This document shows, one piece after another, positions 1 to 64,000 of a DNA stretch of 64,000 bases; within the stretch, counting starts at the first letter, position 1; each line of letters starts with the position of its first letter. The DNA is from Subtercola boreus (GTDB lineage Bacteria > Actinomycetota > Actinomycetes > Actinomycetales > Microbacteriaceae), in assembly GCF_003399635.1 (NCBI RefSeq), contig NZ_NBXB01000011.1:1-64000 (forward strand), given 5' to 3'. The notes under the pieces were generated by a model that was not told the DNA's origin, searched no databases, and was given only the letters and a program-made list of their open reading frames with translations. The translations under genes were made by a program, and so were the position numbers.

Positions 1-55
1 GTTTACTGGGGGGGTAGTGAGGGTGACGAAGGTGAAGTGTGGTTGTTGACCCGAT

Positions 56-81
56 AAAAAAACCCCTCCGGCCGCCGAGGG
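56..81 (-). terminator. Intrinsic terminator, minus strand
   Basis: Read on the minus strand, CCCTC (77-81) pairs with GAGGG (64-68) across an 8-nt loop and is followed by a run of seven T (56-62). It lies about 110 nt downstream of the small minus-strand gene ending at 191 and suits that transcript. The stem is short, so efficiency is uncertain. Confidence 0.5.
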
Positions 82-190
82 CCGTTTTGGTTGTGGCTCG
101 AACGATATGGCACCGGGTAAGCGGAGGAGACCCCGTGAGCGCTACCGGAAACCCAAGAATCCCCGGTCGGCCAAGGAAACGCGTACCTCT

Positions 191-373
191 TTAGACCTCA
201 CGCTCGCTCAGCACCTCAATCAGCAGGGTGGCTTGAGTGACGTGGTCGACGATATCTGGGGGGAGCAGGCCGTCCCGGAGCTCAAAGAGATCTTCGCGTA
301 GTAATTTCGCAAGAAATTCGATCGGGTGATCGGGTGGCGAGACGATCTTCTCGTCGCGCGGTTCAATGTTCAT
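191..373 (-). CDS. Small hypothetical protein, 60 aa
   Basis: I do not recognise this protein. It is a short, mostly helical, acidic sequence (LLREDLFELRDGLL, then IVDHVTQATLLIEVLSE) with no signal peptide or membrane segment. The start is well supported on the minus strand: GAAAGAAGG lies 7 nt before the ATG, a TATACT -10 hexamer sits about 32 nt further upstream, and a T-run hairpin follows the gene. It is transcribed divergently from a small HTH gene at 444, with both promoters in the same 70-bp region, so co-regulation by that HTH protein is a fair inference. A 64-codon frame on the plus strand (107-301) overlaps it antisense and cannot be excluded from codon use alone, but that frame has no ribosome binding site. 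Confidence 0.5.
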   Translation of the reverse strand: MNIEPRDEKIVSPPDHPIEFLAKLLREDLFELRDGLLPPDIVDHVTQATLLIEVLSEREV

Positions 374-396
374 CGAGTTGCCTTCTTTCGGTAGGT

Positions 397-438
397 GCTA
401 TACCCAGTATAGTGACAAAACCTCGGTTGGTATAGTGA
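397..438. promoter_or_regulatory. Divergent promoter with repeated TATAGTGA operator-like boxes
   Basis: TATAC-CCA-GTATA at 399-411 is a perfect inverted repeat. TATAGTGA occurs twice in direct orientation (408-415 and 431-438), 23 bp apart. Read rightward, TATAGT at 431-436 is a -10 element 7 nt before the GTG at 444. Read leftward, TATACT (406-411) is a -10 for the gene starting at 373. The repeats overlap both promoters, as expected for autoregulation by the downstream HTH protein; that role is inference. Confidence 0.5.
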
Positions 439-443
439 AACTT

Positions 444-647
444 GTGGCCGAAACTTTGGACGAGCTCGAGGAGGCCGTAGCGTCGTTGCGTGTCGTAACC
501 GAGGAGCGCGAAAGGCTGATCCGCCGTCGCGATGAGCTGATTCGCGCAGCTTTGAAAGGCGGCGCGACCTGGGTTCAGATTCAAGGCGTAACGGGGCTTA
601 GCCCACGCGGCCTGTCGCTAGCAATCAAGAGGCTGCCAGAAGAATAA
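444..647 (+). CDS. Small helix-turn-helix protein, 67 aa
   Basis: The first half (about residues 1-40) is a charged amphipathic helix rich in Glu and Arg (DELEEAV, EERERLIRRRDELI) that could form a coiled coil. The second half (about 40-65) reads as a helix-turn-helix: ATWVQIQGVTGLSPRGLSLAIKR. It resembles the small DNA-binding proteins common in actinobacteria that join a coiled coil to a C-terminal HTH. The frame is open from an ATG at 366, but GTG at 444 is preferred because TATAGT lies 7 nt upstream, giving a leaderless transcript, and the extra residues would overlap the divergent promoter. It probably binds the repeated boxes in its own promoter. Confidence 0.6.
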   Translation: MAETLDELEEAVASLRVVTEERERLIRRRDELIRAALKGGATWVQIQGVTGLSPRGLSLAIKRLPEE

Positions 648-683
648 AACTGACGCTGAAGCTTGGTTTGTGCCGGCGGGGGA

Positions 684-730
684 TCTCGGGGCGACCGTTG
701 TCGGGCATCCCGTGCAGGATGCTGAGACAG
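684..730 (+). repeat. 47-bp dispersed repeat, copy A
   Basis: This 47-bp segment matches 2804-2850 at 40 of 47 positions in the same orientation. The core holds an inverted pair GCATCC...GGATGC. It sits in a stretch (648-789) with no gene that I can support. The two copies bracket the PaaX remnant and the HTH/secreted pair. It could be a REP-like intergenic element or a shared 3' flank of duplicated DNA. Confidence 0.5.
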
Positions 731-789
731 CAGCAGGGTCGGCTCGCCCCCCTCTCGTTCCAGCTACCGGTTCGGGCCGGGTGGTGGGG

Positions 790-1353
790 TCAGCGCGCGA
801 AGAGCTCGAGCGCGACGGGATCCGGCACAACGGCCTGGCCCGTCAGGCGCTCAATCTCGGCCTCGTCAGCGAACCACTGGTGCGCTTCACGAAAGACGTC
901 GTGCGCGCGCTGCCCGATCCAGTCGGTCGCCAGGAGCTCGTGCGGCAGGTCGGGATTGCGGAACGGGAAGTGGCGGTACTCGTCCGTCAGCCGCACCCGG
1001 GCCTCGAGGGCGGCGCTTCCCGCGAGGTCGAGGCTGGCCGCGAACCGTTCGAGGAAGCTCGCATAGTCCTGTTGTAGGTCGTCGAGGTTCCAGCAGCGGG
1101 AGGCGATGCTGCGGTCTTCGTCGGCGCCGAGGCTCGAGTAGTGCAGCAGGCCCAGGCTCAGCACGGGCCGGTCGCCCAGGGGCCTGAGGGCCGCTTCGAG
1201 CCGGTCGTGCGGGCTTATTTAGGTGGAGGGGGTGAGTTGACCGTAGCCAAGCCAGGCGAGATCTTTGCGGGCTTCCTCCCGGTCCGCCCGGCGGGCCTCG
1301 GGAAGCTTCACCGGCACCATCGACCACTTCCATTCCACTCGGTGTTCGAGTGG
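790..1353 (-). pseudogene. Remnant of a PaaX-family transcriptional regulator
   Basis: The minus-strand frame encodes the middle and C-terminal parts of a PaaX-like repressor: HRVEWKWSMVPVKLPE, then RKDLAWLGYGQLTPST, an in-frame TAA at 1219-1221, then ISPHDRLEAALRPLG, CWNLDDLQQDYASFLERF and EARVRLTDEYRHFPFRNPDLP to a natural-looking stop at 790. In the family the residue before ISP is normally Trp (TW-ISP), so a TGG codon has probably become TAA. The N-terminal winged-helix DNA-binding domain is missing: the frame is closed by TAG at 1354-1356 and nothing upstream resembles it. Full-length PaaX proteins are near 270-300 aa; about 188 codons remain. A GTG at 1164 could give a 124-aa C-terminal fragment, but without the DNA-binding domain that is unlikely to be functional. 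Confidence 0.75.
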
Positions 1354-1534
1354 CTATGAGCATTTGCACATTCATAAGGGTCGGAACGAAATCGACCTCC
1401 CAATGGAATGTGTCGATTACGGATGGAACCCTATTGTTCCTCTCGTACTCAGGGTGCGCGGATAATCGGTGCAGCATCCGGAGTCGGTTCGAAGCATCGC
1501 GCATGGCCCACTGACGCGTAGTCGCCTCATCAGC

Positions 1535-1972
1535 TCATCGAGCTCGTGCCAGCCCCACGGCATTTATGAGATAGGAACTTCTGAGAGCAAGCGCGTACCT
1601 CTTTTCGATAGGTACCGATGCGGGATCGTGCAGAACGCTTTCCAGATCCTTGATTTCGAGTCCTGTCAGTCTCGCGATATTCGGTACCGTGAGGCCGCAC
1701 TCGAGAGTGAGTGACTCGAGGATCGCAGTGAGACGTTCGTCGTCGTCGATTTGGAAACCCTCGGTCAGCTGCGCAACCAGGATGGACAGCCTCATGCTCT
1801 CGTCATTTGAGAGCACCTCCATCTTCTCCGGATCAGCGACCACCATCCCCGATTGTGTTTGGTTGAGGAACGACCTCAGCTTTTCGGTGGTAATGCCCGT
1901 GATGCTCTGCACCGCGTCTTCTGTGATGCCGCCATCACCGATGAGAATTCTTAGCTCGTCTGCGGGATTCAT
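1535..1972 (-). CDS. HTH-like protein of unknown function, 145 aa
   Basis: I do not recognise a named family. The sequence contains two helix-turn-helix-like stretches: residues about 15-45 (ITEDAVQSITGITTEKLRSFL) and about 95-120 (LTVPNIARLTGLEIKDLESVL), joined by an acidic helical segment, and ends SSYLINAVGLARAR. There is no signal peptide. The start is supported by GGAG 7 nt before the ATG. It follows the secreted-protein gene at 2011-2499 with a 38-nt gap and probably shares its transcript. Base composition is more AT-rich than the surrounding housekeeping genes, which points to acquired DNA. A transcription regulator or an antitoxin-like protein are both possible. Confidence 0.6.
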   Translation of the reverse strand: MNPADELRILIGDGGITEDAVQSITGITTEKLRSFLNQTQSGMVVADPEKMEVLSNDESMRLSILVAQLTEGFQIDDDERLTAILESLTLECGLTVPNIARLTGLEIKDLESVLHDPASVPIEKRYALALRSSYLINAVGLARAR

Positions 1973-2010
1973 GCTGGGTCTCCGATGTCTGAAGTTGCGA
2001 TCCGGATTTC

Positions 2011-2499
2011 TCAGAAGTCGTTGTAGGTGAACACCGTGTTGTTCGGTGCGGTGTGCGCAACGGAAACGCCTGCAAAAAACGCCTCTCCCGCGATCGTGCC
2101 GGAATACGTATGGTTGCGCAGCCTACTTGTCGGGACATCTCCCGAGAAGATCAGTTCGGTGACCGAGCCACTACTCAACCCGCTGATGAGATCCATGATG
2201 CTGAAGGCACCAATGAAGTCGGTGACAGGAACGGACATCGCGATGTCGTAGTGGTAGACCCCACCCGCAGCCGTGACTGTGATCGTGCCGTAGTCACCCG
2301 GATAGACGACGCCGGCATCTGGATTGGTGGGCACCATTGGGTAGACGACAGACTGACCTTCAGCCAGCGTGGTGCTTTCTCCGCCTACGCTCAGTTCGTA
2401 AGAGGCGGCACTTTCGGATGTCGGCGCTGATGCCACGTTCGCCGAAGCCGGCGCCATTCCGATCGTGAGCATCGTTCCTGTCGCGAGGGCGACGGCCAT
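2011..2499 (-). CDS. Secreted protein of unknown function
   Basis: A hydrophobic segment with an AxA cleavage site (MAVALATGTMLTIGMAPASANVASA) is followed by about 130 residues rich in Gly, Ser, Thr and Val that look like an all-beta extracellular domain (GDYGTITVTAAGGVYHYDIAMSV). The ORF stays open upstream to 2787. I chose the ATG at 2499 because residues upstream of it read as antisense to another remnant; however, the signal peptide would normally have basic residues first, and KKFGIRT lies directly before this ATG, so the true start may be a little upstream at a non-ATG codon. It precedes the HTH gene at 1535-1972 on the same strand. No sortase motif or lipobox is present. Confidence 0.55.
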   Translation of the reverse strand: MAVALATGTMLTIGMAPASANVASAPTSESAASYELSVGGESTTLAEGQSVVYPMVPTNPDAGVVYPGDYGTITVTAAGGVYHYDIAMSVPVTDFIGAFSIMDLISGLSSGSVTELIFSGDVPTSRLRNHTYSGTIAGEAFFAGVSVAHTAPNNTVFTYNDF

Positions 2500-2638
2500 C
2501 GTTCGGATCCCGAATTTTTTGGTACTGCCGTTGAGGACGGGCTTCAGGCGAGTTGCTGGGATTTCTCTGTACGCGCCGCCCAGGGGCACCGCTGCTCGCG
2601 CCGAGCACGCGAAACGACGATCGAGCCCACCGCGCCGG

Positions 2639-2797
2639 AATCGGCCGGGCATCCGGTTCATCGTGGAGCTGCGGCTGCGGGCGACGGTGTCGGGGATGTC
2701 TGAGGTGTTCGCCGTGAAGACGGCGGAGGCCGCGGCGAACCCGCCGCTCGCTGGGCTGACGGTGAGTCTGGCCGGAGCGACGGTCACTCGGGAATGA
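2639..2797 (+). pseudogene. C-terminal remnant of an unidentified plus-strand gene
   Basis: The stretch encodes NRPGIRFIVELRLRATVSG, continues AEAAANPPLAGLTVSLAG and ends at TGA 2795-2797. Third codon positions are almost all G or C, which fits a real coding tail in this genome, but no start codon or ribosome site precedes it and the minus-strand reading over the same bases has no sensible protein. I cannot name the family. It lies just before repeat copy B and is probably what is left of a deleted gene. The rest of 2500-2964 shows nothing else that I can support. Confidence 0.35.
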
Positions 2798-2803
2798 GTG
2801 GGC

Positions 2804-2850
2804 TCTCGGGGTGACGGCGGCCGGGCATCCGGTGCAGGATGCTGCGACAG
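2804..2850 (+). repeat. 47-bp dispersed repeat, copy B
   Basis: This segment is 40/47 identical to 684-730 and has the same orientation, with the internal GCATCC/GGATGC pair intact. It starts 6 bp after the stop of the gene remnant ending at 2797. Confidence 0.5.
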
Positions 2851-2964
2851 TATCCGGGGCGGGAGGTAGCGTGTCGGCTGCGCCCGTACGGTCCGAATCT
2901 CGCGAGACTAAGCGAGCTGAACAATTGTCATTGATTGTCCAGCATGCCGCGGTAGTCGTGGGGG

Positions 2965-3189
2965 ATGCCACTGTTGGAACGCATCGTCGTCGACCCGGAG
3001 ATTGTGCATGGCCGACCAGCCGTGCGTGGTACTCGGGTTCGTGTGACTGACGTTCTTTCGCTCTTGGCTACGGGGGCGACCGAGGCCGAGATTATTGAGG
3101 ACTACCCCTACCTCGCGGCTGACGACATTCGGGCGTGCCTGGAGTACGCCGCTTCGCAGGCCGAACAGGCAATCTTGCTTGCTTCGTAA
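2965..3189 (+). CDS. DUF433 antitoxin, 74 aa
   Basis: The protein matches the DUF433 (PF04255) family of small antitoxins: RIVVDPEIVHGRPAVRGTRVRVTDVLSLLATGATEAEIIEDYPYL, with the typical HGRP.VRGTR core and a helical half resembling a homeodomain-like HTH. The family usually pairs with a PIN-like DUF5615 toxin, and such a gene starts 3 bp downstream. It would neutralise that nuclease and probably represses the shared promoter. The start ATG follows GGGG a few bases upstream; no stronger ribosome site is seen. The module sits directly before the rplK leader, so its transcript may run into the ribosomal operon. Confidence 0.85.
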   Translation: MPLLERIVVDPEIVHGRPAVRGTRVRVTDVLSLLATGATEAEIIEDYPYLAADDIRACLEYAASQAEQAILLAS

Positions 3190-3192
3190 GCT

Positions 3193-3531
3193 TTGCCGTT
3201 CCTCGTTGACGCCCAGCTGCCACCGGCGTTGGCGCGCATGTTGTCTGCGCGGGGGCATATTGCCGGGCAGGTATCTGACATCGGCCCAGCTGACTCACCC
3301 GACCGAGGCCCATGGCTCTACGCGTTGGAACATCAGGCCGCACTCATCACGAAAGACGAAGACTTTTCGAGCATGCTCGTATTTGGCGAAGAAGCGCCGA
3401 TAGTTGTCTGGATCCGCGTAGGCAACACGAGCCGTCGCGCGCTGAGCGAATGGTTCGAGCCGCTCGTTGACCGATTCTTTGCCCGCGTGCGCGGTCGGAT
3501 GCGAACGCACCCCAAATGGGCTAAAGTATAA
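3193..3531 (+). CDS. DUF5615 PIN-like toxin, 112 aa
   Basis: The protein begins FLVDAQLPPALARMLSARGH and carries ALITKDEDFSSM and APIVVWIRVGNTSRRAL, the conserved blocks of the DUF5615 PIN-like nuclease family: an N-terminal Asp (D6), a KDEDF block near residues 54-58 and R.GNT near 75. These acidic residues are expected to bind metal for RNA cleavage. The start is a TTG at 3193, 3 bp after the antitoxin stop, consistent with translational coupling. It is full length for the family. The target RNA cannot be read from sequence. Its stop (3529-3531) is only 95 bp from rplK. Confidence 0.8.
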   Translation: MPFLVDAQLPPALARMLSARGHIAGQVSDIGPADSPDRGPWLYALEHQAALITKDEDFSSMLVFGEEAPIVVWIRVGNTSRRALSEWFEPLVDRFFARVRGRMRTHPKWAKV

Positions 3532-3533
3532 AG

Positions 3534-3606
3534 GTTGCCTACAGGCAACAGCGCAACCACCGCGTCAGGGAGGAGCCCTGCTGCGGGAGCGCCGCATCCG
3601 TGCGGC
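3534..3606 (+). promoter_or_regulatory. rplK-rplA mRNA leader with two hairpins
   Basis: GTTGCC-TACA-GGCAAC (3534-3549) and GCCGCA-TCCG-TGCGGC (3591-3606) are perfect stem-loops between the toxin stop and rplK. In many bacteria ribosomal protein L1 represses rplKA translation by binding a leader structure that mimics its rRNA site; either hairpin could serve, but I cannot identify the L1 site with confidence. A -10-like TAAAGT is at 3522-3527, at the end of the toxin gene. Confidence 0.4.
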
Positions 3607-3626
3607 ACGAATGAGAAGAGAAGATA

Positions 3627-4058
3627 ATGGCACCGAAAAAGAAGGTCACAGGTCTGATCAAGCTTCAGATCAAGGCCGGCGCCGCAAACCCCGCACCGCC
3701 CATCGGGCCGGCGCTGGGACAGCACGGCGTGAACATCATGGAGTTCTGCAAGGCGTACAACGCGGCGACGGAAGACCAGCGCGGCAACGTCATCCCGGTC
3801 GAGATCACCGTGTACGAAGACCGTTCGTTCACGTTCATCCTGAAGACCCCGCCGGCAGCAGAGCTCATCAAGAAGGCCGCTGGCGTGGCCAAGGGCTCCG
3901 GCACCCCGCACACCGTCAAGGTCGCGAAGCTCACCAAGGAGCAGGTCCGCGAGATCGCCCAGGCGAAGTTCGTCGACCTCAACGCGAACGACATCGACCA
4001 GGCTGCAAAGATCATCGCCGGCACCGCCCGTTCCATGGGCATCACGGTAGAGGCATAA
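3627..4058 (+). CDS. rplK: 50S ribosomal protein L11
   Basis: The 143-aa protein is a full-length L11, a component of the GTPase-associated centre of the large subunit that binds 23S rRNA with the stalk base and influences factor binding and the stringent response. The N-terminal domain has [35 protein letters not shown], with the conserved proline pair region. The C-terminal rRNA-binding domain (about 75-143) has [12 protein letters not shown], and ends SMGITVEA. The ATG is preceded by a GAGAAGAGAA purine tract. rplA follows after 10 nt, the universal rplK-rplA pair. The usual upstream nusG gene is not in the window; a toxin-antitoxin pair lies there instead. Confidence 0.98.
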
Positions 4059-4068
4059 GGGGGCTCTC

Positions 4069-4761
4069 ATGGCACAGAAATCAAAGGCCTACCGCGCATC
4101 TGCCGCGAAAGTCGAAGAAGGCAAGCTCTACACCGCCGCCGAAGCCGTTGTTCTTGCAAAAGAGACCGGCTCGGCCAAGTTCGACAGCACCGTTGAGGTC
4201 GCCCTCAAGCTCGGTGTCGACCCCCGCAAGGCAGACCAGATGGTGCGCGGCACCGTCATCCTGCCGCACGGCACGGGCAAGACCGCCCGCGTCATCGTCT
4301 TCGCAACAGGCCCCGCGGCCGACGCAGCAATTGCTGCCGGCGCCGACGAGGTCGGTGGCGACGAGCTGATCGAGAAGGTCGCCGCCGGCTACACCTCGTT
4401 CGACTCCGCCGTCTCGACCCCGGAGCTCATGGGCAAGGTCGGCCGTCTCGGAAAGGTGCTCGGCCCGCGTGGCCTCATGCCCAACCCGAAGACCGGCACC
4501 GTCACCCCGGACGTGGCGAAGGCTGTCACCGAGATCAAGGGTGGAAAGATCGAGTTCCGCGTCGACAAGCACTCCAACGTGCACTTTGTCGCCGGCAAGG
4601 TCAGCTTCACGCCCGACCAGCTGCGCGAGAACGTCGGCGCTGCTCTCGACGAGATCGTGCGCCAGAAGCCGTCCTCCTCGAAGGGCCGCTACATCACCAA
4701 GGGCACCGTCTCGACCACCTTCGGTCCGGGCATCCCGGTCGACGTGAATGCGCTTGCGTAG
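4069..4761 (+). CDS. rplA: 50S ribosomal protein L1
   Basis: The 230-aa protein is a normal-length L1, which binds 23S rRNA at the L1 stalk, helps release of E-site tRNA and represses its own rplKA operon. Family blocks are visible: [32 protein letters not shown], the [15 protein letters not shown] signature near residues 128-142, and [12 protein letters not shown]. The start ATG follows AAGGGGGCTCTC. A hairpin at 4775-4804 closes the two-gene unit, so rplJ-rplL is transcribed separately here. Confidence 0.98.
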
Positions 4762-4774
4762 GCATTAGGTCACA

Positions 4775-4804
4775 CGAGAGGGTTCGCTTCGGCGGGCCCT
4801 TTCG
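4775..4804 (+). terminator. Terminator after rplA
   Basis: CGAGAGGG (4775-4782) pairs with CCCTTTCG (4797-4804), allowing one G-U pair, over a GC-rich loop. There is no long T-run, only TTT a few bases later. It is the only obvious stop between rplA and the next gene. Confidence 0.5.
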
Positions 4805-4821
4805 TCGTTTAAGGTGGAGGG

Positions 4822-5352
4822 ATGCCCGTCACCTACCGCCAGGCCGGCCCGCAAGACGCTGCCCGCCTCTCCCTCGTCGCCGCCGCCACCTTCGTTCTCG
4901 CCTGCCCGCCGCACACGACAGCCGGCGGCATCCAACAGCACCTCGCAGCCACACTGACGGAGGAACGGTTCGCCGAATACCTGGCCGACGAGGGCCGGAT
5001 GCTCTTCCTCGCCGAATCGGAGGGGCTCCCGGTCGGCTACACCATGGTCATCCTCGGGCTCCCGACCGACTCCGATGTGCGGGCGGTCCTGATGCTCAGC
5101 CCGACCGCGGAGCTCAGCAAGTGCTACGTCGTGGCCGGCCACCACGGGCAGGGCATCGCAGCCGAACTGATGCGACTCTCCGTCGAGGCGGCACGGGCCA
5201 GGGGAGCATCCGGAATGTGGCTCGGAGTCAACAACGAGAACGTGCGGGCCAACCGGTTCTATGAGAAGAGCGGCTTCGCGGTCGTCGGCACGAAGTCGTT
5301 CTTCGTTGGAGGCGAGCAGGAGGACGACTTCGTGCGGGAGCGCACCCTCTGA
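4822..5352 (+). CDS. GNAT-family N-acetyltransferase
   Basis: The 176-aa protein has the GNAT fold: ITYRQAGP-type beta1 (VTYRQAGPQDAARL), the acetyl-CoA loop as VVAGHHGQGIAAELMRLSVEAARARG near residues 108-134 (Q/R-x-x-G-x-G/A), and the C-terminal GVNNENVRANRFYEKSGFAVVG block. It transfers an acetyl group from acetyl-CoA to an amine that cannot be predicted. The ATG lies 6 nt after TAAGGT (4810-4815), a -10-like hexamer, suggesting a leaderless mRNA, although GGAGG in the gap could also act as a ribosome site. Convergent with the oxidoreductase at 5366. Confidence 0.88.
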   Translation: MPVTYRQAGPQDAARLSLVAAATFVLACPPHTTAGGIQQHLAATLTEERFAEYLADEGRMLFLAESEGLPVGYTMVILGLPTDSDVRAVLMLSPTAELSKCYVVAGHHGQGIAAELMRLSVEAARARGASGMWLGVNNENVRANRFYEKSGFAVVGTKSFFVGGEQEDDFVRERTL

Positions 5353-5365
5353 CCCACTCCGAGCG

Positions 5366-6406
5366 CTACAGGTGCTCGGCCACGTTGATCACGAGCTTGC
5401 CCCGGGTGTGGCCCTTCTCCATGCGGCGATGTGCTTCCGCGGCATCCGACAGCTCGAAGACCTCGTCGATGTGCACGTGCACATCTCCCGAGTTGATCAG
5501 GCGCGTGATGATGGTGAGAGTGGCCGCGTCGGGGGAGACCTCGTAGGTCGTCGCGCGGAGGCCCAGCGCATGGGCGTCCTCGATCACACTCGGCCAGCTG
5601 CCGGTGGGCGCGTTGATGATCAGGCCGCCGGGGCGGAGGGTCTGGAGTGAGCGGGTTCCCGTGTCGTCGTGCACGTTGCCGATCAGGTCGATGACCACAT
5701 CGACGCCGGAGACCGCATCCTCGAAGCGGGTGGTCGTGTAGTCGATGACCTCCGCGGCGCCGAGTTCGCGCAACCAGCTGGCGTTCCGAGCCGACGAGGT
5801 GGCGATCACGTAGGCGCCGAAGTAGGCGGCGAACTGCACCGCGAAATGGCCGACCCCGCCGGCGCCGGCATGGATCAGGATGCGCTGTCCCTCGTGCGCC
5901 TTGGCGACATCCACCACCATTCCCCAGGCCGTCAGCGCGGCGACAGGAACCCCCGCGGCCTCGATCAGCGAGAGCCCGCCGGGCTTCTTGCAGAGCTGCA
6001 TCGCGGGAACGGCCGCGTACTCGGCGTAGGAACCCTGGCCGCGCGGCGCGCTCAGCATGCCGTAGACCTCGTCGCCGACCTTGAGCGGGTGCCCCTCATA
6101 GGGCGACTCGACCACGATTCCACTGAAGTCCTGGCCGAGGATGTACGGGTACGAGGCGATCGCGGCCGAGACGCCCCGGCCCGACCGGGTCTTCACATCG
6201 AGCGGGTTCACGCCGGCGCCGGCGACCCTGACGAGCACTTCGGCGTTGATCCGGATCGGCAAGTCGACCTCACTCAGGTGAAGCACCTCCGGGCAGCCCG
6301 TCTCGTCGATGACCGCGGCACGCATGCTCGTGGGCAGCCCCCCCGGCCGCTGGATGTCGGCGCGTGGATTGGACAAGTCGCTCACTCCGGTCATGTGCTG
6401 CGTCAT
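5366..6406 (-). CDS. MDR-family NADP-dependent oxidoreductase (quinone reductase type)
   Basis: The 346-aa protein belongs to the zinc-independent branch of the medium-chain dehydrogenase/reductase superfamily. The GroES-like N-terminal domain contains VLVRVAGAGVNPLDVKTRSGRG and YILGQDFSGIVVE. The Rossmann domain has ILIHAGAGGVGHFAVQFAAYFGAYVIAT (near 180-207), the NADPH-binding loop, followed by FELSDAAEAHRRMEKGHTRGKLVI at the C terminus. Catalytic and structural zinc cysteines are absent, as in quinone oxidoreductases. Substrate unknown. AAGGAG is 8-9 nt before the ATG at 6406, so I keep this start even though about 27 residues precede the domain; an alternative ATG is at 6325. Confidence 0.88.
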   Translation of the reverse strand: MTQHMTGVSDLSNPRADIQRPGGLPTSMRAAVIDETGCPEVLHLSEVDLPIRINAEVLVRVAGAGVNPLDVKTRSGRGVSAAIASYPYILGQDFSGIVVESPYEGHPLKVGDEVYGMLSAPRGQGSYAEYAAVPAMQLCKKPGGLSLIEAAGVPVAALTAWGMVVDVAKAHEGQRILIHAGAGGVGHFAVQFAAYFGAYVIATSSARNASWLRELGAAEVIDYTTTRFEDAVSGVDVVIDLIGNVHDDTGTRSLQTLRPGGLIINAPTGSWPSVIEDAHALGLRATTYEVSPDAATLTIITRLINSGDVHVHIDEVFELSDAAEAHRRMEKGHTRGKLVINVAEHL

Positions 6407-6577
6407 CGGTAGCTCTCCTTCAGCGGTGAGGATCTACTTCGCTGGTCATGGCGAAGTATCGAACGTGCCTGTCGTCCCCCAGTTCTGGGGCCCCCGTCCC
6501 AGTGTGGCTCCCGATTGATACAGAGATGTTACGAGGGTGTCACCTTGGTGCTAACAAACCTCGGGCGTGCGCCGGCC

Positions 6578-7213
6578 TCAGCGGCGTTGCATCAGGTCGA
6601 GCAGTTGGTCTGCGAGCCGTACCAGCTGCTCGATCTCGTTGTCGTCGCGATCGACCCAGCGGCACTCGGGGTCGGCGGCGACGGGCACGAAGGCGGAGTG
6701 CTGCTCCCAGACCACGAGGGTGCGCTCGGCGCCGAGCACGTACTGCTGCCACCAGACCTGCCGGAGGTAGTGCCGGGGGATCGACCGCCACGCCTTGTTG
6801 GTGGTCTTGATCTCGGCGAGCTCGGTGTCGCCCGACGACGGGTTCACCGCGATGCCGTCGGGGGTCGCGAGGTGCAGGGGTCGCCCGTGGGCGTGGAAGA
6901 GGGTCGTCGACGGCTCGATGCCGTAGTGCCGGCGCACCCAACCGGCGAGAACCGGCTCACGCACGCGGCCGTGGTCGGTGTAGACGTTGCCGCCGAAGTT
7001 GTTGCCGTTGATCTTGTCGTAGGCCGTGTTCTCGACCGACTTGCGGGTCGTGAGACGCGCGGCATCCGTCGCCGTGACGCCGCGACTGCGGGCCCGGATC
7101 CACGCCACCCTGTCGTTCGAGTCGGCCACGATCCGCGACAGATGTGCGGGTGGGGCGGCAGCGACCGGCTCGTCTTCCTCCCACGGGAAGGTCAGTGTCA
7201 AGGCGGTCGTCAC
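6578..7213 (-). CDS. YqaJ-type viral recombinase/exonuclease domain protein
   Basis: The 211-aa protein fits the YqaJ nuclease family (lambda-exonuclease fold). After an N-terminal WIRARSRGVTATDAARL block, the nuclease core has ATPDGIAV and ELAEIKTTNKAW (about residues 115-135); the Asp, Glu and Lys of the D...ExK motif are present. YqaJ proteins act with phage recombinases, digesting DNA ends, but single chromosomal copies also occur in actinobacteria. No recombinase, integrase or other phage gene is nearby. The GTG at 7213 was chosen because the ORF upstream of it runs antisense through the next gene; GGAGG lies about 9-13 nt before it. It is divergent from the epimerase gene at 7272. Confidence 0.8.
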   Translation of the reverse strand: MTTALTLTFPWEEDEPVAAAPPAHLSRIVADSNDRVAWIRARSRGVTATDAARLTTRKSVENTAYDKINGNNFGGNVYTDHGRVREPVLAGWVRRHYGIEPSTTLFHAHGRPLHLATPDGIAVNPSSGDTELAEIKTTNKAWRSIPRHYLRQVWWQQYVLGAERTLVVWEQHSAFVPVAADPECRWVDRDDNEIEQLVRLADQLLDLMQRR

Positions 7214-7271
7214 TCCACCATTGTCCTCCCGTTCTGCTGAGAGGATGGAACCAACACAGCGAGGGAGCTCC

Positions 7272-8114
7272 ATGCGTATTGCAGTCACCGGCGGTTCGGG
7301 AAAACTGGGCCGCACCGTCGTCGAACAGTTGGCGGCAGCAGGGCATGAGGTGTTCAATCTGGATGTCGCGGGGGGCCGCGACACGAGCATCCGTGTCGAC
7401 TTCACCGACTACGGCCAGACGATCGATGCGCTGCTCGGCGTGAACGACCGGCATGCGGGTCTGGATGCTCTGGTTCACCTTGCCGCAATCCCGGCCCCGG
7501 GCATCCTGAGCGACGTTGCGACCTTCGACAACAACATGCTGTCGACCTTCCACGTGCTGCACGCGGCACGACGGGCCGGCATCAAGAACATCGTCACGGC
7601 GTCGAGCGAGACGGTGCTCGGCCTGCCGTTCGACACCCCACCGCCGTACATTCCTGTCGATGAGGAGTACCCGGCGCGCCCGGAGAGCGTCTACTCGCTC
7701 ACGAAGCACCTCGAGGAGCAGCTCGCGATCGAGCTGACCCGGTGGGACGAGGAGCTGAAGATCGTCGCGCTGCGGTTCTCGAACGTGATGTACCCGGCCG
7801 ACTACGCCGAGTTCGCGTCGTTCGATCAGGATGCGCGCCTTCGCAAATGGAACCTCTGGGGCTACATCGACTCGCGTGACGGCGCCCAGGCCGTCGAGAG
7901 GGCCCTCGAGTGGGAGGGCAAGGGATTCGAGCGTTTCATCATCGCCGCGGCCGACACGGTGATGACCCGCAGCAACGCCGAGCTGGTGGCTGAGGTCTTC
8001 CCCGACGCTCCCGTGCGCGGCGAGCTGGGGGAGAACACCACGCTGCTCTCCATTTCGAAGGCGAGGCGGGTGCTCGGTTACGACCCGCAGCACAGCTGGC
8101 GGGATGCTCGCTGA
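7272..8114 (+). CDS. NAD(P)-dependent epimerase/dehydratase, extended SDR
   Basis: The 280-aa protein starts with the glycine-rich Rossmann motif MRIAVTGGSGKLGRTVVEQL (TGxxGxxG), has ALVHLAAIPAPG, and the active-site pair YSLTKHLEEQ (YxxxK) near residues 140-145. The Ser partner lies in VTASSETVLG. It is an extended short-chain dehydrogenase of the sugar epimerase/uronate dehydrogenase type; the substrate is not predictable. GAGGGAG 4 nt before ATG fixes the start; longer readings from 7026 would overlap the divergent nuclease gene. Confidence 0.88.
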   Translation: MRIAVTGGSGKLGRTVVEQLAAAGHEVFNLDVAGGRDTSIRVDFTDYGQTIDALLGVNDRHAGLDALVHLAAIPAPGILSDVATFDNNMLSTFHVLHAARRAGIKNIVTASSETVLGLPFDTPPPYIPVDEEYPARPESVYSLTKHLEEQLAIELTRWDEELKIVALRFSNVMYPADYAEFASFDQDARLRKWNLWGYIDSRDGAQAVERALEWEGKGFERFIIAAADTVMTRSNAELVAEVFPDAPVRGELGENTTLLSISKARRVLGYDPQHSWRDAR

Positions 8115-8191
8115 GCCAGCTGTGGCCGACTCACAGGGTTGACGTAGGCATCTCATAGCTTCGTCATAGAAACCTGAGAATACTTGGGGGT

Positions 8192-8962
8192 GTGACCATG
8201 GAAAACTCAAGGCTCCCGTCCAGTTCGTCCGCGTCGACAGCCCTCCGCCCGAGGCTGTCCCGCGCCGACGGCTCGCCGGTGCGCGCGCTGGTCGTCGATG
8301 ACGAGCCGACGCTCACCGACCTGCTCTCGATGGCGCTCCGCTACGAGGGCTGGGATGTGAAGACCGCGAGCGACGGTCGCACCGCCGTCACGATGGCGCG
8401 CGAGTTCAAGCCCGACGTCATCGTTCTCGATGTGATGCTGCCCGACATCGACGGCCTCGCGGTGCTGAATCGCGTGCGGGCCGACGGCGCCGAGGTGCCC
8501 GTGCTGTTCCTCACCGCAAAGGACTCCCTCGACGACCGTATCGCCGGCCTCACCGCGGGCGGCGACGACTACGTCACGAAGCCGTTCAGCCTCGAGGAAC
8601 TGGTTGCGAGGCTCCGCGGCCTGCTTCGCCGGTCGACCGTGCTGGTCACCGATGCCGTCGACCCCGAGGTCGTCGTCGGCGACCTCGTGCTGAACGAGGA
8701 CAGCCACGAGGTGCGCCGGGGCGACGACGAGATCGAGCTCACCGCCACCGAGTTCGAGCTGTTGCGCTTCCTCATGCGGAACCCCCGCCGCGTGCTGAGC
8801 AAGGCCCAGATCCTCGACCGGGTGTGGAGCTACGACTTCGGTGGCCGCTCGAGCGTCGTCGAGATCTACATCTCCTACCTCCGCAAGAAGATCGACGCGG
8901 GCAAGTCGCCCATGATCCACACCGTGCGCGGCGCCGGCTACATGCTGAAGACCGCTCCGTGA
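8192..8962 (+). CDS. OmpR/PhoB-family response regulator
   Basis: The 256-aa protein has an extra 28-residue Ser-rich N terminus, then a receiver domain (ALVVDDEPTLTDLL; phospho-acceptor D80 in VIVLDVMLPDIDG; conserved Lys in DDYVTKPFSLEEL) and a C-terminal winged helix (ELTATEFELLRFLMRNPRRVLSKAQILDRVW, RSSVVEIYISYLRKKID, HTVRGAGYML). It is phosphorylated by the partner kinase encoded next, overlapping by 4 nt (GTGA). The start is GTG at 8192, 7 nt after an AATACT -10 (8179-8184), so the operon mRNA is probably leaderless; an ATG at 8198 is the alternative. The signal is unknown. Confidence 0.95.
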   Translation: MTMENSRLPSSSSASTALRPRLSRADGSPVRALVVDDEPTLTDLLSMALRYEGWDVKTASDGRTAVTMAREFKPDVIVLDVMLPDIDGLAVLNRVRADGAEVPVLFLTAKDSLDDRIAGLTAGGDDYVTKPFSLEELVARLRGLLRRSTVLVTDAVDPEVVVGDLVLNEDSHEVRRGDDEIELTATEFELLRFLMRNPRRVLSKAQILDRVWSYDFGGRSSVVEIYISYLRKKIDAGKSPMIHTVRGAGYMLKTAP

Positions 8963-10470
8963 CCCTCCGACGCCGCCTGATCCTGAGCGTCGCGGCCCTC
9001 ATCGCTGTGCTGGGCCTCGCGATCGGGCTTGTCTCGACGCTGACACTGAATGGCGTGCTGGTCAGCCGGTTGGATGCCCAACTGCCCGGTGGCGGAGGCT
9101 CGAGTGGCGCATCCGCACCCCCCAGCGGTGGCTACACGCTGCAACTGCGTAACAATGACCCCTCGACCTTCCTCGAACGCCAGCCTGTGGGCACCGTCGG
9201 GCTCATCAGCTCGGCCGGTATCGTCGTGACGTCGGGAGCCGTGGTCTCCTCAGGGTCGGATACGACGGGCGGTTTCGACAACACCTCGATCGCCACGCTG
9301 TCGGCGGTTCAGATCGCCCAACTCGTTGCGGTCCCCATCTCGGCGAACCCGGTGACCGTCGATCTCGGCGGCAGCCTCGGCCAGTACCGCGTCGTCTCCC
9401 TGGTGACCACGAACGGGGCGACCGTCGTGCTCGGCGTCTCACTCGCCTCTGTGCAGGCCACGATCGCCCAGCAGGCCCTCATCACCGTGATCATCACCGT
9501 GGTCGGGTTGCTGCTCGCCGTCGCGATCGGTGGGTTGATCATCCGGTTCGCCCTCCGTCCGCTGCAGCGGGTCGCCGAGACTGCTGCTCACGTTGCTGAA
9601 TTGCCGCTGGACCGCGGTGAGGTCGCGCTCGCCGTGCGGGTGCCCGAGCGGGACACGAACCCGAAGACCGAGGTGGGGCGCGTCGGTTCCGCCCTGAACC
9701 GGATGCTCGAGCACGTCGCCTCGGCGCTGACCTCCCGACAGCAGAGCGAGGACAAGGTACGGCAGTTCGTCGCCGATGCCAGCCATGAGCTCCGCACGCC
9801 GCTGGCCTCGATCCGCGGCTACGCCGAACTGACCCGGCGTGGCAGCCACGAGCTGCCGGATGATGTGACGCACTCGCTCGGCCGCATCGAGTCGGAGGCG
9901 AAGCGCATGACCAGCCTCGTCGAAGACCTGCTGCTGCTGGCACGGCTCGACTCGCGGCCCGACATCGCGCGGGAGACTTTCGACCTGACGCTGGCCCTCG
10001 TCGACGCGGTGAGCGACGCGCACGTGACCGGGCGGGACCACGACTGGATCCTCGACCTCCCGGAGGAGCCCGTCGAGATCGTCGGCGACGCGCCTCGGAT
10101 CTACCAGATCACCGCGAATTTGCTGGCGAACGCGAGGGTGCACACGCCTCCCGGCACTCATGTGACAGCCGGGTTGGAGTCGATCACGGTCGACGGTCGT
10201 GCCTTCGCGGTCATCAGTGTGACCGACGATGGCCCGGGAATCGACCCGGCACTGATGCCGACCCTGTTCGCACGCTTCGTGCGGGGCGTCGTCTCGCGCT
10301 CGCGGCATGCGGGCAGCACCGGCCTCGGCCTCGCCATCGTCTACGCGGTGGCGGAGGCTCACGGCGGATCGGTGATGGTCGAGAGCGAGCCGGGACGCAC
10401 CGCGTTCCGCATCCTGCTGCCGGTCGCCGGTGTGCCGCAGCTGACTCCACAAGCGGCCATCCCGGCATAA
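8959..10470 (+). CDS. Sensor histidine kinase
   Basis: The 503-aa membrane kinase has TM1 (LILSVAALIAVLGLAIGLV, about 6-25), an extracytoplasmic sensor region of roughly 150 residues rich in Gly, Ser and Thr, TM2 (LITVIITVVGLLLAVAIGG), a HAMP linker (RFALRPLQRVAETAAHVAEL), the dimerisation/phospho-acceptor helix FVADASHELRTPLASIRGY with His276, and the ATPase domain with N (LANARVH), DDGPGIDP and GSTGLGLAIVYAVAEAHGG boxes. It phosphorylates the regulator encoded just upstream. The GTG start overlaps the regulator stop. No periplasmic domain family is recognised. Confidence 0.95.
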   Translation: MTLRRRLILSVAALIAVLGLAIGLVSTLTLNGVLVSRLDAQLPGGGGSSGASAPPSGGYTLQLRNNDPSTFLERQPVGTVGLISSAGIVVTSGAVVSSGSDTTGGFDNTSIATLSAVQIAQLVAVPISANPVTVDLGGSLGQYRVVSLVTTNGATVVLGVSLASVQATIAQQALITVIITVVGLLLAVAIGGLIIRFALRPLQRVAETAAHVAELPLDRGEVALAVRVPERDTNPKTEVGRVGSALNRMLEHVASALTSRQQSEDKVRQFVADASHELRTPLASIRGYAELTRRGSHELPDDVTHSLGRIESEAKRMTSLVEDLLLLARLDSRPDIARETFDLTLALVDAVSDAHVTGRDHDWILDLPEEPVEIVGDAPRIYQITANLLANARVHTPPGTHVTAGLESITVDGRAFAVISVTDDGPGIDPALMPTLFARFVRGVVSRSRHAGSTGLGLAIVYAVAEAHGGSVMVESEPGRTAFRILLPVAGVPQLTPQAAIPA

Positions 10471-10498
10471 ATCGCCGTCGGCGCGGGTTGCATCCCGC

Positions 10499-11353
10499 AT
10501 GACCGATCTGATTCAGGATGCCCGTACCCAGCTCGCCTCCTACCGAGAGGCGCGTCGACGTTTCGTCACAGGCGCGCAGGGCAACCTCGCACTGGTGAAC
10601 ACGGAGTGGATCGTGGGCGACCCGGCGGAGGGCCAGCGTGCGTTCGGCGTGCCGGGACTCTGGTTCCCGCTCCCGGCGGGGGAGTCGGGGCTTCGGCTCG
10701 AGGCCGCCGCGAGCGACGGTATCCGGGTCGACGGAGTGCTCGTCGACGGGAGCGTCGTCGTGGCGGGCCAGGATGCGGAACGGGCATCCGAGGTGCGCTT
10801 CAGCGACACCGTGACGGGCTACGTGATCGCCAGCGAAGAGGCCAGCTATGCCCTCCGCGTCTGGGATGCGGATTCGGAGGGCAATCGCGAGTTCGGCGGC
10901 ATCGATGCCTTCGACTTCAATTCCGACTGGGTCGTCGACGCGACGTTCACGCCCATCGAGGGTGGCCGGGCGATCGGGGTGGAGCACCTGAAGGACAACG
11001 GCGTCACACGCGAGCGAGTGGTGCCCGCCGAGATCACCTTCACAAAAGACGGTGTCGACTACTCGCTCACAGCATTCGAGGACAACGGCAGACTGCTGCT
11101 GGTGTACAGCGATGCGACCAGTGGCGACAGCACCTACGGGGTGGGCCGGTTCATGAAGCTGGAACCGGATGCCCGCGCCGACGGCGAGGGGCCGGGAACG
11201 GTGACGCTCGACTTCAATCGCGCGTACCTGCCGCCGTGTGCGTTCTCGTACCACTTCAACTGCCCCATGCCGCCGTTGGAGAACCGCCTGACGGTGTCGG
11301 TCGAGGCCGGGGAGAAGAACGTCCTGAACGCGTCGGGCGACCTACTGCACTGA
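10499..11353 (+). CDS. DUF1684 family protein
   Basis: The 284-aa protein matches DUF1684 (PF07920): FAIDFNRAY-type block here as TLDFNRAYLPPCAFSYHFNCPMPP near residues 235-260, followed by NRLTVSVEAGEKN. Upstream parts include GLWFPLPAG and FDFNSDWVVDATFTP, both typical. It is cytoplasmic, without signal peptide or membrane segments. The biochemical function of the family is not established. It follows the kinase by 28 nt; the ATG has no strong ribosome site, so the start is fair rather than firm. Confidence 0.85.
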   Translation: MTDLIQDARTQLASYREARRRFVTGAQGNLALVNTEWIVGDPAEGQRAFGVPGLWFPLPAGESGLRLEAAASDGIRVDGVLVDGSVVVAGQDAERASEVRFSDTVTGYVIASEEASYALRVWDADSEGNREFGGIDAFDFNSDWVVDATFTPIEGGRAIGVEHLKDNGVTRERVVPAEITFTKDGVDYSLTAFEDNGRLLLVYSDATSGDSTYGVGRFMKLEPDARADGEGPGTVTLDFNRAYLPPCAFSYHFNCPMPPLENRLTVSVEAGEKNVLNASGDLLH

Positions 11354-11406
11354 CTGTGGGTGCGCCAGAGCACTCGCCACCCAGTCGGAGGTGCGACGAT
11401 GGGGGA

Positions 11407-12123
11407 GTGAGCTTTTCTCCGCACGAGATCCCCAAGCCGATCCTCAGCCAGCACTGGCGCAACGTCACTTTTCTGCACTGGCGCATCTCCACAGCCGACG
11501 CCGCGTCTCTGATGCCACCGGGCGTCGTGCCTGACGAGTACGACGGCAGCTCGTGGGTCGGGCTCGTTCCCTTCACCCTCCGCAACACACGGTTCGGTGC
11601 GTCGCCGGCCGTTCCCTACGTCGGCACCTTCCACGAGACGAACGTGCGGCTGTACGCGAAAGACCACCACGGGCGCCAGGGTGTGGTCTTCCTCTCGCTC
11701 GAGGCCGAGCGCCTGGCAGCAGTGTTGGGCGCGCGCGTGGCGTTCGGCATTCCCTACGTCTGGTCGCACATGCGCGTGCGCACGACGGCGGGCACGCTGG
11801 TCTACACCTCGAGGCGGCACACCACGCCCCGGGGGGAGGTCGATTCGGCGGTGTCGGTGCGACCCGGCGCGAAGATCGAGCATCCGGATGCCCTCGCCGA
11901 CTTCCTCACCGCCCGCTGGGCCCTCTTCTCGAAGCACCTCGGCCAGACGCTTTACATGCCGAACCGGCACCAGCCGTGGGCACTCCAGGAGGCCGAGCTG
12001 CTGGACTTCTCCGACACTCTCCTCACCCGGGCCGGCCTCCCCGGTGTGGCCAACCGGCCGCCGGACTCCGTGCTGTTCTCCCCCGGAGTGGACTCTGTGT
12101 TCGGCAAGCCGACCCGCCTGTGA
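11407..12123 (+). CDS. DUF2071 family protein (YqjF-like)
   Basis: The 238-aa protein matches DUF2071 (PF09844): ILSQHWRNVTFLHWRI near the N terminus, then LMPPGVVPDEYDGSSWVGLVPFTL, PYVGTFHETNVRLYAKD and FFSL-type VVFLSLEAER. The C-terminal half has LTARWALFSKHLGQTLYMPNRHQPW. The fold resembles acetoacetate decarboxylase but the catalytic role is unknown. The start is GTG at 11407, 6 nt after GACGAT (11395-11400), which may be a leaderless -10; GGGGGA overlaps the gap. Its stop overlaps the presumed rplJ promoter. Confidence 0.82.
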   Translation: MSFSPHEIPKPILSQHWRNVTFLHWRISTADAASLMPPGVVPDEYDGSSWVGLVPFTLRNTRFGASPAVPYVGTFHETNVRLYAKDHHGRQGVVFLSLEAERLAAVLGARVAFGIPYVWSHMRVRTTAGTLVYTSRRHTTPRGEVDSAVSVRPGAKIEHPDALADFLTARWALFSKHLGQTLYMPNRHQPWALQEAELLDFSDTLLTRAGLPGVANRPPDSVLFSPGVDSVFGKPTRL

Positions 12124-12280
12124 TATTCTTTCCGAAGCCAAAGACCGCTGGTCATCGGTGTGCCCCCACTCGTGGGAGTGCACGGATCGAAGTTTCGCTC
12201 ACGCGAGGCCCGCGCAGGTGTTCGAAGTTCAGCCCGTGATTCGTCTCGGGCCTCCAGCTCCGCACTCCTGTGCCGGAGCT
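12124..12280 (+). ncRNA. L10 leader / attenuator of rplJ-rplL
   Basis: About 220 nt of untranslated leader precede rplJ. A -10-like TATTCT lies at 12124-12129. The leader shows several base-paired segments (for example CCCCCACTCGTGGGAG) and ends in a strong terminator hairpin 60 nt before rplJ. Leaders in this position bind the L10(L7/L12) complex and control rplJL. I identify it by position and architecture, not by an exact motif match. Confidence 0.55.
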
Positions 12281-12286
12281 TTTTTT
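12256..12286 (+). terminator. Attenuator hairpin upstream of rplJ
   Basis: AGCTCCG (12256-12262) pairs perfectly with CGGAGCT (12274-12280) and is followed by seven T (12280-12286). It is the best canonical intrinsic terminator in the window and lies inside the rplJ leader, so it works as an attenuator. Confidence 0.8.
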
Positions 12287-12345
12287 GTGGGTTTTTCCGG
12301 GGCTGCCAGCAAATTTTTGCAGTATTAGTATCCACAAGGAGCGCC

Positions 12346-12864
12346 ATGGCGAACAAAGAAGCCACGGTTGCCGAACTCTCCGATCTTTTCGAGAGTTCGA
12401 CGGCCGTACTGCTTACTGAGTACCGCGGTCTCACTGTTGCGCAGCTGACAAGCCTGCGCCGTTCCATCAGTGAGCACGCCACCTACGCCGTGGTAAAGAA
12501 CACGCTGACCAAGATTGCGGCCAACAAGGCCGGTATCAGCTCGTTTGACGACGAGCTGGTTGGTCCTTCCGCACTCGCTTTCGTTCACGGTGACCCCGTG
12601 AGCGTTGCAAAGGCTCTGCGCGACTTTGCCAAGGCAAACCCTCTTCTGACGGTGAAGGGCGGTTACTTCGACGGTAACCCGCTGACCGCCGAAGAGGTCA
12701 ACAAGCTCGCCGACCTCGAAAGCCGGGAGGTGCTGCTGGCTAAGTTCGCCGGTGCCGCCAAGGCCTCGCTGTTCGGTGCCGCCTACCTGTTCACCGCGCC
12801 GATGTCGAAGGCCGTTCGCACGGTCGAGGCACTGCGCGAAAAAGTATCTACACAAGGAGAGTAA
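12346..12864 (+). CDS. rplJ: 50S ribosomal protein L10
   Basis: The 172-aa protein is full-length L10 (P0), which anchors L7/L12 dimers to the stalk base: [24 protein letters not shown], the RNA-binding [22 protein letters not shown] block, [18 protein letters not shown], and a C-terminal helix (about 135-172, [26 protein letters not shown]) that binds L7/L12. The ATG at 12346 follows AAGGAG with 5 nt spacing; in-frame codons upstream lie in the leader. rplL follows 3 nt after the stop. Confidence 0.97.
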
Positions 12865-12867
12865 ACA

Positions 12868-13251
12868 ATGGCAAAGCTGTCAAACGACGAGCTCATCGAC
12901 GCCTTCAAGGAGCTCACGCTCATTGAGCTCAGCGAGTTCGTGAAGAAGTTCGAAGAGGTCTTCGAGGTCACCGCTGCGGCCCCCGTCGCCGCTGCCGGTG
13001 CCGCTGGCCCCGCCGCCCCCGCCGAAGAGGTCGAGGAGAAGACGTCGTTCGACGTCATCCTCGAGGCTGCTGGCGAGAAGAAGATCCAGGTCATCAAGGA
13101 GGTGCGTTCGATCACCAGCCTCGGCCTCGGTGAGGCGAAGGCACTCGTTGACGGAGCACCCAAGCCGGTTCTCGAAGGCGTCAACAAGGAAGCTGCCGAC
13201 AAGGCAGTTGAGCAGCTTAAGGCTGCCGGAGCGACCGTTACCCTCAAGTAA
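12868..13251 (+). CDS. rplL: 50S ribosomal protein L7/L12
   Basis: The 127-aa protein is the multi-copy stalk protein that recruits translation GTPases. The N-terminal dimerisation helix ([28 protein letters not shown]) is joined by an Ala/Pro/Gly-rich hinge (about 36-55) to the C-terminal factor-binding domain ([39 protein letters not shown]). GGAG lies 9 nt before the ATG. A strong hairpin follows, and rpoB-rpoC, which follows rplL in many bacteria, is not here. Confidence 0.98.
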
Positions 13252-13270
13252 CTTTCGTTCAGGCTTTACA

Positions 13271-13306
13271 CAAAGGGCATCCCGGCTTCGGCAGGGGTGC
13301 CCTTTG
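13271..13306 (+). terminator. Terminator after rplL
   Basis: A 13-bp stem starting CAAAGGGCATCCC (13271-13283) pairs with GGGGTGCCCTTTG (13294-13306), with one G-U pair, over a TTCGG-containing loop. There is only a short T tract. It ends the rplJ-rplL unit. Confidence 0.75.
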
Positions 13307-13391
13307 TTCATGCGGATGGTCGCGCTCTCATTTGTGTGGGATAGTTCAGGTAACGATTGTGTATCTGCGGTGAAGAATCCTCTCCACCAGC

Positions 13392-13440
13392 TTGCCCCGA
13401 ACGTATCAGCCGCCTAGTGTTTGTCACTGGAAGCGCTTGC
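13392..13440 (+). promoter_or_regulatory. Promoter with LacI-family operator before the sugar ABC operon
   Basis: TTGCCC (13392-13397) and TAGTGT (13415-13420) form a -35/-10 pair with a 17-bp spacer. GGAAGCGCTTGC (13429-13440), containing the palindrome AAGCGCTT, overlaps the expected start point. This matches LacI/GalR-family operators with a central CG, so a LacI-type repressor probably controls the importer. No such regulator gene lies in the window. Confidence 0.65.
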
Positions 13441-13496
13441 TACCGCTCGAGACGAGCACGGCCTGCGCAGTCACAGCACTCAAAGAGGAGAAGAAA

Positions 13497-14855
13497 ATGA
13501 GGCTTGCCCTGAACCGTCGGGTCACCATCCCGCTCGCCGTCCTGGCCGTCACCGGACTGGCGCTCACAGGTTGCTCGTCGAGCGACCCCAACGACCCCAA
13601 CGCCGGTGGCGCTTCGACGGCTGCTGCCGTCGGCACCGCAGACGGCGTTGTGAACATCACCGGCACCATCGTCGGCGACGAGGCCGTCAAACTGAACCAG
13701 TCCTGGGCCGACTGGTCCAAGGCCAACAACATCACCATCAACTACACCGGTGACAAGGACTTCGAGAAGAACATCGGCATCAAGGTGCAGGGCAACGACC
13801 TGCCCGACCTCGCCATCTTCCCGCAGCCGGGTCTGCTCGACGACACCATCAAGTCGGGCAAGGTGCAGAAGGCCACAGACTCGCTCACCGCGATCATCAA
13901 GAAGAACTGGTCCGAGGACTGGGCGAACTATGGTGCCGTCGACGGCACCCAGTACGCCGCGCCCCTGATGGCCAGCGTCAAGGGCTACATCTGGTACTCG
14001 CCGGCCAAGTTCAAGGAGTGGGGTGTCGAGGTTCCGAAGACCTACGACGACCTCGTCGCGCTCGCCAAGACCATCCAGCAGAAGACGGGCACTCCGTCGT
14101 TCTGCGCCGGCTTCAACTCGGGTGACGCTTCGGGCTGGCCGGGAACGGACTGGATCGAAGACCTCGTTCTTCGCCAGTCGGGCACCGACACCTACGACAG
14201 CTGGGTGAAGGGTGACACGAAGTTCACCGACCCGAAGATCAAGAGCGCGTTCGACGAGGTCGGCAAGATCCTGCTCGACCCGACCCTGGTCAACGCCGGC
14301 TACGGCGACGTCAAGTCGATCAACTCCACCGCCTTCGGCGACGTTGCGACCCCGGTTGCCAACGGCACCTGCCCGATGACCCACCAGGCCTCGTTCTTCG
14401 ACGGCTTCGTCACCGGCGTGAAGAACGCTGCGGGCAACACTGCGACGGTCGCTCCCGACGGCGACGTCTGGGCCTTCCTCACCCCGCCCGTCGACGCCTC
14501 AAAGGGCGAAGCGGTCACCGGTGGTGGCGAGATGGTCGGTGCGTTCTCGAACGATGCCGACACCCAGAAGGTGCAGGAGTACCTCGCGTCGAGCGACTGG
14601 GCGAACAGCCGCGTCAAGCTCGGTGGTGTCATCAGCGCCAACAAGGGTCTCGACCCGGCCAACGCCTCGAGCGACATCCTGAAGGCCTCGATCAAGATCC
14701 TGCAGGACCCGGCGACGACATTCCGTTTCGACGCTTCCGACCTCATGCCGAAGGCAGTGGGCTCGGACAGCTTCTGGAAGGGCATGGTCGACTGGATCGA
14801 CGGCAAGAGCACCGATGACGTGCTGACAGAGATCCAGGCCGGCTACACCTCGTAG
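13497..14855 (+). CDS. Sugar ABC transporter substrate-binding lipoprotein (alpha-glucoside type)
   Basis: The 452-aa protein has a lipoprotein signal (RRVTIPLAVLAVTGLALTGC, lipobox LTGC with Cys near residue 25) and a cluster-B type periplasmic-binding fold typical of extracellular solute-binding protein family 1. It has DLPDLAIFPQPGLLDD, TQYAAPLMASVKGYIWYSPAKFKEWGVEVPKTYDDL and an internal Cys pair suitable for a disulfide. Its length and order with two permeases resemble AglE of the AglEFG alpha-glucoside system; this assignment is inference. The ATG at 13497 follows AGAGGAGAAG. It is the first gene of the operon; no ATPase gene is present, so a shared MsiK-like ATPase encoded elsewhere is likely. 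Confidence 0.88.
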   Translation: MRLALNRRVTIPLAVLAVTGLALTGCSSSDPNDPNAGGASTAAAVGTADGVVNITGTIVGDEAVKLNQSWADWSKANNITINYTGDKDFEKNIGIKVQGNDLPDLAIFPQPGLLDDTIKSGKVQKATDSLTAIIKKNWSEDWANYGAVDGTQYAAPLMASVKGYIWYSPAKFKEWGVEVPKTYDDLVALAKTIQQKTGTPSFCAGFNSGDASGWPGTDWIEDLVLRQSGTDTYDSWVKGDTKFTDPKIKSAFDEVGKILLDPTLVNAGYGDVKSINSTAFGDVATPVANGTCPMTHQASFFDGFVTGVKNAAGNTATVAPDGDVWAFLTPPVDASKGEAVTGGGEMVGAFSNDADTQKVQEYLASSDWANSRVKLGGVISANKGLDPANASSDILKASIKILQDPATTFRFDASDLMPKAVGSDSFWKGMVDWIDGKSTDDVLTEIQAGYTS

Positions 14856-14868
14856 GGCACTCCGGTTC

Positions 14869-14912
14869 GCAAGAAGGTCACGTCGACACAGCTGTCGACG
14901 TGACCTTCTTGC
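14869..14912 (+). promoter_or_regulatory. Perfect 20-bp stem-loop between binding-protein and permease genes
   Basis: Bases 14869-14888 are exactly complementary to 14893-14912, leaving a CAGC loop. There is no T-run after it. Such intercistronic hairpins protect the upstream mRNA or partly terminate, so that more binding protein than permease is made; that role is inferred from position. Confidence 0.75.
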
Positions 14913-14948
14913 ACCCTCTCCATCCGTCCCATTCCTGAAAGGGTTCGC

Positions 14949-16091
14949 ATGTCCGGTTTCTTCCGGTGGCTCGCTGGGCTGCCGCCTCTCGCCCAGATCC
15001 CCATCATCATCCTCGCCTTCGTCGCGGTCATCGCGATTGTTCTCTTCCTGGTCGAGATAGCGCCGCGACGTGGCCTTCGCTATACGATCATCCGTCTCGC
15101 CGTCTGCGTGGTCGTGCCGTTCGGCGCGCTGGTGTTCTTCGGCATCTACAACTCGGCGATCTGGATCGCGGCTGTAGCCGCCGTGCTCGGCGGCATCTTC
15201 TTCCTCATCGACTACCGTTCGCGCCAGGGTGCGGGCTACCTCTTCCAGCTCATCGCCTTCATGGCCCCGGCGTTCATCCTGCTGATCATCGGGCTCGTCT
15301 ATCCGACGATCAAGACCGCGGGCGCCGCCTTCATGAGCAACGACGGTTCGAGGTTCGTCGGGATCGACAACTTCTCCTGGCTCTTCTCGAGTGCAGACGG
15401 GCTCACGGCCTTCCTCAACACGATCGTCTGGGTGCTGATCGCACCGATCGCCTCGACGGTCTTCGGCCTCGCCTACGCGTACTTCATCGACAAGAGCCGC
15501 GGCGAGAAGTTCTTCAAGGTTCTCGTCTTCATGCCGATGGCGATCTCGTTCGTCGGTGCGTCGATCATCTTCCGTTTCTTCTACGACGTGCGCCAGGGCG
15601 ACTCGCAGATCGGCCTGCTCAACCAGATCGTCATCTGGTTCGGGGGCCAGCCTGTCGACTGGCTGGGTGCACAGCCCTGGAACACCCTGTTCCTCGTCGT
15701 GGTGCTCATCTGGACGCAGACCGGTTTCGCCATGGTCGTGCTCTCCGCCGCCATCAAGGGCGTGCCGCAGGAGCAGAACGAGGCGGCGTCGATCGACGGC
15801 ACAAACGCTTGGCAGGCCTTCATCAATGTGACGGTTCCGGGCATCCGCTCGTCACTGATCGTCGTGCTGACCACCATCTCCATCGCCTCTCTCAAGGTCT
15901 ACGACATCGTGAGTGCCATGACCGGCGGTCGCAATGACACCACCGTGCTCGGTTTCGAGATGGTGCGCCAGTTCCAGCTCGGCAGCCGTGACGGCTACAG
16001 TTCGGCGCTCGCCGTCGTGCTGTTCCTGCTCGTGCTGCCGATCATCGTCTTCAACGCACGCCAGATCAAGAACCAGAGGGAGATCCGATGA
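14949..16091 (+). CDS. Sugar ABC transporter permease (AglF-like)
   Basis: The 380-aa protein has about eight membrane segments: two extra N-terminal ones (about 15-35 and 48-90) before the usual six of MalF-type permeases. The EAA loop, which contacts the ATPase, is EQNEAASIDGTNAWQAFINVTVPGIR near residues 278-303. The long N terminus is a feature of AglF-type permeases. AAAGGG lies 5 nt before the ATG. The next permease overlaps by 4 nt (ATGA). Together with the lipoprotein it imports an oligosaccharide, probably an alpha-glucoside. Confidence 0.88.
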   Translation: MSGFFRWLAGLPPLAQIPIIILAFVAVIAIVLFLVEIAPRRGLRYTIIRLAVCVVVPFGALVFFGIYNSAIWIAAVAAVLGGIFFLIDYRSRQGAGYLFQLIAFMAPAFILLIIGLVYPTIKTAGAAFMSNDGSRFVGIDNFSWLFSSADGLTAFLNTIVWVLIAPIASTVFGLAYAYFIDKSRGEKFFKVLVFMPMAISFVGASIIFRFFYDVRQGDSQIGLLNQIVIWFGGQPVDWLGAQPWNTLFLVVVLIWTQTGFAMVVLSAAIKGVPQEQNEAASIDGTNAWQAFINVTVPGIRSSLIVVLTTISIASLKVYDIVSAMTGGRNDTTVLGFEMVRQFQLGSRDGYSSALAVVLFLLVLPIIVFNARQIKNQREIR

Positions 16092-17068
16092 GCGCCGTAG
16101 CTCCGATTGATATTCCGTTCGACAAGTCGACGAGCCGCCAGCTCGCCCGCGGAGAGGCCGTCATCGAGACGACCAGCCGCAAGGCGAAGAAGCGGATGAC
16201 GTCGAGGGGCGCGACCACGGCCGCTCTCATCATCGCCATCGTCTGGACGATCCCGACCCTCGGCCTGTTCATCTCCTCGTTCCGGCCGGGAGCCGACATC
16301 AAGACCACGGGCTGGTGGACGATCTTCACCAACCCGGCGTTCACGCTGGACAACTACGCAGCAGCCCTGAATGCCGGCAACGCCCTCTCCCTCGGGCAGG
16401 CCTTCCTGAACTCCCTGGTGATCACCCTGCCGGCCACGATCATCCCGATCGTCGTGGCGAGCCTGGCGGCCTACGCCTTCGCGTGGATCGACTTCAAGTT
16501 CAAGAATGCGATCTTCATCGGGGTGTTCGCACTGCAGATCGTGCCGATCCAGATGGCGCTCGTGCCCTTGCTGACGCTGTTCTCCGACGGTGTGAAGATC
16601 GGCGGGTTCTACGTGCTGCCGGGTCTTAACCTGAACGGTGTGCCCGACAGCTTCGCGAAGGTGTGGATCGCGCACGCGATCTTCGCACTGCCCCTCGCGA
16701 TCTTCCTGCTGCACAACTTCATCTCGGAGATCCCGTCCGAGGTCATCGAGGCGGCACGGGTCGACGGCGCCGGCCACGGCCAGGTGTTCTTCCGCATGAT
16801 CATCCCGCTGGCGATGCCGGCGATCGCCTCGTTCGCGATCTTCCAGTTCCTCTGGGTCTGGAACGACCTGTTGGTGGCGACCATCTTCACGTCGGGCGGC
16901 AACCTTCCGATCACCAAGGCGCTGCAGGATCTGTCGGGGTCGTTCGGCCAGTCGTGGGAGCTCCTCACAGCGGGAGCGTTCATCTCGATCCTGGTTCCGC
17001 TCATCGTGTTCTTCGCCCTGCAGCGCTTCTTCGTGCGCGGTCTGCTGGCCGGAGCGACGAAGGGCTGA
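16088..17068 (+). CDS. Sugar ABC transporter permease (AglG-like)
   Basis: The 326-aa protein has an N-terminal cytoplasmic stretch of about 40 residues and six membrane helices, as in MalG-type permeases. The EAA loop is EVIEAARVDGAGHGQVFFRMIIPLAMP near residues 218-244. The C-terminal RFFVRGLLAGATKG matches the end of MalG-type proteins. It overlaps the upstream permease stop, so translation is coupled. A GC-rich hairpin region follows (17098-17133). Confidence 0.88.
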   Translation: MSAVAPIDIPFDKSTSRQLARGEAVIETTSRKAKKRMTSRGATTAALIIAIVWTIPTLGLFISSFRPGADIKTTGWWTIFTNPAFTLDNYAAALNAGNALSLGQAFLNSLVITLPATIIPIVVASLAAYAFAWIDFKFKNAIFIGVFALQIVPIQMALVPLLTLFSDGVKIGGFYVLPGLNLNGVPDSFAKVWIAHAIFALPLAIFLLHNFISEIPSEVIEAARVDGAGHGQVFFRMIIPLAMPAIASFAIFQFLWVWNDLLVATIFTSGGNLPITKALQDLSGSFGQSWELLTAGAFISILVPLIVFFALQRFFVRGLLAGATKG

Positions 17069-17097
17069 TCCCTCCTCTCCTCCACAACCAACACGTG

Positions 17098-17133
17098 GGC
17101 CCCTTCTCTGCACAGCTTGTGCGGGCGGGGGCC
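17098..17133 (+). terminator. Probable terminator after the sugar ABC operon
   Basis: GGCCCC (17098-17103) pairs with GGGGCC (17128-17133), with an inner stem GCACA-GCT-TGTGC (17110-17122). A TTTT lies seven bases later. It separates the importer from the exporter gene. Confidence 0.5.
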
Positions 17134-17164
17134 TTCGCGTTTTCTGCGCACGTACAGTGGGAAC

Positions 17165-19036
17165 ATGAGTGGTGTCGGAGTGCGAGGTGGGGGCGGTCGC
17201 CCCATGATGGGCGGCGGTGACGCCGACGCTCAACGAGCCCGCAATGCCGACGCGCCGAAGGTCGAGAACCTGTTCGGGCGCATCGTCGACCTGTTCCGCC
17301 CGTACCGGCGCCCGATCATCCTCACCATCGTGCTCGTACTGGTCTCCGCCGCTGTGTCGGTGATCCCGCCGCTCCTCACGCAGCAGGCGTTCGACCGCGG
17401 TCTTTTCCCGCCGGGCTCGGGCCCGAACGTGCCCGTGCTCGCCGAGATCGTCGGACTGATGATCGTGCTCTACGTGGCTTCGAGCCTCATCGGGGTCTGG
17501 CAGGCCTACCTCACGGCGACGGTCGGCAACAACGTGATGGGCTCGATGCGGGTGAAGCTCTTCACCCATCTGCAGCGCATGGAACTGAGTTTCTTCACCA
17601 AGACGAAGACCGGGGTCATCCAGTCCCGCCTGCAGAACGACGTGGGCGGTGTCGCGGCGGTGCTCACCAACACTATTTCGAGTGTGCTCGGCAACACGGT
17701 GACCGTCATCGCAGCATTCGTGGCGCTGATCCTGTTGAACTGGCAGCTCACGATCGTCGCCGTGGTGCTCATGCCGATCCTCGTCATCGCCCAGCGACGC
17801 GTGGGACAGGTGCGGGCGCGCATCGCCACGAAGACGCAGGAGTCGCTGAGCGACATGACGGCGATCACGCAGGAGACGCTGAGCGTCTCGGGCATCCTGC
17901 TCGCCAAGAGCTTCAACCAGCAGCAGACCGAGATCGGGCGCTACTCCGCCGAGAACGACAACCAGGTCTTCCTGCAGGTGCGCCAGCAGATGAGCGGCCA
18001 GTGGTTCTTCGCGATGGTGAGCATCTTCCTCTCCAGCATCCCGGCGATCGTCTACCTCGTGGCCGGCGTCCTGGTCGGAAACGGTGCGTCCGGCATCACG
18101 GCGGGCACCATCGTCGCGTTCACGACGGTGCAGGCGCGGCTGCTGTTCCCGCTGCTCGGGCTGCTTCGGGTCGCGCTCGACCTGCAGACGTCGGGGGCGC
18201 TGTTCGCGCGCATCTTCGAGTACCTCGACCTGAAGCCCTCCATTGCCGACCGGCCGGGCGCCCTGGTGCTGCCGGAGGCCCGTGCGGCCGGGCGGGTGCA
18301 GTTCGACGAGGTCGTCTTCCGTTATGCCGACGCGTCGCCCGAGTCGCGGCCGACGCTCGGCGGTGTGTCCTTCGACATCGAGCCGGGCCAGTTCGCCGCC
18401 TTCGTCGGCCCTTCGGGTGCCGGCAAGACCACGGTGTCGTACCTCATTCCCCGGTTCTACGAGGCGACGGGCGGCCGGGTTCTGTTCGACGGCACCGACG
18501 TGCGCGACGTCACACAGGAGTCGCTGGTGACCCACCTCGGCATCGTGAGCCAGGAGACGTACCTGTTCCACGCGACGATCGCCGAGAACCTCCGCTACGC
18601 GAAGCCGACGGCGAGCCAGCGGGAGCTCGAGGCCGCGGCGGTGCTGGCGAACATCCACGACCGCATCATGAGTTTCGACGACGGATACGAGACGATGGTC
18701 GGGGAGCGGGGGTACCGGCTCTCGGGCGGCGAGAAGCAGCGCATCGCGATCGCCCGCGTGCTGCTGAAGAACCCGGCCGTACTCATCCTCGACGAGGCGA
18801 CCAGCGCCCTCGACTCCATCTCCGAACGGGTCGTGCAGAACGCTCTCGACACGGCATCGCGCGGCCGCACCACGATCGCCATCGCTCATCGACTGTCGAC
18901 CGTGGTGAAGGCCGACGTCATCTTCGTGGTCGAAGACGGGCTCATCGTGGAGCGCGGCACGCACGCCGAGCTCCTCGCCCGGGGCGGCGCTTATACGAAC
19001 CTGTACAGCGAGCAGGTCTCGGCGGGCTCGCTGTGA
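17165..19036 (+). CDS. ABC exporter, fused permease and ATPase
   Basis: The 623-aa half-transporter has a Gly-rich N terminus (VRGGGGRPMMGGG), a six-helix type 1 exporter membrane domain (about 40-345), and an ATPase with Walker A (FVGPSGAGKTTVSYL, near 412-426), Q loop (VSQETYLFHATIAENL), signature LSGGEKQRIAIARVLL, Walker B ILDEATSALD and H loop IAHRLSTV. It would act as a homodimer or with another half; the substrate is unknown (MsbA/MDR-like). The ATG at 17165 lies 6 nt after TACAGT (17153-17158), pointing to a leaderless mRNA; upstream in-frame codons cross the terminator region. Confidence 0.93.
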   Translation: MSGVGVRGGGGRPMMGGGDADAQRARNADAPKVENLFGRIVDLFRPYRRPIILTIVLVLVSAAVSVIPPLLTQQAFDRGLFPPGSGPNVPVLAEIVGLMIVLYVASSLIGVWQAYLTATVGNNVMGSMRVKLFTHLQRMELSFFTKTKTGVIQSRLQNDVGGVAAVLTNTISSVLGNTVTVIAAFVALILLNWQLTIVAVVLMPILVIAQRRVGQVRARIATKTQESLSDMTAITQETLSVSGILLAKSFNQQQTEIGRYSAENDNQVFLQVRQQMSGQWFFAMVSIFLSSIPAIVYLVAGVLVGNGASGITAGTIVAFTTVQARLLFPLLGLLRVALDLQTSGALFARIFEYLDLKPSIADRPGALVLPEARAAGRVQFDEVVFRYADASPESRPTLGGVSFDIEPGQFAAFVGPSGAGKTTVSYLIPRFYEATGGRVLFDGTDVRDVTQESLVTHLGIVSQETYLFHATIAENLRYAKPTASQRELEAAAVLANIHDRIMSFDDGYETMVGERGYRLSGGEKQRIAIARVLLKNPAVLILDEATSALDSISERVVQNALDTASRGRTTIAIAHRLSTVVKADVIFVVEDGLIVERGTHAELLARGGAYTNLYSEQVSAGSL

Positions 19037-19127
19037 GCGCCGCGAGGGTGGCCGAGGCATCGGCGGCACTCCGGTGACGCCGGGCACACTCCGGTAACAC
19101 GGCAGACGGCGCTGGTAGGTTGAACGG

Positions 19128-20492
19128 GTGAAATACGCAGAGACAGTCCTCGACCTCGTCGGAAACACCCCGCTCGTCCGCCTCAACACGGTGACCGACG
19201 GCATCGCGGCCACAGTGCTCGCGAAAGTGGAGTACCTCAACCCCGGCGGCTCCTCGAAAGACCGGATCGCCACGCGGATCGTCGACGCGGCGGAGCGCGA
19301 GGGCCTGCTGAAGCCCGGCGGCACAATCGTCGAACCGACCTCCGGCAACACCGGCATCGGCCTCGCGCTCGTGGCCCAGCAGCGCGGCTACCGGTGCGTC
19401 TTCGTGCTGCCCGACAAGGTGGGCGAGGACAAGCGCAACGTGCTCCTGGCCTACGGAGCTGAGATCGTCGTGACGCCGACCGCCGTCGCTCCCGAAGACC
19501 CGGAGTCGTACTACTCGGTGAGCGACCGTCTGGCGCGCGAGATCCCCGGCGCGTTCAAGCCGAACCAGTACTCGAACCCGAACGGTCCGCTCAGCCACTA
19601 CGAGACCACCGGTCCCGAGATCTGGCGCGACACCGAGGGCACGGTGACCCACTTCGTGGCCGGCGTCGGCACCGGCGGCACCATCAGCGGGGTCGGAAAG
19701 TACCTCAAAGAGGTCTCGGACGGCCGCGTTCAGATCATCGGAGCCGACCCGGAGGGCTCGGTCTACTCGGGCGGCACCGGCCGGCCGTACTTGACTGAGG
19801 GCGTGGGCGAGGACTTCTGGCCGACCGCCTACGACCCGAGCGTGGTCGACAGCATCATCGCCTCGAGCGACGCCGAGTCGTTCGAGCTGACCCGCCGCCT
19901 CGCCCGCGAGGAGGGCCTGCTCGTCGGCGGTTCGAGCGGGCTGGCAGTCTCCGTCGCGCTCAAGGCGGCCCGTGACCTGCCCGCCGACGCGGTCGTCGTC
20001 GTGCTGCTGCCCGACGGTGGTCGCGGCTACCTCGGCAAGATCTTCAACGACAAGTGGATGCGCTCCTACGGGTTCACCAGCGAATCGAGTGAGAGCACCG
20101 TTCGCGACCTCATCGGCGCGAAAGACGGATCGCTGCCGGCGCTCGTGCACGCGCATCCGAGCGACACCGTGCACGACGCGATCGAGATCATGAAGACGTA
20201 CGGGGTGTCGCAGATGCCGGTGCTGACCGCGGAACCGCCCGTGGTGATGGGCGAGGTCGTCGGTTCACTGAACGAGGAGGCTCTGCTCGAACACCTCTTC
20301 AGCGGCGCTGCGGCCATGGGCGACACGGTCGGCACCTTCCAGGGTGCGTCGTTCCCCCTGATCGGCATCAACGAGTCCGTCGCCGCGGCGCGCCAGTTCC
20401 TCGGTTCGGCGTCGGCGTTGATGGTGACGGACGAGGGAAAGCCGGTCGCCGTGATCACCCGCCAGGACCTGCTCAGTTTCCTGAGCGCCTGA
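19128..20492 (+). CDS. cbs: Cystathionine beta-synthase
   Basis: The 454-aa PLP enzyme condenses serine with homocysteine to cystathionine. The fold-type II domain (1-about 310) has GNTPLVRLN, the PLP lysine in NPGGSSKDRIA near residue 44, SGNTGIGLAL, and the PLP phosphate loop GVGTGGTISGVGKYL. Two CBS domains occupy about 330-454 (LVHAHPSDTVHDAIEIMKTYGVSQMPV and a second ending VAVITRQDLLSFL), which distinguishes it from cysteine synthase. The start is GTG at 19128, 6 nt after TAGGTT (19116-19121), so the transcript is likely leaderless. The cystathionine gamma-synthase/lyase gene follows. Confidence 0.93.
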   Translation: MKYAETVLDLVGNTPLVRLNTVTDGIAATVLAKVEYLNPGGSSKDRIATRIVDAAEREGLLKPGGTIVEPTSGNTGIGLALVAQQRGYRCVFVLPDKVGEDKRNVLLAYGAEIVVTPTAVAPEDPESYYSVSDRLAREIPGAFKPNQYSNPNGPLSHYETTGPEIWRDTEGTVTHFVAGVGTGGTISGVGKYLKEVSDGRVQIIGADPEGSVYSGGTGRPYLTEGVGEDFWPTAYDPSVVDSIIASSDAESFELTRRLAREEGLLVGGSSGLAVSVALKAARDLPADAVVVVLLPDGGRGYLGKIFNDKWMRSYGFTSESSESTVRDLIGAKDGSLPALVHAHPSDTVHDAIEIMKTYGVSQMPVLTAEPPVVMGEVVGSLNEEALLEHLFSGAAAMGDTVGTFQGASFPLIGINESVAAARQFLGSASALMVTDEGKPVAVITRQDLLSFLSA

Positions 20493-20614
20493 CCCGCCGG
20501 CCGGTCTGGCTCACGCGGCAGACTGACCCGCCGGGCGGGCCGGCCCAGGCCTACAGCCTGACCGAAACCTGAACCCCCACGAATAATCGCGCCCACCCGA
20601 GCGTTAGGAGTCCC

Positions 20615-21769
20615 ATGCCACGCAAACAGCACTTCGAGACCACAGCCATCCACGCCGGCCAGGAGTTCGACCCCACCACCGGTGCGATCATCCCGCCGAT
20701 CTACCAGACCTCCACGTTCGTGCAGGACGGGATCGGCGGCTTCCGGGGCGGCTACGAGTACGCCCGCGGCGGCAATCCCACGCGCACGTCGCTCGAGACA
20801 CTGCTCGCCGCGCTCGAAGGTGGAAAGCACGCGTTCTCGTTCTCGTCGGGGCTGGCGGCCGAGGATGCCCTGCTCCGGGCGGCGCTCGAACCCGGCGACC
20901 ACGTGGTGCTCGGCAACGACGTCTACGGCGGTACCCACCGACTGATCAACACGATCCACAAGAAGTCGGGCATCCTGAACGACACCGTCGAGATGATGGA
21001 CCTGCACGCCGTGCAGAAGGCCGTTGTGCCCGGCAAGACGAAGATCCTCTGGCTCGAGACGCCGAGCAATCCGCTGATGAAGATCAGCGACATCGGGGAA
21101 CTCGCCGAGATCGGACACGCGGCCGGGGCACTGGTCGTCGTCGACAACACCTTCGCCTCGCCCTACCTCCAGAAGCCGCTCTCACTCGCGGCCGACGTGG
21201 TCATCCACTCGACCACCAAGTATCTCGGTGGCCACTCCGACGTGCTCGGCGGTGCGGTCGTGCTGAACGATGAGGAGCTGGCGTCGAAGGTCGGTTTCCA
21301 GCAGTTCGCCGCGGGCGCGGTCTCGGGGCCGATGGATGCCTGGCTCACCGTTCGCGGAATCAAAACGCTCGCCGTGCGGATGGACAGGCACAGCGCCAAT
21401 GCGCAGGCCATCGCCGAGCACCTGGTCGGGCATCCGGCGCTCGAGCGCATCTACTATCCGGGCCTCGAGACGCACCCGGGGCACGAGTTGGCGAAGACCC
21501 AGATGTCGGGTTTCGGCGGCATGATCTCGCTCGGGTTGAAGGCGGGCCCGAAGGCGGCGCGTAAGTTCGCCGAGTCGACGAAGGTCTTCCAGCTCGCGGA
21601 ATCGCTCGGTGGGGTGGAATCGCTCATCGGCTATCCCAGCGAGATGACGCACGCGTCGGTGAAGGGCACCGCGCTCGAGGTTCCCGAGAACATCATCCGG
21701 CTCTCGGTGGGAATCGAGAATGTGGATGACCTGATCGAGGATCTCGACCGGGCACTGCCCCGGCGCTGA
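20615..21769 (+). CDS. metB: Cystathionine gamma-synthase or gamma-lyase
   Basis: The 384-aa protein is a Cys/Met-metabolism PLP enzyme of fold type I: FETTAIHAGQEFDPTTGAIIPPIYQTSTF, YARGGNPTRTSLE, SSGLAAEDALLRAAL, ETPSNPLMKISDI and the PLP lysine in HSTTKYLGGHSDVLGG near residue 205. C-terminal AESLGGVESLIGYPSEMTHASV and IRLSVGIENVDDLIEDL are complete. Sequence alone does not separate synthase from lyase; its position after cystathionine beta-synthase favours reverse transsulfuration to cysteine. AGGAG lies 6 nt before the ATG. The 122-nt gap after cbs is GC-rich with imperfect repeats of CTGACCCGCCGG. Confidence 0.9.
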   Translation: MPRKQHFETTAIHAGQEFDPTTGAIIPPIYQTSTFVQDGIGGFRGGYEYARGGNPTRTSLETLLAALEGGKHAFSFSSGLAAEDALLRAALEPGDHVVLGNDVYGGTHRLINTIHKKSGILNDTVEMMDLHAVQKAVVPGKTKILWLETPSNPLMKISDIGELAEIGHAAGALVVVDNTFASPYLQKPLSLAADVVIHSTTKYLGGHSDVLGGAVVLNDEELASKVGFQQFAAGAVSGPMDAWLTVRGIKTLAVRMDRHSANAQAIAEHLVGHPALERIYYPGLETHPGHELAKTQMSGFGGMISLGLKAGPKAARKFAESTKVFQLAESLGGVESLIGYPSEMTHASVKGTALEVPENIIRLSVGIENVDDLIEDLDRALPRR

Positions 21770-21793
21770 GTCCGGCTGCCGCAGCAGCGGGCG

Positions 21794-22042
21794 TCAGAGG
21801 TCGGCGTCGCCGTACGTCGACTCGTCGCTGTTGCGGCCGGAGGACTCGGTGTCGCTGGCGTCGTCCTCGACGTTCGATTCGTCCTGCTTGTAGAAGATCT
21901 GCTTCTCGTCGACCGGGTCGGCGGTACCGGCCGCGGACTCTTCCTCCTCGGCCTCCTTCCGTGCCGTGAAAGCCTCCTCGCCGGGCACGTGACGTGCGTC
22001 GTCGGGGAACTCGCTTGCGAGGAAGCCGGGGATGTCGCCCAT
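21794..22042 (-). CDS. Small acidic protein of unknown function, 82 aa
   Basis: The protein begins MGDIPGFLASEFPDDARHVPGEEAF and is then strongly acidic and Ser-rich (EAEEEESAAG, ESNVEDDASDTESSGRNSDES), probably largely disordered. I do not recognise a characterised family. The start is firm: AAGGAG lies 7 nt before the ATG. It is convergent with metB, 24 bp away, and follows the ROK kinase on the same strand beyond a large palindrome. Confidence 0.65.
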   Translation of the reverse strand: MGDIPGFLASEFPDDARHVPGEEAFTARKEAEEEESAAGTADPVDEKQIFYKQDESNVEDDASDTESSGRNSDESTYGDADL

Positions 22043-22136
22043 GATCTGTCTCCTTTGTGGGGTCACCCCACCGTAGGCCGACCTCCACTGGCTCACAACC
22101 CGCCCACCCGCCCACCTCGCGCCCGCCCCGGACGAC

Positions 22137-22204
22137 GTTCCGCGCCCGTTTGTCGCTTCCGCCACTGCGCGCGCAGACGCGGAAGCGACAAAGAGGCGCG
22201 GAAC
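22137..22204. repeat. 68-bp near-perfect palindrome
   Basis: The two 34-bp halves around 22170/22171 match by complement at 30 positions; the only mismatches are two adjacent pairs, at 22147-22148 and 22163-22164 against their partners. The centre is CTGCGCGCGCAG. It lies 33 bp downstream of the ROK kinase stop. No T-run follows on either strand. It would fold into a very stable RNA hairpin or DNA cruciform. Confidence 0.85.
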
Positions 22205-22237
22205 CGAAGTGCTGCGGGGCGGAGTGCGGTGGGGGAG

Positions 22238-23215
22238 TCAGGCCGAGCGGGTGAGCCAGGCCGCCGCGCCGAGGAGGGGAGCGTCGTCGAGCAGCCGTGA
22301 GGCGGCAAGCTCCAGGGTGGCGGCGTAGGCGGGGTTAGCTTCGGCGACTCCTGCCCGGAAGCCGGGCTCGAACAGGTCCCACGAGCGTGAGATCGAGCCC
22401 CCGGCCACGAGCACACTGGCCTCGAACGTGGCGAGCCACGGGCCGAGGCAGCGTCCGAGCGCGAAGGAGGCATGCTCGAGCACCCTGGTCGCGGTCGCAT
22501 CACCCGCGCGCATCCGGCCGGCGATATCCTTCACGCTGGTCGTCTCACCCGTCTGCCGGGCGAAGGCGGCGACGATCGCCCGGGTCGAGACGGTGTCCTC
22601 CAAGGGGCCACCGTCGACCTCGAGGAGGTGGGCGGTGCCGTTCGTCGGAACGTCGGCGCGATGTCTGATCGGGGTGCCGTGGTCGAGGAACGTGCTGCCG
22701 ACACCGGTGCCGAGAGTGATGCAGACCGCGCGATCGTGGCCGGAAGCCGCCCCGAACATCCATTCGCCGATGCCGTAGGCGCTCGCATCGTGCACAAATC
22801 GCACGGCAGACGGTTCCGCGCCGAGCCGGGCGGCGAGCTCCCCGCGGATGTCGACCCCGGAGAGGTTCTCGAACTTCGCGACGTTCTCGAAGGTGCCCAC
22901 CCCGCGCTCATAGTCGAACGGGTCGGGCATTGCGATGGCCCAGGCCGCGTCGGCTCGAGCGTCGCCACCCGCCTGGGCGACGGCCTCGCGACAGGCGGAT
23001 GCCCAGATGTCGAGGATTTCCGTGCCCGCCCCGTGGGGGTCGGTGTCAGCGCCCGCTGATGTGACGACGCGAGCGCTGCTGCCGCGCATCCCGACGACGG
23101 CCGCGGTGATGTGGCTGCCGCCGATGTCGGCGACGTTGGCGAGCCGGAGCGCGCCACCATCGTGCTGCTCGGAAGGAGCCTCGTCGGCCAGCGGGAGGGG
23201 AGCGTCATCGTTCAC
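22238..23215 (-). CDS. ROK-family sugar kinase without the zinc motif
   Basis: The 325-aa protein has the ROK ATPase fold: phosphate-1 loop ADIGGSHITAAVVG near residues 30-43, sugar-contact block AKFENLSGVDIRGELAARLG, catalytic Asp in VRFVHDASAYGIGEW, and ITLGTGVGSTFLDHG (phosphate-2). VLVAGGSISRSWDLF is the adenosine loop. It lacks the CxCGxxGCxE zinc cluster found in most ROK kinases and repressors, and has no HTH domain, so it is a kinase of a divergent branch. Glucokinase-like activity is likely but the sugar is not certain. The ATG at 23215 is preceded on its strand by GAGAGGTGA. Confidence 0.82.
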   Translation of the reverse strand: MNDDAPLPLADEAPSEQHDGGALRLANVADIGGSHITAAVVGMRGSSARVVTSAGADTDPHGAGTEILDIWASACREAVAQAGGDARADAAWAIAMPDPFDYERGVGTFENVAKFENLSGVDIRGELAARLGAEPSAVRFVHDASAYGIGEWMFGAASGHDRAVCITLGTGVGSTFLDHGTPIRHRADVPTNGTAHLLEVDGGPLEDTVSTRAIVAAFARQTGETTSVKDIAGRMRAGDATATRVLEHASFALGRCLGPWLATFEASVLVAGGSISRSWDLFEPGFRAGVAEANPAYAATLELAASRLLDDAPLLGAAAWLTRSA

Positions 23216-23313
23216 CTCTCGACTCTAGCCGCAGTGCGCGAGCCGGCAGAAATGACCGCTTCATTGCCATTTTTGCCATCATGCGGAGGGTTCCGACCTG
23301 CCATGGTTGGGTC

Positions 23314-23560
23314 ATGCCCCCACCGGACCACCCCTCCGTCGGGCTCGCCCCGGGCACCGCCCTCTCCGTGGCGGCCGTGCTCGGAACCGGTATTTCCCTG
23401 CTCCCTGCTCTCGCTGAGCAGGTGGCGCAGGGAGTCACGGCGGCCGTTCGCCTACTCGGGCGTTTCACGGCAGGCTGGTGGATGGCCGTGGTTTCGGTTG
23501 CCCCCGTCGCGGTGATCGTCGCCGCCGCGACCCGCCCCGCCCCGCAACGACCGCCCACCA
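23314..23560 (+). pseudogene. Remnant of an amino-acid permease (APC family)
   Basis: The sequence VGLAPGTALSVAAVLGTGISLLPALAEQVAQG strongly resembles the first helix of APC-family permeases. It is joined directly to AAVRLLGRFTAGWWMAVVSVAPVAVIVAAATRP, which resembles a late helix of the same family. The roughly 300 residues expected between them are absent, so this looks like an internal deletion. The frame has no stop of its own and runs into the next gene out of frame. A genuine two-helix protein is possible but less likely. Confidence 0.5.
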
Positions 23561-23599
23561 CCCCGACACCCCCGCTCAACCAACCAGGAAGGCCCACGC

Positions 23600-24328
23600 A
23601 TGAGCCGCCGCTTCATCGACCTCAGCCACACGATCACCGAAGGCCTCGTCACCTACCCGGGCCTCCCTGCGCCCCGCTTCACTCCGCACCTGACCCGCGA
23701 GGACTCGAAGTCGAAGTACGCCGAGGGCACAGAATTCGCGATGGACATCATCACGATGATCGGCAACACCGGCACCTACCTCGACAGCCCTTTCCACCGC
23801 TACGCCGACGGAGGCGACCTCTCGACGCTCAGCCTCGAGACGCTCGCCGAACTGCCCGCCGTGGTCTTCTCGTTCCCCGCCATCGCCGGCGAGCAGACAA
23901 ACGGTCCGTCTCCTGCAGACCAGTCAGAGCCCGGCTTCGACGGCCGGGGTATCACGGCGGATGCGTTCGGCACCGAGGATCTCCGCGGCACGGCCGTGCT
24001 GCTGAGCACCGGCTGGGACGCGCTCTTCGGCACCCCCTCGTACGCAAGCGGGTCGCCGTTCCTGACCGAGGACGGCGCGCGATTGCTTATCGAGCGCGAC
24101 GTCGCGCTGGTTGGAATCGACTCGCTCAACATCGACGACACCGAGTCGGGCGGCGAGCGTCCCGCGCACACGCTGCTGCTGGATGCGGGCATCCACGTCG
24201 TCGAGCACCTCACCAACCTCGGTTCGCTACCGTTCCGCGGGGCGCGCTTCACCGCCGTCCCGCCGAAGGTGGCGGGCTTCGGCACGTTCCCGGTTCGCGC
24301 TTTCGCAACAGTGGACGGCCCCGCCTGA
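23600..24328 (+). CDS. Cyclase-family metal-dependent hydrolase (kynurenine formamidase-like)
   Basis: The 242-aa protein belongs to the cyclase family (PF04199): RRFIDLSHTITEGLVTYPGLPAPRF at the N terminus, and LLLDAGIHVVEHLTNLGSLP toward the C terminus, where an E-H pair is conserved. The usual metal motif HxGTHxDxPxH reads GNTGTYLDSPFH here (near residues 54-65): the two first histidines are replaced by Asn and Tyr, while Asp and the last His remain. It may therefore bind metal differently. AGGAAGG lies 7 nt before the ATG. The natural substrate is unknown. The MFS gene starts 43 nt downstream. Confidence 0.85.
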   Translation: MSRRFIDLSHTITEGLVTYPGLPAPRFTPHLTREDSKSKYAEGTEFAMDIITMIGNTGTYLDSPFHRYADGGDLSTLSLETLAELPAVVFSFPAIAGEQTNGPSPADQSEPGFDGRGITADAFGTEDLRGTAVLLSTGWDALFGTPSYASGSPFLTEDGARLLIERDVALVGIDSLNIDDTESGGERPAHTLLLDAGIHVVEHLTNLGSLPFRGARFTAVPPKVAGFGTFPVRAFATVDGPA

Positions 24329-24370
24329 CCTCCCGCATTCGGTGTCGGCGGCCTCCCGTAGCCTTGTGAG

Positions 24371-25756
24371 GTGAGCACAGGGTCGGCGACAGGTCAGGAT
24401 GCCCGGCCGAGCGACTCGGGCGCGGGCATCCTCGGGCGACCCTACCGCTGGGTGACCGTCGGGATGCTCGCGATGATCCTGCTCTCGGCGTTCGAGGCGC
24501 TCGCCGTCACGACAGTGATGCCGACGATCAGCGCCGAGTTCGACGGGGCGTCGCTCTACGCGCTCGCCTTCTCCGGCCCGCTGGCCGTCGGCGTCGTGGG
24601 GATGGTGGTGGCCGGCAACTGGTCGGATCGAACCGGCCCCCGCCGTCCCCTCTTCGCCTCGGTGATCTTCTTCGCGGGCGGTCTGCTGGTTGCCGGGCTG
24701 GCGACGAACATGGAGCTGCTCGTGCTCGGCCGGCTGGTCTCCGGGCTCGGTGGCGGCGGGCTCACCGTGGCGCTGTTCGTTCTGGTCGCCCGGGTCTTCC
24801 CCGAACGACTGCATCCCAAGGTGTTCGCCGCCTTTGCTGCGGCCTGGGTCATCCCGTCTCTTGTCGGGCCCCTGGTCGCCGGTGTGGTGGCAGAGACCGT
24901 CGGCTGGCGCTGGGTGTTCCTCGGCGTGGTGGTGCTGGTGATCCTCGCGATGGGCATGGTCGTTCCGGTCATGCGCGGGTTCGAGGCGGTGTCGACGGGC
25001 GGGCCGTGGAAGCTGTCCCGCATCGTCTGGTCGGTGGTGGCGGCGTGCGCGGTGCTTGTTGCCAGCCTGTCGGGCCAGCTCGCCGACCGGTTGGACGGCA
25101 CGGTCGTCTGGATGCTCGCGGTGGCCGCCATCGTGATCGCCGTCGTCTCGCTCCGAACGCTCCTCCCCCCGGGCGCCCTGCTGGCCCGGCAGGGGCTCCC
25201 CACGGTCATCCTGCTGCGCGGGCTGGTGTCGGGGGCCTACTTCGCGGCGGAGACGTACCTTCCCTACTTCTTCACGAGCCAATACCAGCTGACACCGGCG
25301 TTGGCGGGGCTGGCGCTGTCGTTCGCTGGGCTTTCCTGGGCCGGGGCATCGTGGTTGCAGGGCAAGTACTCCGAGCGCATCAGCGATGTGGCGAGCATCA
25401 GGGCGGGCATCCTCCTGGTGCTGTTCGCGCTGGCGATCGTGCTCGCGTGTTCGATCTTCGCCCTCTCGCCGGCGCTGGCCATCGTCGGCTGGCTCTTCGC
25501 GGGAGCGGGGATGGGGGCCATGTACCCGCGACTGTCTGTCGCGATGCTCCGGCTGTCGAGTGTCACGAACCAGGGCTTCAACTCCTCGGCGCTGGCGATC
25601 TCCGACTCGATCGGGGCGGCGTCGTCCCTGGCGCTGACGGCGGCGATCTTTGCGACAGCGGGGGCGGTAAGTGCCTTCTCGTTCACCGCGTGCTTCCTGC
25701 TGGCTGCCGCTCTCGCCCTCGTGGCGCTCGCCGTGAGCGGGCGCGCACGTTCCTAG
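24371..25756 (+). CDS. MFS transporter
   Basis: The 461-aa protein is a major facilitator of the drug-efflux type: many hydrophobic helices, LAVTTVMPTISAEFDG after helix 1, the loop 2-3 motif GNWSDRTGPRRPLF (G-x-x-x-D-R-x-G-R-R) near residues 78-91, and motif C-like VIPSLVGPLVAGVVAETVGWRWVF. This pattern is found in H+-coupled exporters. The substrate cannot be predicted. The start is GTG at 24371, 6 nt after TAGCCT (24359-24364), compatible with a leaderless transcript separate from the cyclase gene. Confidence 0.88.
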   Translation: MSTGSATGQDARPSDSGAGILGRPYRWVTVGMLAMILLSAFEALAVTTVMPTISAEFDGASLYALAFSGPLAVGVVGMVVAGNWSDRTGPRRPLFASVIFFAGGLLVAGLATNMELLVLGRLVSGLGGGGLTVALFVLVARVFPERLHPKVFAAFAAAWVIPSLVGPLVAGVVAETVGWRWVFLGVVVLVILAMGMVVPVMRGFEAVSTGGPWKLSRIVWSVVAACAVLVASLSGQLADRLDGTVVWMLAVAAIVIAVVSLRTLLPPGALLARQGLPTVILLRGLVSGAYFAAETYLPYFFTSQYQLTPALAGLALSFAGLSWAGASWLQGKYSERISDVASIRAGILLVLFALAIVLACSIFALSPALAIVGWLFAGAGMGAMYPRLSVAMLRLSSVTNQGFNSSALAISDSIGAASSLALTAAIFATAGAVSAFSFTACFLLAAALALVALAVSGRARS

Positions 25757-25805
25757 TGGGGCACGCCCGCGACACGCCCGGTGGTCCGGATGTCGGTGGT
25801 CGAAG

Positions 25806-25928
25806 TTATCCTCAGACCACGGCGGTGCGGTTATCCACAGATCGCCCTTGTGAGGCCTGAATACGCGGAATGGCCTGTGCACTCAGGGTGTTGAGAAGGT
25901 GTGGAAACTCCGCAGAAGCTGTGGATAA
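25806..25928. promoter_or_regulatory. DnaA box cluster upstream of nrdHIEF
   Basis: TTATCCACA at 25831-25839 is an exact DnaA box, and TGTGGATAA at 25920-25928 is an exact box in the opposite orientation. TTATCCTCA at 25806-25814 differs at one position, and TGTGGAAAC at 25899-25907 at two. All lie in the 274-bp gap before nrdH. DnaA control of ribonucleotide reductase genes is known in Escherichia coli; here it is inferred from the sites. Confidence 0.7.
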
Positions 25929-25942
25929 TTACACGGATGTAA

Positions 25943-25990
25943 CTACTTCATCTAGGGGTCTGTTCTGAAGCTGACAACTAGATGTAGTGT
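25943..25990 (+). promoter_or_regulatory. Tandem NrdR boxes
   Basis: Two 16-bp sites spaced 32 bp apart resemble the NrdR consensus ACACWATATWTWGTGT: CTACTTCATCTAGGGG (25943-25958, degenerate) and CAACTAGATGTAGTGT (25975-25990, good). Paired boxes with a spacing near three helical turns are typical for the dATP/ATP-sensing repressor NrdR. They lie 40 bp before nrdH and overlap the promoter region. Confidence 0.7.
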
Positions 25991-26030
25991 TGTACTCCTG
26001 TCACCGAGTTTGAAGAGAAAGGCGCAAAAC

Positions 26031-26264
26031 ATGGCAATCACGGTCTACACCAAGCCCTCCTGCGTTCAGTGCACCGCCACCTACCGCGCCCTCGAGAACA
26101 AGGGTCTCGAATACGAGATCTTCGACGTCTCGGTCGACGAAAAGGCCCTCGCGGCCGTCAAGGAGCTGGGCTACCTCCAGGCTCCCGTCGTCATCACCGA
26201 CGACGACCACTGGTCGGGTTTCCGCCCCGACAAGATCGCCGAACTCGCTTCGCGCGTAGCCTGA
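26031..26264 (+). CDS. nrdH: Glutaredoxin-like protein NrdH
   Basis: The 77-aa redox protein reduces class Ib ribonucleotide reductase using thioredoxin reductase. The active site CVQC is at residues 11-14 in [18 protein letters not shown], and the C-terminal [19 protein letters not shown] matches the WSGFRP signature of NrdH. The ATG at 26031 (GAAAGG 8-9 nt upstream) is preferred over an ATG 7 codons earlier. First gene of the operon, below the NrdR boxes. Confidence 0.96.
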
Positions 26265-26274
26265 CCCGATACAG

Positions 26275-26676
26275 ATGGCAGACCTGGTCTATTTCTCCAG
26301 CGTCTCAGGCAACACCAGGCGCTTCGTCGAGAAGCTGGGCACACCGGCTCACCGGATCCCGCTCTACGCCACCGAAGCGCCGCTGAAAGTCGATGAGCCC
26401 TACGTTCTCGTGTTGCCCACCTACGGGGGCGGGTCGACCGGAGGCGCTGTTCCCAAACAGGTCATCAGATTTCTGAACGACTCACACAACCGTTCCCTGA
26501 TCAAGGGCGTCATCGCTGCAGGAAACACGAACTTCGGCGAGGCGTACTGCCTCGCGGGTGACATCGTCGCGCAGAAATGCAAGGTCGACACCCTCTACCG
26601 GTTTGAAGTATTCGGTACGCCCGACGATGTCGAGGCCGTCATAACAGGATTGGAAGAATTTTGGAAAGCACACTGA
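26275..26676 (+). CDS. nrdI: Flavodoxin-like protein NrdI
   Basis: The 133-aa flavoprotein generates the oxidant that builds the dimanganese-tyrosyl cofactor of NrdF. The FMN phosphate loop is [16 protein letters not shown] near residues 5-20; [20 protein letters not shown] and [20 protein letters not shown] form the remaining flavin contacts. It follows nrdH by 10 nt and overlaps the TTG start of nrdE by 16 nt. Confidence 0.95.
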
Positions 26677-28808
26677 TCGAGGCGCCGTCCGCAGCGACGG
26701 GTCTCGACTACCACTCGCTGAACGCGATGCTGAACCTCTACGACGCCGACGGCAAGATCCAGTTCGACAAAGACAAAGAAGCGGCGAAGCAGTACTTCCT
26801 GCAGCACGTCAACCAGAACACGGTGTTCTTCCACAACCTGCGTGAGCGCCTCGACTACCTGGTCGAGAAGGAGTACTACGAGAGTGCGCTCATCGAGAGC
26901 TACTCGTTCGAGTTCATCCAGAAGCTCAACGACCTCGCCTACTCGAAGAAGTTCCGTTTCGAGACGTTCCTCGGAGCGTTCAAGTACTACACCTCGTACA
27001 CGCTGAAGACGTTCGACGGCAAGCGCTACCTCGAGCGCTTCGAAGACCGCGTGGTCATGACCGCGCTCGGCCTCGCCGACGGCGACGAGACCCTGGCGAT
27101 CAACCTCGTCGAGGAGATCATCGGCGGTCGGTTCCAGCCCGCGACCCCCACCTTCCTGAACGCCGGCAAGGCGCAGCGCGGTGAGCTCGTCTCGTGCTTC
27201 CTGCTGCGCATCGAAGACAACATGGAGTCGATCTCCCGCGCGATCAACTCGTCGCTGCAGCTCTCGAAGCGCGGCGGCGGTGTCGCGCTGCTGCTGTCGA
27301 ACATCCGCGAGTCGGGTGCTCCCATCAAGCAGATCGAGAACCAGTCGTCGGGCATCATCCCCGTCATGAAGCTGCTCGAAGACTCCTTCAGCTACGCCAA
27401 CCAGCTCGGTGCCCGCCAGGGCGCGGGTGCGGTGTACCTCTCGGCGCACCACCCCGACATCATGCGCTTCCTCGACACGAAGCGGGAGAACGCCGACGAG
27501 AAGATCCGTATCAAGACGCTCTCGCTCGGCGTCGTGGTGCCCGACATCACGTTCGAGCTCGCGAAGAACGACGAGGACATGTACCTGTTCTCGCCGTACG
27601 ACGTCGAGAAGGTCTACGGCGTGCCCTTCGGCGACATCAGTGTCTCCGAGGAGTACCGGGCGATGGTCGACGACCCGCGCATCCACAAGTCGAAGATCAA
27701 GGCACGCGAGTTCTTCCAGACGCTGGCGGAGATCCAGTTCGAGTCTGGCTACCCCTACATCATGTACGAAGACACGGTGAACAAGGCGAACCCGATCAAG
27801 GGCCGCATCAACATGTCGAACCTCTGCTCGGAGATCCTGCAGGTCAACACGCCGACGACCTACAACGAAGACCTGTCGTACGACAACATCGGCAAGGATA
27901 TCTCCTGCAACCTGGGGTCGCTGAACATCGCGCTCACCATGGACTCGCCCGACTTCGGCCTGACCGTCGAGACGGCCATCCGCGGCCTGACCTCGGTGTC
28001 GAACCAGAGCCACATCACCTCGGTGCGCTCCATCGAGTCGGGCAACGACCGCTCGCACGCCATCGGCCTCGGCCAGATGAACCTGCACGGCTACCTCGCT
28101 CGGGAGCGGGTGTTCTACGGCTCCGAAGAGGGCATCGACTTCACGAACATCTACTTCTACACGGTGCTGTTCCACGCGCTGCGGGCTTCCAACCGCATTG
28201 CGATCGAGCGCGGCGAGGTGTTCGACGGTTTCGCCGACTCGACCTACGCGACGGGAGCGTTCTTCGACAAGTACACGGATGCCTCGTGGACGCCGTCGAC
28301 CGTGAAGGTCGCGTCGCTCTTCGACAACGCCTCGATCCACATCCCGACGCAGGAAGACTGGGCGTCGCTTCGGGCTTCTGTCATGGAGCACGGCATCTAC
28401 AACCAGAACCTGCAGGCGGTGCCCCCGACCGGCTCGATCTCATACATCAACAACTCGACGGCCTCGATCCACCCGATCGCGTCGAAGATCGAGATCCGCA
28501 AGGAAGGCAAGATCGGTCGCGTCTACTACCCCGCGCCGTTCCTGACGAACGACAACCTGGAGTACTACCAGGACGCCTATGAGATCGGTGCCGAGAAGGT
28601 CATCGACACGTACGCGGCGGCGACGCAGCACGTCGACCAGGGGCTGTCGCTCACGCTCTTCTTCCGCGACACGGCCACGACCCGCGACATCAACAAGGCG
28701 CAGATCTACGCCTGGCGGAAGGGCATCAAGACGATCTACTACATCCGCCTCCGCCAAATGGCGCTGGAGGGCACCGAGATCGAGGGTTGCGTTTCCTGTG
28801 CTTTGTAA
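26661..28808 (+). CDS. nrdE: Ribonucleoside-diphosphate reductase class Ib, alpha subunit
   Basis: The 715-aa catalytic subunit reduces NDPs to dNDPs. Key features are [10 protein letters not shown] (first active-site Cys), NMSNLCSEI (radical-chain Cys near residue 393), [10 protein letters not shown] (second redox Cys), and the C-terminal redox tail EGCVSCAL that exchanges electrons with NrdH. As usual for class Ib the N-terminal ATP cone is short and there is no full dATP activity site. The TTG at 26661 inside the end of nrdI is the best start, giving the normal length; GGAAG lies 5 nt upstream. Confidence 0.96.
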
Positions 28809-28828
28809 CGGATGGCAAGTCATCCGTT
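28807..28828 (+). promoter_or_regulatory. Intercistronic hairpin nrdE-nrdF
   Basis: AACGGATG (28807-28814) pairs with CATCCGTT (28821-28828) right at the nrdE stop. No T-run follows. It may influence the mRNA ratio between the two subunits. Confidence 0.5.
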
Positions 28829-28889
28829 CAGTGCGCTCCGTCATTAGCTTTCATCTGTAAGAACTTGGCTGCGATCATCCGTAGCGTGA

Positions 28890-29879
<990 letters not shown>

Positions 29880-29914
29880 GCTGAACTGCCGGGTGCAGCT
29901 GCGGCTCGCGCCGT

Positions 29915-29975
29915 AATTCAGGAGGAGAGCCCCGTCGCGTCGGTATACGACGTGGCCGGGCTCTCCTCCTGAATT
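29915..29975 (+). terminator. Large nested hairpin after nrdF
   Basis: AATTCAGGAGGAGAGCCC (29915-29932) is exactly complementary to 29958-29975, and within the loop CGTCG (29938-29942) pairs with CGACG (29948-29952). There is no T-run. It lies between nrdF and glycerate kinase and is the likely end of the nrd transcript; the AGGAGG in the arm is sequestered in the stem. Confidence 0.6.
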
Positions 29976-30036
29976 GCGTACGGGTGGTGGGAGCGCCAGA
30001 TCTGGGCGCGGGGCAGCGTTGGGGCAGGATGGGAGC

Positions 30037-31212
30037 ATGAGCCCCACGCTGCAGGTCATCGTTGCCCCCGACTCGTTCAAGGGGAGCGCGACCGCCGTCG
30101 AAGTGGCGGAGGCGATCGGCGGAGGCTGGCGTGAGGCAAGGCCCGGCGACACGGTCGTACTGACGCCGATGGCCGACGGCGGCGAGGGCACCATCGAGGC
30201 ACTCGCGCTCGCCATCCCCGGATCGAAGCGGATGCCGATCACGGTCACCGGTCCGGCCGGCGAACCGGTCGAGGCAGAGTGGCTGCTCGTCCCGGGCGAA
30301 GAGAGCATCGGGACCACGGGGGTCGTCGAACTCGCCAACACCAGCGGCATCACGCTGCTGTCGACGCTTCTGCCGATGGATGCCCAGACCACCGGGTTCG
30401 GAGAGGCCATCGTCGCGGCGCTCGACCACGGCGTTGAGAGGCTCTTGCTCGCCATTGGCGGGAGTGCCTCCACCGACGGCGGCGTCGGAATTCTGACTGC
30501 GCTCGGAGCGCGGTTCCTCGACGCGGAGGGCGACCCGATTGCGCCGGGTGGCGCTGGGCTCGCCGGGCTCGTCTCCGTCGACTTCAGCGGGCTCCGTGAC
30601 CTGCCAGAGGGCGGTGCCCAGATCATCACCGACGTCACCAATCCCCTGTTGGCGGTCGACGGCGCTGCGGCGGTGTTCGGCCCGCAGAAGGGTGCCGACG
30701 TCCACCAGGTCGCCGAACTCGACCGCTCCCTCGCTGCCTTCGCGCGGATCGTCGGGGAGGCCGCGCAGACGGCGAGACCGAGGTCGGCCGCGCATCTGGC
30801 CGACCCCGAAGCGCCGGGCGCCGGTGCCGCCGGGGGAACGGGGTTCGGCCTGGCGCTGTGGGGTGCGATCATCCGGAACGGTGCAGAGACGGTGGCGGAT
30901 GCTGTCGGTCTTGAGCGTCAGATCAGCGAGGCCGATGTGGTGATCACGGGCGAGGGGCGGTTCGACAGCCAGTCCGCCGCGGGAAAGGTGCCATCGTTCG
31001 TGGTGGGGCTCGCCCGCAAGCATGAGACGTTCCCGCTGCTCGTGGCGGGCAGCATCGGCGCGGATCCGGAGGATTTCGCCGCCTCGGTGTCGCTCAGTGA
31101 ACTGGCCGGAAGTTCTGAGGCGGCGATCGAGAATCCGTTGCCGTTCCTCTGGGCGGCCGGGCGGGCGCTGGCGAACGGCGGCGCGAAGACGACGGGAGGC
31201 GAAAGCGTATGA
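30037..31212 (+). CDS. Glycerate kinase (GlxK/GarK family)
   Basis: The 391-aa protein phosphorylates glycerate, usually to 2-phosphoglycerate in this family. Motifs: IVAPDSFKGSATAVEVAEAI at the N terminus, PMADGGEGTIEAL near residues 44-56, LLAIGGSASTDGGVGILTALGARF, and VVITGEGRFDSQSAAGKVPSFV toward the C terminus. Length is normal. The ATG at 30037 is 6 nt after CAGGAT (30025-30030), a possible leaderless arrangement. The sulfurtransferase gene overlaps its stop by 4 nt. Confidence 0.92.
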   Translation: MSPTLQVIVAPDSFKGSATAVEVAEAIGGGWREARPGDTVVLTPMADGGEGTIEALALAIPGSKRMPITVTGPAGEPVEAEWLLVPGEESIGTTGVVELANTSGITLLSTLLPMDAQTTGFGEAIVAALDHGVERLLLAIGGSASTDGGVGILTALGARFLDAEGDPIAPGGAGLAGLVSVDFSGLRDLPEGGAQIITDVTNPLLAVDGAAAVFGPQKGADVHQVAELDRSLAAFARIVGEAAQTARPRSAAHLADPEAPGAGAAGGTGFGLALWGAIIRNGAETVADAVGLERQISEADVVITGEGRFDSQSAAGKVPSFVVGLARKHETFPLLVAGSIGADPEDFAASVSLSELAGSSEAAIENPLPFLWAAGRALANGGAKTTGGESV

Positions 31213-32117
31213 GTGACAGCAGTGGCAATGGCGGTGGCGATGGCGGTAGCAGTGGCAGCAGCGGGGCCAGCCACGACACGAGCGCGGTGCTCATCGGTGC
31301 CGACGAGCTGGCCGCGCTGCTCGCCAGCGATCGCGGGCCGCGGGTGCGGGTGCTCGATGTGCGGTGGAAACTCGGCGGGCCACCGGGGCTCCCGCTCTAT
31401 CGCGAGGGTCACATCCCGGGAGCGCGGTACGTCGACCTCGACACGCAGCTGGCCCGGCGCGGCGAGAAGACGGAGGGCCGGCATCCGGTGCCCGTGATCG
31501 ACGCGCTGCAGACCGCGGCGCGATCGTGGGGAATCGATGACGGCGACACGGTCGTGGTGTACGACGATCTGAACAATCTGTCGTCGTCCCGTGCGTGGTG
31601 GCTGCTGCGAAGCGCTGGCGTCGCGGATGTGCGGCTGCTCGACGGCGCCCTGAAGGCATGGCTCGCCGCCGGGTTCGAGCTAGAGACGGGCGATCCGGTC
31701 GGCGACGGCGACGGCTCGGTGACCCTCGCCTACGGGGCTCTTCCGTGGTTGGACATCGATGCCGCGGCCGAGTTCGGCCAGCACGGGGTGCTGCTCGACG
31801 CTCGTGCGCCGGAACGATTCCGGGGCGAAGTGGAGCCGATCGATCCGCGGGCCGGGCACATCCCGGGGGCCCGCAGTGCACCGGCGACGGGCAATGTCGA
31901 TGCCGACGGTCGATTCCTCAGCCCGTCGGAGCTCCGCGCGCGGTTCGAGGCCGTCGGCGCCCGGCAGGATGCACCGGTGGGCGTGTACTGCGGATCGGGT
32001 GTCACCGCGGCGGTCGACGCGGTGGCGCTGACGATCGCGGGTTTCGAGCCGCGGGTGTTCCCGGGCTCCTGGTCGGCGTGGTCGAACACCGACCGCGCGG
32101 TCGCAACGGGGGACTGA
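31209..32117 (+). CDS. Two-domain rhodanese sulfurtransferase
   Basis: The 302-aa protein has two rhodanese modules. The inactive N-terminal one (about 25-145) has VRVLDVRWKL, YREGHIPGARYVDLDT and VVVYDDLNNLSSSRAWWLLRSAG; the catalytic one (about 170-290) has VLLDARAPERFRGEVEP, GHIPGARSAP and the active Cys in VGVYCGSGVTAAVDAVAL. The CGSGVTA loop is typical of 3-mercaptopyruvate/thiosulfate sulfurtransferases. The first 22 residues are a low-complexity Gly/Ser stretch. The ATG overlaps the glycerate kinase stop (ATGA). Confidence 0.9.
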   Translation: MSDSSGNGGGDGGSSGSSGASHDTSAVLIGADELAALLASDRGPRVRVLDVRWKLGGPPGLPLYREGHIPGARYVDLDTQLARRGEKTEGRHPVPVIDALQTAARSWGIDDGDTVVVYDDLNNLSSSRAWWLLRSAGVADVRLLDGALKAWLAAGFELETGDPVGDGDGSVTLAYGALPWLDIDAAAEFGQHGVLLDARAPERFRGEVEPIDPRAGHIPGARSAPATGNVDADGRFLSPSELRARFEAVGARQDAPVGVYCGSGVTAAVDAVALTIAGFEPRVFPGSWSAWSNTDRAVATGD

Positions 32118-32148
32118 GGGGGGTTCGGCGCTCCGGACGAGCCGGGCC

Positions 32149-33507
32149 CTACTTTGCGACAGTGACAGCTTTGCTCGTCGCGGTAGCGGACACGTAGCCC
32201 GACTTCGAACCCGAGACGGTCACCGTCAGCGTATTGCCGGCGTCGGCCGCGACGGGCGTGTAGCTCGCTGAGGTCGCGCCCGCGATCGCTGTTCCGGCGC
32301 GCTTCCAGCTGTAGGTGAGAGTGACGGGGGCCGGATTCCATGTGCCGGGTTTGGCGATCAACGCCGAGCCCACCTTCGCAGTGCCCGAGATCAGCGGAAC
32401 AGCGGTGACGAGCGCGCCCTTCGCGACGGCCTTCGTGGCGGCGCTGGTCTTCGCGACCGTGCCATACCCCGGCTTCGAACCGGTGACCGTGACGGTCACG
32501 GTGGTCTGGGCATCCGCCGCCGCCAGTGTGTAGGTCGACTTCGTGGCGCCGGTGATCTTCACTCCGCCGCGGTTCCACTGGTAGGTGAATGTGACGGGCG
32601 CTGGCGACCACGTTCCGGGCTTGGCGGTGAGTGCCGCGCCGACGGTCGGGGTGCCGCTGATGGTCGGCGTGGCTGTGGCCGTCAACCTGTCGAGAACAGG
32701 GCTCGTCGCCCTACTGGACGCGGCCGATGTCTCGTAGCCGCTCTTCGCACCCGTGACGATGAAGGTGATGGCGCGTCCGAGGTCTGCCGGCTGCAGGGTG
32801 TAGGAGGTGGTGGTGGCGCCGGTGATCGGAATTTCGTTGCGGCTCCACTGGTACCCGAGGGTCACGGGCGACGGCCCCCAGGTGCCCGCGGTGCCGGTGA
32901 GCTTCGAGCCGACCACGGCCCAGCCCGAGATCGAGGGCTTGCCGACAGTGAGCTTCAGGGGGTTCGGGGCCTGGTCGTACGTCCAGGAACCGCTGCCCGC
33001 CGTCACGTGCACGGTGGTGAACCAGAGGCCGGCGCTCGCGAACTGCACTCCGTTGAACTTCAGGCAGGCGAGGCCGACGCTGTAGTCGCCGCCCCGGGCC
33101 CTGGCCTGGCCGGCCGAGCCGAGGATCTGGGCGCTGAGGTTTGCCGAGGGCTCGAGCACGTCCTTGGATCCGAAGAAGAAGCCGCTGTCGGCGTAGCCGA
33201 TCCAGGATGCCCGTGTGCGCTCCGAGCCCACGGGGCTTATGAAGGTCTGCACACTCTCGGCGTCGCTGGCGCAGGTGAAGTGCGCGCGGGGATCGCTGCT
33301 GTTGGGGGAGGCCACGAGGTCGTCATCCCACAGAGCCACGTGCCCGGCCGGGAATCGGGTCTCGGTGCCGGAGTCGTACAGAATGTAGGCGCCGTCGGAG
33401 ACGGTGCCCGCTGCCGAGGCGGAGACCGGGGCCAGGCCGACCAGCGCGAGGGAGAGCGCCGAGAGGAGAAGTGCGCCGCCGAAGCGGACGGGGGTGGTCA
33501 GGGTCAC
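32149..33507 (-). CDS. Secreted protein with three Ig-like tandem repeats
   Basis: The 452-aa protein has a signal peptide (FGGALLLSALSLALVGLAPVSASA), an N-terminal domain of about 170 residues that I do not recognise (ASAAGTVSDGAYILYDSG, with Cys residues), then three repeats of about 90 residues. Each repeat carries PxISGxxxVGxxLTAxPGTWxPxPVT, YxWxRxxxxIxGAT and YTxxAADxG blocks and ends TGSKxGY. Such repeats are common in actinobacterial surface proteins and fold as beta sandwiches. There is no LPxTG motif, so it is probably released or loosely bound. The GTG at 33507 follows GAAGAGG by 6 nt. Confidence 0.8.
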   Translation of the reverse strand: MTLTTPVRFGGALLLSALSLALVGLAPVSASAAGTVSDGAYILYDSGTETRFPAGHVALWDDDLVASPNSSDPRAHFTCASDAESVQTFISPVGSERTRASWIGYADSGFFFGSKDVLEPSANLSAQILGSAGQARARGGDYSVGLACLKFNGVQFASAGLWFTTVHVTAGSGSWTYDQAPNPLKLTVGKPSISGWAVVGSKLTGTAGTWGPSPVTLGYQWSRNEIPITGATTTSYTLQPADLGRAITFIVTGAKSGYETSAASSRATSPVLDRLTATATPTISGTPTVGAALTAKPGTWSPAPVTFTYQWNRGGVKITGATKSTYTLAAADAQTTVTVTVTGSKPGYGTVAKTSAATKAVAKGALVTAVPLISGTAKVGSALIAKPGTWNPAPVTLTYSWKRAGTAIAGATSASYTPVAADAGNTLTVTVSGSKSGYVSATATSKAVTVAK

Positions 33508-33555
33508 GGAGGGCCTCTTCGGTTGACGGATGCTGCGGGCACGAGCATCGTCACA

Positions 33556-33630
33556 GGCGCGAGTGTCCCTGCGGTGAACGGTGGGTTGCCGAGGAAGGGG
33601 AGCCGCGGATGTTGCGGGGACACTCGCGCC
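33556..33630. repeat. 14-bp inverted repeat in the xylB / secreted-gene gap
   Basis: GGCGCGAGTGTCCC (33556-33569) and its exact complement (33617-33630) are separated by 47 bp; pairing extends three further bases inward with one mismatch. It lies in the 186-bp gap after xylB and upstream of the secreted gene on the minus strand. Confidence 0.65.
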
Positions 33631-33693
33631 GGGGCGGCACCGGGCGGGGAGCACCGCGGAACGCGCGCCGCGGAGGCGCCGAGCGGCTCGCTC

Positions 33694-35286
33694 TCAACCG
33701 CGCGGAATGGACCCCAGCGCCTGCGCTGCGACATACTGCCTGGCGATTGCCGGCACCGTGTCGACCGCGAGCTCGGCCACGAAACTGATCGGCCATGCCG
33801 GCCTCGCGCCCGACAGCGTCCATGCGGCTTGCCGGGCCGCGCCGTCCGCGACGTACTCGCCCGGCGTCGGCACAGAGACCGGCACGTCGAAGACCTGCGC
33901 CGCGACGGACTGCACCGCCTCGTTCTGCGCGGCGCCCCCGATCAGCAGCACTCTCTTCGTGGCGACCCCGAGATCGCGGATCGCGCTCACTCCATCGGCG
34001 AGCCCACACAGCATGCCCTCGATCGCAGCACGGGCGAGGTTCTCACGGGTGGTCGACGCAATCGTCAGCCCGAGGAGTGTAGCCGTGGCATCGGGGAGGT
34101 TCGGGGTGCGTTCCCCTTCGAAGTACGGCACCAGCACGACGCCACCGGAGCCCGGGGCTGCGGAGAGCGCGAGCCTCGCGAACTCGTCGTAGTCGACACC
34201 CAGCAGCTCACTGGTCGACGCAAGGATGCGCGCGGCGTTCAGCGTCACCACGATCGGCAGGAACCCGCCGGCGGCATCGGCGAACCCGGCGACAGTGCCG
34301 GTGAGGTCGGCAACCGGGCGATCGGTCACGGCGAAGGCCGTTCCCGAGGTGCCGATGCTGATCACCACATCGCCCGCTTTCGCGTCCAGCCCCAGCGCGG
34401 CGCCGGCGTTGTCGCCCATCCCCGCGCCCACGAGGATGCCGGCGGGAATGACCCCGACGGCCTCGGGTGTGTCCACGGGGCTGTCGCCCCCGTACGGGAT
34501 GTCGCCCCCGTACGCGAGGTCGCCGCCGTGGGCGACCGTCGTTCCGACGACATGCCCGGTCTGCACGATGCGGGGGACGATGACGGCGTCGTTGGCCGCC
34601 CTCTCTGCGGCGTCCACCGCTTCGTCCGCGGCCGACTCGACGCCTGCCGCTTCGACGGCCGGCCGGCCGAAGGCATGCTCGAACAGGTTGAAGTCGTATC
34701 GCCCTGTCGCGGGGCTCCAGTACGAGGTTCCGCTCGCATCCGACCGGTCGGTGGCCAGGGCATCCAGAACCGGCCCGAGCGGACTCTCGCCCTCGGGGCC
34801 GTACCCGAGCAGGCGCCAGGTCAGCCAGTCGTGGGGGAGCGTCACGGCGGCGACGCGCGCCGAGTTGGCCGGCTCTGCGTCGCGGAGCCAGCGCAACTTG
34901 GTCACGGTGAACGAAGCGACCGGCAGCGACCCCACGCGCTCGGCGAAGCCGGTGGGCCCGTCTGCTCCGATCTCGGCGAGCAGGTCTGAGGCCGCCTGGG
35001 CGCTGCGAGTGTCGTTCCAGAGCAGCGCGTCGCGGATCACCCGGCCCCGGGCATCCAGAACCACCATGCCGTGCTGCTGGCCGCCGACGGAGATCGCGGC
35101 GACATCGTCGAGACCGCCCGCATCCCGGATCGCCGCCTGCAGCGCACTCCACCACGCTGCAGGGTCGACCGCCGTGCCGTCGGGGTGCGGCGCGCGCCCA
35201 CTCCGCACCAGCGCTCCGGTCTCTGCGTCTCGGATCACGATCTTGCAGCTCTGGGTCGACGAATCGACTCCCGCGACCAGCGTCAT
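33694..35286 (-). CDS. xylB: Xylulokinase
   Basis: The 530-aa FGGY kinase phosphorylates D-xylulose. The N-terminal domain has [35 protein letters not shown] and [11 protein letters not shown], with [13 protein letters not shown]. The C-terminal domain has [51 protein letters not shown] and [22 protein letters not shown]. It is about 30 residues longer than usual because of an insertion holding three 18-bp tandem units (34483-34536) that encode GGD-containing repeats. It is 2 bp downstream of xylA in the same operon. Confidence 0.94.
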
Positions 35287-35288
35287 GG

Positions 35289-36479
35289 CTAGCGGGCGCC
35301 GGTGAGGTGTTCGAGCGCGAGCTGGTTGAGGCGCACGAAGCCGAAGCCCTTGCCGTCGAAGTACGGGGTCGGGTCGAACTCTTCGTAGGACGAACGGTCG
35401 GCGAGCAGGTCGGCGTAGGTCTCGCCCGGGTTGAGCGTGGGCTCGGCCAGTTCGGGCACGCGGGAGGCGGCCAGGGCCTGCTGTACCTCGGGGTCTGCCC
35501 GGAAGGCGGCCGCGCGCTCCTTCAGCAGGAGGTAGGTGCGCATGTTCGCTGCCGCCGAGTCCCAGACGCCCGTGATGTCCTCGGTTCGCGAGGGCTTGTA
35601 GTCGAAGTGGCGCGGGCCGTCATAGACCGGGCCGCCCTCGGGGGAGCCGTTCTCGAGCAGGTCGACGAGCGCGAACGCGTTGTAGAGGTCGCCGTGGCCG
35701 AACACCAGGTCCTGGTCGTATTTGATGCCGCGCTGGCCATTGAGGTCGATGTGGAAGAGCTTGCCCTGGTAGAGCGCCTGGGCGATGCCGGCTGCGAAGT
35801 TCAGACCGGCCATCTGCTCGTGGCCGACCTCGGGGTTCACACCGACCAGCTCGGGGCGTTCGAGGGTCTGGATGAAGGCCATCGCGTGCCCGACGGTGGG
35901 CAGCAGGATGTCGCCACGGGGCTCGTTCGGCTTGGGCTCGATCGCGAATCGGATGTCGTAGCCCTTGTCGGTGACGTAGTCGCTCAGCAGGTTGACGGCC
36001 TCGCGGTAGCGTTCGAGAGCCGAGCGGATGTCCTTCGCCGCGTCGTACTCCGCGCCCTCGCGGCCGCCCCACATCACAAAGGTCTTCGCGCCGAGCTCAG
36101 CGGCGAGGTCGATGTTGCGGAGCACCTTGCGAAGGGCGAACCGGCGCACGGCGCGGTCGTTCGAGGTGAATCCGCCATCCTTGAAGACGGGTGCGCTGAA
36201 GAGGTTCGTCGTGACCATCGGGACTTCGAGCCCCGTCGAAGCCAGGGCCCCCTTGAGGCGGTCGATCTGGGTCTGGCGCTCCGAGTCGGTCGAACCGAAG
36301 TCGAACAGGTCGTCGTCGTGGAAGGTGAGCCCGTACGCGCCGAGCTCACTCAGACGCTCGACGGCTTCGACCACATCGAGGTGGGACCGGGTCGGACCGC
36401 CGAAGGGGTCGGACCCGTTGTAGCCGATCGTCCAGAGTCCGAAAGAGAATTTGTCAGCGCGGGTGGGCGTCAGGGACAT
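35289..36479 (-). CDS. xylA: Xylose isomerase
   Basis: The 396-aa TIM-barrel enzyme converts D-xylose to D-xylulose with two divalent metals. Signatures: [27 protein letters not shown] with the catalytic His, [13 protein letters not shown] (VxWGGREG), the metal site [32 protein letters not shown], and [16 protein letters not shown]. It matches the shorter actinobacterial class I type. It is the first gene of the xylA-xylB operon and is divergent from the ROK repressor at 36632; the operator lies 59 bp from its start. Confidence 0.97.
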
Positions 36480-36537
36480 GCGCGGGTGCTCCAGTCAGCA
36501 TCGTTGGTGAGTTGGACAGGGTGTTCAGGGGGCGTCC

Positions 36538-36555
36538 GTGGTAAAAAGTTACCAC
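36538..36555. promoter_or_regulatory. xyl operator palindrome
   Basis: GTGGTAA-AAAG-TTACCAC is a perfect 7-4-7 inverted repeat in the 152-bp region between xylA and the divergent ROK gene. Its position and symmetry fit binding by the ROK-type xylose repressor. Confidence 0.75.
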
Positions 36556-36631
36556 ACACAACATATTGCGGATGCCGGGCTCGTGTCAAAGGGCTGGCAC
36601 ACTGTTTTCGAACATCGATACGGGAGGCCCC

Positions 36632-37828
36632 ATGGTTCTGGCGAGCGTGCCACGTCGCCTGTCGCCCGGCGTCGGCAACAGCAACGACCAGACCCGTCGG
36701 CACAACCTCTCGACCGTGCTGACGTTCCTGCATCACGGCGGCCCGCAGTCCCGGGCGCAGCTCACCGGTCTCTCCGCCCTGAACAGGTCGACCACCGGCG
36801 CCCTGGTCGCCGAACTCGTCGAGCTCGGCCTGGCCTATGAGACGGAACCCGCCGATTCCGGCCGGGTGGGTCGGCCGAGTCCGATCGTGCACGCGAATGG
36901 GAAGGTCGTGGCGATCACGGTCAACCCCGACATCGACGCGGTCACGGTCGGCGTCGTCGGGCTCGGCGGTCTGCTCCACCACCTGGTGCGCCGGGAGACG
37001 GATGCGGTGCCGACGGTCGGGGCGAGCATCCGGATCGTGCAGGAGGTTCTCGATGGCATGCGCGACGAAATCGCGACCGAGTTCCGCGTGGCGGGCGTGG
37101 GGATCGCCGTGCCCGGGCTCGTGAACTCCCGGGACGGCGTCGTCGCGCTCGCCCCGCACCTCGGCTGGCGTGACGAACCGGTCGCCGAACCCTTCGCCGC
37201 TGCCCTCGGGTTCCGTGCCGCAGTGGCCAACGATGCCGCGCTCGCGACAGTGGCCGAGAGCATCTTCGGCGCGGGCCGCGGCGTGCAGGATCTCGTCTAC
37301 CTCAACGGCAGCGCGAGCGGCATCGGGGGCGGCGTCCTCGCGGGCGGGGTGATGCTGCGCGGCAGCCGGGGCTACGCTGCAGAACTCGGCCACACGCTGG
37401 TGAACAGTTCAGGCATCCGGTGCCACTGCGGCAAGCGCGGGTGCCTCGAGACCGAGGTGAACCTCGGGCTTCTGCTGCAGGTGCTCGGGCGAGACAGCGC
37501 CGGGCTCGACGAGGTCGACGCGCTGATTGCGGCGGTTCCGGATGCCCGCCCCGAGATCGAACGCCAACTCGACGTGCTGGCGCTCGCCATCGGCACCTTC
37601 GTCAGCGTGTTCAACCCCGAGTCGATCATCCTGGGCGGATTTCTCGGGTCGCTGTACGAGGCCGATCCCGCACGGCTCCGCGCATCCGTCAATGCCGCCT
37701 CCGTCGTGGGGCTGGCCGATCCGGTGCGTCTCGAGCGGGCCCGGCTCCGCTCCCGGCTGCTGACGACGGGTGCCGCGGAGCTGGTCTTCGCCGACCTGCT
37801 GGCCGACCCCGCCGGAACGGTGTTCTGA
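36632..37828 (+). CDS. xylR: ROK-family xylose operon repressor
   Basis: The 398-aa protein joins an N-terminal winged HTH (TRRHNLSTVLTFLHHGGPQSRAQLTGLSALNRSTTGALVAEL, about 20-60) to a ROK domain. The latter has VAITVNPDIDAVTVGVVGLG, GVGIAVPGLV, AVANDAALATVAESIFGAGRG, and the zinc cluster GIRCHCGKRGCLE near residues 265-277. Such proteins repress xylose genes and release DNA on xylose binding. The ATG at 36632 follows GGGAGG. It is divergent from xylAB with a palindromic operator between them. Confidence 0.9.
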   Translation: MVLASVPRRLSPGVGNSNDQTRRHNLSTVLTFLHHGGPQSRAQLTGLSALNRSTTGALVAELVELGLAYETEPADSGRVGRPSPIVHANGKVVAITVNPDIDAVTVGVVGLGGLLHHLVRRETDAVPTVGASIRIVQEVLDGMRDEIATEFRVAGVGIAVPGLVNSRDGVVALAPHLGWRDEPVAEPFAAALGFRAAVANDAALATVAESIFGAGRGVQDLVYLNGSASGIGGGVLAGGVMLRGSRGYAAELGHTLVNSSGIRCHCGKRGCLETEVNLGLLLQVLGRDSAGLDEVDALIAAVPDARPEIERQLDVLALAIGTFVSVFNPESIILGGFLGSLYEADPARLRASVNAASVVGLADPVRLERARLRSRLLTTGAAELVFADLLADPAGTVF

Positions 37829-37874
37829 GGCGCGGGTGCTGACGGGCATCCACCGCTCGCGGTAGTCTCTCGCC

Positions 37875-39149
37875 ATGAGAATTCTGCTCGTGGGTGCCGG
37901 TGGTGTCGGAAACTCGATCGCGAAGATCGCGGCCAGGCGTACCTTCTTCGAAGTGATCGTCGTCACCGACTACGACCTGGCCCGGGCGGAGTCGACCGTG
38001 GCCTGGATCCAGGCGAAGCACGGGCCGGAGGTCGCGCAGAAGTTCCTCGCCGACCGGATCGACGCCTCTGACGCGTCGAGTGTCGAAGAGGTCGCCCGCA
38101 AGCACGGCGCGACCCACGTCATGAACGCCGTCGAGCCGCGCTTCGTGCAGGCGATCTTCGCCGGTGCGCTCGCGGCAGGAGCGAATTACCTCGACATGGC
38201 GATGAGCCTCTCGGAGCCGCATCCGACCGAGCCGCACTCCGAGACCGGCATCAAGCTGGGTGACGACCAGTTCGCCCAGGCCGCCGACTGGGAGAAGGCC
38301 GGCACGCTTGCGCTCGTCGGCATGGGCGTCGAGCCCGGGCTCAGCGACGTCTTCGCGCGCTACGCCGCAGACCACCTCTTCAGTGACATCGACGAGCTCG
38401 GTACGCGCGACGGGGCGAACCTGGTCGTCCGGGATGAGTCGGGGGAGGAGATCTTCGCGCCGTCGTTCAGTATCTGGACCACCATCGAGGAATGCCTGAA
38501 CCCGCCGGTCGTGTGGGAAAAGGAGCGCGGCTGGTTCACCACCGAGCCGTTCAGTGAGCCGGAGATCTTCGACTTCCCCGACGGCATCGGGCCCGTCGAG
38601 TGCGTGAACGTGGAGCACGAAGAGGTGTTGCTGATGCCGCGGTGGGTCGACGCGAAGCGGGTGACCTTCAAATACGGGCTCGGCAACGAGTTCATCTCCA
38701 TTCTGAAGACACTCCATCAGCTCGGACTCGACAAGACGGCGCCGTTGACCGTGCGCTCTGCCGATGGCCCCGTGACCGTCGCGCCGCGTGATGTCGTGGC
38801 GGCGGGGCTCCCCGACCCGGCAACACTCGGGCCCCGGATGACCGGCAAGACCTGCGCGGGACTCTGGGTGACGGGTACGGGGCTCGACGGCCTGGCCCGG
38901 GAGGTGTACCTCTACCACGTGGCCGACAACGAGTGGACGATGCGCGAATACGAGTCCCAGTGCGTGGTCTGGCAGACGGCGCTGAATCCCGTGATCGCGC
39001 TGGAACTGCTGGCGCTCGGGGTGTGGGGCGGCGTGGGAGTGCTCGGGCCGGAGGCGTTCGATGCGCTGCCGTTCCTCGAGCTGATGGCGCTGCCGGTGGA
39101 GGAGGGCGGCTACGGCCAGTCCTGGGGGCTGGAAGATCGCGCAGTCTGA
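37875..39149 (+). CDS. Saccharopine dehydrogenase-like NAD(P) oxidoreductase
   Basis: The 424-aa protein starts with a Rossmann motif MRILLVGAGGVGNSIAKIAARR and has VMNAVEPRFVQAIFAGALAAGANYLDMA, typical of the saccharopine dehydrogenase family (PF03435). The C-terminal catalytic domain contains RVTFKYGLGNEFISILKTLHQLGLD. Related proteins act in lysine metabolism or as carboxynorspermidine-type synthases; the reaction here is not clear. The ATG lies 6 nt after TAGTCT (37863-37868), consistent with a leaderless mRNA. Confidence 0.87.
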   Translation: MRILLVGAGGVGNSIAKIAARRTFFEVIVVTDYDLARAESTVAWIQAKHGPEVAQKFLADRIDASDASSVEEVARKHGATHVMNAVEPRFVQAIFAGALAAGANYLDMAMSLSEPHPTEPHSETGIKLGDDQFAQAADWEKAGTLALVGMGVEPGLSDVFARYAADHLFSDIDELGTRDGANLVVRDESGEEIFAPSFSIWTTIEECLNPPVVWEKERGWFTTEPFSEPEIFDFPDGIGPVECVNVEHEEVLLMPRWVDAKRVTFKYGLGNEFISILKTLHQLGLDKTAPLTVRSADGPVTVAPRDVVAAGLPDPATLGPRMTGKTCAGLWVTGTGLDGLAREVYLYHVADNEWTMREYESQCVVWQTALNPVIALELLALGVWGGVGVLGPEAFDALPFLELMALPVEEGGYGQSWGLEDRAV

Positions 39150-39218
39150 TGCATTGAGGTTTACTCGGTTTTAAGCTACCGTGACGTGACTCTGTCTCGC
39201 CACGAAAGCTGGAACACC

Positions 39219-40331
39219 ATGACCCTGCGCGCCCCCTCCCGACCGTCCGGCCTCGGCCGACGTGCTGTCGCCACCCTCGCGTTGATCGGCGCGGCCGTCT
39301 TCGTGGGTGGTGTCGCTGCCGCTCCGGCGAGCGCCGCACCGTTCGAATTCGTGCTCTCGTCGGGCAATCCCGACTTCTCGTTTCAGAAGGCGGGCGGAGT
39401 GCAGATCAAGACCTTCGACCTGCTGAACACGGGGGACAACGACATCACGATCGACCCGGCGCCGCTCGTAGCGATGGCGGCGCCTTTCACGGCGTCGGCG
39501 ATCTCGTTCACCAAGACTACGGTCGTCGCCCACAACGCGCACGCGACGTTCACAGTGACGTACAGAGTTCCCACTGTGGGTACGGTGTCGACGGTGCCGG
39601 TGGCCCTCGTCGCCACCGATCAGACCGACAACTCGAAGCTGAGTCTCACCCTAACCTTCAAGGGAACGTCGATCGCCACGGATCCTGCGCACTTCACCGC
39701 CACAACTACGGGAGGTGGCACGTCAGCCGACTTCGGCACCGTCAGCGTCGGCGGTTTCGCCACGCAGGAAGTCACTCTCACCGTCGACGGTGTTCTGCCG
39801 ATGCGGTTCTCGACCAACGACATCGCCATCGTCGACTCGGCCGGGAACCCGCTGCCGACCGTGAAGATCACTGCCTCCTCCTTCGGGACCGTCGGCGCGA
39901 TCACCGCCCCGGGGGGCACGGCAGCATTCGAACTGACGTATTCACCGCTCGCCGTGGGTTCGTTCACGGGAAGCGCGAGAGTTGGCGGGTTCGCTGTCAC
40001 GGGAACCGTCGAGACTGCTGTGCTGGTTGTGGCCGTGCCGCTGTCCGGAGCTGCGTCCGCGGTCACTCCGACCACGCCGCCCGCAACTCCGCCGGCGACG
40101 CCCGGGGCCACCGCCACGCCCGTTCCGACGGGCACGTCGACGACGATGTCGACGTCGACCGCCGGGGCAGTCGTTCCGAGGCCCGGGACCGGTGGCCAAA
40201 CGGGATCGCTGGCTGAGACCGGAGCACCAGTCGCCGGAATCGTCGGCCTCGGTGCGCTCGTCGGATTGCTCGGTCTCGGCGCGCTGGCTGGCCTGGCCGT
40301 GGCTCATCGGCGCCGCGCGCACAACTCGTAG
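39219..40331 (+). CDS. Cell-wall anchored protein with LAETG sorting signal
   Basis: The 370-aa protein has a signal peptide (RRAVATLALIGAAVFVGGVAAAPASA), two beta-rich modules of about 110 residues (VQIKTFDLLNTGDNDITI; SADFGTVSVGGFATQEVTLTVDG) resembling choice-of-anchor/ASPM-like domains, a Pro/Thr-rich linker (TPTTPPATPPATPGATATP), and a C-terminal sorting signal LAETG, hydrophobic helix, RRRAHNS. LAxTG is the motif preferred by class E sortases of actinobacteria. No sortase gene is in the window. An in-frame GTG at 39186 could start the protein 11 residues earlier; TAAGCT lies 8 nt before it. Confidence 0.82.
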   Translation: MTLRAPSRPSGLGRRAVATLALIGAAVFVGGVAAAPASAAPFEFVLSSGNPDFSFQKAGGVQIKTFDLLNTGDNDITIDPAPLVAMAAPFTASAISFTKTTVVAHNAHATFTVTYRVPTVGTVSTVPVALVATDQTDNSKLSLTLTFKGTSIATDPAHFTATTTGGGTSADFGTVSVGGFATQEVTLTVDGVLPMRFSTNDIAIVDSAGNPLPTVKITASSFGTVGAITAPGGTAAFELTYSPLAVGSFTGSARVGGFAVTGTVETAVLVVAVPLSGAASAVTPTTPPATPPATPGATATPVPTGTSTTMSTSTAGAVVPRPGTGGQTGSLAETGAPVAGIVGLGALVGLLGLGALAGLAVAHRRRAHNS

Positions 40332-40393
40332 GAATCGCTGGCGGTTCCGGCTGGCGGACAGAAATCACCGGCCGGAACCTGTAGCGTGAAGCC

Positions 40394-40603
40394 ATGGCTG
40401 ACAACGCAGGCAAAGAAGCAGAAGAGATCTGGATCGGCGACGTGCACGTCGCAAACATCCGCCAGGAGAACGGGCACGGCGACCGGCCGTTCATCGTCGA
40501 GAGCCTCACCGGCACCGAGCTCCGCACGGCTGCAGACAAGCATGCCGCCGAGCTCTGGATTGCGCTGCACTCCGACGCCATCACCGAGAACGAACTCGGC
40601 TAG
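40394..40603 (+). CDS. Small hypothetical protein, 69 aa
   Basis: The protein (EEIWIGDVHVANIRQENGHGDRPFIVESLTGTELRTAADKHAAELWIAL) is soluble and acidic, with no recognised family. The ATG is 6 nt after TAGCGT (40382-40387), the same leaderless layout as several other genes in the window. Codon use is typical of the genome. It ends before a strong hairpin. Confidence 0.6.
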   Translation: MADNAGKEAEEIWIGDVHVANIRQENGHGDRPFIVESLTGTELRTAADKHAAELWIALHSDAITENELG

Positions 40604-40644
40604 ATCCCAACCCCGCCAGGACACAATCCCGCCAGAACCCAACC

Positions 40645-40679
40645 CGACGAACGGCCCGCTTCGAGCGGGCCGTTCGTCG
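40645..40679. terminator. Bidirectional hairpin between the 69-aa gene and tRNA-Ser
   Basis: CGACGAACGGCCCGCT (40645-40660) pairs perfectly with 40664-40679 over a TCG loop. It lacks a T-run but lies between convergent transcripts. GC-rich terminators with TTCG in place of a T-run are frequent in this window. Confidence 0.75.
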
Positions 40680-40717
40680 TGGGGCCTCTAATCTTGAATG
40701 CAGGTACGGCACTGCTG

Positions 40718-40805
40718 TGGCGGAGAATGGGGGATTCGAACCCCCGAGAGCTTTCACTCAACACGCTTTCCAAGCGTGCGCCATAGGCCACTAGGCGAAT
40801 TCTCC
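40718..40805 (-). tRNA. tRNA-Ser (GGA)
   Basis: The minus strand folds as a class II tRNA: acceptor GGAGAAT paired with ATTCTCC, anticodon stem ACGCT/AGCGT with loop TTGGAAA, anticodon GGA (reads UCC/UCU), a variable arm TGAGTGAAAGCTCT, and T arm GGGGGTTCGAATCCCCC. Discriminator G at 40721 and an encoded CCA (40718-40720) follow. It lies between the 69-aa gene and an SDR-like gene. Confidence 0.97.
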
Positions 40806-40874
40806 TGGCGAGCCGCCTCTCAGGTGCAGAAACGGCCAAAGAGCATCCTACGGCATTCCCGCGGATCGCTCGAA

Positions 40875-41528
40875 TCAGTACCGCACGGCCGCCAACGCCT
40901 TACGGATCGGGGTGTCGCCACTGATCGCCTCGAACTGGGCGCGGACAGCGATTCCGTCGATCAGGGCGGCCGCGATGAGGGCGGCGACATCCTGCCGCGG
41001 GATCGTTCCGCGACCGGTGCTCTCGGCGAGCGTGACCTCGCCAGTGCCCGGCTCATCGGTCAGCCCGCCGGGCCGGATGATCGTCCAGTCCAGATCGCGC
41101 TCACGGAGGTTCGCATCCGCTGCCGCCTTCGCGGCGAGATAGATCTGGAACACGTCGTCGGATTCCGGGTCGAAGTCGTCGGCTCCCATCGAGGAGACCA
41201 GCACGTAATGGCGGATGCCCGCGCCCTCCGCTGCGTCGGCCAGCAGGATGGCACCGTCACGGTCGACGGTGTTCTTCCGTTCAGCCGTCGAATTCGGCCC
41301 CGCACCTGCCGCGAAGACCACCGCGTCGACACCTGCGAGGTCGAGCGCGAGGGTGGCGGCATCCACCTTCTCGAGGTCGATGACGACAGGGATACCGCCT
41401 GCCGCCAGCACGTCACTGGCCTGCTCCGGATTGCGGATGATCGCGACTGCCTCGTGGCCCTGGTCGGACAGGAGTTTCTCGAGGTGGAGGGCGATAGCTC
41501 CGTGGCCGCCGGCAATTGCGATTCTCAT
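40875..41528 (-). CDS. NAD(P)-binding SDR-like protein
   Basis: The 217-aa protein has RIAIAGGHGAIALHLEKLL (GxxGxxG variant), VDAVVFAAGAGPNS, IRHYVLVSSMGADDFDP and LDWTIIRPGGLTDEPGTGEV. This is the atypical SDR group related to YwnB/HSCARG-type NAD(P)-binding proteins, which lack the YxxxK pair. Its role is unknown; such proteins may sense NADPH or reduce flavins. The ATG at 41528 has only a weak ribosome site (GGATAGAAAGC). Confidence 0.85.
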   Translation of the reverse strand: MRIAIAGGHGAIALHLEKLLSDQGHEAVAIIRNPEQASDVLAAGGIPVVIDLEKVDAATLALDLAGVDAVVFAAGAGPNSTAERKNTVDRDGAILLADAAEGAGIRHYVLVSSMGADDFDPESDDVFQIYLAAKAAADANLRERDLDWTIIRPGGLTDEPGTGEVTLAESTGRGTIPRQDVAALIAAALIDGIAVRAQFEAISGDTPIRKALAAVRY

Positions 41529-41627
41529 GCTTTCTATCCAACGCCCCGAGGCGTGATCTGCCAAGTCGGCGACCCGAGATCCGGGTGCGCTACTCGGAGG
41601 GAGCTGCTGTCGGCTAAACTGATCCAC

Positions 41628-41722
41628 GGCTCCCCGCGTGGCGCCATCCAGGCCAACTCCCCCAGGGCAGAAATGCAGCAAGGGTAACCGGGCTCTGGCG
41701 GGTGCGCGGGGGGTCCTTTTTT
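41628..41722 (+). ncRNA. ffs: Signal recognition particle RNA (4.5S type)
   Basis: The 5' arm GGCTCCCCGCG pairs with the 3' arm CGCGGGGGGTCC, and the apical domain has the SRP signature CCCAGG-GCA-GAAA-TGC-AGCAAGGG: asymmetric CAGG/AGCA internal loop and a GNRA tetraloop, the binding site for Ffh. TAAACT at 41615-41620 is a good -10 placed 7 nt before 41628. Six T (41717-41722) end the transcript. Length about 90 nt. Confidence 0.9.
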
Positions 41723-41888
41723 GTGTTGGCGGCGCTCCGCTGGTCGTGCAACGGCGCTCCGGCCTCTTCTCGCTCACAGCCGACAGACTGCTGATCATCA
41801 GTCCACAGGGGGTGCGCACCCAGCCCCGGCTCCCTAGGGTGGAACCGGCGACCTGCACTGTCGGGCCGCCTGAACCGCAAGGAGAACC

Positions 41889-44081
41889 GTGGCTCGCAGC
41901 ATCTACATCACCTCCGCCGAGGGGCACTCGGGCAAATCGACCATCGCCCTCGGCGTGCTCGACATTCTTGGCCGGATCGTCGGCCGGGTGGGTGTGTTCC
42001 GTCCGATTGCGAGATCGGTGCATGAGCGCGACTATGTGCTCGAGATGCTGCTGGCGCACGACGGTATCGACCTCGACTACGACGACGCGATCGGCGTCTC
42101 GTATGAGGAGGTGCACGCCGACGCGGATGCCGCACTGTCGCGCATCGTCGAACGTTACAAGGCCGTCGAACGCCGCTGCGACTCGGTCGTCATCCTCGGC
42201 TCGGACTACACCGACGTCGGCAGCCCGTCGGAGCTCTCCTTCAACGCGCGCATCGCCGCCAACCTCGGTGCCCCTGTGCTGCTCGTGCTGGGTGGCCGGG
42301 CGGGCCAGGGCGCCACAGAACTGCTCGGTCACTCCGACGCGCGCAGTCCCGACGACATGCGGCAGATCACCGAGCTGGCCCTGGTGGAGCTGAAGGCGGC
42401 CCACGCGACGCTCCTTGGAATCGTGGCGAACCGCAGCGACCCGGAGAACCTCGAGAAGATCCGCGATTCGATCGCACGGGCAGCGTCCGACGCCCTTTCA
42501 GCGCTGGCCATCCCGACGTCGGTCGACGTGAAGCGATCGCGGGTGCCGATCTGGTCGATTCCCGAGGATCGACTGCTTGTCGCGCCGAGCATGGCGAACC
42601 TCGTCGAGTCGACGGGCGGGGTCATGATCAAGGGCGACCCGCGCCTGCTGGGTCGGGAGGCGCTCGGCGTGGTGGTGGCCGGTATGTCGATGGTGAACGT
42701 GCTGCCCCGGCTCATGGAGGGCGCCGTCGTGGTCATCCCCGGCGATCGCACAGAGGTTCTGCTGGCTGCGTTGATGGCCAACGCTTCGGCGACCTTCCCG
42801 AGCCTGTCGGGAATCATCCTGAACGGTGGCTTCGACCTCCCGGAGCCCATCGAGCGGCTGATCGACGGGCTGGAGGCCTCGCTTCCGATCATCAGCACGC
42901 CGCTCGGCACCTACGACACCGCGGTGCGGATCACCTCGACGAGGGGCCGGCTGGCCGCGGACTCTCAGCGCAAATACGACAGCGCCCTCGCGCTTTTCGA
43001 GCAGTACGTCGACGGCGCGAAACTGCTCGAGCTGCTCGACGTCAGTTCCTCGACCGTCATCACCCCGCTGATGTTCGAATACGGGCTCATCGACCGCGCC
43101 CGTTCGGCGCAGAAGCACATCGTGCTGCCGGAGGGGACGGATGACCGGGTGCTCCGTGCCGCCGCAACCGTTCTGACGCGGGGCATCGCGCGCCTCACCA
43201 TCCTCGGGGAAGAAGACGAGATCCGCTCGCGCGCGACGTCGCTGGGGATCACCCTCGACGACGCAGGCATCGTGAGCCCGTTCGACCCCGAACTCAGGGA
43301 GCGGTTCGCCGAGCAGTATGCGAGCATCCGGGCTCACCGCGGCATCACCCTCGACATGGCGAGGGACACGGTGAGCGATGTCTCGTACTTCGGAACGATG
43401 ATGGTGCACCTCGGACTGGCCGACGGAATGGTGTCCGGGGCAGCGCACACCACGGCTCACACGATCCGGCCCGCCTTTGAGATCATCAAGACCCGCCCCG
43501 AGGTGTCTGTGGTGTCGAGCGTGTTCCTGATGGCGCTCGCCGACCGGGTGCTCGTCTACGGCGACTGCGCGGTGATACCGGATCCGACGGCGACGCAATT
43601 GGCCGACATCGCGATCTCGTCGTCGGAGACGGCTGTGCAGTTCGGCATCGACCCCCGGGTCGCCATGCTGTCGTACTCGACGGGCGTCTCGGGCTCGGGG
43701 GCGGATGTCGAGAAGGTGCGGGAGGCGACAGCGTTCGTGCGCGCGCGCCGGCCCGACCTGCTCGTGGAGGGGCCGATCCAGTACGACGCGGCCGCGGATG
43801 CGGCAGTTGCGGCGGCGAAGATGCCGGATTCCGAGGTGGCCGGTCGCGCAACGGTGTTCATCTTCCCCGACCTGAACACGGGGAACAACACCTACAAGGC
43901 GGTGCAGCGGAGCGCCGGTGCGATAGCGGTCGGGCCGGTGCTGCAGGGACTCAACAAGCCCATCAACGATCTCTCGAGGGGAGCTCTCGTGCAGGACATC
44001 GTCAACACGATCGCTATCACCGCCATCCAGGCGGCAACCGTCCTGGCTGCCGCTTCGACGCCGGCGGGAGCTGAGCTGTGA
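41889..44081 (+). CDS. pta: Phosphate acetyltransferase, long form
   Basis: The 730-aa enzyme interconverts acetyl-CoA and acetyl phosphate. The N-terminal BioD-like P-loop domain has YITSAEGHSGKSTIALGVLDIL; a DRTGG domain follows (about 215-330); the catalytic PTA domain (about 400-725) has HIVLPEGTDDRVLRAA, YFGTMMVHLGLADGMVSGAAHTTAHTIRPAFEII, MLSYSTGVSGSGADVEKV and PDLNTGNNTYKAVQRSAGAIAVGPVLQGL. The GTG start follows AGGAG by 5 nt. A TAGGGT -10 lies at 41835-41840. ackA overlaps its stop by 4 nt. Confidence 0.96.
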   Translation: MARSIYITSAEGHSGKSTIALGVLDILGRIVGRVGVFRPIARSVHERDYVLEMLLAHDGIDLDYDDAIGVSYEEVHADADAALSRIVERYKAVERRCDSVVILGSDYTDVGSPSELSFNARIAANLGAPVLLVLGGRAGQGATELLGHSDARSPDDMRQITELALVELKAAHATLLGIVANRSDPENLEKIRDSIARAASDALSALAIPTSVDVKRSRVPIWSIPEDRLLVAPSMANLVESTGGVMIKGDPRLLGREALGVVVAGMSMVNVLPRLMEGAVVVIPGDRTEVLLAALMANASATFPSLSGIILNGGFDLPEPIERLIDGLEASLPIISTPLGTYDTAVRITSTRGRLAADSQRKYDSALALFEQYVDGAKLLELLDVSSSTVITPLMFEYGLIDRARSAQKHIVLPEGTDDRVLRAAATVLTRGIARLTILGEEDEIRSRATSLGITLDDAGIVSPFDPELRERFAEQYASIRAHRGITLDMARDTVSDVSYFGTMMVHLGLADGMVSGAAHTTAHTIRPAFEIIKTRPEVSVVSSVFLMALADRVLVYGDCAVIPDPTATQLADIAISSSETAVQFGIDPRVAMLSYSTGVSGSGADVEKVREATAFVRARRPDLLVEGPIQYDAAADAAVAAAKMPDSEVAGRATVFIFPDLNTGNNTYKAVQRSAGAIAVGPVLQGLNKPINDLSRGALVQDIVNTIAITAIQAATVLAAASTPAGAEL

Positions 44082-45289
44082 GCGCCGTTCTCGTCATCAA
44101 CAGCGGTTCGTCGTCGCTGAAGTACCAACTGCTCGAAATGATGGGCGAGACCGTGCTGGCAAGCGGGCTCATCGAGAGGATCGGGGAGGATGCCGGTGCG
44201 GTCAAGCACACGGTCTCAGCCAGCTCGACGGCAGGCAATGTGGCCGAAGAGACATTCCGAGGATCGGAGCCGGTGGCAGACCATGCAGCGGCGTTCAGGG
44301 TCATGATCGACGCGTTCGCGTCGCATGGGCCGTCGCTCACCGAGAACCCGCCGATCGTGGTGGGCCACCGGGTCGTGCACGGCGGCAAGCGGTTCTTCGA
44401 GCCGACTGTCGTGACCGATCTCGTCAAGATCAACATCCAAGACCTCTCCGAGCTCGCACCGCTCCACAATCCGGCGAACCTCGACGGCATCACGGCGGCG
44501 CAGGCGGCCTTTCCCGACGTTCCCCACGTCGCGGTGTTCGACACCGCATTCCACGCGACTCTTCCAGCGGCCGCCTACACCTATGCCATCGACGCAGAGC
44601 TTGCGGACAAGCATCGTGTGCGCCGTTACGGTTTTCACGGAACCTCCCACAAATTCGTCTCCGAGGCGGCGGCAGAGTTCCTCGGCCGCGACCTGGAGCA
44701 GCTGAAGACCATCGTGCTGCACCTCGGCAACGGCGCGTCAGCGTGCGCCGTCGACGGTGGCCGGTCGGTCGACACCTCGATGGGTCTCACCCCGCTCGAA
44801 GGCCTCGTGATGGGCACCCGGTCGGGCGATCTCGATCCGGCAGTGCTCGTGCACCTGCACCGGAGGGCCGGCCTCGGCTTCGACGAGCTCGACACGCTGC
44901 TGAACCGGCGAAGCGGGTTGGTCGGGTTGAGCGGGCGGGGCGACATGCGCGACGTCGTCGAGGCGGGCGACTCCGGTGATGAGGCGGCAGCGCTGGCGCT
45001 CGACGTGTACCTGCACCGGTTGAAGCACTACGTGGGTTCGTACATCGCGGTACTCGGCGGAGTCGACGCGATCGTCTTCACGGCCGGGGTGGGAGAGAAC
45101 AGCGTGGCTGTGCGCGGCCGTGCGCTGGAGGGCCTCGAGTGGATGGGCATCCGGATCGATCCGCAACGGAACGAGTCGAGGGAGCGCGGGCCGCGCCTCA
45201 TCTCCTCCGACGACTCGGCGGTGGCCGTGCTGGTGGTGCCGACGAACGAGGAGCTGGAGATCGCCCGGCAGTCGCTGTCGGTGATCTGA
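44078..45289 (+). CDS. ackA: Acetate kinase
   Basis: The 403-aa enzyme converts acetyl phosphate and ADP to acetate and ATP. Signatures: VLVINSGSSSLKYQLLE (ASKHA phosphate loop), VVGHRVVHGGKRF (catalytic Arg), LAPLHNPANLDGI, FDTAFHATLP, RRYGFHGTSHKFVS (catalytic His), LHLGNGASACAVDGGRSVDTSMGLTPLEGLVMGTRSGDLDP and FTAGVGENS. The GTG start overlaps the pta stop, so the two are translated together. Confidence 0.97.
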   Translation: MSAVLVINSGSSSLKYQLLEMMGETVLASGLIERIGEDAGAVKHTVSASSTAGNVAEETFRGSEPVADHAAAFRVMIDAFASHGPSLTENPPIVVGHRVVHGGKRFFEPTVVTDLVKINIQDLSELAPLHNPANLDGITAAQAAFPDVPHVAVFDTAFHATLPAAAYTYAIDAELADKHRVRRYGFHGTSHKFVSEAAAEFLGRDLEQLKTIVLHLGNGASACAVDGGRSVDTSMGLTPLEGLVMGTRSGDLDPAVLVHLHRRAGLGFDELDTLLNRRSGLVGLSGRGDMRDVVEAGDSGDEAAALALDVYLHRLKHYVGSYIAVLGGVDAIVFTAGVGENSVAVRGRALEGLEWMGIRIDPQRNESRERGPRLISSDDSAVAVLVVPTNEELEIARQSLSVI

Positions 45290-45352
45290 TTCGGGCCGAG
45301 CGCCCCATCGGGCTCAGCGGTCCGTCGGGCCGTCGGGCCGAGCGCCGAGCGC

Positions 45353-45621
45353 TCAGTCGGCGATGAGGCGCTTGCCGAGGCTGACGGTGTGGTCGGGTTC
45401 GTAGCCCAGCGCGTCGTAGAAGGCGAGCACGCCCTCGTTGCCCGCCCGCACCTGCAGGTTCAGTTTCGGGCATCCGATACCGACGAGCAGACGTTCGGCC
45501 TCGGCCATGAAGGCCCCGCCGTGACCGTGGCCGCGGTGCCCGGGTGAGACAGCCAGGTAGTTCACCCAGCCCGATGGCCGTCGAAGCCGGTGTCTGACCG
45601 ATCGAATGGGCGAATCAGCAT
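45353..45621 (-). pseudogene. Decayed GNAT acetyltransferase
   Basis: The 5' part encodes MLIRPFDRSDT, the usual first strand of a YpeA-type GNAT, joined directly to GFDGHR. About 45 residues normally found between them are missing. A one-base loss then shifts frame at about 45567-45572: CGGGCTGGGTGA here reads R-A-G-stop where CGG-GGC-TGG-GTG would give R-G-W-V. The second frame continues NYLAVSPGHRGHGHGGAFMAEAERLL and KLNLQVRAGNEGVLAFYDALGYEPDH to the natural end. The acetyl-CoA loop RGHGHG is intact but the N-terminal half is lost, so function is unlikely. Confidence 0.75.
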
Positions 45622-45738
45622 CGTTCGAGCATAGGAGATCGCTTCCGCCCGCCCTCCACAGGGCCTGTCTGGTCGTGACCTCTCCACAGGTTCGACGGTG
45701 GGGGGCCGGGCGTCAGTGGTGGCGGATACGATTGCTCC

Positions 45739-48504
45739 ATGGTCACAGCCCTTTACCGCCGCTACAGGCCTGAGACGTTCGGCGAGATGATCGGCCAGTC
45801 GCAGGTCACCGAGCCGTTGATGACGGCGCTGCGCACGAACAGGGTGAACCACGCCTACCTCTTCAGTGGGCCCCGGGGATGCGGCAAGACCACTTCGGCG
45901 CGCATCCTCGCCCGCTGCCTCAACTGTGCAGAGGGCCCGACCGACACGCCGTGCGGGGTCTGCCCGAGCTGTGTCGAGCTCTCCCGCGACGGATCCGGTT
46001 CGCTCGATGTGGTCGAGATCGACGCGGCGAGCCACAACGGTGTCGATGACGCGAGAGACCTCCGCGAGCGTGCGGTCTTCGCTCCCGCCCGTGACCGGTA
46101 CAAGATCTTCATCCTCGATGAGGCGCACATGGTCACACCGCAGGGCTTCAACGCGCTGCTGAAGATCGTCGAAGAACCGCCGGAGCACATCAAGTTCATC
46201 TTCGCGACCACCGAGCCCGACAAGGTCATCGGAACGATCCGGTCGCGTACGCACCACTACCCCTTCCGGCTCATCCCGCCCGCGCAGTTGCTCGAATACG
46301 TGCAGGCGCTCTGCGAGATCGAGGGCATCACGGCGGCGCCCGGGGTGCTGCCGCTCGTGGTAAGGGCGGGTGGAGGATCCGCTCGTGACACTCTGTCGCT
46401 GCTCGACCAGCTGATCGCCGGTTCAGAGAGCAACAACATCGAGTACGAACGCGCCGTGGCGTTGCTCGGCTACACCCACGCGTCGCTTCTCGGCGAAGTG
46501 ATCGACGCCCTCGGTGCCCATGACTCGGAGGGTGCCTTCGGTGCGGTCGACCGGGTCATCCAGACAGGGCAGGATCCGCGCCGGTTCGTCGAAGACCTGC
46601 TCGAACGCCTGCGAGATGTCATCATCGTCTCCGCGACGCGGTCGGCAGAAGGCGCGGCAGCGGTTCTCCGCGGAATGCCGAGCGACGACATCCTGCAGAT
46701 GCAGCAGCAGGCCGCCCTCTTCGGTTCGGCCGAACTCTCCCGCACGGCGGACATCGTGAACGCCGCCCTCACCGAGATGACGGGTGCGACCTCACCTCGC
46801 CTGCACCTCGAGCTGATGATCGCACGGGTGCTGGTGCTGGCGAGCGACGACACCGCGCGAGGCGCTTTGGCTCGCGTGGAACGGCTCGAACGTCGCGTGG
46901 GCGTCGACGGTGCGATCGAGGGGGCGCCGACGATCTCGGCCGGTGGCTCCTCCGCATCAGGCTCTTCGCCTGCCGGCTCGGTAACTGCTGGTTCCGCTCC
47001 TGCTGGTTCGTCGGCTGGTCGTCCACCCGCTCCCGGAGTCCGGGAAGCCGGATCCGGCAGCGGATCGTCGAACCGCACCGGCTCCGGTGGGGCCTCCGGT
47101 GCCTCGTGGCCGGCCCGGGCCAGCGATTCGCCGCCCGAACGCGCCTACAGTATCGATCGACCGTCTGGGTCCTTCGCTGTAGCAGGCGCCGCGGCACAGG
47201 AGTCGGCTGCTCCCGCGGCGCCAGAGTCTTCGCCCACTGCGTCCATCAGTGACGCGCCCACCGTCGACGCGTCGACTGTTGATGCGCCAACCGGCGAGGT
47301 GCGGCCTGCTGGCGTTCCGGCAGCTCCGATGGCTGCCTCCTCGGGCCTGACTCCGCCGGCCACGGCCGGCTCGCCGGTGACGTTCGCGCAGCTGCGCGAC
47401 TCCTGGCCGCAGATCCTCGAGACCGTTGAGAAGAGCAAGCGGTCGGCATGGATGATCGTCTACACCGGCTCGATCCGGGCGCTCGAGGGCGACGTTCTGA
47501 CGCTGACGTTCCCGAGCCAGAACGATGTCGACAACTTCAAGCAGCAGCAGGCGCCGGGCCAGGGTGTCAGCGAGGTCCTTCGCCAGGCCATCGTCGACGT
47601 GCTCGGCCTCCGGGTGAAGTTCATTGCACGTGTCGACGCAACGAATCCCGGCTCGCCCGAGGCCCGGGCCGTCGCCGGGGGCCTGGCCGCTGGCGGAAGC
47701 CCAGCCGCTGGTGCAGGCCCGGATGTGGGCCGACCTGCAGCCTCGGCGGTGACACCACCCGTTGCTGCGTCGCCCGCTACCGCGGCTCGCGTGTCGGCCC
47801 CGTCTGCGCCGGTGGCGACACCCACCCCCGTCCCCGCCGCTCCCACCTCGCCCGGCAGACAGCAGCAGGCCGCCGCGGGCGCGCCCCTCCGGCGCCCGGC
47901 CACGTCGGGCGGGGCTCCGACCACCTCGTGGCCCGTTGTCGCGATCCCCGTGTCGAGCCCCGAGCCCGAGGAACCGGTGCGCGTGGGCTCCGTAGCGGTC
48001 GACATTCCGAGACCTGCCAACCCGGGGCCTGCCAACCCCGGGTCTGCCAACGCGGGGCCTGTCAGCCCAGGGTCCGCCAACCGGGGGCCCACCCCCTCGG
48101 CCACAGCCACTCCGCGGTCCGAGATCCCGGCCTCCGAGATACCGGACGACATTCCGGAGGACATTCCCGAAGGGAACGTTCCCGATTTCGACCCGTCCGC
48201 GTCATGGGCCGGTTCCGACGACGACATCCCTCTGGCGGCCGGTCCCTCCGACGAGTCGTTCGGCTTGCCGTCGGGGGCACCCCGCCAGAACCCGATCCAG
48301 CCACCGGCCACCTCGACGATGCCGAGATCGACCCCGCCTGCCGCAACCGGACGACCGGCTCGGCCCGCAGCATCCGATCGACCCGTCCCCCAGTTCGGTG
48401 AGAAGCAGCGCTACGGCGAGGCGGTCGTGCGGGAGATCCTCGGTGCGAGCTTCATCGAGGAACGCCCCGTGGTCCCGCGCCGGGCGCCGGAGCGGGAGGG
48501 CTAG
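45739..48504 (+). CDS. dnaX: DNA polymerase III subunits gamma and tau
   Basis: The 921-aa clamp-loader subunit has LYRRYRPETFGEMIGQ, Walker A FSGPRGCGKTTSARIL near residues 42-57, the zinc module CLNC...CGVCPSC, Walker B IFILDEAH and sensor 1 FIFATTEPDKVI. Domain III extends to about 370. A long Ala/Pro/Ser-rich region follows, interrupted by a folded segment (WPQILETVEKSKRSAWMIVYTGSIRALEGD, about 552-625) typical of the actinobacterial tau, and a conserved C-terminal helix (QRYGEAVVREILGASFIEE). Five 15-bp tandem units lie at 48013-48087. TACGAT (45727-45732) is 6 nt before the ATG, pointing to leaderless expression. recR follows by 3 nt. Confidence 0.96.
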   Translation: MVTALYRRYRPETFGEMIGQSQVTEPLMTALRTNRVNHAYLFSGPRGCGKTTSARILARCLNCAEGPTDTPCGVCPSCVELSRDGSGSLDVVEIDAASHNGVDDARDLRERAVFAPARDRYKIFILDEAHMVTPQGFNALLKIVEEPPEHIKFIFATTEPDKVIGTIRSRTHHYPFRLIPPAQLLEYVQALCEIEGITAAPGVLPLVVRAGGGSARDTLSLLDQLIAGSESNNIEYERAVALLGYTHASLLGEVIDALGAHDSEGAFGAVDRVIQTGQDPRRFVEDLLERLRDVIIVSATRSAEGAAAVLRGMPSDDILQMQQQAALFGSAELSRTADIVNAALTEMTGATSPRLHLELMIARVLVLASDDTARGALARVERLERRVGVDGAIEGAPTISAGGSSASGSSPAGSVTAGSAPAGSSAGRPPAPGVREAGSGSGSSNRTGSGGASGASWPARASDSPPERAYSIDRPSGSFAVAGAAAQESAAPAAPESSPTASISDAPTVDASTVDAPTGEVRPAGVPAAPMAASSGLTPPATAGSPVTFAQLRDSWPQILETVEKSKRSAWMIVYTGSIRALEGDVLTLTFPSQNDVDNFKQQQAPGQGVSEVLRQAIVDVLGLRVKFIARVDATNPGSPEARAVAGGLAAGGSPAAGAGPDVGRPAASAVTPPVAASPATAARVSAPSAPVATPTPVPAAPTSPGRQQQAAAGAPLRRPATSGGAPTTSWPVVAIPVSSPEPEEPVRVGSVAVDIPRPANPGPANPGSANAGPVSPGSANRGPTPSATATPRSEIPASEIPDDIPEDIPEGNVPDFDPSASWAGSDDDIPLAAGPSDESFGLPSGAPRQNPIQPPATSTMPRSTPPAATGRPARPAASDRPVPQFGEKQRYGEAVVREILGASFIEERPVVPRRAPEREG

Positions 48505-48507
48505 GCC

Positions 48508-49107
48508 GTGTACGAGGGAATCATCCAGGAACTGATCGACGAGCTCGGTCGGCTGCCCGGCATCGGTCCGAAGTCCGCACAGCGCATCGCCTTCCACATT
48601 CTGCAGACGGAGTCGTTCGACGTCACCCGGCTCGCCGAGGTGCTCATCGAGGTGCGCGACAAGGTGCACTTCTGTTCGATCTGCGGGAACGTCTCCGAGC
48701 AGGACACCTGCGCGATCTGCCGCGATCCACGACGGTCGCAGAACGTCATCTGCGTGGTCGAGGAGGCCAAGGACGTGGTGGCCATCGAGCGCACGCGCGA
48801 GTTCCGTGGGCTCTACCATGTGCTCGGTGGAGCGATCAGCCCGATCGACGGTATCGGCCCCGACAACCTGCGCATCCGCGAGCTCATGAGGCGTCTCGCA
48901 GACGCCACGGTTGAAGAGGTCATCATCGCCACTGACCCCAATCTCGAAGGCGAGGCGACGGCGACCTACCTGTCGCGCCTGCTCACGACGCTGGAGATCC
49001 GGGTCACGCGACTGGCATCCGGGCTGCCGGTGGGAGGCGACCTCGAATACGCCGACGAGGTCACGCTCGGCCGTGCGTTCGAGGGTCGCCGGCTGGTCGA
49101 GCAGTAG
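48508..49107 (+). CDS. recR: Recombination protein RecR
   Basis: The 199-aa protein loads RecA with RecO/RecF at gaps. It has the N-terminal HhH region ([24 protein letters not shown]), the four-Cys zinc finger [19 protein letters not shown] near residues 54-72, and a Toprim domain with [17 protein letters not shown] and [22 protein letters not shown] start, 3 nt after dnaX; the dnaX-recR pair is conserved in most bacteria. Confidence 0.97.
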
Positions 49108-49243
49108 CATGCGCTGGCGTCCTCCTGCTCCCGGGCACGGCGCCGGTGCGCCTGGCGGTCGCGGTGGTTCCGCCGCTGCCGGATCCACCCCGCCTGCTGA
49201 TCCACGCCCACCCGAACGACCCCAGAACACGACGGGACCCACG

Positions 49244-50914
49244 ATGGATGACACCGCCCCGCCCCAGGAGCACGACGGAACAACGGCCGGCACACTGGCG
49301 CCCGAGTGGTTCGGAGACCCGGGCCTGCTCGCCGCCTTCAGGAGGTACGAGCGAGCGCTGATGACGAACGATGTGCCTGAGCTCGACGAACTCTTCGCCG
49401 CGGGGAGCGGAACTGTGCGGAGTGAGGCCGGATCGGCCCTGGTGGGTCACGACAACATCGCCGTGTTCCGTGCGGCGCGGCCCCCTGTTCCCCTGCGTTT
49501 CCTCCGCCGCGTGCACCTCCGCCCGATTTCTGCAGACGCGGCAGTGATCATCGCCGAGACTCTGCGGGGAGACCGTGGAACCGGCAGCCAGACGCAACTG
49601 TGGCAGCGCATCGATGGCACATGGGCGGTGACGGTCGCGCATGTCTCGACCGTGCCCGGGATGCAGTTCAGCCCACCGACGCTCTCGGCCGCTGAAGCGC
49701 GGGCGATCTGGGTCACGCCCGAAGATCGTCGTCCCCTGGAACCGTCTGTCGCCTACCCGGACGGCACTGACCGCGTCGGAACCCTCGCCGGGGTGCGGGT
49801 TGCCGTGAAAGACCTGTTCGCCATCGCCGGCGAGACGATCGGCGCCGGCAATCCGATCTACCGTGCCAGCCGGAGCCCCGAGACCACGACGGCTCCGGCG
49901 GTGGCGGCGCTCCTCCACGAGGGCGCCGAGATCACCGGGCTCGCCCAGACCGACGAGCTGGCGTTCTCGATCGCGGGAACCAACGTGCATTACGGCACGC
50001 CACCGAACCCCGCTGCCCCGGGACGCATCCCCGGGGGGTCCACGAGTGGTCCTGCCTCGGCGGTGGCGCTCGGGCTCGCCGACCTCGGGCTCGGTACCGA
50101 CACGGCCGGCTCCATTCGGGTGCCGGGGTCGTACACGGGGCTCTACGGCCTCCGCACGACCCACAATGCCGTGTCCCGCGAGGGTCTCGTTCCCCTCGCT
50201 CCCAGTTTCGACACCGTCGGCCTTCTGGCGCGGGAGCTTCCGACGCTGGCGGCAGGCACCCGTGCCCTGCTCTCGACCGGCGACGGCCTGGGCGCATCAG
50301 CGGAGCAGCCGGGGATCTCGACCCTCCTGGTCGACCCTGCTCTCACCGCGCTGGCGGATCCGGATGCGCGCCTGAGTCTCGAGGCCGGCGTGCGTGCACT
50401 CTCCCTCGCCTCGGGAGCGCAGGTGGTGCAGAGCGCGGGCGCCGTGGCGCTCGATCCAGCGGAGCTCGAGCAGTGGTTCGATGCCTTCCGCACGGTGCAG
50501 CAGTACGAGGCCTGGGCGTCCGACCGCGCATTCGTCGAGGCGAATCCCGGGGCGCTCGACCCGGCGATCGCCGAGCGATTCCGTCTCGCCAGCGGCATCA
50601 CAGAGGGCGAGGCTCAGGATGCTCGGCAGATGCTCGCGCGAGCAACCCTCCGGCTGGAGCAGCTGGTGCCCTCCGGCACTGCGCTCGCGCTGCCGTCGAC
50701 CTCAGGACCTGCCCCGGCCCTCGACGCCTCGCCTGCTGAGATCGATCGGGTTCGCGGTGCCACCCTGCGCCTGACCTGCCTCGCGTCGCTGTCGGGACTC
50801 CCCGCGCTCACCATGCCCTACGGCCGGGTCGGCACGCTACCGGTCGGGCTCTGCCTGATCGGTGCCCGCGGGGCCGATCTTCAGATCATCGGGCTGGCGA
50901 CCCCGCGCCACTGA
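49244..50914 (+). CDS. AtzH-like domain fused to an amidase
   Basis: The 556-aa protein has two domains. Residues about 20-150 form an AtzH/SnoaL-like cone (FRRYERALMTNDVPELDELFAAG, SALVGHDNIAVFRAARP, VTVAHVSTVPG). Residues about 160-556 form an amidase-signature hydrolase with the Ser-cisSer-Lys triad: VAVKDLF (Lys near 189), GGSTSGPASAVALG (cis-Ser) and GTDTAGSIRVPGSYTGLYGLR (nucleophile Ser). It would hydrolyse an amide such as allophanate or a ureido compound. I chose the ATG at 49244; an in-frame ATG at 49109, 2 nt after recR, would add 45 Gly/Pro-rich residues. Third-position bias persists there, so the longer form is possible. Confidence 0.88.
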   Translation: MDDTAPPQEHDGTTAGTLAPEWFGDPGLLAAFRRYERALMTNDVPELDELFAAGSGTVRSEAGSALVGHDNIAVFRAARPPVPLRFLRRVHLRPISADAAVIIAETLRGDRGTGSQTQLWQRIDGTWAVTVAHVSTVPGMQFSPPTLSAAEARAIWVTPEDRRPLEPSVAYPDGTDRVGTLAGVRVAVKDLFAIAGETIGAGNPIYRASRSPETTTAPAVAALLHEGAEITGLAQTDELAFSIAGTNVHYGTPPNPAAPGRIPGGSTSGPASAVALGLADLGLGTDTAGSIRVPGSYTGLYGLRTTHNAVSREGLVPLAPSFDTVGLLARELPTLAAGTRALLSTGDGLGASAEQPGISTLLVDPALTALADPDARLSLEAGVRALSLASGAQVVQSAGAVALDPAELEQWFDAFRTVQQYEAWASDRAFVEANPGALDPAIAERFRLASGITEGEAQDARQMLARATLRLEQLVPSGTALALPSTSGPAPALDASPAEIDRVRGATLRLTCLASLSGLPALTMPYGRVGTLPVGLCLIGARGADLQIIGLATPRH

Positions 50915-50926
50915 CCGGGGGGAGGA

Positions 50927-50957
50927 GCTGCTGAAGGCGTGGCCCGTCTTCAGCAGC
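50927..50957. terminator. Shared hairpin between convergent genes
   Basis: GCTGCTGAAG (50927-50936) pairs perfectly with CTTCAGCAGC (50948-50957). It lies 13 bp after the amidase stop and overlaps the last codons of the minus-strand gene ending at 50950, so it may serve both directions. Confidence 0.6.
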
Positions 50958-52608
50958 CGGGCTTCGCCTCGGCCACGCCTTCGACCGCACCCCCAGCTCG
51001 CCCCACATCGTCGGGACACCCGGTGCCGCCGCCCGCCGGTGCGGTCACGATCTCGTAGCTCCCGGTCGTGGTGCCACCCGAGTTGAACGCCGTCACCGCG
51101 AAGTCCGAGGTACCCGCTGCCCGCGGCTTACCCGCCAGGGAGCATTCGGAGGCACTCAGGGTGATCCCGGAGGGGAGGGTTCCCGCAGTGACAGAGCACT
51201 TCGCCGGCGCGCTGCCGGTCGGTGCGAGGTGGTAGCTGTAGGCCGCGCCGACCTTCGCCGTGCGGAGCGTCCCCGATGATGTAAGAGACGGAGGCTTCTG
51301 GTTCACGACGAGCCCGAACGTGCTGGTCGCATCCGGTCCGGCCAGATTGTGGGCGACCAGCGTCACCGACACCGCGGCCTCGGACGTGGGGGTGCCGAAG
51401 AGTTGCCCCGTCGCGGCGTCGAACGCCATACCATCGGGCAGGTCGCCGCGGAGGCTCAGAGTGGGGGAGGGTGTTCCCCGGGCTTCGAAGACGTGGCTGT
51501 ACCAGACACCGACCGTGGCGGCATGGAGGGAGTCGGCGAAGATCCACGGAGCCTCCGGTACCACCGGCGCACGGCCCGAGACGGTCTCGTTCAGGGAATT
51601 CGAGGCGTACACCTTGCCGAGGCTCTCGTCGACGGCGACCCCGTGCGGCGCCTTGCCGAGAGGCAGCTCGAGGATGGGCGGAGAGGCCGCTGTCACGGTG
51701 AACTGCGACACCGTGATGCCGAGCGAATTGCCCACGAAGGCGTAGTGCGTGCCCGGATCGATGGTGACGGCCAGGGGCGCCCGGCCGACAGCGACTGTCG
51801 ACACGACGGGGGCGGGCAGCGTGACATCGAAGCGCGAGGCAGTGTTGTCGCGCAGGTTGGCGACGACTGCCGTGTGGCTTGTCGGATCGATGGCGATTCC
51901 CGAAGGCGAGGATCCGACCCAGACGGTCGTGATGACCGGCGCCGGAGCGCTGCCATCGGTCGCCGAGGTGCGAGCCGCGAAGAGGGAGACGGTGTTGTCG
52001 CGCGAATTCGTGACTGCGACCACGCCGGCTCGGGAATCCACGGCGATCCCGACCGGTTCCTGGCCGACGGGAACGCTCCTGATCGCGGGAGTGCCGGCAT
52101 CCGGCGACCCGTCGAAGGAGGAGACGCTGTTCGTGGTGGAACTCGTCACGTAGACGAGATGCGTCGACCGATCGAGGGCGAGCCCCGAGGGATGATCGAC
52201 CCGGATGGCGACGACGGCCGTCGGATCCGGATCGTCGGCATCGAATGTCGAGACGGTGCCGGAGTCGTAGTCGGCGACGAACACCCGCCTCGCCCCTTCG
52301 TCGACGACGATCGCGACAGGATGGCTACCCACCTTCACCCGGGTGACTGGCTGCACATCCAGGCTGCCGTCGAACAGGGCGACCTCGTCAGAGGACGAGT
52401 CGGCCACGAACACCATGTGCGTGGTGCTGTCGACGGCCACGGCTCCCGGGGTGCCCCCGACGTGGGTGAAGGAACTGGAGAACGCCTGCGCGCCCAGGGG
52501 CGCCCCGACCGACAGGAGGAGGGAGCCGACGAGGAGTGCAGGGCAGACGAATGCGGCATGGGCCACCGTCGTTCGTGTGGGGGCGGTCCGGGTGGTCACG
52601 GTCTTCAT
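50950..52608 (-). CDS. Secreted YVTN beta-propeller protein with Ig-like domains
   Basis: The 552-aa protein has a signal peptide (AAFVCPALLVGSLLLSVGAPLGAQA, about 18-42), then seven or so repeats of about 43-46 residues (for example PVAIVVDEGARRVFVADYDSGTVSTFDA and PSGIAIDPTSHTAVVANLRDNTASRFD) that match the YVTN/NHL beta-propeller pattern. Residues about 345-435 and 440-520 are two putative Ig domains (He_PIG type: LPDGMAFDAATGQLFGTPTSEAAVSVTL). It ends in a Gly/Cys-containing tail without a sortase motif. It is probably an extracellular binding or adhesion protein. ATG start at 52608; GTATGGCGGC precedes it, so the ribosome site is weak. Confidence 0.83.
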   Translation of the reverse strand: MKTVTTRTAPTRTTVAHAAFVCPALLVGSLLLSVGAPLGAQAFSSSFTHVGGTPGAVAVDSTTHMVFVADSSSDEVALFDGSLDVQPVTRVKVGSHPVAIVVDEGARRVFVADYDSGTVSTFDADDPDPTAVVAIRVDHPSGLALDRSTHLVYVTSSTTNSVSSFDGSPDAGTPAIRSVPVGQEPVGIAVDSRAGVVAVTNSRDNTVSLFAARTSATDGSAPAPVITTVWVGSSPSGIAIDPTSHTAVVANLRDNTASRFDVTLPAPVVSTVAVGRAPLAVTIDPGTHYAFVGNSLGITVSQFTVTAASPPILELPLGKAPHGVAVDESLGKVYASNSLNETVSGRAPVVPEAPWIFADSLHAATVGVWYSHVFEARGTPSPTLSLRGDLPDGMAFDAATGQLFGTPTSEAAVSVTLVAHNLAGPDATSTFGLVVNQKPPSLTSSGTLRTAKVGAAYSYHLAPTGSAPAKCSVTAGTLPSGITLSASECSLAGKPRAAGTSDFAVTAFNSGGTTTGSYEIVTAPAGGGTGCPDDVGRAGGAVEGVAEAKPGC

Positions 52609-52635
52609 GCCGCCATACTACTGAGCATTGCTCGA

Positions 52636-52776
52636 TTAAGCCAGAGCGGACACCAGCGTTCCGAGGTCCGCCGCGGCAAGCGGCACACGCGTGCCGCCGG
52701 TCACCAGCGAGGCGAACCCGCCGTCCGAGGCCATGATGGTGATCGTGTACAGCTTCTCGGTCGACGAGGTGTTCAC
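52636..52776 (-). CDS. Short hypothetical protein or gene tail, 46 aa
   Basis: The frame reads NTSSTEKLYTITIMASDGGFASLVTGGTRVPLAAADLGTLVSALA to a stop at 52636. Codon use fits coding sequence. GTG at 52776 with GGAG 9 nt upstream could start a 46-aa protein, or this is the tail of a longer gene whose 5' part was lost, because the lysC promoter region begins immediately beyond. I do not recognise the family. Confidence 0.4.
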   Translation of the reverse strand: MNTSSTEKLYTITIMASDGGFASLVTGGTRVPLAAADLGTLVSALA

Positions 52777-52873
52777 GATCCGGTGCTCCGAGCCCGGAGG
52801 CCTCCTCGGGGTCGGGGTCCGAACAACTAGAATGGGGCGTCGCCTTTCACCGTGATGTCGGGAGCACCCCCCA

Positions 52874-55960
<3,087 letters not shown>

Positions 55961-55991
55961 CTGAGATTTTCTCAGCTATGATGAGAAGGTC

Positions 55992-56198
55992 ATGTCCTCC
56001 TTCCTTCTCGTCATCGTCATCGCCGCCGGCGCATTCGCCTGGGCGGCTGCCTCCCTCGCGATCGCCTTCGCCTTCGGGCGGGCCGTTCGCCGTGCCGAAC
56101 GAGAGCTCGCCGGCTCCCGCGGGGCACGAAGGCCGCCAGCCGCGGGCGCGGGCGCCGGGTGCCGAGCAGACGGTCGCGGTTCCCCTCACCCGCCGTGA
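55992..56198 (+). CDS. Small single-pass membrane protein, 68 aa
   Basis: One strong N-terminal hydrophobic helix (FLLVIVIAAGAFAWAAASLAIAFAFG, about 4-29) is followed by a basic, Ala/Gly/Arg-rich tail. AGAAGG lies 2-3 nt before the ATG. The last third has unusual composition and a second frame stays open beyond, so a frameshift or a longer original protein is possible. No family is recognised. It is convergent with the PAP2 gene. Confidence 0.5.
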   Translation: MSSFLLVIVIAAGAFAWAAASLAIAFAFGRAVRRAERELAGSRGARRPPAAGAGAGCRADGRGSPHPP

Positions 56199-56238
56199 GG
56201 CACGGGCGATGCAGGAGCGCGAGCTGGCCGAGCATGCT

Positions 56239-56811
56239 TCAGTGCAGGAGGAGTACCGCAGCCAGGCCGACAGAAAGGCCGAGCGCATATCCGGCCAGCA
56301 CGTCGGTCGGGAAGTGCATGCCGAGCAGCACACGACTCGCGCCCATTCCCAGCACGGCGAGCACGCCCACCAGCCAGAGCCCCGGTAGCATCGCGCCGTA
56401 CACGATCACCGCGGCCATGGTCGAGCTGGAGTGCGAGCTCGGAAAGCTCAGTCTGCTCTTCGCTGCGGCGTGCACGAGAACCGGGCCCGCGGTGCTGCGC
56501 GGATACCCTCCGGGGCCGCTCAGCACGAAGGAACCGTCCGGATTCGCCACGGCCCCCGGGCGCGGACGGCGGACGAGCCGTTTGATGCCGGTCGAGGCGA
56601 ACTGGGCGACGAGCACCGCGAGGGCGCTGAGCAGCCACAGCGCGGAGCGCGACGGATCCAGCACGGCCCCGAGGCCGCCGAGCAGCACCCAGCCGACAGA
56701 GTTCTCGCCGAAGAAGCCGTAGAGCCTGGCCGGGCCCACCAGCACACGGGCGAGCCGGGTGCGTTGCACCGCCGCGATGACAGCTATCTCGCGAGCACGG
56801 AGGGAGGGCAT
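56239..56811 (-). CDS. PAP2-family phosphatase
   Basis: The 190-aa membrane phosphatase has the three PAP2 motifs: KRLVRRPRP near residues 77-85, SFPSSHSSS (the family PSGH as PSSH) near 121-129, and SRVLLGMHFPTDVLAG near 158-173. About six hydrophobic helices surround them. It would dephosphorylate lipid phosphates such as phosphatidate or undecaprenyl pyrophosphate, with the active site outside the membrane. The ATG at 56811 follows AAGGTGATCGG on its strand. Confidence 0.88.
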   Translation of the reverse strand: MPSLRAREIAVIAAVQRTRLARVLVGPARLYGFFGENSVGWVLLGGLGAVLDPSRSALWLLSALAVLVAQFASTGIKRLVRRPRPGAVANPDGSFVLSGPGGYPRSTAGPVLVHAAAKSRLSFPSSHSSSTMAAVIVYGAMLPGLWLVGVLAVLGMGASRVLLGMHFPTDVLAGYALGLSVGLAAVLLLH

Positions 56812-56916
56812 CCGATCACCTTATCTGCTGGCCTCCGGTGCTCAGACTGCCTAGGATGGGCACGGTGTGTCTCCAGCCCCATTCTGGGGGTGTGGCCGGG
56901 GCGCCGAAGGGAACCG

Positions 56917-58119
56917 ATGTCTCTCGTTCTACCCACCGATGTCGAGGGTGTGCTGACCGGCCGCGCCCTCGGACGTTCGGCGATCTGGGTCAGCAGCGTC
57001 TTCCTCATGTCCACTTTCATTCTGGTGCTCGCCTCCGGTATCGCCGTACCCCAGTCCGGCGTGCCGCTCGCGCTCACCGGTCTCGCCGTGGCGGGGCTCG
57101 CCGTGGCGTGGGCGCTGCTCGTCTCCCACCCGTGGGCTGTGCTCGGGCTCATGTTGGTCGCCGGCCTCGGACTCTTCGTCTTCGCCTTTCAGGTCTCGCT
57201 CGATCTCGGTCCGTTCTGGAGATCCGATTCCATCGTCTTCACGATGCCGAAGATCGCCATCACGGTCGTGGGGGTCGCCGGCCGTTCGCTCCTCGCGAGC
57301 CTGCTGCGTTCGACCATAGGATTCGTACTCGCCTCGGCGGCGGTGCAGGTCGCCACCCGGATGAACGGGCTGGTGTTCGCGTTCGACCTGCCCTCCATCT
57401 GCATCTGGCTCGGGATCGTGGTGCTGATCGCGATGCTCTGGTATGGGCGGAGCCGCGCCACCCGAGGGGTCGGCACGATGCAGGCGGCCGCGGCCGTGGA
57501 GGAGCGCATCGCGGAGCGGAGCAGAGTGGCCGCCGAGGCGTCGGCTGTGCTCCGCGACACCGTGCACGACGATCTCCTGGCGCTGTCGCAGTCACCATCG
57601 GGCGCGCTTGTCGACGAGCACCGGGCGTTCCTGGCGAAGGACATCGCCTCCCTCGCCCACCCCGGTCTTCTCGTCGACGAGGTGATGAACCGGGGCATCG
57701 GCGACGCGGAGGCGCTCGAGGCGAGCGGGCTCACCCCGATCATCCGGTCCGCCGGCAACCGGGGGCTCCAGGTGGTCGTGAGCGGAGAGCCCCGCCTGCT
57801 GCTCGAACTCGATCCCCGGGTACGGGGCGAGATCCTCGGCGCCGCCGACCAGGCCCTCAGCAATGTGAGTCGTCATGCGGGTACCCTGTTCGCCGAGGTG
57901 GCCGTCGCTTCGGGCAGAGACAGTATCAACCTCGTCGTCACGGATTCGGGTCGTGGGTTCGCCGCCCGCGCGCGGAGCGGAACGCCGGGGCGCCCTGAGC
58001 TCTCGCTCCGGCGTCGCATAGAAGATGTCGACGGCACGGTTCAGGTCTGGTCGACACCGGGGCACGGGACATCCGTGCTGATGAGCGTTCCCCGGGCGCG
58101 CTGCGGCGCGGGCGGGTGA
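56917..58119 (+). CDS. Orphan sensor histidine kinase-like membrane protein
   Basis: The 400-aa protein has about six membrane helices in the first 180 residues, then a HisKA_3-like helix (EERIAERSRVAAEASAVLRDTVHDDLLAL, candidate phospho-His in TVHDDLL near residue 212) and a C-terminal ATPase-like domain with DQALSNVSRHAG (N box) and VVTDSGRGF (G1 box); GTPGRPELSLRRRIEDVDGTV replaces the usual G2 loop. It resembles NarL-type kinases, but no response regulator gene is adjacent. TAGGAT at 56853-56858 is a promoter -10; AAGG lies 6 nt before the ATG. It overlaps the next membrane protein by 4 nt. Confidence 0.75.
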   Translation: MSLVLPTDVEGVLTGRALGRSAIWVSSVFLMSTFILVLASGIAVPQSGVPLALTGLAVAGLAVAWALLVSHPWAVLGLMLVAGLGLFVFAFQVSLDLGPFWRSDSIVFTMPKIAITVVGVAGRSLLASLLRSTIGFVLASAAVQVATRMNGLVFAFDLPSICIWLGIVVLIAMLWYGRSRATRGVGTMQAAAAVEERIAERSRVAAEASAVLRDTVHDDLLALSQSPSGALVDEHRAFLAKDIASLAHPGLLVDEVMNRGIGDAEALEASGLTPIIRSAGNRGLQVVVSGEPRLLLELDPRVRGEILGAADQALSNVSRHAGTLFAEVAVASGRDSINLVVTDSGRGFAARARSGTPGRPELSLRRRIEDVDGTVQVWSTPGHGTSVLMSVPRARCGAGG

Positions 58120-59273
58120 GTGCGTGGGGCGGAACCGCCCAGGAGATCGATCCGCTGAGTGGCATCACAGCACGGATCTTCGCGATGGCAGTCGGCTGTG
58201 TCGCTGTGATCTCGGCGACCGTGCTGACGGCTCTGAACCCGCAGGAGATCGGCTCACCGACCCTCATGCTGATGGGGTTCGCGGCCCTGGTCGCCGGATT
58301 CGCTCACCTCGTGTGGGCGGCCGACCCCTACCGCCGCACCGTCACGCGCGTGCGCTACCTCATCACCTATGGACTTGTGCTGGTGGCCGCCGTACTCGAG
58401 TCCTTCGCCCAGCTAGGGAGTGACACCGATGTGCGGAACGACTGGGGCCCGATCGTCGTCGCGCTCGTTCTGTTGGTCTCGGGTTCCTATCGGAGGCCGA
58501 CCGAGATCGTGGTGTGCACGGTCCTTGCTGCACTCGTGGTCGCCGGTACGACGATCCAGCACTCGGGCACCGTCAGCCTGGGCGGGCTCATCGGTGCGAC
58601 GACGATGTCGGGCACGCTCGTTGTGGCCCTCGGTGGTGGCGCGGCGATCTTCGCCGCTTCGCTCATCGCGGGTCTCCGGGTGGATCGTCGCCGCTCAGAC
58701 GATGTGCGGCGCAATCGCAATGCGCGGGACCGCCGCCGAGCCATCGAGGAGTTCCTCGGCACCGACATCGAAGCGCTCCGGCGGGAGGTGCTGCCCTTCT
58801 TCCGAGACCTGAAGGTCAGGGATGCCCTGACTGATGGCGACCGCGCGCGAGCGGCCGAGCTCGCCCGCCTGCTGCGCTCCTCCCTGGCTCGCGGCCTCGC
58901 AGATGAGCCGCTGGAAGGACTCGTGGGGATGTTCGATGATCCCCTCCTGGTTGCGGCAGCGCTCAGCACCGAGCAGCGCACAGCTCTCCGCACCGTGCTC
59001 CTTCATTTCGCCAGCCAGCCCGGGCGGAGTGCGGGCGACCTCTCGCTGGTGCTCGGCCGCGGGGGAGCGGCAGGGGAAGCTGCAGGCGGCGCAGCAGGGG
59101 ACGCAGCCGATCTGCCGGGCGAAGGGATGACCGGGGAACTCGTCGCCGCCTTCGGGGTCGAGCGCGGCCCGAGCACGGGAATCGCGCCCTTCGTGGGGCT
59201 CATGCAGCTCGCATTCCCGCGCGTCGACGCTCATCCGGCGCGAGACGCGATCGTGATCCGGTTCGACTTCTGA
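58116..59273 (+). CDS. Membrane protein of unknown function, 385 aa
   Basis: Six or so membrane helices fill the first 195 residues (ITARIFAMAVGCVAVISATVL, LMLMGFAALVAGFAHLVWAA, YLITYGLVLVAAVLESF, WGPIVVALVLLVSGSY, EIVVCTVLAALVVAG, TMSGTLVVALGGGAAIFAASLIAGL). The cytoplasmic half is helical and acidic-basic (RRAIEEFLGTDIEALRREVLPFFRDLKVRDALTDGDRARAAELARLLRSSL) and ends with a domain I do not recognise. Its layout mirrors the kinase gene it overlaps, but phosphorylation and ATPase motifs are absent. It may be a partner or degenerate paralogue of that kinase. GTG start. Confidence 0.7.
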   Translation: MSAWGGTAQEIDPLSGITARIFAMAVGCVAVISATVLTALNPQEIGSPTLMLMGFAALVAGFAHLVWAADPYRRTVTRVRYLITYGLVLVAAVLESFAQLGSDTDVRNDWGPIVVALVLLVSGSYRRPTEIVVCTVLAALVVAGTTIQHSGTVSLGGLIGATTMSGTLVVALGGGAAIFAASLIAGLRVDRRRSDDVRRNRNARDRRRAIEEFLGTDIEALRREVLPFFRDLKVRDALTDGDRARAAELARLLRSSLARGLADEPLEGLVGMFDDPLLVAAALSTEQRTALRTVLLHFASQPGRSAGDLSLVLGRGGAAGEAAGGAAGDAADLPGEGMTGELVAAFGVERGPSTGIAPFVGLMQLAFPRVDAHPARDAIVIRFDF

Positions 59274-59362
59274 TCGATTGGTGGGACCCTGGTGCGTGAC
59301 GCCCGATTGCACACACGCCGTAGGCTTGAACTCGTCGATGACCGCTACTGTGAGGCTGAATT

Positions 59363-59956
59363 GTGACAACTCTCTCCATCCTGACCGTCTGTTCGGGCAA
59401 CATCTGCCGTTCTCCCCTCGCCGAAGGACTGCTCCGGGAAGGGCTCCGCACGATCGACGGCGTGGAAATCGCCAGCGCCGGGAGCATCGCGCGGGACGGC
59501 GATGAGGTGACCCCCCAGATCCTCGAAATCGGCAACGATCACGGCATCGACCTGTCCGGGCACCTCGCACGGTACATGATCGAACCGTTCGTGGCTGAGG
59601 CCGACCTCCTCTTCGCGATGTCGCGTTCGCACCGTCGTTCAATCGTCGAGATGGTTCCGCGCAAGGTGGCGTCGACGTTCACGCTCCGCGAGTTCGCTCG
59701 GCTCGCCCAGCAGATCCCCGACGAAGAAGTGCTGGCTGTCGCCTCCCGCGAATCGTCGGTGCGGAATCGCCTGCGTGCCGCCATCACGCTCGCGGCTTCA
59801 CGCCGTGGCCAGTCCGATCCGCCGCTGCACCCCGACGACGACGACATCGTCGACCCCTACCGGCGCGACGACGAGACCTACGCCCTCTCGGCCAGCCAAC
59901 TGGTGCCGGCGGTCGACGCCGTGGCGCGATACCTGACGCTCGCCTCCCGGTCGTGA
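59363..59956 (+). CDS. Low-molecular-weight protein tyrosine phosphatase (Wzb type)
   Basis: The 197-aa protein has the signature CX5R loop at the N terminus (ILTVCSGNICRSPLAEGLL, Cys10 and Arg16) and the acid-catalysis Asp in DIVDPYRRDDETY near residue 160. It is about 40 residues longer than minimal LMW-PTPs, with an inserted helical region. In exopolysaccharide loci such enzymes dephosphorylate the BY-kinase encoded next. GTG start at 59363; a TACTGT -10-like hexamer lies 11 nt before it. Confidence 0.9.
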   Translation: MTTLSILTVCSGNICRSPLAEGLLREGLRTIDGVEIASAGSIARDGDEVTPQILEIGNDHGIDLSGHLARYMIEPFVAEADLLFAMSRSHRRSIVEMVPRKVASTFTLREFARLAQQIPDEEVLAVASRESSVRNRLRAAITLAASRRGQSDPPLHPDDDDIVDPYRRDDETYALSASQLVPAVDAVARYLTLASRS

Positions 59957-60032
59957 CCGCCGGACGGGTAGCCGGTCTGTAACGAAACAGAAACACGCAC
60001 GAGACTGGCGCGACGTTCTGCTGTGTCATCAT

Positions 60033-60072
60033 TGGTCTCGAATGAGTGACCATTAAGGGTCACAATTTTTTC
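60033..60072 (+). promoter_or_regulatory. Competing hairpins in the exopolysaccharide leader
   Basis: GTGACC (60046-60051) pairs with GGTCAC (60058-60063) and is followed by AATTTTTT, forming a small intrinsic terminator 15 nt before the next gene. The same GACC can instead pair with an upstream TGGTC (60033-60037 with 60048-60052). The two structures exclude each other, as in an attenuator; the perfect palindrome could alternatively be a protein operator. Confidence 0.45.
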
Positions 60073-60086
60073 GAAAGGCTGACCAC

Positions 60087-61544
60087 GTGGACCTTCGCGA
60101 CTATCTCCGGGTTCTGCGAAAAGGCTGGATCATCATCCTTGCGCTCGTCCTGATGGGCGTAGCTCTGGGTTCGGTGTTCTCGCTGCTGAGCACGCCCATG
60201 TACCTGGCCTCGAGCAAGGTCTTCGTGTCCGTCCAGTCCGCCGGAACCGTGAGCGAACTCACCCAGGGCAGCAATTTCACCCAGAACCAGGTGAAGAGCT
60301 ACGCCGACATCATCACCACACCAGCCGTGCTGCAGCCGGTCATCACCCAGCTGCAACTGCCCATCACCGCCGAGACACTGGCCAGCAGGGTCACCGCGAG
60401 CACCGCCACCGGCACCGTTGTCGTCGACATCGGCGTGAGCGACGGTTCGCCCCAGAGTGCCGCCGACATCGCCAACGCGATCGCTTCGAGCTTCGAGAAG
60501 GTCGTCAGTTCGATCGTGCCCGTCGATGCGACCGGCACGAGCCCCGTCAAGATCACCGTGCTGCAGCAGGCCCTGGTGCCCCTCGAACCCGCGACGCCCA
60601 ACACGCGCCTGAACATCATCCTCGGCGGCGTCATCGGCCTCGTGCTCGGCCTGGTCGTATCGGTGCTCCGGCAGACCCTCGACACCAAGGTGCGGAACGA
60701 GCACGACGTCGAAGGCATCACCTCCGCGCCGATCCTCGGAGGCATCGCATTCGACCCGCGAACCGTCGAGCGGCCGTTGGTGGTGCAGGATGATCCGCGG
60801 AGCCCGCGCGCCGAGTCCTTCCGCACCCTCCGCACGAACCTGCAGTTCCTCGTGGCCCTCGACCGCCCGAAGAGCTACGTCATCACGTCATCGATCCCCG
60901 GTGAGGGCAAGAGCACGTCGTCGGCCAACCTCGCGATCGTCACCGCCTCGGCCGGAACCCGCACCATCATCATCGATGCCGACCTCCGGAAGCCCAAACT
61001 CGCGGAGTACCTCGGCCTCGAGGGCGGCGCGGGGTTGACCGACGTGCTGGTCGGTCGTGCGGAGGTGAGCGACGTCATGCAGCGCTGGGGGTCGCACGAC
61101 CTCTTCGTCCTGCCTGCCGGCCGCATTCCGCCGAATCCGAGCGAACTGCTCGGCTCCAATGCGATGATCGCGCTCATCCAGAAGCTCGAGGCAGAGTTCG
61201 ACCTGGTGCTCTTCGACGCGCCGCCCCTGCTGCCGGTGACCGATGCAGCGATCCTGGCCAAGCACACCGGGGGTGCGCTGCTCATGGTGGGCGCCGGGCG
61301 CGTGCACAAGGGGCAACTGAAAGGCGCCGTCGCGGCCCTCACCAATGTCGGATCGGGACTCGCAGGCATCGTCATGACGATGCTGCCCACCAAGGGGCCG
61401 GACTCCTACGGGTACGGTCGGTATGGGTACGGCTACGGTTATGGCTACGGTTTGGAGTTCGAGACGACGCCCGGTTCCGAGCGGAAGCGCCGGAAGGGCG
61501 CGGTCGCCCCACGTCACGAAGAGGGGTTCCTGCCGGTCAAGTGA
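60087..61544 (+). CDS. Exopolysaccharide chain-length regulator and BY-kinase (Wzc/CapAB fusion)
   Basis: The 485-aa protein joins a Wzz domain (about 1-195: LRDYLRVLRKGWIIILALVLMGVALGSVFSLL, a large external loop, second helix NTRLNIILGGVIGLVLGLVVSVL) to a cytoplasmic tyrosine kinase. It has Walker A SSIPGEGKSTSSANLA near residue 269, Walker A' TIIIDADLRKPKL and Walker B LVLFDAPPLLPV. The tail has a Tyr-Gly cluster (about 437-455, YGYGRYGYGYGYGYG), the autophosphorylation site. It controls polymer length and export with the phosphatase upstream. GTG start with AAAGG about 9 nt upstream. Confidence 0.93.
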   Translation: MDLRDYLRVLRKGWIIILALVLMGVALGSVFSLLSTPMYLASSKVFVSVQSAGTVSELTQGSNFTQNQVKSYADIITTPAVLQPVITQLQLPITAETLASRVTASTATGTVVVDIGVSDGSPQSAADIANAIASSFEKVVSSIVPVDATGTSPVKITVLQQALVPLEPATPNTRLNIILGGVIGLVLGLVVSVLRQTLDTKVRNEHDVEGITSAPILGGIAFDPRTVERPLVVQDDPRSPRAESFRTLRTNLQFLVALDRPKSYVITSSIPGEGKSTSSANLAIVTASAGTRTIIIDADLRKPKLAEYLGLEGGAGLTDVLVGRAEVSDVMQRWGSHDLFVLPAGRIPPNPSELLGSNAMIALIQKLEAEFDLVLFDAPPLLPVTDAAILAKHTGGALLMVGAGRVHKGQLKGAVAALTNVGSGLAGIVMTMLPTKGPDSYGYGRYGYGYGYGYGLEFETTPGSERKRRKGAVAPRHEEGFLPVK

Positions 61545-61628
61545 ACCTGACGGCCATCCGATCAGTGCGGTAGATTGGTTGCCGAAGAAGACTGCTGCGA
61601 CACAACGATTTCCAGCCCGTGGGGGAGC

Positions 61629-63110
61629 ATGATTTCCGAAGAAGTGCCGAGAGTGTCAGAGAGGGCGGAGAGGCCTCCCCGCGACTGGCGGATGGTCTAT
61701 GCCTCGCGTCTGATCGTCAACGACCTGGTCGTGGTCATTGTCGCGGTCTTCGGTACCCAGGTGCTGTGGTTCGGTGCGAACCTGGTCAAGCCGACCGTGG
61801 TCGGCACCGCCAGCCTGGTGCTCAGCTACACCATCGTCTCGCTCGTGCTCATCGTGGCCTGGATGATGGTTCTCAGCATCTACGGCACCCGGGAATACCG
61901 GATCGTGGGAACCGGCTCCACCGAGTACAAGCAGATCGCCGACGCGACGCTCCGGCTGTTCGGTCTCGTCGCCATCGCCGCCTTCCTCACGCAGGTCGAG
62001 CTGGCGCGCGGCTACATCATCCTCTCCCTTCCCCTCGGGCTCTTCCTGCTGGTGCTGTCGCGGAGCATCTGGCGGCGCTGGCTCAGCCGGCAGCGCAAGG
62101 TCGGCCTGTTCAGTTCGAAGGTGCTCCTGGTGGGTTCCAGTGCGAGCGCCCTGCACATCGCGAGGGAACTCGCCCGCCAGCCCCAGGCCGGCTATCTGGT
62201 CGTCGGAGCCTGCGTGCCGAGCGGCCTGGTCGCCGACTACCTGCCGAACACCGACATCCCTGTCTTCGGGAACATCGACCACCTGAAGGCGGCGATGCTC
62301 ACCTGCGGCGCCGACACCGTGGTGATCACCTCGAGCGACGAGTTGGCGCCGGAGAAGATCCGGGAACTCAGCTGGAGCCTCGAGCCGGGCAAACAGCACC
62401 TCGTCGTGGCGCCCTCCCTGACCGACATCGGTGGTCCGCGCATCCACACCCGTCCTGTGGCCGGGCTCCCCCTGATCCACGTCGAGACGCCGCGCTACCA
62501 GGGCGGCAAGCGATTCACGAAGCGCGCGACCGACATCGTGCTGTCATCCGTGCTCATTCTGGTTCTCTCACCGCTGCTGTTCGTCGTGGCCATGGGCGTG
62601 CGGTTGAGCACTCCGGGAGACGTCTTCTTCCGGCAGGAGCGGATCGGGCTGAACGGTGCTCCGTTCAAGATGCTCAAGTTCCGGTCGATGGTCGTCGATG
62701 CCGAATCGCGGTTGGCGGGGCTTGCGAGTGAGACGCGGACCGAGGGGAACAGCATCCTGTTCAAGATGGCCAACGATCCCCGGGTGACTCCGATCGGTCG
62801 ATTCCTCCGGCGTTTCAGTCTCGACGAACTGCCCCAGCTCTTCAACGTCTTCGGCGGCAGCATGTCGGTCGTCGGCCCCCGGCCCCCGCTCCAGCGCGAA
62901 GTGGAACAGTACGAGAGCCACGTTCACCGGCGCTTCCTGGTCAAACCCGGGATCACCGGGCTCTGGCAGGTGAGCGGCCGCTCCGACCTCTCGTGGGAGG
63001 ACTCGGTGCGGCTCGACCTCTACTACGTCGAGAACTGGTCCATGACGGGCGACCTGCTCATCCTGTGGAAGACCGCGCGGGCCGTACTGGCTTCTGAGGG
63101 AGCCTACTGA
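61629..63110 (+). CDS. Exopolysaccharide priming sugar-phosphate transferase
   Basis: The 493-aa membrane protein is of the WbaP/CpsE type. Four or five N-terminal helices and a CoA-binding-like middle domain (KVLLVGSSASALHIARELARQPQAGYLVVGA) precede a C-terminal bacterial sugar transferase domain (about 293-493) with KRATDIVLSSVLILVLSPLLFV, FFRQERIGLNGAPFKMLKFRSMV, RFLRRFSLDELPQLFNVFGGSMSVVGPRPPL and PGITGLWQVSGRSDLSWEDSVRLD. It transfers a hexose-1-phosphate to undecaprenyl phosphate, the first step of repeat-unit assembly. GGGGGAG precedes the ATG at 61629. Confidence 0.94.
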   Translation: MISEEVPRVSERAERPPRDWRMVYASRLIVNDLVVVIVAVFGTQVLWFGANLVKPTVVGTASLVLSYTIVSLVLIVAWMMVLSIYGTREYRIVGTGSTEYKQIADATLRLFGLVAIAAFLTQVELARGYIILSLPLGLFLLVLSRSIWRRWLSRQRKVGLFSSKVLLVGSSASALHIARELARQPQAGYLVVGACVPSGLVADYLPNTDIPVFGNIDHLKAAMLTCGADTVVITSSDELAPEKIRELSWSLEPGKQHLVVAPSLTDIGGPRIHTRPVAGLPLIHVETPRYQGGKRFTKRATDIVLSSVLILVLSPLLFVVAMGVRLSTPGDVFFRQERIGLNGAPFKMLKFRSMVVDAESRLAGLASETRTEGNSILFKMANDPRVTPIGRFLRRFSLDELPQLFNVFGGSMSVVGPRPPLQREVEQYESHVHRRFLVKPGITGLWQVSGRSDLSWEDSVRLDLYYVENWSMTGDLLILWKTARAVLASEGAY

Positions 63111-63127
63111 GCAGGCAGACGCCTGCT
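63110..63127 (+). terminator. Hairpin after the priming transferase
   Basis: AGCAGGC (63110-63116) pairs with GCCTGCT (63121-63127) over AGAC, starting at the stop codon. No T-run follows, so it may be a processing or weak termination site within the exopolysaccharide locus. Confidence 0.4.
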
Positions 63128-63233
63128 TCCACACTCACCCGCGCCACGTCGGTACCTCCAACTTCTCCACGACAACTCTGCTCACTACAATCGGGATGCC
63201 CACCTCGTGCTCCCAACGACGAAGGATATGTAT

Positions 63234-64000
63234 ATGAAGATGTCTGTTATCGGCTGCGGCTACCTGGGAGCGGTGCACGCCGCATGCATGGCGGAGCTCG
63301 GCCACGAGGTGGTCGGAATCGACGTCGACCAGTCGAAGATCGATGCGCTCGCCGCAGGCCAGGCCCCGTTCTTCGAACCGGGACTGCCCGAACTGCTGCG
63401 CTCGGCCACGGCCACGGGCCGTCTCTCCTTCTCGACGGATCCGGCTGCGGCCAAGGGATCGCAGGTCCACTTCGTGGCCGTCGGCACCCCGCAGAAGAAG
63501 GGTGAGAACGCCGCAGACCTGACGTACGTCGATGCTGCGGTCGATGGGCTCATCCCCTTCCTGTCGGAGGGTGACCTGGTCGTCGGCAAGTCGACGGTTC
63601 CGGTGGGCACGGCTGCTCGCCTGGCGGCGAAGGTGAAGGCGGGCGCTCCCGGCGCCGACCTCGCCTGGAACCCGGAGTTCCTCCGCGAGGGCTTTGCCGT
63701 CAAGGACACGATCTCGCCCGACCGCCTGGTCTACGGCCTGCCGGGCGGGGAGGGCCACGCGCACGCCAAGGCGCTGCTCGACGAGGTCTATGCGATCGCC
63801 CTCGGGAACGACACCCCTCTCGTCGTGACGGACTACGCCACGGCCGAACTGGTCAAGGTCTCCGCGAACGCCTTCTTGGCGACGAAGATCTCGTTCATCA
63901 ACGCGATGGCCGAGATCGCGGAAGTGACAGGGGCAGACGTCACCCAGCTCGCCGATGCCATCGGTTTCGATTCGAGGATCGGCCGCAAGTTCCTGAACGC
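63234..64000 (+). CDS. ugd: UDP-glucose 6-dehydrogenase, partial at window end
   Basis: The first 255 residues of a UDP-glucose/GDP-mannose dehydrogenase are present. The NAD-binding motif is SVIGCGYLGAVHAACMAELGHEVVGIDVD; then FFEPGLPELLRSA, VHFVAVGTPQKKGENAADLTYVDAAV, VGKSTVPVGTAARL, WNPEFLREGFAVKDTISPDRLVYG and ELVKVSANAFLATKISFINAMAEIAE. The catalytic Cys normally near residue 260-270 lies beyond the window. It makes UDP-glucuronate for the exopolysaccharide. ATG at 63234 follows GAAGG by about 8 nt; in-frame ATGs are also at 63228 and 63240. Confidence 0.95.
   Translation, partial: MKMSVIGCGYLGAVHAACMAELGHEVVGIDVDQSKIDALAAGQAPFFEPGLPELLRSATATGRLSFSTDPAAAKGSQVHFVAVGTPQKKGENAADLTYVDAAVDGLIPFLSEGDLVVGKSTVPVGTAARLAAKVKAGAPGADLAWNPEFLREGFAVKDTISPDRLVYGLPGGEGHAHAKALLDEVYAIALGNDTPLVVTDYATAELVKVSANAFLATKISFINAMAEIAEVTGADVTQLADAIGFDSRIGRKFLN

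Follow-up and report, generated by a model that had tools for sequence, protein, structure and literature searches.

A dispersed palindrome family near gene ends in Subtercola, with vertically inherited copies as candidate DNA-binding sites

The near-perfect palindrome at 22137–22204 of a 64,000-nucleotide stretch of the Subtercola boreus genome (the window, meaning that whole stretch) is one copy of a dispersed palindrome family, here called family A, whose copies are biased in position relative to genes, are inherited vertically and are constrained along their sequence consensus. Most copies follow gene ends, and the conservation of many of them across relatives, in place and largely in letters, suggests that they may act as DNA signals. 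We favour, with modest confidence, the reading that the palindrome is a REP/MITE-like element, now fixed, that would be kept as a binding site for a putative protein partner. A REP/MITE-like repeat family had been among the possibilities raised by the preliminary description of this DNA, and that proposal is backed by at least 22 sites in the same genome and by same-locus counterparts in relatives.

The palindrome and its family

A recount and a Markov control upheld the near-perfect palindrome as first described, with 30 of 34 pairs and mismatches confined to two 2-bp blocks. Each half pairs over 10, 14 and 6 bases, and 22137–22204 is the sole position in the window at which an unspaced 68-bp palindrome reaches at least 24 of 34 half-matches, whereas the window, when resampled 20 times under an order-1 Markov model, gave maxima of 20–22. 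Folded as DNA, 22130–22215 reaches -35.9 kcal/mol (z = -6.3), a value equalled by none of 200 shuffles. The left outer arm (22137–22146, plus strand) contains a conserved CGC triplet (0.95–1.0 in the arm profile), and the left inner arm TTTGTCGCTTCCGC (22149–22162, plus strand) is the most conserved block of the family, mostly at 0.79–1.0 per column over the 38 aligned arms of 19 copies. The self-complementary centre around TGCGCGCGCA (22165–22176) holds TGCGC at 0.87–1.0 among the own arms, and the centres of own copies and their orthologues in the relative G003 are 95% identical. By the match string, the right inner arm (22179–22192, minus strand) is the reverse complement of the left inner arm, and the right outer arm (22195–22204, minus strand) follows it.

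The element sits between two minus-strand genes, 33 bp past the end of a ROK-family gene (22238–23215, PF00480, E 2e-22) whose protein has its closest match, at 94% identity, in Subtercola boreus P27444. Past the palindrome starts a small gene of 82 residues (21794–22042, minus strand, from our own gene calling); a Pfam search of its protein gave no match, and in both S. boreus P27444 and S. vilae the gene likewise comes after the ROK gene. The earlier remark that the palindrome far exceeds the genome's terminators in length holds only in part. It is the longest among the inverted repeats listed for the window; however, palindromes of similar length exist, for example at 29912–29978, and when the best palindrome of each gap is taken over 780 kb of the same genome, 22137–22204 ranks joint fourth and fifth.

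Queried with the 86-bp stretch, the 97 contigs (3.85 Mb) of the own genome returned at least 22 distinct sites at E < 1e-5; owing to the symmetry of the element, nearly all of them match on either strand. Aligned, the copies span 72 columns, two of them showing gaps of 1–2 bases, and the arm profile from 19 of the 22 own copies reads, from the outside to the centre, nggttcCGCgcccgtTTGTCGCTTCCGCgccTGCGC. By likelihood, 15 own copies are oriented forward and seven in reverse; an impression of uniform orientation on contigs, formed by eye from symmetric sequences, was discarded in view of this result. The covariance model R2 was built from the 22 own copies with its structure set by hand, the structure that RNAalifold itself gave for the first alignment having 14 pairs only, and within the window its one match is 22137–22204. 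Rfam yielded sub-threshold matches only, the best of them to a microRNA family at 40.9 bits against a gathering threshold of 96, which we took to reflect a generic hairpin shape.

Every copy number obtained with a model is a minimum, with 150 candidates scored per genome and 12–16 in the large searches. R2 matched seven of 12 Subtercola genomes, the own genome included, and none of the other five; its sites number at least about 25 in G001, 24 in G003 and eight in G002, and G004, G009 and G010 hold sequence-diverged copies. Across the Microbacteriaceae sample, R2 matches occur in at least 22 of 299 genomes and 13 of 85 genera. Three Subtercola genomes (G005, G008 and G011) have no match to R2 or to R3, the model of a sister subfamily, and the element is therefore dispensable within the genus, a point against the binding-site reading.

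The arms have an internal repeat. Arm autocorrelation peaks at 19 bp both in family A (0.50 versus 0.30 in shuffled arms; 142 arms) and in the sister subfamily (0.48 versus 0.28; 82 arms), and in both this is the highest value among periods of 8 to 25. The element thus approximates four 19-bp half units, two facing two.

Position, inheritance and sequence constraint

Of 127 copies retrieved around model matches, those at loci of non-standard length were left out, and the other 107, from seven genomes, were classified; with gene calls from a codon-scoring script rather than validated annotation, 51 lie in convergent gaps, 48 in tandem gaps and four in divergent gaps, three are 'inside' a called ORF and one is at an edge. 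By comparison, background gaps of at least 60 bp at the same loci comprise 16 convergent, 67 tandem and 41 divergent ones. For the 103 copies that remain without the three 'inside' an ORF and the one at an edge, divergent gaps are depleted (Fisher, p 9e-9) and convergent gaps enriched (p 2e-9), p-values that overstate the independent evidence because many copies are mutual orthologues. The own copies alone (21; 11 convergent, nine tandem, one divergent) show a convergent excess (p 0.0006) and a divergent lack (p 0.058) against the own gaps of at least 30 bp in 780 kb (86 convergent, 277 tandem, 111 divergent). Copies often lie less than 100 bp from a stop codon.

All 22 own copies have flanks that match, by tblastx, both sides of a copy in at least one relative. 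Such counterparts were found for 18 own copies in G003, 18 in G001, seven in G002, three in G004 and two in G010; when both immediate neighbour genes were required, the numbers were 16, 14, 7, 1 and 1, respectively. A both-neighbour partner in G001, G002 or G003 exists for 20 of the 22 own copies, the two that fail being L005 and L017, which flank one ORF. That ORF had been considered as a companion gene and was dropped, its 3' end running into the palindrome. At the window locus itself, the palindrome is present in S. boreus P27444; in S. vilae, a search with both models between the same two genes found none. The check proposed in the preliminary description, for further copies and for conservation at the locus, hence came out in favour of the repeat family as to multiple copies and divided as to the locus, with one relative carrying the element and the other lacking it.

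Orthologues in the own genome and G003 (17 loci) are 0.90 identical, as compared with 0.76–0.78 for paralogues, and orthologues in the own genome and G001 (15 loci) are 0.83 identical. Because the own–G003 orthologues are closer than paralogues, copying between sites fails to explain the conservation at that scale. By comparison, own–G002 orthologues (0.73; seven loci) are no closer than non-orthologues (0.72), so concerted change is possible at that distance.

Within orthologous gaps, the element is conserved above its surroundings. In 17 of the 18 gaps shared with G003 (L017 left out), which like those that follow cover only loci with a recognizable copy in both genomes, identity is 0.95 in the centre, 0.91 in the stem, 0.86 in the outer arm and 0.685 in the gap remainder, with 22 gap columns in the stem against 1924 in the remainder over the 17 locus pairs. 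The corresponding identities are 0.87, 0.87, 0.74 and 0.654 in 15 of the 18 gaps shared with G001 (L005, L017 and L032 left out), and 0.89, 0.71, 0.60 and 0.53 in all seven gaps shared with G002. A stem at 0.91 in a gap at 0.685 disfavours the mobile-element scar that had been suggested earlier.

Conservation also differs column by column. Over 27 of the 36 shared own–G003 and own–G001 pairs, columns on which paralogues agree to at least 0.85 carried 50 substitutions in 1030 (4.9%), those of 0.65–0.85 carried 70 in 318, those of 0.45–0.65 carried 158 in 588 (26.9%) and those below that four in eight; the pairs left out involve L008 and L027 (indels), L033 (uncertain centre), and L005, L017 and the L032–G001 pair, since there the relative's locus holds several copies. 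Changes thus avoid the family-conserved columns, and the constraint follows the letters of the sequence consensus.

Sister subfamily, pairing evidence and competing readings

In G004 and G010 the diverged copies are built around TTCGAA or CTCGAG, with arms that resemble TTTGGCGCATCCGCG or TTTGGAGCATCCGCG, and 34 of the 41 copies fetched from these genomes, selected by a palindrome score of at least 22 followed by removal of L151, were used to build the sister-subfamily model R3. R3 matched at least 27 of 299 genomes and 14 of 85 genera in the Microbacteriaceae sample, three of these genomes being from the own genus, and at least four of 396 genomes in the order sample, namely the own genome and three of other families; no match was found in G005, G008, G011 or G174. 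It has at least 116 matches over both strands in G004, about 58 sites, and at least 36 matches in the own genome, including sites outside the 22 of family A (e.g., C41:33178, C42:12316 and C19:21733). In another genome, three near-identical sister-type palindromes lie within about 450 bp amid tandem repeats (G134:C27:127511–132000, L170).

The pairing pattern separates RNA from DNA directly on the sense strand, and for this reason we gave it the most weight, its power being moderate. In 48 tandem copies, stem mismatches on the sense strand comprise 29 G-U and 36 A-C (p 0.46), and the 28 of these from the own genome, G001 and G003 have 10 G-U and 22 A-C. The control sets, all small and taken from the own genome, gave 10 G-U versus two A-C for 20 family-free tandem palindromes with at least three T in the next eight bases, six versus two for nine with at least four T, 15 versus nine for all 43 family-free ones, and 14 versus 13 for 21 of motif families. 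Compensatory changes are few. Between the own genome and G003 (17 loci), 65 stem pairs changed on one side and seven on both (3.8 expected), with two of the 72 going from one Watson-Crick pair to another; between the own genome and G001 (14 loci), 79 changed on one side and 15 on both (8.8 expected), with three of 94 going from Watson-Crick to Watson-Crick. With so few compensatory changes and no preference for G-U in the sense reading, these data point to recognition of the DNA sequence. The own–G003 counts also give no evident sign, on short time scales, of the arm-to-arm conversion once proposed from the mismatch pattern.

A part of the evidence runs the other way. Double changes are somewhat above independence in both comparisons (7 vs 3.8 and 15 vs 8.8), which counts against a pure DNA reading. 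Family A covaries weakly, with nine pairs showing two-sided change versus 4.9 expected (reached in 1 of 500 shuffles) and 80.9% of cells paired versus 79.9% (68 of 500). By comparison, the 34 sister-subfamily copies covary strongly (score 0.346 versus 0.176 shuffled, 0 of 500), which argues against a pure binding site, as such a site would need no covariation; subfamily history could be the cause.

These observations bear on the strongest competitor, in which the palindrome would be a bidirectional terminator free of a T-run, or an mRNA 3'-end hairpin, with the shared sequence derived from an ancestral hairpin. Copies at gene ends, their enrichment between convergent genes and the strong covariation of the sister subfamily all suit this account, as do gaps in which species carry different palindromes: three of four gaps chosen for unshared family A (by eye) and two of the five own–G001 gaps in which both species score at least 13. 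Against it stand the sense-strand mismatches, with G-U not above A-C (29 vs 36; 10 vs 22), and a constraint that tracks the sequence consensus. The few changes from Watson-Crick to Watson-Crick (2 of 72 and 3 of 94) are likewise unlike the compensated switches through G-U reported in a Bacillus cereus study (PMC5381666). Furthermore, the order TTT-stem-AAA is the reverse of that of an intrinsic terminator; no T-run directly follows the stem in the sense direction, and a scan of 21500–23500 for the terminator-like pattern with a T-run gave no site, in agreement with the earlier remark on its absence. We regard this account as a serious but unlikely alternative. The mRNA-stabilizing hairpin offered in the preliminary description fares alike, disfavoured by the mismatch counts and the few compensatory changes and retaining some support from the covariation in the sister subfamily.

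Family A shares its genome with many other palindromes. Across the 474 gaps of 30 bp or longer in 780 kb, many more long ones turned up, those of score at least 14 lying in 22 convergent, 26 tandem and one divergent gap. By motifs picked by eye (families B to K), they include nine further families besides the sister subfamily, with two to eight members each in the sample. These nine families, on contigs C11, C29, C41 and C42 (L206–L245; motifs e.g. GAGTGGGCAGTTTGGGCC, GGACGCAAAATGC, GTGAGAC and CCGAAAACTGTCGC), occupy convergent or tandem gaps with one exception. The near-palindrome at 29912–29978 is 67 bp long, of the AATTCAGG...CCTGAATT type, and lies behind the gene 28905–29879; the orthologous gap of G001 holds a different hairpin, and more AATTCAGG palindromes occur elsewhere in the own genome. 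One of these hairpins lies in own C41:114690–114885, in the gap that carries family A in G003 (L087), and the same gap in G001 (C1:3721440–3721600) has no evident palindrome, both as judged by eye. Hairpins in tandem gaps at 14869–14912 and 13270–13307 are kept in G001 with similarity scores of 28 and 34, the latter having a ACAAAGGGC...GCCCTTTGT form like that of an ordinary bidirectional terminator.

Several of the other palindromes differ between close species. Among 138 orthologous gaps of own contig 11 and part of G001, a score of at least 13 is reached in 11 own and 16 G001 gaps; five hold a palindrome in both species, three of which are similar in sequence. The GTGGGCAGTTYGGGCC motif is commonest in G001 (49 matches) and G003 (45), the own genome and G007 having 11 each and the other eight genomes none. 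Three GTGGGCAGTTYGGGCC palindromes lie within 5 kb in G001 (C1:2256942–2261713, L251), and the orthologous own gaps contain no palindrome of score 8 or more, which suggests recent insertion or loss. Near own contig position 267853, only 1 bp separates two flanks that in G001 lie 145 bp apart around a GTGGGCAGTT-type palindrome. Such presence and absence, together with the patchy distribution of the family over genera, would fit a neutral remnant left by a mobile palindromic element of the MITE or REP kind and persisting for want of removal. As to family A itself, S. vilae is without a copy at the window locus and G001 without a palindrome at the G003 L087 gap, with flanks too diverged to define the ends; no locus of the family presented a clean empty site bearing a target duplication. 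However, neutral persistence is hard to reconcile with the counterparts that 18 of the 22 own copies have in G003 and 18 in G001 (16 and 14 when both neighbour genes must match) and with stem identities of 0.91 and 0.87 against 0.685 and 0.654 in the surrounding gap, and we consider it improbable. Family A looks like an old, stable member in a genome rich in palindromic elements.

A replication- or segregation-related site (cruciform or chromosome-organizing), as the preliminary description also envisaged, would suit palindromic DNA at about 22 to 60 sites over the chromosome and is very unlikely given distances to dnaA without bias (KS p 0.69 in G001, over 22 site clusters, and 0.15 in G004, over the 41 listed sites used) and a mixed orientation of 15 to 7.

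Known systems, candidate role and significance

REP/BIME elements of enterobacteria and pseudomonads are short, dispersed, extragenic palindromes, many per genome and near 3' ends, and family A resembles them in each of these respects, with multiple extragenic copies at no fewer than 22 own sites. Unlike REP/BIME elements, it has no match to the Y1 REP transposase PF01797 (E ≤ 0.001) in any of the 12 Subtercola genomes, the own genome included; a control search with the same profile matched five of 14 known genomes. Family A also differs in the internal 19-bp repeat of its arms and in the many copies kept at orthologous loci across species. ERIC/IRU-type and MITE palindromes are long intergenic near-palindromes with no coding capacity, ERIC being longer and enterobacterial. 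Family A is likewise a long intergenic near-palindrome with no coding capacity; it differs in being shorter than ERIC, in having no target duplication found and in its non-enterobacterial host.

The nearest published kinds are REP/BIME elements and the stem-loop families that Cozzuto et al. (2008; PMC2267715) reported from bacterial genomes. Their study covers 40 genomes, with Corynebacterium and Mycobacterium among those named as high-GC, and counts 67 of 92 families as not previously described. Like those families, family A is made up of repeats that share a stem-loop and lie mostly between genes; for those families a function at the RNA level was suggested, whereas the evidence on family A leans to DNA. 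Our search of the open-licence literature returned no paper evidently on these elements.

The preferred reading, a fixed element kept as a DNA-binding site, would run as follows. Ancestors of family A probably spread by some enzyme other than a Y1 REP-associated transposase, and the copies are now fixed and passed on vertically. With each arm approximating two 19-bp units that face the centre, an element would present about four similar half-sites in double-stranded DNA. At present it would most likely serve, at gene 3' ends, as a symmetric site to which a putative protein binds as a dimer or tetramer, by analogy with the palindromic repeats of E. coli, for which binding of gyrase and IHF is cited in the background of PMC2267715.

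A more tentative proposal is that the copies belong to an undescribed Microbacteriaceae system, for DNA binding or recombination, that would mark gene ends with palindromes of 19-bp units. Its sites would tend to stay and, just as tentatively, their letters would change together between clades, with TGTCGCTTCC around a TGCGCGCGCA centre in one form and GGCGCATCC around TTCGAA or CTCGAG in the other, as if protein and sites co-evolve. Support for such co-evolution comes from one orthologous gap in which G003 has a family A copy (L098) and the own genome a sister-subfamily copy (C41:33178), and from the L005/L017 neighbourhood, in which the own genome has family A and G004 and G010 have sister-type copies. 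A further swap, between L003 and G004 L126, is a weaker case in which one immediate neighbour gene only is matched.

REP-like palindromes are often explained by a REP transposase. Family A, with no match to one in 12 genomes of its genus, combines this absence with constraint at the level of sequence at gene ends. With defined sites whose orthologues are available from several species, the candidate binding partner could be fished out directly. In addition, the other palindrome families of the genome include some that differ between closely related species, which makes it possible to compare stable and moving families side by side.
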